Shown here piece by piece: positions 1 through 20,995 of a DNA stretch of 20,995 nucleotides. Below the pieces are notes generated by a model, which saw only the letters and a program-made list of their open reading frames with translations, was not told the DNA's origin and did no database searches. Location: the IMG/VR virus record IMGVR_UViG_3300006737_000280, positions 1 through 20,995 of that record; one strand, 5' to 3'. The position numbers and the translations under genes were made by a program. The DNA is from a virus. The number at the start of each line of letters is the position of its first letter. The stretch's first letter is position 1.

Positions 1-1
1 C

Positions 2-61
2 TTCGATGTCTTTTCTAAGCAATCACGCCCTAAGAAGCAGGGGTTTTGGGCAAGAATGTAG
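2..61 (+). CDS. C-terminal tail of an upstream gene (partial, left edge)
   Basis: A reading frame is open from the window edge and stops at TAG (59-61). Its 19 codons end in the residues KKQGFWARM, basic and aromatic, and look like the end of a real protein rather than noise. In phages with this gene order the large terminase subunit or another packaging gene often precedes the portal, but nothing in these few residues identifies the family. It is separated from the next gene by about 60 bases. It could also be a chance open frame. Confidence 0.35.
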   Translation, partial: FDVFSKQSRPKKQGFWARM

Positions 62-122
62 TTCGTGCATTGTGATTTATTTGTTTCTGTGTTTACGAAT
101 GTAAAAAACAAAGGAGTTTGTT

Positions 123-359
123 ATGTGTTTTGGTGGTGGTGGCCCAACCGAAGAAGAGAATAAAGCAGCAGCCGAAGAGCGCGTTGAAGCGGATACAGCA
201 AAGCAAGAAGAAATTCAAGCTAGAGCCGCGAAAAAACGTGAGGATGTGACCGAAGCGATTGAGTCAAGGACTGAACGCCGAGGTGGTATGCGTGGTGGCG
301 CAGGTCGTAGATCACTTATGAGAGCAGGTGGTCAAGGATTTTTAGGTAGGTTTGGCTAA
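123..359 (+). CDS. Small Gly/Arg-rich phage structural-module protein, function unknown
   Basis: A 78-aa protein starting at ATG 123, with a good Shine-Dalgarno (AAAGGAG, about 111-117). It begins with MCFGGGG, continues through a highly charged, probably helical Glu/Ala/Lys stretch (residues 9-50) and ends in a Gly/Arg segment with the motif GAGRRSLM and the end GFLGRFG. Small proteins with a Cys-Gly-rich start and a GRRSL-type end are common directly upstream of the portal in marine podoviruses; a minor virion or assembly role is inferred from that position only. Its stop overlaps the portal start (TAATG, 357-361), so the two are probably translationally coupled. There is no membrane segment and no recognisable catalytic motif. 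Confidence 0.75.
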   Translation: MCFGGGGPTEEENKAAAEERVEADTAKQEEIQARAAKKREDVTEAIESRTERRGGMRGGAGRRSLMRAGGQGFLGRFG

Positions 360-1897
360 TGGCTGACGATCCAATTGCAAAGCAGTACATCGAAAAGTAC
401 AACAAAGCTAAAGCTTTTCGTGAGAACTGGGTTTCTCTTTTTGAAGAGTGCTATGAATATGCGCTGCCTCAACGAGAGTCATTCTATTATGAAGAAGCAG
501 GTCAGCGTAGAGATGACAAAATCTTTGACGAGACTGCTGTAGTTGGAGTTCAAGAATTTGCTAGCCGTTTGCAGTCGGGCTTAGTTCCCAACTTTGCACG
601 ATGGGCTGACTTGATGTCTGGTAGTGAAGTGCCGCCAGATCAAAGAGAAGCTATTGATAATGAGCTAGATGAAGTCACCGAATATGTTTTTGAGGTTTTG
701 CAGAACTCAAACTTTAGCCAAGAGGTGCATGAATCCTTCATGGACTTGGCGGTTGGGACTGGCGTTCTCTGCGTTGAAGAAGGTGACGCAGTAAATCCAG
801 TAAACTTCTCAGCGATACCGCTACCTCATGTGGTGCTAGACACTGGCCCTGATGATAAGATCGACCACGTTTATCGTGAGCGCAAGAAGGTTAAGTTCGA
901 TCATCTTCCGATTATGTACCCCAAAGGAAAGTTTAGTCCGAAGGTGCAAGCAATGATGGGGGCCAATCGGGAAACAACCGTTCTTGAGGTTGTTTGCAGA
1001 GATTACTCCAAGAAGAACGAAGATGCTTTCCTTCAATATGCAATCTGCCTGACAACAAACACCTGTCTATATACCAATGAGATGAAGGGACTTGGCTCCA
1101 ATCCGTTTATTTGCTTCCGTTGGTCTAAGTGCGCAGGTGAGATTTATGGGCGAGGGCCGCTAATCAATGCGCTGTCTTCCATTAAGACCACTAACCTCAC
1201 CATCCAGTTGATACTTGAGAACGCTCAAATGTCGATTTCTGGCATATATCAGATGGAGGATGACGGTGTAATCAACCCTGACACGATAAATTTAGTTCCC
1301 GGCACAATCATACCGAAAGCTATGGGGTCAACTGGCCTTCAACCGATCCAAGCCGCAGGTAAGTTCGATGTAGCGCAGCTTGTTCTTAGCGATATGCGCC
1401 ATAACATCAAGACTGCACTGTACAATGATATGCTTGGCAAGCCTGACACCACACCTGCAACTGCAACAGAGGTTGCAGAGCGTATGGCAGATTTGTCTCG
1501 CAGAATGGGCGCAGCTTTTGGCAGACTGCAAGCAGAGCTAGTTCAGCCAGTATTGCAGCGTGTAATCTATATTCTTAAGAAACAGGGACGCATTGAAGTG
1601 CCAACAGTTAATGGTAGAGAGGTTAAGGTTCGCTCTGTATCCCCATTGGCCCAAGCACAATCAAATCAAGACATTTCTAGCGTAGCAAGATTCCTAGAAC
1701 TGGTTGGTGGGACGTTTGGCCCTGAGATGTTGCAGCTTCTAATTGATGGCGAACAGACCGCAATTCACCTGTCCAAAAAGTTTGGTGTGCCAGAGAGCTT
1801 GATTCGTGATGAAGAACAGCGTAAACAAATAGCTGCATTAGCGCAGCAAATGGCGCAACAACAACAGCAGGGACAGATGGTTGCCGAACAAGGTTAA
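359..1897 (+). CDS. Portal (head-to-tail connector) protein, T7 gp8-like
   Basis: A 512-aa protein close in length to T7 gp8 (536 aa). It would form the dodecameric ring at one capsid vertex through which DNA is packaged and ejected and to which the tail tubular proteins attach. The N-terminal region (YNKAKAFRENWVSLFEECYEYALPQ, residues about 14-40, quoted in part: RENWVSLFEECYEYALPQ) with the following Phe-Asp-Glu-Thr-Ala block is the typical opening of podovirus head-tail connecting proteins. Residues about 380-420 (ATATEVAERMADLSRRMG) match the conserved helical part. The C-terminus is Gln-rich (AQQMAQQQQQGQM), commonly disordered in portals. The start is coupled to the preceding gene by TAATG. 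Its last 17 bases overlap the next gene in another frame. Identification is by sequence resemblance and position, and is strong. Confidence 0.95.
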   Translation: MADDPIAKQYIEKYNKAKAFRENWVSLFEECYEYALPQRESFYYEEAGQRRDDKIFDETAVVGVQEFASRLQSGLVPNFARWADLMSGSEVPPDQREAIDNELDEVTEYVFEVLQNSNFSQEVHESFMDLAVGTGVLCVEEGDAVNPVNFSAIPLPHVVLDTGPDDKIDHVYRERKKVKFDHLPIMYPKGKFSPKVQAMMGANRETTVLEVVCRDYSKKNEDAFLQYAICLTTNTCLYTNEMKGLGSNPFICFRWSKCAGEIYGRGPLINALSSIKTTNLTIQLILENAQMSISGIYQMEDDGVINPDTINLVPGTIIPKAMGSTGLQPIQAAGKFDVAQLVLSDMRHNIKTALYNDMLGKPDTTPATATEVAERMADLSRRMGAAFGRLQAELVQPVLQRVIYILKKQGRIEVPTVNGREVKVRSVSPLAQAQSNQDISSVARFLELVGGTFGPEMLQLLIDGEQTAIHLSKKFGVPESLIRDEEQRKQIAALAQQMAQQQQQGQMVAEQG

Positions 1898-2141
1898 TAT
1901 TGGGATCGACGGAATACAGAGGCCTTCTAACAAAGATATAGAAGTCAGCCACAACATTGCCCATATATTTAGTTCACCGACAGGACAAGAAGTTTTGCGG
2001 TATCTGCGATCCATTACTATTGAAATGGTTAATGGGCCTAATGTGACTACAGAAGAGTTGCGACATATAGAAGGGCAGCGATATATCGTTGGCCTCATTG
2101 AGCAACGCATCTCACATTCGCACAGGAGTAAGAACAAATGA
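1881..2141 (+). CDS. Bbp19-like phage protein (TTG start)
   Basis: An 86-aa protein overlapping the portal end by 17 bases and the scaffold start by 4 bases (ATGA, 2138-2141). The core, HIFSSPTGQEVLRYLRSIT and then GPNVTTEELRHIEGQRYIV, resembles the small Bbp19-like family (Bordetella phage BPP-1 and many marine podoviruses), which sits between portal and scaffold. Its molecular role is not established; presence in a head module suggests assembly. The start is TTG at 1881, with AGGGA (1869-1873) seven bases upstream; there is no ATG or GTG in frame before the conserved core, so a non-ATG start is the most economical reading. The weak start inside the portal end would keep it at low level and dependent on portal translation. 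Confidence 0.85.
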   Translation: MPNKVNIGIDGIQRPSNKDIEVSHNIAHIFSSPTGQEVLRYLRSITIEMVNGPNVTTEELRHIEGQRYIVGLIEQRISHSHRSKNK

Positions 2142-2875
2142 ACGAGACAGTAGCCGAAGCAACAGCCGAAGCAGCTACAGAAGCGCCAACAGAAGAGCGT
2201 GATTTTGTTGTAGCAGAGGACAGTCAGCCACAACGACCTGAGTGGTTGCCCGAAAAATACAACACAGGCGAAGACTTAGCTAAAGCATATAAGGAGCTAG
2301 AGTCAAAGCTTGGCACAAAAGAAGAGGACATCCGCTCTAAAATAATTGAGGAAATCCAAACCGAAGCCTTTAGTGAAAGGCCAGAATCGTCAGGCGACTA
2401 CCAACTGCCAGACATTGTGAACGAAGAGATGGCGGTTGATAATGAATTGCTGAAGTGGTGGGCCGATCATTCATATGAGAATGGCTTTTCTCAAGAAGAG
2501 TTCAACAAAGGCATTGAGATGTATGCTCAGGCTATTGGCGGTCAAGAGCCTGACCTTGATGCAGAAGCAGCAAAGCTTGGGGACAATGCAAATGATCGGA
2601 TACAAGCTGCATCTATGTTTGCAAACAAGTTCTTTCCAGAGCAAGCAATTCCTGCGGTAGAGCGTATGTGCGAAAGCCACGAAGGAATCCTTGCCCTTGA
2701 AGCTGTGATGGAAGCAATGAAGGATGGATCGTTTACGGCAGAAACACAGCCGAGCGCAGGGCAAAGTGAGGCCGATCTAAGGGAGATGATGAATGACCCA
2801 AGGTACTATAAAGACCGCGACCCTCACTTCATCAAGCAAGTTACCGAAGGATTCCAAGCACTCTACAGAGGTTAA
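2138..2875 (+). CDS. Capsid assembly scaffolding protein, T7 gp9-like
   Basis: A 245-aa, strongly acidic protein. The N-terminus is low-complexity Ala/Glu/Thr (residues 2-21), followed by RPEWLPEKYNTGEDLAKAYKE (residues about 33-53, the motif PEWLPEKY...ELAKAY being typical of podovirus scaffolds), a helical middle and a C-terminal DPRYYKDRDPHFIKQV segment (about 220-236) that resembles the end of scaffolds where they contact the coat. Scaffolds template the procapsid and then leave. It lies immediately before the capsid genes and is coupled to the preceding gene by ATGA. The Shine-Dalgarno AGGAG (about 2124-2128) lies inside the preceding gene. No protease motif is present, so it is probably recycled or released rather than self-cleaved. 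Confidence 0.92.
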   Translation: MNETVAEATAEAATEAPTEERDFVVAEDSQPQRPEWLPEKYNTGEDLAKAYKELESKLGTKEEDIRSKIIEEIQTEAFSERPESSGDYQLPDIVNEEMAVDNELLKWWADHSYENGFSQEEFNKGIEMYAQAIGGQEPDLDAEAAKLGDNANDRIQAASMFANKFFPEQAIPAVERMCESHEGILALEAVMEAMKDGSFTAETQPSAGQSEADLREMMNDPRYYKDRDPHFIKQVTEGFQALYRG

Positions 2876-2883
2876 GATTCTAA

Positions 2884-2912
2884 AAAGGGGGCGTTATTAC
2901 ATGACCCCCTTT
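2884..2912 (+). promoter_or_regulatory. Hairpin with the start codon of the gp13-like gene in its loop
   Basis: AAAGGGGG (2884-2891) and CCCCCTTT (2905-2912) form a perfect 8-bp inverted repeat with a 13-nt loop. The Shine-Dalgarno is the 5' arm and ATG 2901 lies in the loop, so folding would hide the ribosome-binding site. There is no T-tract after the stem, so a terminator is less likely. A role in lowering or timing translation is inferred. Confidence 0.55.
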
Positions 2913-3386
2913 ACGTTAGGTCAACTTGATGAAGTCGTTAACAACTTGAGCGACGAAAACAAACATGAGCTTGCTCTGCTTGGGCATACAGACCTAGAGC
3001 AAGCTATTATTGAGATGTATGAAACATCCGAGTGCTATCTTGTTAGAGCAGAAGGTGAGAGCTTTATAGCTGTTGGCGGTCTGTTTTATTCTGACGATCA
3101 GCAATATCCGCAAATGTTCTGTATGTTTTCAGATAAGATCAAAGAAAACTTTACCCTGCTTGCGCGTGGGTCAAAGATGCTTGTTAATTTCTTTGACCAG
3201 ACCCAAGAAGGGATGACCATGACAATACTTGCTGAGTACGACTCAATGGTTCAGTGGGCAACTTGGTTGGGCTTTGAGCCAGTAGGCATTAGTGAGTCAG
3301 GTAAAAACAAGTATGTTGAATTTGTGCGTTGCAATCCTGTGAAAAAAAATGTTTACGATAGCTCATTACGGCCCATAATGCACTGA
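2901..3386 (+). CDS. GNAT-like internal virion protein A (T7 gp13-like)
   Basis: A 161-aa protein resembling T7 gp13 and the phage GNAT-fold family. Residues MTPFTLGQLDEVVNNLSDEN open it, and the block ECYLVRAEGESFIAVGGLF followed by MFSDKIKENFTLLARGSK and WATWLGFEPVG has the strand-helix pattern of acetyltransferase-like folds, including the terminal LGFEPVG beta strand. Gp13 is needed for correct assembly of T7 internal proteins; any acetyltransferase activity is unproven. An earlier in-frame ATG exists at 2793, but that would place 83 bases inside the scaffold gene; the start at 2901 begins exactly with the conserved N-terminus and has AAAGGGGG about 9 bases upstream. Unlike the preceding genes it is not overlapped, and its start lies in a hairpin loop (see 2884-2912). 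Confidence 0.8.
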   Translation: MTPFTLGQLDEVVNNLSDENKHELALLGHTDLEQAIIEMYETSECYLVRAEGESFIAVGGLFYSDDQQYPQMFCMFSDKIKENFTLLARGSKMLVNFFDQTQEGMTMTILAEYDSMVQWATWLGFEPVGISESGKNKYVEFVRCNPVKKNVYDSSLRPIMH

Positions 3387-3407
3387 AAGGCCCGAAAGGA
3401 TACCCTT

Positions 3408-3452
3408 ATTGAAGTGCGAGAGTGGACACCCGTTGTAAACCGTAACTTCAAT
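3408..3452 (+). promoter_or_regulatory. Stem-loop in the capsid gene leader
   Basis: ATTGAAGT (3408-3415) and ACTTCAAT (3445-3452) are perfect inverted repeats. With A3444 bulged the stem can extend by G3416-G3418 pairing with C3441-T3443. It ends one base before AGGA (3454-3457), the Shine-Dalgarno of the capsid gene, which stays unpaired. The 79-base gap 3387-3465 holds this and a weaker AAGG/CCTT hairpin (about 3396-3407). A 5' mRNA-stabilising or processing element is a reasonable guess for a highly expressed gene; no convincing promoter is seen. Confidence 0.4.
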
Positions 3453-3465
3453 TAGGACTGTGAAA

Positions 3466-4275
3466 ATGGCTAATACAATTGACCAAGCCTTTATCAAGCA
3501 GTTTGAAACCGAAGTTCACATGGCGTATCAGCGTATGGGTTCTAAACTACGGAACACTGTTCGCTCTACGAATGTGACTGGTTCAACTGCTCGTTTCCAA
3601 GTAATCGGAAAAGGCACAGCCAATACGAAATCTCGTAACGGCAACGTAACCCCAATGGAATTGGCGCATACAAACGTCGAAGTCACTATGGCTGACTACT
3701 ATGCACCAGAGTACATTGATAAACTAGACGAGTTGAAAATCAACATCAACGAGCGTCAAGCTGTAGCTCAATCTGCTGCTGCTGCGCTTGGTCGTAAGAC
3801 AGATGAGATTCTAACAACTGCTCTCGACGCAGGTGCTAACTCAACTCAAATCCACAACACTGGCTCTGCTTTGGCAAAGGCTGACCTGCTTTCTCTCTTT
3901 GAGACTGTTGGCAACGCTGACATGCCAGAGGACGGACAACGCTTCTTGGCGATGTCTCCTGCGGGATTTGCTGATCTGTATAACATCACAGAGTTTGCAT
4001 CTTCTGATTTCGTTGGCGATCAAAACCTGCCCTTCGCAGGTGGCATCACCATGAAAGAGTTCTTGGGCTTTAAAATCTTCTCAACGTCTGCGGTTGCAGG
4101 TGGCAAAAACTTTGCTTACCACACAAACGCTGTTGGCCTTGGCATCAACTCTGATGTTCAAACTGAGGTCAACTATGTTGCAGAAAAAGTCTCACACCTC
4201 GCAACCTCGATGATGTCAATGGGGGCTGTCGTTATTGATGATGATGGCGTCTATGAAGTCCTCGACAATAACTAA
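3466..4275 (+). CDS. Major capsid protein (BPP-1/HMO-2011-like group)
   Basis: A 269-aa protein that would build the icosahedral head. The sequence opens MANTIDQAFIKQFETEVH, followed by the block YQRMGSKLRNTVR and then KGTANTKSRNGNV and YYAPEYIDKLDELKININE; this pattern is that of the HK97-fold coat proteins of podoviruses related to Bordetella phage BPP-1 and marine HMO-2011-like phages, and not of T7 gp10. It is shorter than T7 gp10A (345 aa). A GTG at 3460 is in frame, but the Shine-Dalgarno AGGA (3454-3457) is only 2 bases from it, against 8 from ATG 3466, so 3466 is chosen. The gene is flanked by scaffold-module genes upstream and by a small capsid-associated protein downstream. Confidence 0.93.
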   Translation: MANTIDQAFIKQFETEVHMAYQRMGSKLRNTVRSTNVTGSTARFQVIGKGTANTKSRNGNVTPMELAHTNVEVTMADYYAPEYIDKLDELKININERQAVAQSAAAALGRKTDEILTTALDAGANSTQIHNTGSALAKADLLSLFETVGNADMPEDGQRFLAMSPAGFADLYNITEFASSDFVGDQNLPFAGGITMKEFLGFKIFSTSAVAGGKNFAYHTNAVGLGINSDVQTEVNYVAEKVSHLATSMMSMGAVVIDDDGVYEVLDNN

Positions 4276-4287
4276 GGAGAGTAAAAC

Positions 4288-4551
4288 ATGGCTTATGCAG
4301 CAAGTGGACTAGCTCGAATTGGTGGTGACTCAAACGGAAGTTTGTGGATGTATACAAGCGCAGACGCAATTGCGACTGTAAACTCCGCAGGTTACTTTAA
4401 CAGCGCAGCAAATATGCTAGCTGTTCGTGACCTAATTATTGTTTGTGACACCAATGTCCCAACAACCAACTTTGTTAATGTTCTCTCGAACACTGGCACT
4501 GTAGTCGATGTTTCAGACGGCACAGCCGTTGTTGAAACAGACGGCGATTAA
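4288..4551 (+). CDS. Small protein after the capsid gene, probable head decoration (cement) protein
   Basis: An 87-aa protein with strong Shine-Dalgarno AAGGAGA (about 4274-4280). It reads GLARIGG, LWMYTSADAIATVN, AGYFNSAANML and DLIIVCDTN, then a Thr/Val-rich beta-like end. Small proteins with the pattern 'G-L-x-R-I-G-G ... Y-T-[ST]-A-D ... GYF' follow the major capsid gene in many marine podoviruses, and in BPP-1 the equivalent position holds the cement protein; a capsid-decorating role is therefore inferred from position and length. There is no membrane segment or signal. It is 12 bases downstream of the capsid stop and so is probably made in large amounts from the same message. Confidence 0.7.
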   Translation: MAYAASGLARIGGDSNGSLWMYTSADAIATVNSAGYFNSAANMLAVRDLIIVCDTNVPTTNFVNVLSNTGTVVDVSDGTAVVETDGD

Positions 4552-4552
4552 T

Positions 4553-4587
4553 AAAGGGATGGGGGCTTCGGCCCCCATACTGCCATG
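4553..4587 (+). promoter_or_regulatory. Shine-Dalgarno, C(UUCG)G hairpin and start codon of tail tubular protein A
   Basis: ATGGGGGC (4559-4566), loop TTCG (4567-4570) and GCCCCCAT (4571-4578) form a perfect 8-bp stem closed by the very stable C(UUCG)G tetraloop. No T-tract follows, so it is a poor intrinsic terminator. The only Shine-Dalgarno-like bases for ATG 4585, AAAGGG (4553-4558), lie 26 bases upstream, but folding of the hairpin brings G4558 to 6 nt from the start. This matches the arrangement known for phage T4 genes 25 and 38. Confidence 0.6.
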
Positions 4588-5169
4588 CCAGATTATGCAA
4601 ACACAGCGATTAAGATTTGTTCACGCGCATCATTGCTTATAGGCGGTGATGCGATTCAATCATTTACGGATGGGACTGCTGAGTCTTCTGTCGCAGATGC
4701 GATCTATGAAGATATAGCGCGGTCTTCTCTGACAAACACACGATGGAGATTTGCGACTAATCAGGCGGTTCTTAACAGATTATCAACAGCCCCAACAGGA
4801 CGTTGGGATGCTGCATATCAAATGCCATCTGGCACATTGATGCTCAATGCAATTACTGTAGAGGAACAGGCAATTGAGTATGATACATATGGCGATAAAG
4901 TTTACTGCGATGCTGTATCTACAGATGAAGTTATTGCGGATTACATCTTTAGAGCAGAAGAAGTCAATTGGCCTCCTTACTTTACTCTTGCCGTTGAGTT
5001 TGCTGTTGCTAGCGTATTTGCAATATCTTTAGCAAGGGATGCACAGCTTGGCACTGCAATGGAAAACAGGGCAGAGCGTCAGCTTATCAAGGCGCGTAGG
5101 CTTGACTCACAGCAACAAACAACACGCAAGCTAAACACTTCGAGGTTCATTGCTGAAAGGCGCAGCTAA
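4585..5169 (+). CDS. Tail tubular protein A (T7 gp11-like, gatekeeper)
   Basis: A 194-aa protein, the same length class as T7 gp11 (196 aa), which makes the dodecameric ring joining the portal to the nozzle. The N-terminal ANTAIKICSRASLLIGGDAI, then AESSVADAIYEDIARSSL and NTRWRFATNQAVLNRL are the family pattern (aromatic Trp-Arg-Phe-Ala block at about 53-57). It ends with a basic, Arg/Gln-rich tail. The gene begins just after a stable hairpin that sits between its Shine-Dalgarno and its start, an unusual arrangement. Its stop overlaps the start of the next gene (TAATG, 5167-5171), as expected for two partners that assemble together. Confidence 0.93.
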   Translation: MPDYANTAIKICSRASLLIGGDAIQSFTDGTAESSVADAIYEDIARSSLTNTRWRFATNQAVLNRLSTAPTGRWDAAYQMPSGTLMLNAITVEEQAIEYDTYGDKVYCDAVSTDEVIADYIFRAEEVNWPPYFTLAVEFAVASVFAISLARDAQLGTAMENRAERQLIKARRLDSQQQTTRKLNTSRFIAERRS

Positions 5170-7415
5170 TGCAGAAGATCAGAGTACCAGTTAGCAGCTT
5201 TCAGTATGGTGAAGTAAGTGATTCCCTCATTATGAGGACTGATACGGCTGTCTATACTGCATCAGCACAAAGACTTGAGAACATGGTGGTTATGGCAGAA
5301 GGGTCTGTTAAAAAACGCTATGGCATGAAGCACATCTACGATTACAGCATTACCTATAGCTCAAGCAATCCAGAGCAATCTCACCTTTATCCGTTTGTAT
5401 TTGATGAAAACGAAGAATACATCATTTCGATAGAACACCAGAAAGTAAGATGTTTTCGACTAATAAATGGCTCGGATACGGTTTCTCTTGTTGCAACGAT
5501 TACAGCAGATACAAGCAGCGCTGCACTTCCTTTCGATCAAGATTATCTAAAAGAATACACTACAGCGCAGTATGGCGATGTAATGTTTATCTCGCATCCT
5601 CTCTTTGCGCCAAGGATGCTAACCCGCACAAGCCTAACAAGCTTTGAGGTATCAACCTACAGCTTCGATCAAAGGGCCGATAACAAGAAAACATATCAGC
5701 CTTATTCTAAGTTCCAAGCTCACGGCGTTACACTTGACCCATCAGCTACAAGTGGCAACGGAATAACGCTTACAACAAGTGCGTCTTATTGGGACACAAC
5801 TGGCTCTCAGAGTGGTGGCAACTATCCTAACTCACTTCATGTTGGAACAACTGTTCGCTATGGCGGCAATGAGATTGATATAACAAGTGTGCAGTCTGCG
5901 ACTCAGGCAACAGGCAATGTTGTTGATTCGCTAAAGGTTAGGCTTTCTGTTCTAAACCCATTGAGGTCAATTGATGGCAGCACCACAGTAGAGGTAACTC
6001 ATATTGCGCATGGCTTTGGTGGCGGCGAAGCAATCACCATATCAGAAGCCTCTGCTACAGGCGGCATTAATGCAGGAAATCTAAATGGTAGCCGAACCGT
6101 TGGAACAATCATCGACGAGAACACATACACCATAACTGCAGGAGGTAGTGCATCAAGCGCAGAAGACGGTGGTGGCTTTGTAAAAGTTACTACCCATGCG
6201 CCAACAGCAGATTGGGACGAACAGTCTTGGTCAGCTAAGAGGGGCTATCCTGCGGCAGTGGAGTTCCATGAGAACCGTCTTTGCTTTGGGGGTACAATAG
6301 CAGAGCCAGATAACATTTGGATGTCTCAGCTTGGTGAGTTCTTCAACTTTGATGTAGGCGATGCGGCAGATACAGATTCTATTTCTATGGTCGCTGCAAC
6401 AGGTGACGTTAATGAAATAAGGTATCTTGTTTCAAACAGAGACTTGCAGGTCTTCACTGCATCTAATGAGCTTTACATCCCGACCTACTTGAACCAAGCA
6501 ATTACACCAACCAATGCTCAGATACGAAAGCAGACACCATATGGGGTCGAACACGTTGAGCCTATGTCGATAGACGGCGCAACAATCTTTGTGCAGAATA
6601 ATGGTAGGATTATTCGGGAGTATATCTACACTGACACAGAAGAAGCCTATACTGCGACATCTGTTTCTACGATTGCCTCTCATTTAATCAATGCTCCAAC
6701 CTATCTAGCCGTTGTGCATAGTGGGTTTGGCTTGCCAGATTCCTACGCAGCCTTGACTCTTGGTGATGGTGATATGACTCTGTTTTCTTCTAACAGGGCA
6801 GAGAAGAGGGCATCATGGTCTAGGGTAACAACAAATGGGCGCTTTGGTTCTGTCTGTGCAATAGAAGACAGACTCTTTGTTAATGCTTACGATTCAGAAA
6901 ACAAACTGCAACTGTGTGAGTTTAGAGGCGACATTGGCTTAGACTTCTATATCTATGGGGCAATATCTTCAAACAAAGTTGATGTAAGCGCCCTCTACAG
7001 CCAGAACGATGTTGTAGATGTCATTGCTACAGATGGGACAACGCTGTCATCACTTGGTCAGTTTACTGTCAACAGCAACGATGAGGTTGATCTAACAGCT
7101 TACGCAGGTCATGGATACACACATATCTACACTGGTAAAAAGTTTACAGCCAAGCTTGTAACAAATCCAATTGATGTTTCAGCAGGTAATGGCCCAACCA
7201 CAGGCGAGATTCGCGGCATAACCAATGTGGTTGTAGATATGAAAAACACTAGATCGGCTAAGATAAACAGTAGGCCACTTGTTACAACAAGCGGATTTAC
7301 TGGCAAAAAAGAATTTAGGTTGCTAGGTTACAATCGAAACCCACAGGTAACTATTGAGCAGGATCACCCCCTTGATATGCAGATCAATGGGCTAATAGCG
7401 GAGCTAATAATCTAA
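5169..7415 (+). CDS. Tail tubular protein B / nozzle (T7 gp12-like) with an inserted beta domain
   Basis: A 748-aa protein near the size of T7 gp12 (794 aa), which forms the hexameric nozzle of the short tail. Conserved blocks are TASAQRLENMVVMAEGSVKK near the start (residues about 30-50), RGYPAAVEFHENRLCFGG (residues 358-375) and YLVSNRDLQVFTASNELYIP (about 418-437). Between about residues 185 and 340 is a Gly/Thr/Ser-rich segment with HGFGGGEAITISEASATGG and ENTYTITAGG, which looks like a beta-sandwich insert often seen in marine phage nozzles; it is a guess that it contacts the outside or the fibre. Start and stop are coupled to both neighbours (TAATG). Confidence 0.93.
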   Translation: MQKIRVPVSSFQYGEVSDSLIMRTDTAVYTASAQRLENMVVMAEGSVKKRYGMKHIYDYSITYSSSNPEQSHLYPFVFDENEEYIISIEHQKVRCFRLINGSDTVSLVATITADTSSAALPFDQDYLKEYTTAQYGDVMFISHPLFAPRMLTRTSLTSFEVSTYSFDQRADNKKTYQPYSKFQAHGVTLDPSATSGNGITLTTSASYWDTTGSQSGGNYPNSLHVGTTVRYGGNEIDITSVQSATQATGNVVDSLKVRLSVLNPLRSIDGSTTVEVTHIAHGFGGGEAITISEASATGGINAGNLNGSRTVGTIIDENTYTITAGGSASSAEDGGGFVKVTTHAPTADWDEQSWSAKRGYPAAVEFHENRLCFGGTIAEPDNIWMSQLGEFFNFDVGDAADTDSISMVAATGDVNEIRYLVSNRDLQVFTASNELYIPTYLNQAITPTNAQIRKQTPYGVEHVEPMSIDGATIFVQNNGRIIREYIYTDTEEAYTATSVSTIASHLINAPTYLAVVHSGFGLPDSYAALTLGDGDMTLFSSNRAEKRASWSRVTTNGRFGSVCAIEDRLFVNAYDSENKLQLCEFRGDIGLDFYIYGAISSNKVDVSALYSQNDVVDVIATDGTTLSSLGQFTVNSNDEVDLTAYAGHGYTHIYTGKKFTAKLVTNPIDVSAGNGPTTGEIRGITNVVVDMKNTRSAKINSRPLVTTSGFTGKKEFRLLGYNRNPQVTIEQDHPLDMQINGLIAELII

Positions 7416-7852
7416 TGGCACTCCCTTTAATCTTTTCCATCATTGGCGCGATGGGTGAAATGCAAGCAGGTGCGGCAGCAAAAAAGTCTGCTGACCTAGA
7501 TGCCTTTAATATAGAAACCGATAAAGTAAGAAGTGAGATAGAGACTCGACAGCGCCATGCTGCTAGACGAGAGGCTTACGACAGAAATACTTCTGCTAAT
7601 ATTGCAGCCGTTTATGCTAGCGGAAGGGATGTATCTAGCCGATCTGTTGAAGCTTTTCTTGGGGCGCAAAAAGAAACCTTGGGCAAAGACATTAGAACGT
7701 CTGATCTTATGGGAATGTTCGAGGCTATGAAGTTAAGGCAACAAGCAACAACAGTAAGGGTTGAGGGCAGAGCTAGGCAACAAGCTGCAACAATCTCCGC
7801 GTTTACTACAATCGGCAAAGGCATTGCTGATTATGGCGATTACAAGAAATAG
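7415..7852 (+). CDS. Internal virion protein B (T7 gp14-like)
   Basis: A 145-aa protein, shorter than T7 gp14 (196 aa). After the N-terminal hydrophobic stretch MALPLIFSIIGAMGEMQAG come a long, predominantly helical charged region (residues 20-130) and a terminal segment TIGKGIADYGDYKK. In T7, gp14 is ejected first and forms a pore in the outer membrane, through which the larger gp15 and gp16 pass the DNA. Helical character, size, position before two very large proteins and coupling to the nozzle gene (TAATG, 7413-7417) support this call; sequence similarity to T7 itself is probably low. The hydrophobic N-terminal residues (1-18) are consistent with membrane insertion. Confidence 0.8.
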   Translation: MALPLIFSIIGAMGEMQAGAAAKKSADLDAFNIETDKVRSEIETRQRHAARREAYDRNTSANIAAVYASGRDVSSRSVEAFLGAQKETLGKDIRTSDLMGMFEAMKLRQQATTVRVEGRARQQAATISAFTTIGKGIADYGDYKK

Positions 7853-7863
7853 GAAAATAAGCA

Positions 7864-10800
7864 ATGGCAATGATTAGAGAAAAGCGTGAGTTTAGAATCT
7901 CGCCCATTGGCGTTGCGCGATCATCTTCCGCAGGTCAAATTACTGGCGAGGCAATAGCGCGAAACGCAGCAAAGGCCGAAGCGGTTGCTTATAAAAGAGC
8001 AGTTCAAGATGCTGAAAAACGTGGCATTGATTTAGCTAATGCTTTGTCTGGTGAGCAGGTGATGGCACTTGACCCCTCCACAGGATTGCCAGAAGTTCAC
8101 GAAGGGCCAAAAGGCTTAGGTCGTGTTGCTCAACAGGCTTACCAAAACGTATTGCTTACAAGATTTGAGCAAGAGTTAGGAACTCAAATTGATGGCAAGA
8201 TGAAAGAGCTTGCACTTAAGTACGATCTTAGCCCTTCTGGGTTTAACAAAGCAGCATCAGAATACATTGCGCAAATGGCAAACACTGAAACAAGCACAGT
8301 GTTTAGCAATGAGATTGTAAGAGTTGGTCAGGCTGTAAAGCAGGGGTATGCCCACAATCTTAGCTTAAAGGCTTTAACTAGAGAGAGAGCAGAGCAGGTT
8401 GATGCTTATAATTTAAGAATACAAGAAAGACAGGCTGCATTAGAGATTGCTGCAAGAACAGGCAACACTGAGCAAATTCAGCTTATCCTTAAGCAAGGCG
8501 CTGTTGACGATCAGAATATGGCTAACTCTCAGCTAGTAACTGCTAGCTCAACAAAGCTAAATTCTAAGTTTGACAATGTTGCAATAGCGCGTGGCACTCT
8601 AAGAAGTGTTATTGAGACTGGCAATTTTACTCACATGGAGTTGCTAGAAATCCAGTCAGCCGTTGATATGGGGAACTTAGGCGGTCTTTCAGAAGAAATA
8701 AAAAATGCTCTTGGAAAAGACTTTCAAGATGTTCTTTCTGACCCATCAACCTTCGAGCAGTTTACGCAATATGCCAATGAGTACATGGGGGATGCCGTTG
8801 GCGCTTCTTCGATCAAAGTTACTAAGTCTATTCAGGAAGCGCGTGTTGCTGCAAACTCTGGCAAAAACTCTAATTCTAATATTATGAAAAGCGCAGACGC
8901 TACAGCAAGTGGCGCTGACCCTAGCAGTCTGGTTGATGAAGTTGTTAAAGCTTATAAAGATTCTGTAACTGCACAGCAAGGGGCGGTTATTGCAGGTATG
9001 TCTAACAGTGAATCAAGCGATCTTATGTTAGGCGTTACAAAAAGGGTTAATGGTGTAGCTGATGGGATTCAGCGACATATTGTTAGTCAGCTAACAAGCA
9101 AAGAAGAGATTGTTAATGTTATTCAGTTTTTGAATAACCCAAACGCACAAGGTCTTAAAGGGATACCAAATAACCTACGCGACGATTTAGAAGATTTAGT
9201 GCTTTTAGATAACAAAACTGGTCTTGGTCTCAAGAAAAGCGCGATTACTTTTTTTGAAGGCTTTAAAGATGAAGTGGCCTTTAAAGAAAATAAAATAAAA
9301 AATGATGCAGGGATTCAGCTTTACAGAGATGTAAACGAAGCAATTGACAGCACAATAAGAACAGGTTCTGACGTTGATGGTGTAAACACTTCTTACGCTG
9401 AAACAATGTCTAATATAGAAAGCTCTAAAGCAGACAAGGAAGTAATAGAACGGCAGAAAGCTTCTCTTAATAATGCTGCGGCAACAGCGTATATAAGATT
9501 GGCTATAAACTCTGCGGCAACAGCAGAAATGGCAGAGGCTATGGCGGCTTATGCTAAAGGAATAAAGCCTAGCATTTCACTGCCAGAAAATGTTCGTGAT
9601 GTTTTAGACAAGGCTAGAAGACTTGGCGATGAATCAACGCTAACAACCGCAGCAAATAATAAGTCTCAAGCTAAAATTAAAGATTTAGAAAACAGAACAG
9701 CTTTGAGCGAAATAGATAAGTTGAACTCTGATATTGGTCGTGGAATGGCTGATGCTTCTGACAAGGATAATAGAGAGCATATAGATACCGTTCTTAAGCT
9801 AAAGGATGATTTCTATACAGTTTCTTCTAGCGAACAAGATCAAGGCTTTAAAGCCGTAGGCCAAGTTGTTCTTCCACAGTCATTTGTTAGCCTCCTTGAC
9901 CAAGCCGCAAATGGCAATGTCCCAACAGGGATGATGAATAGATTGCTGTCTCTCTATGCTAATACGTCTACTCAAATTGACAGAAACGGAATAGAAAGCC
10001 TTTCTAATAGTCACTCTGCTTTAGATGCAAATACTAAAGCATTTTGGGACTTAATGTCTTCATATCAACAGCAATCAGATACACCAATTAATGAGGCGCA
10101 GTTTAAGCAGTTTGCTGACTTTTATAAAGAGACCGTACGAGGCGAGGGCTTTGCTACAGTAATGGGTTCTCAGTTGGCTCAATATGCTGCTGAAGAAACA
10201 GGAGGTACAGCTACAAAAAATCAGACTGCAACACCTCTACAGTACCTTCAATCCTTAACTGGCCCAGATGAAAATACTCCAATAAGCGCTGCTATAAGAA
10301 ATACAAAGATGACAGAAATGTTGGAGGCATCTGTCTTTGCTTGGTTCGCTGATCGCGGTGGCGCAAACAAAATAGACATGCCTTTAAAAGATTATGTAAC
10401 GCAGAAAGCAGAAGCACTTTATGTTGAAGACAAAAATGTTTTGCCTGAGTTTGGTGAAACGAAAACAATATACCCTCTCTCTGCTACATTAAGCAGCGAT
10501 CCTAAAGTGCAGGAAATGTTTCTTAATGCAGTAAGAAAAGATTTGCACTTAATGGATAAAGATTTTGGTTGGGCGACTAAAGAGTTTAAGCTTAGACCAG
10601 TTGGGCAAAACCTAGACACAGGCATGACATACGGCGTTATGGTTAAAGGGGATGATGGAGAGTTTTCTCTGTATGAACACTCTGTTGATGTAATGACATA
10701 CAGAGGTTATGACGGTGACAACATCACTGAGACATTTATTGTCCCTGCTTTTATTTCCACCAAAGAAGAAAAGTATTTGAAAAATATAAGGGCTTTGGAA

Positions 10801-11511
10801 TCTTACCAAGAAGAAGCGGCTGTTACTAGAGCCGAAGAAATGTCTCGGATGGAAGAAGCTAGGGAATTATACCCTGCCCGCAGCGTTCAGCTAAAAGAAA
10901 AAATATCAGAAATAAAAGACACTATTGATATAAATGTCTTTAGTAGTTTAACCGATGAGCAAAGAGAAGTGTTTGCTAATCTTACTGACAGCAATGAGCA
11001 AGATTTAGTTGGCGTTACACCAACACCTGAATTTGCTGCTCTTTATGAAGCAATGCAAAATCATTATGATATAAGCAACAATAAGGCTCTAGGGCCATCT
11101 TCTTCAAAGCTGAAGGTCAATGAAGAGTTTGCTAAAGCGACTCAGCTTTTCATGCTTCTGTCTGGTCAAGGCGTAGTGCCAATAAAAGATGTGAACAGGA
11201 TGCTAACTGGTAAGTTCTCTAGCATGGACAATACAGAAGCACAGCTAACAGGCGATGCGCCAGAAGCAGAAGCGCCGCCAGAACCACAGCCTATAGACCT
11301 TGGCCCTTCTATGACTATCTACAACAACCCAACGAACGAAACATATTTAATAAAAATAAAAGGAAAGATCGGTACATTTAGGGTAGATAGCGAAAGTCTG
11401 TCATCTATACCTAGAAGCCAAATAGAAAATGAAAATGTAACGATCAGAGAAGATGATGGCGAGGATTATAAGAAAAGAAGTTCAAGCTATCTTAAAGGGG
11501 TTTTTAAGTAA
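7864..11511 (+). CDS. Large internal virion protein (gp15-like position)
   Basis: A 1215-aa protein, much longer than T7 gp15 (747 aa). It opens MAMIREKREFRISPIGVARS, then is almost wholly helical and charged, with no membrane segments. A proline-rich, acidic linker (PEAEAPPEPQPIDLGP, residues about 1133-1148) separates a small C-terminal beta-like domain (MTIYNNPTNETYLIKIKGK and onward) that ends KRSSSYLKGVFK. In T7, gp15 and gp16 make the trans-envelope DNA conduit; the role is inferred from position and helical character. No enzyme motif is visible. Shine-Dalgarno TAGGA lies 9-10 bases upstream; a second ATG at 7870 is in frame. The stop overlaps the next start (TAATG, 11509-11513). Confidence 0.75.
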   Translation: MAMIREKREFRISPIGVARSSSAGQITGEAIARNAAKAEAVAYKRAVQDAEKRGIDLANALSGEQVMALDPSTGLPEVHEGPKGLGRVAQQAYQNVLLTRFEQELGTQIDGKMKELALKYDLSPSGFNKAASEYIAQMANTETSTVFSNEIVRVGQAVKQGYAHNLSLKALTRERAEQVDAYNLRIQERQAALEIAARTGNTEQIQLILKQGAVDDQNMANSQLVTASSTKLNSKFDNVAIARGTLRSVIETGNFTHMELLEIQSAVDMGNLGGLSEEIKNALGKDFQDVLSDPSTFEQFTQYANEYMGDAVGASSIKVTKSIQEARVAANSGKNSNSNIMKSADATASGADPSSLVDEVVKAYKDSVTAQQGAVIAGMSNSESSDLMLGVTKRVNGVADGIQRHIVSQLTSKEEIVNVIQFLNNPNAQGLKGIPNNLRDDLEDLVLLDNKTGLGLKKSAITFFEGFKDEVAFKENKIKNDAGIQLYRDVNEAIDSTIRTGSDVDGVNTSYAETMSNIESSKADKEVIERQKASLNNAAATAYIRLAINSAATAEMAEAMAAYAKGIKPSISLPENVRDVLDKARRLGDESTLTTAANNKSQAKIKDLENRTALSEIDKLNSDIGRGMADASDKDNREHIDTVLKLKDDFYTVSSSEQDQGFKAVGQVVLPQSFVSLLDQAANGNVPTGMMNRLLSLYANTSTQIDRNGIESLSNSHSALDANTKAFWDLMSSYQQQSDTPINEAQFKQFADFYKETVRGEGFATVMGSQLAQYAAEETGGTATKNQTATPLQYLQSLTGPDENTPISAAIRNTKMTEMLEASVFAWFADRGGANKIDMPLKDYVTQKAEALYVEDKNVLPEFGETKTIYPLSATLSSDPKVQEMFLNAVRKDLHLMDKDFGWATKEFKLRPVGQNLDTGMTYGVMVKGDDGEFSLYEHSVDVMTYRGYDGDNITETFIVPAFISTKEEKYLKNIRALESYQEEAAVTRAEEMSRMEEARELYPARSVQLKEKISEIKDTIDINVFSSLTDEQREVFANLTDSNEQDLVGVTPTPEFAALYEAMQNHYDISNNKALGPSSSKLKVNEEFAKATQLFMLLSGQGVVPIKDVNRMLTGKFSSMDNTEAQLTGDAPEAEAPPEPQPIDLGPSMTIYNNPTNETYLIKIKGKIGTFRVDSESLSSIPRSQIENENVTIREDDGEDYKKRSSSYLKGVFK

Positions 11512-14500
11512 TGGTCGTTAATCCAAACAGTTTTAGGTATGGCAACTTTGACCAGTTAAGCCCTCAAGACTACAGGCAACCCTCTTTCTCAGATACTTTG
11601 TCTGCATCATTCGGCTATACATATGACCCTGCATATGAAGCGTTTCAAAACAGGCGCAGGTTTGGAACTGTTAGGCAAGAAGGTTATAATCCACTAGAAG
11701 ACCTTGGCGAGTATTCTTTACACGCGATGGAGTTGCGCAGCGCTGTTAGTCCAGAGCATATGATTGAGATGAAACGTGGTATAAATGAGTCTCTTGAAAG
11801 ACGCAGAGTGCTTGGCGAATCTTCATTTATCTCTCAGCTTGGCGCAGGTCTGTTTGATCCTCTTAACTTCTTAGCCTTGCCTTTTGGTGGCCCCACATTG
11901 GGCATAGGGCGGTCAGCACTTAGGGTCGGCGCAGGGACAGCAGCAATTCAAGCAGGTGTTGAGGCGGCTTTAATACAGCCATATGATGCTGTGCAAACTA
12001 GCACTGAAAGTGCAGTAAATGTAGCAGGTGCATTTTTGTTTGGCGGTGCGATGGGTGGGGCTGTATCAATCCCTATCACCAAACGCGCTGCTGCTTACAC
12101 AAAGATAAAAAAGTCACTTGAGAATCAAGCCCAAGCGTTAAGGCAAATAGAATATGCTAGCGAACTTAGCGCAGATGACTTTGGTACAATAGGTTCGCCA
12201 GAACTTAGACCGCTATCTGAGGTGGCTGAATCAGATATAAACAAAAAAATAACAGAGCTTACTGCAAAGCAGCAACAGCTTGTTGCGGCGCCAGAAGAGG
12301 TGCAGTTACATTCGGCAACAGAGATTCAGCTAGAAGAAGTAAGCGCAGAGCTTTCTTTGCATAAAAGAGAACATGCAATAAGAAAGCTTGAAAGCGATGG
12401 CTTTGACCAAAGCAAGATGTGGTCGATGGCTGATAATGTTTTTACTGATAGCGGCTTTTATAAATTTGTATCTACGCCGTTTAAAAGGATCATACAGTCA
12501 AACAAAGCCACAGCCTCTATAAAGGAGGCTACAGTAAGGTTAGCAGGTGATGCAGGTATCAACTTAGTAATGAACACCTTCGGCTTTGCTAGCCCCCTTT
12601 CAGTGCATCAGAGAGCTTCTGCAAGGAATGGCCAGTGGGTTAAAGCGCATGACGAGCTTATTCGCTTGTTCCGTGAGGATGTTGGTCTGTCAAATACATC
12701 TCGGCTTGACATTGATCCTGTTCTTGCTTGGCGCTCTCTAACAAACAGAGATGACAGTTATGGTAATTGGCTTAGACGCATAAACGAAAAGCGAACTAAG
12801 AAAGACACCAACCTTAGTGATCTTGAAAAAAGAAGCATTAAGATTGTAGACGAGTTCTTTCAAAAAGCAGAGCGTGAGTTAAACGATGTTGGTTTGATTG
12901 GGTCAACTAAATCAATAACCAATCGTCTAAAGTCTGTTGAGCGACAGCTTCTTGATTTGGAAGATTCTCTAGCAAGAATGGGGGGTGACGCTAAATTTGC
13001 AAAGCTTCGTGAAGAAGACTTAAGCAGAAAAAGATATTTGGAAAGGCAGAAGTCAGAGCTTGAAGCTAGCTTGCAAGCCTTTAGGGATGAGCCGCAAGAA
13101 CTAACAGATAACTTCCTGCCTCGCTTTTGGGATATGGGGGCAATCAAAGCCCGAAGAGGAGAGCTTTTTGAAATATTGTTTAAGCACTACTCTGAGAACC
13201 CTACAATATGGATGTTTCAGAATAATAAATGGGGGCTAGTTCGTCTAAAAACTGACAGGGGTTCTATAGAAAAACGTGTCAATGAAACAATAGATACAAT
13301 TCTTGGCGACAAAAACCCTACAGATGAAGCTAACATTGGCTTTGGTTATGGAAGATCAAAACACTTTCGCCACAGACAAGTAGACATTCCAAATGAATTA
13401 GTCTGGGACTTTATTGTTCAAGACCCTATTGCAATTATGAAGACTTACACTGCGCGAGTTGCTCCACGACTTGAGTTTAGAAAGCAGTTTGGCGGTGACG
13501 TTGATGATGTCGTTTATAAATTAAGAAGAGACATGGTTGCCAAGGGCTTCTCTGAGGATCAGATTAATAAAGACATGAAAGACTTTATGATTCTGTACGA
13601 TAGAATTGCAGGTGCGGTCTTAGACAATCCATCAGCTTTAAGTCAAAGAACAGCATACATAATGAAGGAAGCTGCTTCTTTAAATTATATGGGCGGTGCT
13701 TGGGCTGCTGCTATTCCTGAGTTTGGCAGAATTATTATGGAGCATGACGGTGGCGTTATGGTGAAAGCCATGCAGGGTATGCTTGATAAAGAAGTGTTGG
13801 CTGCGTCTGCTGCGGAAACTCGCATGAGTGGCGAATCTGTTGATATTGTTAAGGGTACTGCTCATGTTCGCTTAGTCGATGACATGGCAAACAATGTAGA
13901 CGCAGGTGAGTTGTGGAATAAAGCTCGAAATGCTTACTATGTTTTAAATGGACTAGGGCCAGTTACGCAAATTAGTAAAATGCTTGATGGCATGGCTAGA
14001 GCGCATACAATTATTGAGCGCTCAGTAAAGCTATCAGAAGGTAAAGCAACAGAGTTTGAAAAAACATGGCTTGCAAGAAACGGCATTAATGATGAAGCCG
14101 CTTTAGAAATAGCAAAAGCGCCTTGGCAAAAATCTGATAGTGGATTGATTTTAGCTAATACTGAGCAATGGCTTGATAGTATTTATGTTCCAGAAATAGA
14201 TGGCAAGCGCGTTAATATTATTGAAGCAAAAGAAGATGGATCGCCTGTTGGCACACAGGGTGTAGGAGCAAATGGTGAAAGCATATATGTTCCTGCTAGA
14301 TATAATGAAAAATCAAATACTATTTTCTTTGATAGAGAATACATTGAGGGCAAGTTTTTTGAAAACAAGGTTTGGTTAAATCCTAGAAGAGAAGGGATTA
14401 AACCTTTAGAAGATGTTTTTAAAACACCTAAATCTTGGTCTAACTTTGTTATGCTGCATGAGATTATGCACACAAGGTTTAGAGCAAAAGACCTTGGGTT

Positions 14501-15299
14501 TAATAAGGAAACTAACGAAGGTTTTATTGGATACGAAAACAAAATTAACGAACTGGCTTTTGCTGAGTGGAAAAAGCAATCAAAAGTACGACAGCAAACA
14601 GTTGGCGATTTTCGCGCTGCACTAAACACTGGAATCCTAAATACAATTATGATGGCAACCCCTGCGGATAGACCAATTATCAGTGATGGCGTTGCTTTTG
14701 TACCGTATCGTATTGCCAAGAAGTTTGGTTACTCGGAAGACAAAAGATATAAAGGTTACTCTCGCATTGAGAATGGCTTCATGGCTTTGCCGTTTCAATT
14801 CTACAGCTATACCCTTGCTAACGTAAACAAGATGGTTGGCGGTATGGCTCACGGTCAAATGAAGAACAGAGTTGTTGGTGTTGCAGCAATGCTTGGCTTG
14901 GGTTACTTGTCTGTTAAAGCAAAGACTCCAGATTTTGTTTGGGAAGAAATGGAATGGAGGGACAGATTTGCTAGGTCTTACGACTCAAGCGGCTTAACAG
15001 CGCTTTACAGTGATTTGTTCTATACCTCTATGCATACAAGCTTGGCGCTTGGTGGACCAAATATAACTAATGGATACTTAAGCCCCAAGTTTCCACAAGA
15101 ACCAAGTATGGCTGATGCAATCACAGGACTTGCAGGTGCAGGGCCATCTATAACTTACGATATTGGAGCAGGTGCGGCTCAATTTGTTTCTGGCGATTAT
15201 GGTGAGGGCGCTAAGAATGTATTTAGGAATCTTCCTTTTACTAGAATGTGGTTCTGGAAAGACGAGATGAATCAAATGACTCGCGCTTGGTCGCAGTAA
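11511..15299 (+). CDS. Internal virion protein D (T7 gp16-like) with an HExxH metalloprotease-like insert
   Basis: A 1262-aa protein, close to T7 gp16 (1318 aa), the main DNA-ejection motor. Residues about 105-185 are Gly/Ala-rich and hydrophobic (AGLFDPLNFLALPFGGPTLG and AGAFLFGGAMGGAVSIPI), able to cross membranes. A long, charged helical part follows. Near the C-terminus the blocks FRAALNTGILNTIM, SRIENGFMALPFQFYS and FRNLPFTRMWFWKDEM are those of large ejection proteins of related phages. Between them, at about residues 885-1030, is a zincin-like segment: IFFDREYIEGKFFENKVW, then HEIMH (H983, E984, H987) and INELAF with E1014 a likely third zinc ligand. There is no lytic transglycosylase motif like the one at the N-terminus of T7 gp16, so peptidoglycan or periplasmic cleavage may be done by this domain instead; that is inference. 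Confidence 0.85.
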   Translation: MVVNPNSFRYGNFDQLSPQDYRQPSFSDTLSASFGYTYDPAYEAFQNRRRFGTVRQEGYNPLEDLGEYSLHAMELRSAVSPEHMIEMKRGINESLERRRVLGESSFISQLGAGLFDPLNFLALPFGGPTLGIGRSALRVGAGTAAIQAGVEAALIQPYDAVQTSTESAVNVAGAFLFGGAMGGAVSIPITKRAAAYTKIKKSLENQAQALRQIEYASELSADDFGTIGSPELRPLSEVAESDINKKITELTAKQQQLVAAPEEVQLHSATEIQLEEVSAELSLHKREHAIRKLESDGFDQSKMWSMADNVFTDSGFYKFVSTPFKRIIQSNKATASIKEATVRLAGDAGINLVMNTFGFASPLSVHQRASARNGQWVKAHDELIRLFREDVGLSNTSRLDIDPVLAWRSLTNRDDSYGNWLRRINEKRTKKDTNLSDLEKRSIKIVDEFFQKAERELNDVGLIGSTKSITNRLKSVERQLLDLEDSLARMGGDAKFAKLREEDLSRKRYLERQKSELEASLQAFRDEPQELTDNFLPRFWDMGAIKARRGELFEILFKHYSENPTIWMFQNNKWGLVRLKTDRGSIEKRVNETIDTILGDKNPTDEANIGFGYGRSKHFRHRQVDIPNELVWDFIVQDPIAIMKTYTARVAPRLEFRKQFGGDVDDVVYKLRRDMVAKGFSEDQINKDMKDFMILYDRIAGAVLDNPSALSQRTAYIMKEAASLNYMGGAWAAAIPEFGRIIMEHDGGVMVKAMQGMLDKEVLAASAAETRMSGESVDIVKGTAHVRLVDDMANNVDAGELWNKARNAYYVLNGLGPVTQISKMLDGMARAHTIIERSVKLSEGKATEFEKTWLARNGINDEAALEIAKAPWQKSDSGLILANTEQWLDSIYVPEIDGKRVNIIEAKEDGSPVGTQGVGANGESIYVPARYNEKSNTIFFDREYIEGKFFENKVWLNPRREGIKPLEDVFKTPKSWSNFVMLHEIMHTRFRAKDLGFNKETNEGFIGYENKINELAFAEWKKQSKVRQQTVGDFRAALNTGILNTIMMATPADRPIISDGVAFVPYRIAKKFGYSEDKRYKGYSRIENGFMALPFQFYSYTLANVNKMVGGMAHGQMKNRVVGVAAMLGLGYLSVKAKTPDFVWEEMEWRDRFARSYDSSGLTALYSDLFYTSMHTSLALGGPNITNGYLSPKFPQEPSMADAITGLAGAGPSITYDIGAGAAQFVSGDYGEGAKNVFRNLPFTRMWFWKDEMNQMTRAWSQ
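14160..14605 (+). other. Zincin-like (HExxH) domain within the internal virion protein D
   Basis: This segment (about residues 884-1032 of the 1262-aa protein) contains the HExxH motif (bases 14457-14471) and a downstream Glu in INELAF, typical of zinc-dependent peptidases of the gluzincin kind. Similar HEIMH domains are inserted in large virion proteins of other marine phages as I recall them. It begins after ANTEQWLDS and ends before VGDFRAALN, where the gp16-like sequence resumes. Confidence 0.6.
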
Positions 15300-15325
15300 T
15301 TTGTCCTAGTCTATTTGTGCGTTGC

Positions 15326-15363
15326 CCTTCTTTGCCTTGTCGTGGGAAAACAGGTCAAAGAGG
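15326..15363 (+). promoter_or_regulatory. Bulged hairpin that pairs the tail-fibre Shine-Dalgarno
   Basis: Bases 15326-15340 pair with 15350-15363 in a stem of about 13 bp interrupted by three single-base bulges (T15329, T15338, T15355), with a 9-nt loop 15341-15349. The 3' arm contains the fibre Shine-Dalgarno AGAGG (15359-15363), 6 bases before ATG 15370, so the fold would reduce initiation. The rest of the 70-base gap 15300-15369 shows no clear promoter or T-tract. Confidence 0.4.
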
Positions 15364-15369
15364 TGACAC

Positions 15370-18300
15370 ATGACCATAGATATTTCCAACAACAATCCAA
15401 GAGCAAGCTACGCTGTAGCTCAAGGCGCAACGCAGACTTCATTTACTGTCAACTTTGAGTTCTTTGAGAACGCAGATTTGAATGTCTATGTGGATGGGAC
15501 AAAGAAAACCCTAACGGCACATTACACTGTAAGCGGCGGTAGCGGATCAACTGGTACTGTTACGATGTCAGTCACAGGGGCGACTGGCGGCTCTACTGTG
15601 GTAATTACACGCGACACCACTATTGAACGCACTACTGACTTCTCAGCAGGTGCAGATATTAATAGGGCTGCGCTTAACACCCAGTTAGATACTCTTACGG
15701 CTATGGTCGCTGACATTGAGGATCAAGCAAGTCGTGCGATCCAAGTCTCAGATCACGAAACTGCGCCCTCTTTGGAGTTGCCTTCGCTTGATAGTCGCAA
15801 AGGTACGGTTATGGGCTTTAACGCTAGCACTGGTGCTGTGGAAGCAGGGCCAAAGATTGCTGACGTTAGTACGCTTGCTGCTGTTACGGCTGACATTGCA
15901 ACACTAGCTGACATTGAAGATGGAACAGATGCAACAGATGCTATTCAAACTGCTGCGTCTAATTCTTCTAACATCACAACGGTTGCAGGAATCTCTGGGA
16001 ATGTAACTACGGTTGCAGGTATCGCATCTAACGTGACTTCAGTTGCAGGTAATGCAACAAACATTAATACAGTTGCAGGTGATACCGCCGACATTAATGC
16101 TTTGGCAGGAAAAACCACAGAGCTTGGCTTGCTTGGGACATCTGACGCTGTTTCAGACATGAACACTCTTGGAACGTCTGATGTTGTTTCCGACATGAAT
16201 ACGCTCGGCACATCGAGCAATGTCACAAACATGGACACGCTTGCAGGAATAAGCAGCAACATCACAACGGTTGCAGGTGTGGCAAGCAATGTAACCACGG
16301 TTGCAGGTTCAATCTCAAACGTAAACACAACAGCAAGCAACATCTCTTCCGTAAACACAAACGCGACTAACATCTCAGCAATCCAAGGTGCGTCTGGAAA
16401 TGCGTCAACTGCTACGACTAAAGCATCGGAGGCAGCGACATCTGCGACAGGTGCGGCGGCCAGTGCTACCAGTGCAGCAACAGCACAAACGGCTGCGGAA
16501 GCTGCTCGAGACAGCGCCCTAGCTTCATTGGATAGCTTCGATGACAGATACCTTGGGGCAAAGAGTTCAGCGCCTAGCGTTGATAACGATGGAAACGCCT
16601 TGGCTTCTGGTGCGCTCTACTATGATACAACTGCAAACGCGATGCAGGTCTATACTGGCTCTGCATGGGTAGCAGCTTACGCCTCTTTGTCTGGCGCATT
16701 GCTAGTTACAAACAACCTGTCTGATTTAAACAACGCAGCTACGTCTGCAACTAACCTTGGGCTTGGCACTGGTAATACACCCACGTTCAACGGCGTAAAT
16801 ACCACAGGTGACATTTCGTTTGGCGATAGCGATGTAGCTAAATTTGGGGCTTCAAATGATTTACAAATATTTCACGACTCCAATAACTCACATATCGTAG
16901 ATAGTGGCACTGGGGATTTATTCGTTAAGAACGATAGCACCACCTACTTTATGAACGCCGCCGGTACTGAGTATAAAGCATACATGCAGTCAAACGGTGG
17001 TTGCGCTTTATACTTCGACAATTCAAAGAAATTTGAGACAAGTGCAGTAGGTTCTAAAACTGACCAACTGTTTGGTATCTCAGATGCCGACACAGGAATT
17101 GCATTGGGCGCAAATGGCAGCGACATTATGCAGTTTTATACTGGAAACAACGAGAGGATGCGCCTTTCATCCGATGGCAATTTAGGCGTGGGAACTAGCA
17201 GTCCAAACCAAGCACTTGAGATTTCAAAAACGAATGGCGGTGCTGTTATACGCTTGAATAACCCAGACGCGACGGTTTCAGCTGGCGAATCTTTGGGAAG
17301 AATTGAGTGGCAATCAAACGATGCTTCTAATCCAGGAGGTACTGGAACACAAGCTATAATCAATGTGATTGATTCCGATACGTATGGAACTTCTTACGAT
17401 ATGACTTTTGCAACCAGTGTGTCTGGAACAACAGCAGAACGTATGCGCATCGACAGCAGTGGAAACGTTGGCATTGGGACTAGCAGCCCTGACGCATTAG
17501 CCCACATTTACAGCGGCGCATCTGGCGTAACAAACCCTCACAGCTACACCAAATTGCACGTTGAAAGCGCTGACCATGCTGCCATTCAGCTAAGTGGTAG
17601 CTCGGGCGGTGAGCAATGGATTTGGTTTGCAGATGATACCACAGCAACCCCTGTTGGTGGGCTAACCTATTATCATGGTGGCAATTACATGGGCTTCCGT
17701 GTGAACAGTGCGGAGAGGGCCAGAATAGACAGCAGTGGCAATCTCTTGGTAGGGAAATCTTCAACAGGTATCGGAACTGTAGGGGCAGAGTTAAAATCTA
17801 CAGGTGAACTGGTTGCCACTGTAAGCAATGACGCATGTGCATTTTTAAACCGCAAAAGCAGTGATGGCGACATCGTACAGTTACGCAAAGACGGCTCAAC
17901 TGTGGGGAGTATTGGTACTGACAACGGCGGTGATTTATATTTAGGGAACAGTGCTACAGGACTTCTTTTTGCAGGTGGCTCACAGGCCATCCTACCTTGG
18001 AACCCCTCTGGCCCAACATCACAGGACGACTACGTTAATCTAGGTCTTAGCAACCATCGGTTCGACAACATTTATGCGACCAATGGCACAATTCAAACAT
18101 CTGACCGCAATGAAAAGCAAGACATTGCATCACTCACAGATGCAGAAATCACCGCAGCAAAATCCATCAGCAAGCTGTTTAAAACATTCAAGTGGAAAGA
18201 CAAGGTTGCATCTAAAGGTGACGCTGCTCGTACACACACAGGTGTCATTGCCCAAGAAGTAGAAGCTGCCATGTCAGACGCAGGCCTAGATGCAGGGAAC

Positions 18301-18564
18301 TATGCGTTCTTTATTAGCACGACATGGTGGGAAACAAGCACAGAAGTTGCGGCTGTTGAAGCTGACGAAGAAAACGGCATAGAAGCGCAAGAAGCCTACA
18401 CTCGAATAGACACTTTCGCCACGGCAGACGAAGCACCAGAAGGCGCAACAGAACGTAACAGAAAGGGTATCCGTTATCCTGAGTTGTTGTCATTCATTGG
18501 CGCGGCCACAGAGCAAAGATTAACTAACATCGAAACTAGATTGGACGCACTAGAGGCAGAATAA
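15370..18564 (+). CDS. Tail fibre with gp17-like N-terminus and S74 self-cleaving chaperone
   Basis: A 1064-aa receptor-binding fibre. Residues 1-150 match the T7 gp17 N-terminal tail-attachment region (YAVAQGATQTSFTVNFEFFE; RDTTIERTTDFSAGADINR). Residues about 198-340 are ten-residue repeats of the type SNVTTVAG-IA that would form a stalk, followed by an Ala-rich coiled region (about 360-385). A beta-rich shaft and tip run from 390 to about 905 and include three units of ERMRIDSSGNVGIGTSSP type. From SDRNEKQDI (S911, K916) to the end is an intramolecular chaperone of the peptidase S74 family, which cuts itself off before S911 after trimer folding; the Ser-Lys dyad is intact and the typical GVIAQEVEAA motif is present. 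It shares TAATG with the next gene. Confidence 0.93.
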   Translation: MTIDISNNNPRASYAVAQGATQTSFTVNFEFFENADLNVYVDGTKKTLTAHYTVSGGSGSTGTVTMSVTGATGGSTVVITRDTTIERTTDFSAGADINRAALNTQLDTLTAMVADIEDQASRAIQVSDHETAPSLELPSLDSRKGTVMGFNASTGAVEAGPKIADVSTLAAVTADIATLADIEDGTDATDAIQTAASNSSNITTVAGISGNVTTVAGIASNVTSVAGNATNINTVAGDTADINALAGKTTELGLLGTSDAVSDMNTLGTSDVVSDMNTLGTSSNVTNMDTLAGISSNITTVAGVASNVTTVAGSISNVNTTASNISSVNTNATNISAIQGASGNASTATTKASEAATSATGAAASATSAATAQTAAEAARDSALASLDSFDDRYLGAKSSAPSVDNDGNALASGALYYDTTANAMQVYTGSAWVAAYASLSGALLVTNNLSDLNNAATSATNLGLGTGNTPTFNGVNTTGDISFGDSDVAKFGASNDLQIFHDSNNSHIVDSGTGDLFVKNDSTTYFMNAAGTEYKAYMQSNGGCALYFDNSKKFETSAVGSKTDQLFGISDADTGIALGANGSDIMQFYTGNNERMRLSSDGNLGVGTSSPNQALEISKTNGGAVIRLNNPDATVSAGESLGRIEWQSNDASNPGGTGTQAIINVIDSDTYGTSYDMTFATSVSGTTAERMRIDSSGNVGIGTSSPDALAHIYSGASGVTNPHSYTKLHVESADHAAIQLSGSSGGEQWIWFADDTTATPVGGLTYYHGGNYMGFRVNSAERARIDSSGNLLVGKSSTGIGTVGAELKSTGELVATVSNDACAFLNRKSSDGDIVQLRKDGSTVGSIGTDNGGDLYLGNSATGLLFAGGSQAILPWNPSGPTSQDDYVNLGLSNHRFDNIYATNGTIQTSDRNEKQDIASLTDAEITAAKSISKLFKTFKWKDKVASKGDAARTHTGVIAQEVEAAMSDAGLDAGNYAFFISTTWWETSTEVAAVEADEENGIEAQEAYTRIDTFATADEAPEGATERNRKGIRYPELLSFIGAATEQRLTNIETRLDALEAE
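15961..16380 (+). repeat. 30-bp (10-residue) tandem repeats coding the fibre stalk
   Basis: About twelve imperfect 30-base units, the first at 15961-15990, 15991-16020, 16021-16050, 16051-16080 and 16081-16110; shared codons are -aac-atc/gtc-acaacggttgcagg-. The middle units (about 16111-16250) are degenerate with TLGTSD and VSDMN variants. They encode V/I-x-T-V-A-G turns. A variable number of such units could change fibre length. They are protein-coding and not a CRISPR array. Confidence 0.8.
17152..17763 (+). repeat. Three dispersed 54-base beta-motif units in the fibre shaft
   Basis: The units at 17152-17205 (E595, ERMRLSSDGNLGVGTSSP), 17437-17490 (E690, ERMRIDSSGNVGIGTSSP) and 17713-17763 (E782, ERARIDSSGNLLVG followed by KSS) recur every 95 and 92 residues. 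They are characteristic of trimeric beta-structured fibres that carry a C-terminal S74 chaperone. Confidence 0.75.
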
Positions 18565-18752
18565 TGAAGCAAACAGTACAATCAGCACATCATCGCATCG
18601 ACGGATTGGAGAAAGAAGTCGTGGCTATTAAAACGGAAATGGAAATCCAATTCAGAGATTTGTTCAATAGAGTAAAGCGACTAGAGGCTGTAGTTATTGG
18701 CACGTCTGGTTTTATTATTGTTCTTCTCTTGCGGATGACATTGCAAGGTTAA
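18564..18752 (+). CDS. XhlA-like small membrane protein (lysis cassette)
   Basis: A 62-aa protein with an N-terminal heptad-like helix (residues 5-40, RIDGLEKEVVAIKTEMEIQF and on) and one C-terminal membrane segment (about 42-56, VVIGTSGFIIVLLL). This coiled coil plus C-terminal anchor is the shape of hemolysin XhlA-like proteins that act with holins in phage lysis. Function is inferred from shape and position before holin genes. Start and fibre stop overlap (TAATG, 18562-18566), so its level follows the fibre. Confidence 0.7.
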   Translation: MKQTVQSAHHRIDGLEKEVVAIKTEMEIQFRDLFNRVKRLEAVVIGTSGFIIVLLLRMTLQG

Positions 18753-18754
18753 TA

Positions 18755-19198
18755 ATGGTTGATCCCCTAACTGCTTTCGCCGCAATCAAGGCGGCAGTTT
18801 CCGCAGGGCAGGAACTGGTAAACGTCACCAAGCAGATTGGTGAGTTCTTTGATGGCGTAGATGATCTGCGCAATAAGCATAATAAGAAAAAGAACAGTGC
18901 TTTTTCTGGTGAAGACGAAAACGCAATGGAGACTTTTGTTGCGTTGCAGAAAGCAAAGGATGCAGAGGAAGAGTTGCGTGAGTTAATAATTCATTTGCGT
19001 GGGTACTCTGCTTGGCAAGATTTAATAGCTATTAGAGCTAGGGTTCGGCGTGAAAAGAAAGAACGTGAAGAAGAGCAAGCTAGGCTAAAGGCTGAAAGGT
19101 TTGAAAGCCTTGTTATATGGGGCAGCGTTGGCTTGATTCTTACATTAGTAACTGGCTTTGCAATTGTTGTTTTGCTTGGCGTAACAGGGAGGATATAA
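18755..19198 (+). CDS. Coiled-coil protein with C-terminal membrane anchor (lysis cassette, unknown)
   Basis: A 147-aa protein: residues 1-40 start MVDPLTAFAAIKAAVSAGQE, a charged helix with RARVRREKKEREEEQARLKAE (about 94-114, quoted in part: EKKEREEEQARLKAE) follows, and residues 119-142 form one hydrophobic helix (VIWGSVGLILTLVTGFAIVV). The same layout, with MVDP(L/I)TAFAA start, is common next to the holin in marine podoviruses; I do not know a tested function. It has no N-terminal membrane segment and no lipobox, so it is not a typical spanin. A possible alternative is a membrane-bound assembly factor. Its start is 2 bases after the previous stop, with only AAGG as Shine-Dalgarno. Confidence 0.65.
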   Translation: MVDPLTAFAAIKAAVSAGQELVNVTKQIGEFFDGVDDLRNKHNKKKNSAFSGEDENAMETFVALQKAKDAEEELRELIIHLRGYSAWQDLIAIRARVRREKKEREEEQARLKAERFESLVIWGSVGLILTLVTGFAIVVLLGVTGRI

Positions 19199-19405
19199 AT
19201 GGCACACACTGTTATAGACGACTGGAAGATTGTACCCCGACTTATGATGATAGCCGTCACCATTCTGACCTATCAATCTGTGCATTGGTTTATGTCCATC
19301 CCGCCAGAGCAAGTGACCAATGCCCAAGCTGGGCTTGTATCGGTGTGCATGGGCGCTTTGACTGGCTGTTTCGGCATCTGGATGGGTAAGGAGTCACAGA
19401 AATGA
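19199..19405 (+). CDS. Holin-like protein, two membrane segments
   Basis: A 68-aa protein with hydrophobic helices at about residues 12-32 (VPRLMMIAVTILTYQSVHWF) and 43-63 (QAGLVSVCMGALTGCFGIWM), joined by a short Pro-containing loop (SIPPEQVTN), and a polar KESQK end. Size and two-helix hairpin fit class II-type holins. The first base follows the previous stop directly, with a strong Shine-Dalgarno GGGAGG; the stop overlaps the next gene by 4 bases (ATGA, 19402-19405). Function is by position and topology; a holin for export of the endolysin is likely but could equally be the antiholin of the following gene. Confidence 0.65.
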   Translation: MAHTVIDDWKIVPRLMMIAVTILTYQSVHWFMSIPPEQVTNAQAGLVSVCMGALTGCFGIWMGKESQK

Positions 19406-19788
19406 TACAAGCGCTTATAGCCCCCCTCACAGAGCTTGCAGGGGGATGGTTAAAAGGGAAGGCAGACAAGCAAGCTGCCGAAGCCAAGCTGAAGCTGACT
19501 GAAGCAGAGGCCAAGGCTAAAATAATGCTTAGTAAAGAAACTTCCGTTGCTGACTGGGAACGGATCATGGCCCAAGGCTCTCAGACTTCTTGGAAGGACG
19601 AATGGCTAACAATTTTATTTAGTATTCCATTGGTGCTTGTGTTCCTTGGCGATACTGGCAGGGACATTGTTGCCAATGGCTTCGCTGCTTTGGAGACTAT
19701 GCCTGACTGGTATCAATACACACTTGGTGTTATTGTCGCTGCAAGTTTTGGCGTTAGGTCAGCAACTAGATTCTTTGGGAGGAAGTAA
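19402..19788 (+). CDS. Putative holin of the gene-transfer-agent type
   Basis: A 128-aa protein with an N-terminal amphipathic segment (residues 1-20), an Ala/Lys/Glu helix (20-48), then hydrophobic segments at about 68-83 (WLTILFSIPLVLVFLG) and 104-119 (YQYTLGVIVAASFGVR). The overall pattern, including the KDEW(L) and Gly-Asp block and the terminal ATRFFGRK, resembles the holin family of alphaproteobacterial gene transfer agents and related phages. It is next to the endolysin (TAATG, 19786-19790), as is usual. If it is the pore former, the previous 68-aa protein would be its partner; sequence alone does not decide. Confidence 0.75.
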   Translation: MIQALIAPLTELAGGWLKGKADKQAAEAKLKLTEAEAKAKIMLSKETSVADWERIMAQGSQTSWKDEWLTILFSIPLVLVFLGDTGRDIVANGFAALETMPDWYQYTLGVIVAASFGVRSATRFFGRK

Positions 19789-20255
19789 TGGCATTTAAAT
19801 TATCAGATAGAAGTTTGTCTCGTCTTCGTGGTGTTCACCCTGATCTGGTCAAGGTGGTGAAGGCTGCGATTGACGTTACTGATGTAGACTTTGGTGTTGG
19901 AATTGGTTTGAGAACCGAGGAGGAACAGGCTGCTCTTGTCGCTAAGGGCGCATCACAAACAATGAAGAGCAAACACTTGCGGCAAGAGGATGGCTTCTGT
20001 CATGCCGTCGATCTCTTTGCTTATGTTGGCGGCAATGTGGATTGGTCACTACCTCTCTATGATAACATCGCTGATGCAATGAAGAGGGGTGCGTTAGCTC
20101 ACTCCGTTCAATTGCGTTGGGGTGCTGCTTGGTCTGTCCCAAATGTTATGGAGTGGGAAGGTACAATGGAAGAGGCGATGAACTCTTACATAGACTTGCG
20201 CCGTTCTCAAGGTCGCCGCCCCTTCATTGATGGACCTCATTTTGAATTGATGTAG
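19788..20255 (+). CDS. Endolysin, M15-family L-Ala-D-Glu peptidase
   Basis: A 155-aa zinc peptidase that would cut the peptide stems of peptidoglycan. Residues 1-30 contain SDRSLSRLRGVHPDLVKVV, the T5-endolysin-like start of this family. Zinc ligands appear to be H63 (SKHL), D75 (HAVDL) and H151 (PHFEL). A five-residue insert (QEDGF) separates H63 from CHAVD relative to the commonest SRHxTGHAVD form; variants with such an insert occur in the family. No signal peptide is present, so export needs a holin. The start has GGAGG upstream. The last 19 bases overlap the opposing regulator gene, so late transcription could run into its antisense. Confidence 0.93.
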   Translation: MAFKLSDRSLSRLRGVHPDLVKVVKAAIDVTDVDFGVGIGLRTEEEQAALVAKGASQTMKSKHLRQEDGFCHAVDLFAYVGGNVDWSLPLYDNIADAMKRGALAHSVQLRWGAAWSVPNVMEWEGTMEEAMNSYIDLRRSQGRRPFIDGPHFELM

Positions 20256-20270
20256 TCTAGATCAAAATGA
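20237..20270. terminator. Symmetric stem-loop at the convergent junction, possible bidirectional terminator
   Basis: TCATTTTGA (20237-20245) and TCAAAATGA (20262-20270) are perfect 9-bp inverted repeats with a 16-nt loop that contains TCTAGA and the endolysin stop TAG (20253-20255); the opposing gene's stop is in the stem. It is AT-rich with no clear T-tract on either strand, so termination is uncertain. Confidence 0.35.
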
Positions 20271-20551
20271 AAATAAACGTGGACATCTAAGCGCTGAGTT
20301 TTATCGCTGCTCTTTGCCTTCCTGTGCTTAAAGTCTGCACCATAAAATTCGTTTGGATCGACGTTTAGATAATCAGCCATAACTTTAACGGCATGATGCG
20401 GTGGGTTTAAAATATCACCCCTTTCATATTTAGAAATAAGTGATTGGTTAAGTTCGCAATCATCTGCCATTTGTTTTTGACTAATTCCTTTTGATACCCG
20501 AATTTTACGCAGCTTCTTGCCAGAGAAATTCATTTTAAGTCTCCAACTCAT
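20237..20551 (-). CDS. XRE-family helix-turn-helix regulator
   Basis: A 104-aa protein (98 aa from the second start at 20533). It reads MNFSGKKLRKIRVSKGISQK, then a helix-turn-helix QKQMADDCELNQSLISKYER (about residues 25-44 counted from 20551) and GDILNPPHHAVKVMADYLNV, the usual Cro/CI-type DNA-binding domain. The C-terminal 30 residues are beta-like (DVHVYFHFDLDY) and carry no protease or dimer motif I recognise. It probably represses or activates phage promoters. The start is 1 base after the stop of the 71-aa gene (TAA-A-ATG), and a tandem pair of Shine-Dalgarno/ATG units gives two in-frame starts (20551 and 20533). It overlaps the endolysin end. Whether it is a lysogeny repressor or a late regulator is not known. 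Confidence 0.85.
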   Translation of the reverse strand: MSWRLKMNFSGKKLRKIRVSKGISQKQMADDCELNQSLISKYERGDILNPPHHAVKVMADYLNVDPNEFYGADFKHRKAKSSDKTQRLDVHVYFHFDLDYINSK

Positions 20552-20564
20552 TTTATTTCTCCAA
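20529..20564 (-). promoter_or_regulatory. Tandem duplicated Shine-Dalgarno/start unit of the XRE gene
   Basis: On the minus strand, TTGGAGAAATAAAATGAG (20564-20547) is followed directly by TTGGAGACTTAAAATGAA (20546-20529), 15 of 18 identical. Each has GGAG and an ATG 7 bases downstream; the second is in frame with the first, so two proteins differing by six N-terminal residues are possible. The stop codon TAA of the upstream gene lies inside the first unit. Confidence 0.7.
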
Positions 20565-20768
20565 TTCTGGCGGTCTTGCCTTTGGTCTGAGTGACCAGTC
20601 TGGTGCAAGCTTTGGTTCCTGTTCGTAGTTGGTGCGGTTGCCGTTTATATCTACGCCAACACACTGATCGTGGAATCCATGCAGGTCATGGAATTTTACA
20701 AATTCTTGACAGTCATCCCATGATTCAAAGGGTAGGAAAGCAATAAAAGCAAAGCTAAGACTGTTCAT
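20553..20768 (-). CDS. Small unknown protein (71 aa) in the reverse regulatory operon
   Basis: A 71-aa protein not recognised. It opens with a short hydrophobic stretch (SLSFAFIAFLPF), then ESWDDCQEFVKFHDLHGFHD and QCVGVD with two cysteines (C20, C36) that could form a disulfide, and ends in the Pro/Arg tail APDWSLRPKARPPELEK. Tails of the SLRPKARP type occur on small proteins of Rhodobacteraceae and their phages by recollection. Shine-Dalgarno AAAGGAG precedes ATG 20768 by 7 bases. It overlaps the end of the gene upstream by 14 bases and is followed 1 base later by the XRE gene, so the three are one transcription unit. The N-terminus is not a clear signal peptide. Role unknown. Confidence 0.6.
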   Translation of the reverse strand: MNSLSFAFIAFLPFESWDDCQEFVKFHDLHGFHDQCVGVDINGNRTNYEQEPKLAPDWSLRPKARPPELEK

Positions 20769-20995
20769 TAGCCAACTCCTTTAGATTATATCTACTAATA
20801 ATTTGGCTGACTGCTTGATGCGAGGTGCCAACAACTTGCGCTATGGCGCGGACATTCATATCGGACTTCATGCAGAGTAATATTTTTTCTGCCTTCTTGG
20901 AAAGCTCTTGCTTTTTACTTGGCCTGCCTCCCTTGTATCCTCCGTCCCTGCCTTTCATACCTGCGATAGCGTTGCTGCCGCCTATGCGAGATAGC
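20755..20995 (-). CDS. Helix-turn-helix protein, possibly the C-terminal end of a serine recombinase (partial at right edge)
   Basis: An ATG at 20958 would give 67 aa, but it has no proper Shine-Dalgarno and the frame stays open to the window edge (residues SRIGGSNAIAGMKG precede GGYKGGRPSKK). The layout, a Gly/Arg linker ending in GGRPSK followed by a helix-turn-helix (VRAIAQVVGTSHQAVSQII), is that of the C-terminal end of Hin/resolvase-type serine recombinases. The catalytic domain would lie beyond the edge. Alternatively it is a short DNA-binding regulator starting at 20958. It overlaps the 71-aa gene by 14 bases. Confidence 0.6.
   Translation of the reverse strand, partial: LSRIGGSNAIAGMKGRDGGYKGGRPSKKQELSKKAEKILLCMKSDMNVRAIAQVVGTSHQAVSQIISRYNLKELANEQS

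Follow-up and report, generated by a model that had tools for sequence, protein, structure and literature searches.

The 20,995-nucleotide window analysed here (positions 1 to 20,995 of IMG/VR virus record IMGVR_UViG_3300006737_000280) encodes a T7 gp16-like protein of 1262 residues that carries an inserted zincin-like cassette. The cassette, residues ~888-1029, is best read as an accessory zinc peptidase of predicted activity that would be delivered with the DNA and act on host proteins, a reading to which we assign a probability of roughly 0.6. Judged by sequence comparison, the cassette has been exchanged, relocated, lost and replaced among relatives, and is under purifying selection.

A probable ejection protein carrying an insert

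An earlier note, made from the letters of the DNA, had labelled the protein gp16-like and had reported no visible transglycosylase. The label is supported by phrog_342 ('internal virion protein with endolysin domain'), which matches residues 22-467 (E=1e-33). A second profile, phrog_16310, matches residues 470-893 (E=8e-15). The gene order gp14-gp15-gp16 together with the phrog_342 match is that of a T7 gp16-like internal virion protein (Table 1). The phrog_342 match begins at profile position 221, so that the N-terminal endolysin/transglycosylase part of the family is left uncovered, and Pfam gave no lytic transglycosylase (SLT) match in the 1262-residue protein; the second statement holds as well. 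An N-terminal transglycosylase is not universal among gp16-like proteins, and P22-like phages are without one (PMC8954989). The gp15-like protein gave no Pfam match and no peptidoglycan-hydrolase domain was seen in it, nor did Pfam reveal any other peptidoglycan hydrolase among the virion ORFs tested. As close relatives of the clade in culture are lacking, it is from T7 that we argue that the 1262-residue protein is probably packaged in the capsid and ejected with the DNA.

Elsewhere in the window, a 155-residue ORF (19788-20255, +), which Peptidase_M15_4 matches weakly (E=0.018), is probably the endolysin of a lysis cassette, and positions 15370-18564 (+) encode a 1064-residue tail-fibre-like protein with a repetitive N-terminal part and a C-terminal S74 chaperone (E=9e-13). 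A search of genome contigs for a host returned only two MAG contigs, one from Euryarchaeota and one from Rhodobacterales, which does not allow a safe host call.

Table 1. Features of the ejection-protein genes and of the inserted cassette (positions in the window).
Feature	Position	Strand	Basis or remark
gp14-like internal virion protein, 145 aa	7415..7852	+	phrog_418 'internal virion protein', E=1.5e-8
gp15-like partner protein, 1215 aa	7864..11511	+	gene order, between the gp14-like and gp16-like ORFs
gp16-like internal virion (probable DNA-ejection) protein, 1262 aa, into which the cassette is inserted	11511..15299	+	ORF; phrog_342; phrog_16310
Type A zincin cassette (predicted), ~residues 888-1029, ~140 aa	14172..14597	+	absent as a block in insert-less homologues; borders good to a few codons
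HEIMH, residues 983-987: two predicted zinc-ligand His and predicted catalytic Glu984	14457..14471	+	invariance; AlphaFold helix
Loop between the two active-site helices	14472..14531	+	nesting place of extra ~80-250-aa domains in relatives
Y1008-E1009-N1010-x-I/M-N1013-x-L/M-A1016, second helix with predicted third zinc ligand E1009	14532..14558	+	invariance

That the zincin-like domain is an insert was confirmed by homologues which run straight through the site: these align up to W887, and the alignment resumes at ~residue 1029-1034 of the 1262-residue protein. The range first proposed for the domain, 14160-14605 (residues 884-1031), matches these borders within a few codons. Homologues without the insert include relatives L008-L013, L030-L033, L106-L108, L114, L119 and L141, as well as Pelagibacter phage EXVC031P Hodr (L034), the sole isolate aligned along its length. 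The gp16-like gene of Hodr is annotated merely as 'hypothetical protein'. No zincin insert was found in cultured phages by tblastn. In a large-insert analysis of 66 proteins, one major variable block was located at the cassette site, and DNA comparison of near-identical relatives shows similarity stopping exactly there. The dN/dS of the insert ranged from 0.03 to 0.37 over 15 pairs (one further pair was saturated), within the purifying-selection range and mostly similar to that of the scaffold. The insert is also spanned by an antisense ORF of 178 residues (14183-14719, -), but the numbers of stops counted in relatives speak against its being a conserved gene.

Predicted active site and fold

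Any HExxH occurs in 1.4% of 5000 shuffles of the 1262-residue protein, and the motif was judged to be real on its conservation across 24 insert-bearing type A homologues (the kind found in the window), pairs of which are down to ~40% identical. The H983, E984 and H987 described in the earlier note are invariant in all 24 aligned carriers, as are R989, Y1008, E1009, N1010, N1013 and A1016. The same note had chosen E1014 (in INELAF) as the suitably placed Glu, and here the alignment leads elsewhere: position 1014 varies between D, E, Q, K, R and N, whereas E1009 is invariant, making E1009 (of YEN) the likely third zinc ligand. This pattern corresponds to E155/D159/A162 of a second kind of domain, type B. 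Across 20 type B domains, with identity to the first down to 21%, ten columns are invariant (F28, G55, H112, D128, H136, E137, L138, H140, E155 and A162).

An AlphaFold model of type A, computed from a 25-sequence alignment, has a mean pLDDT of 78 (core >90) and places strands first, followed by helix 99-115 with the HExxH and helix 128-148 with E1009. The type B model (pLDDT 92.8, pTM 0.89) runs from a helix through strands 30-34, 55-59 and 65-69 to the HExxH helix (126-140) and the Glu helix (151-167). Both models thus predict a zincin-like topology, in line with the metalloprotease fold proposed earlier; a likeness to solved zincins was not found, as Foldseek against the PDB returned nothing significant, zincin or other, for either type. 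The fold assignment accordingly rests on topology and conserved residues. Foldseek against viral models returned large unnamed phage proteins together with weak SprT-like/metallopeptidase entries. A PDB sequence search returned nothing, and no usable model for the insert came from Pfam, PHROG or NCBIfam. Two families matched below the cut-off, EpmC (E=0.062) and WLM (E=0.05); the latter, in relative L027, was the sole sub-threshold match to span the motif.

Exchange, nesting and replacement of the domain

The distribution of the domain was followed in 77 distinct readable homologues, obtained from a scan with the C-terminal block (best 80 of 318 relatives) and a pattern search in which one of six patterns lies in the insert; homologues from motif-derived patterns were left out of the counts to limit bias. 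Within this set, whose scan part covers the best 80 of 318 relatives, an HExxH domain is present in 65 homologues and absent from 12. The domain is located at site 891 in 59 of the 77, and six have an HELHH at site 572, their site 891 being unoccupied. A filled site that had lost the HExxH while its surroundings were conserved, which would have spoken against the zincin, was looked for and seen in none of the 77.

Type A is located at site 891. The ~195-residue type B (HEL[HQMT]H) is found either there (e.g. L081, L083, L103) or at site 572 (L112, L113, L123, L145, L148). In L257, residues 744-900 of that protein form a type B domain at a third scaffold position (near residue 490), between the win483 and win528 matches. 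Profile comparison with hhalign matched the cores of types A and B1 at 98.4%, A and B2 (the site-572 copies) at 95.9%, and B1 and B2 at 99.7%, with reversed controls below 2% and scaffold segments below 1%. These profile matches make the two types homologous, with type B having moved within the scaffold.

An exchange is seen between L083 (type B) and L084 (type A). These share 89.6% DNA identity over the 6.36 kb leading up to the site, the gp15-like gene included, and 88.3% identity beyond it; at the site itself, 599 nt in L083 and 377 nt in L084 show no similarity. The same breakpoints separate L125 and L126 from L132. In L125/L126 the type A domain reads NKEIL for HEIMH and YAL for YEN, and an intact type B domain (HELTH) lies inside it, an arrangement that, read from the sequences, is replacement by nesting. 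L254 shows this arrangement too, and L237 is apparently a separate case of a ligand-less type A domain holding an intact type B.

Further domains are found in the loop between the HExxH and Glu helices. There, L022 has 30 nt and L027 has 768 nt, with 89% and 87% DNA identity on the flanks, and extra domains are nested at this place in L025, L028, L070, L102 and L104 as well. The ~250-residue nested domain of L027 (6352-7116) displays ADP-ribosyltransferase-like motifs by eye (VHFT, MYFT); as Pfam, PHROG and NCBIfam lent no support, this identity was set aside. A nested domain of ~110 residues with the pattern LYR...GRWFTDD..EA.WY (L028:6382-6744, L070:1281-1640) recurs in giant LPD39-bearing phage proteins and in stand-alone 173-residue ORFs (L261-L267). 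On a backbone tree from which the insert columns had been left out, at least 14 state changes are required, compared with 26 in shuffles; this was a quick tree with long-branch warnings, and the pairwise DNA comparisons are independent of it.

Proposed role and comparison with known systems

The cassette is accessory, since the scaffold works without it and close relatives have a different zincin, a nested extra domain or another site. Its absence in some phages, its exchange between near-identical partners and its movement between sites argue for a target-driven role as opposed to fixed virion processing, and suggest that phages swap it as a weapon aimed at the host, and that it is not a constant component of the injection apparatus. 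We infer both the peptidase activity and a host substrate. In the mechanism we propose, H983, H987 and E1009 would bind the metal and E984 would activate water, as in a zincin-type zinc-dependent metallopeptidase. Its carrier, a T7-gp16-like protein, would be packaged in the capsid and ejected together with the DNA, the cassette occupying a loop in the C-terminal half. Following ejection the cassette would act at the cytoplasmic side of the inner membrane and cut one or a few host proteins, either defence or take-over targets, and it would be exchanged as hosts change. Cytoplasmic display is likely, because the insert lies in the C-terminal half and the C-terminal part of T7 gp16 is presumed to reach the cytoplasm, its N-terminal part being periplasmic (PMC8954989). 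Aligned with T7 gp16, the 1262-residue protein gave an N-terminal match of 55.8% and a colinear, non-significant C-terminal match of 1.9%; as support extends to the N-terminal match only, placing the insert on T7 gp16 itself was abandoned.

The virion itself could instead be the substrate, with the zincin cutting gp16 or gp15/gp14, either while the particle is assembled or once the protein has been ejected, perhaps so as to free the C-terminal part. Autoprocessing has been proposed for several polyvalent MPTases, among them P1 DdrB, for which processing would precede packaging (Iyer et al., PMC5512222), and a cut at this mid-polypeptide domain would release the last ~230 residues. We nevertheless consider such processing unlikely. 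The 12 of 77 homologues without any HExxH domain (scan part: best 80 of 318) retain the conserved C-terminal block, the gp15-like and gp16-like DNA of L083 and L084 is ~90% identical while their zincins are strongly different, the domain is found at three scaffold positions, and N4 vRNAP is packaged uncut despite its MPTase (PMC5512222). An envelope-penetration enzyme, replacing the missing T7 transglycosylase and cutting peptidoglycan peptides or envelope proteins for the channel, would suit both the uncovered N-terminal endolysin part of phrog_342 and the lack of another peptidoglycan hydrolase among the virion ORFs tested with Pfam. However, the insert-less relatives likewise have no known hydrolase domain, and rapid swapping suits a variable target better than peptidoglycan. 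To our knowledge, moreover, the peptidoglycan metallopeptidases are of the LAS type (M15, M23, M74), with no HExxH zincins among them. The site also lies far from the N-terminal transglycosylase region of T7, in the presumed cytoplasmic part (PMC8954989), and overall an envelope role appears improbable. Among the targets the earlier note had put forward, host proteins are thus the most likely, if unproven, virion proteins are less likely, and the envelope is unsupported.

The motif could also belong to a metal domain that is not a peptidase, such as an Fe/2-oxoglutarate hydroxylase (aKG-HExxH proteins) modifying host proteins. HExxH is present in such enzymes too, as pointed out for the N4 C1 domain (PMC12633501), and the weak EpmC match would fit, but that match spans query residues 42-83, ahead of the HExxH, and both the succession of HExxH helix and Glu helix and the E-x3-N/D-x2-A pattern are those of a zincin, so that we regard a hydroxylase as very improbable. 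Scarcely any weight is given to a structural filler or assembly domain in which the HExxH is retained for folding round a structural metal without catalysis. The N4 MPTase region is needed for encapsidation (PMC5512222) and the catalysis of the HExxH domain here is a prediction; against this, 24 type A and 20 type B domains all keep the catalytic Glu along with the ligands, and loss of the type A ligands is accompanied by an intact zincin inside.

Returning to an injected peptidase directed at the host, the chances are about even that T7-type ejection proteins of uncultured marine podoviruses carry a cassette slot for injected protease effectors, in which types A and B are exchanged, moved, nested, replaced and joined by further domains, tracking host targets. 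Internal virion proteins lie in marine metaviromic islands for reasons called 'more obscure' (Mizuno et al. 2014, PMC3909814), and a pelagiphage island adjoins an internal virion protein (PMC6487183). If true, the slot would explain the presence of these proteins in the islands, with cassette exchange as a concrete cause for their variability in marine viromes. Injected zincins have been predicted since 2017 and hardly tested; the near-isogenic pair L083/L084, in which mainly the zincin differs, together with the losses and the dead zincins holding live replacements, offers a way to test what an injected phage protease does.

Zincin MPTases in injected phage proteins have precedents in the N4 vRNAP C1 domain and P1 DdrB (Iyer et al. 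2017, PMC5512222). Like the cassette, the polyvalent MPTases, which that study divides into 12 clades, have a small strand core with an HExxH helix followed by a Glu helix, accept variable inserts between the last two helices, and are located in large phage proteins that presumably enter the cell along with the DNA (PMC5512222). The N4 vRNAP MPTase has no detectable sequence relation to the cassette (hhalign 11.6% over 10 columns, motif only), and Pfam PF18818 (MPTase-PolyVal) did not match it at E<=10. The cassette differs further in its carrier, a T7-gp16-like ejection protein, and in moving between three positions on a single scaffold; the study of polyvalent MPTases makes no mention of gp16, ejection proteins or pelagiphages (PMC5512222). 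T7 gp16 belongs to the same scaffold family, with a colinear membrane-active stretch (window protein 76-182, T7 294-402). It has an N-terminal transglycosylase and no zincin, whereas the 1262-residue protein lacks that N-terminal part and has the zincin in its C-terminal half. A review of ejection proteins describes domain mosaicism and mentions neither protease nor zinc (PMC8954989). The peptidoglycan-hydrolase domains swapped between gp15 and gp16 of T7 and K1E/K1-5 are, like the cassette, mosaic enzymatic domains (PMC8954989), but the cassette involves another enzyme class and another part of the scaffold, and near-identical genomes show its exchange at one precise site, along with cases of nesting and replacement. 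The cassette is best read as resembling the polyvalent-protein MPTases in kind, in the form of an unannotated, exchangeable unit housed in a T7-type ejection protein.
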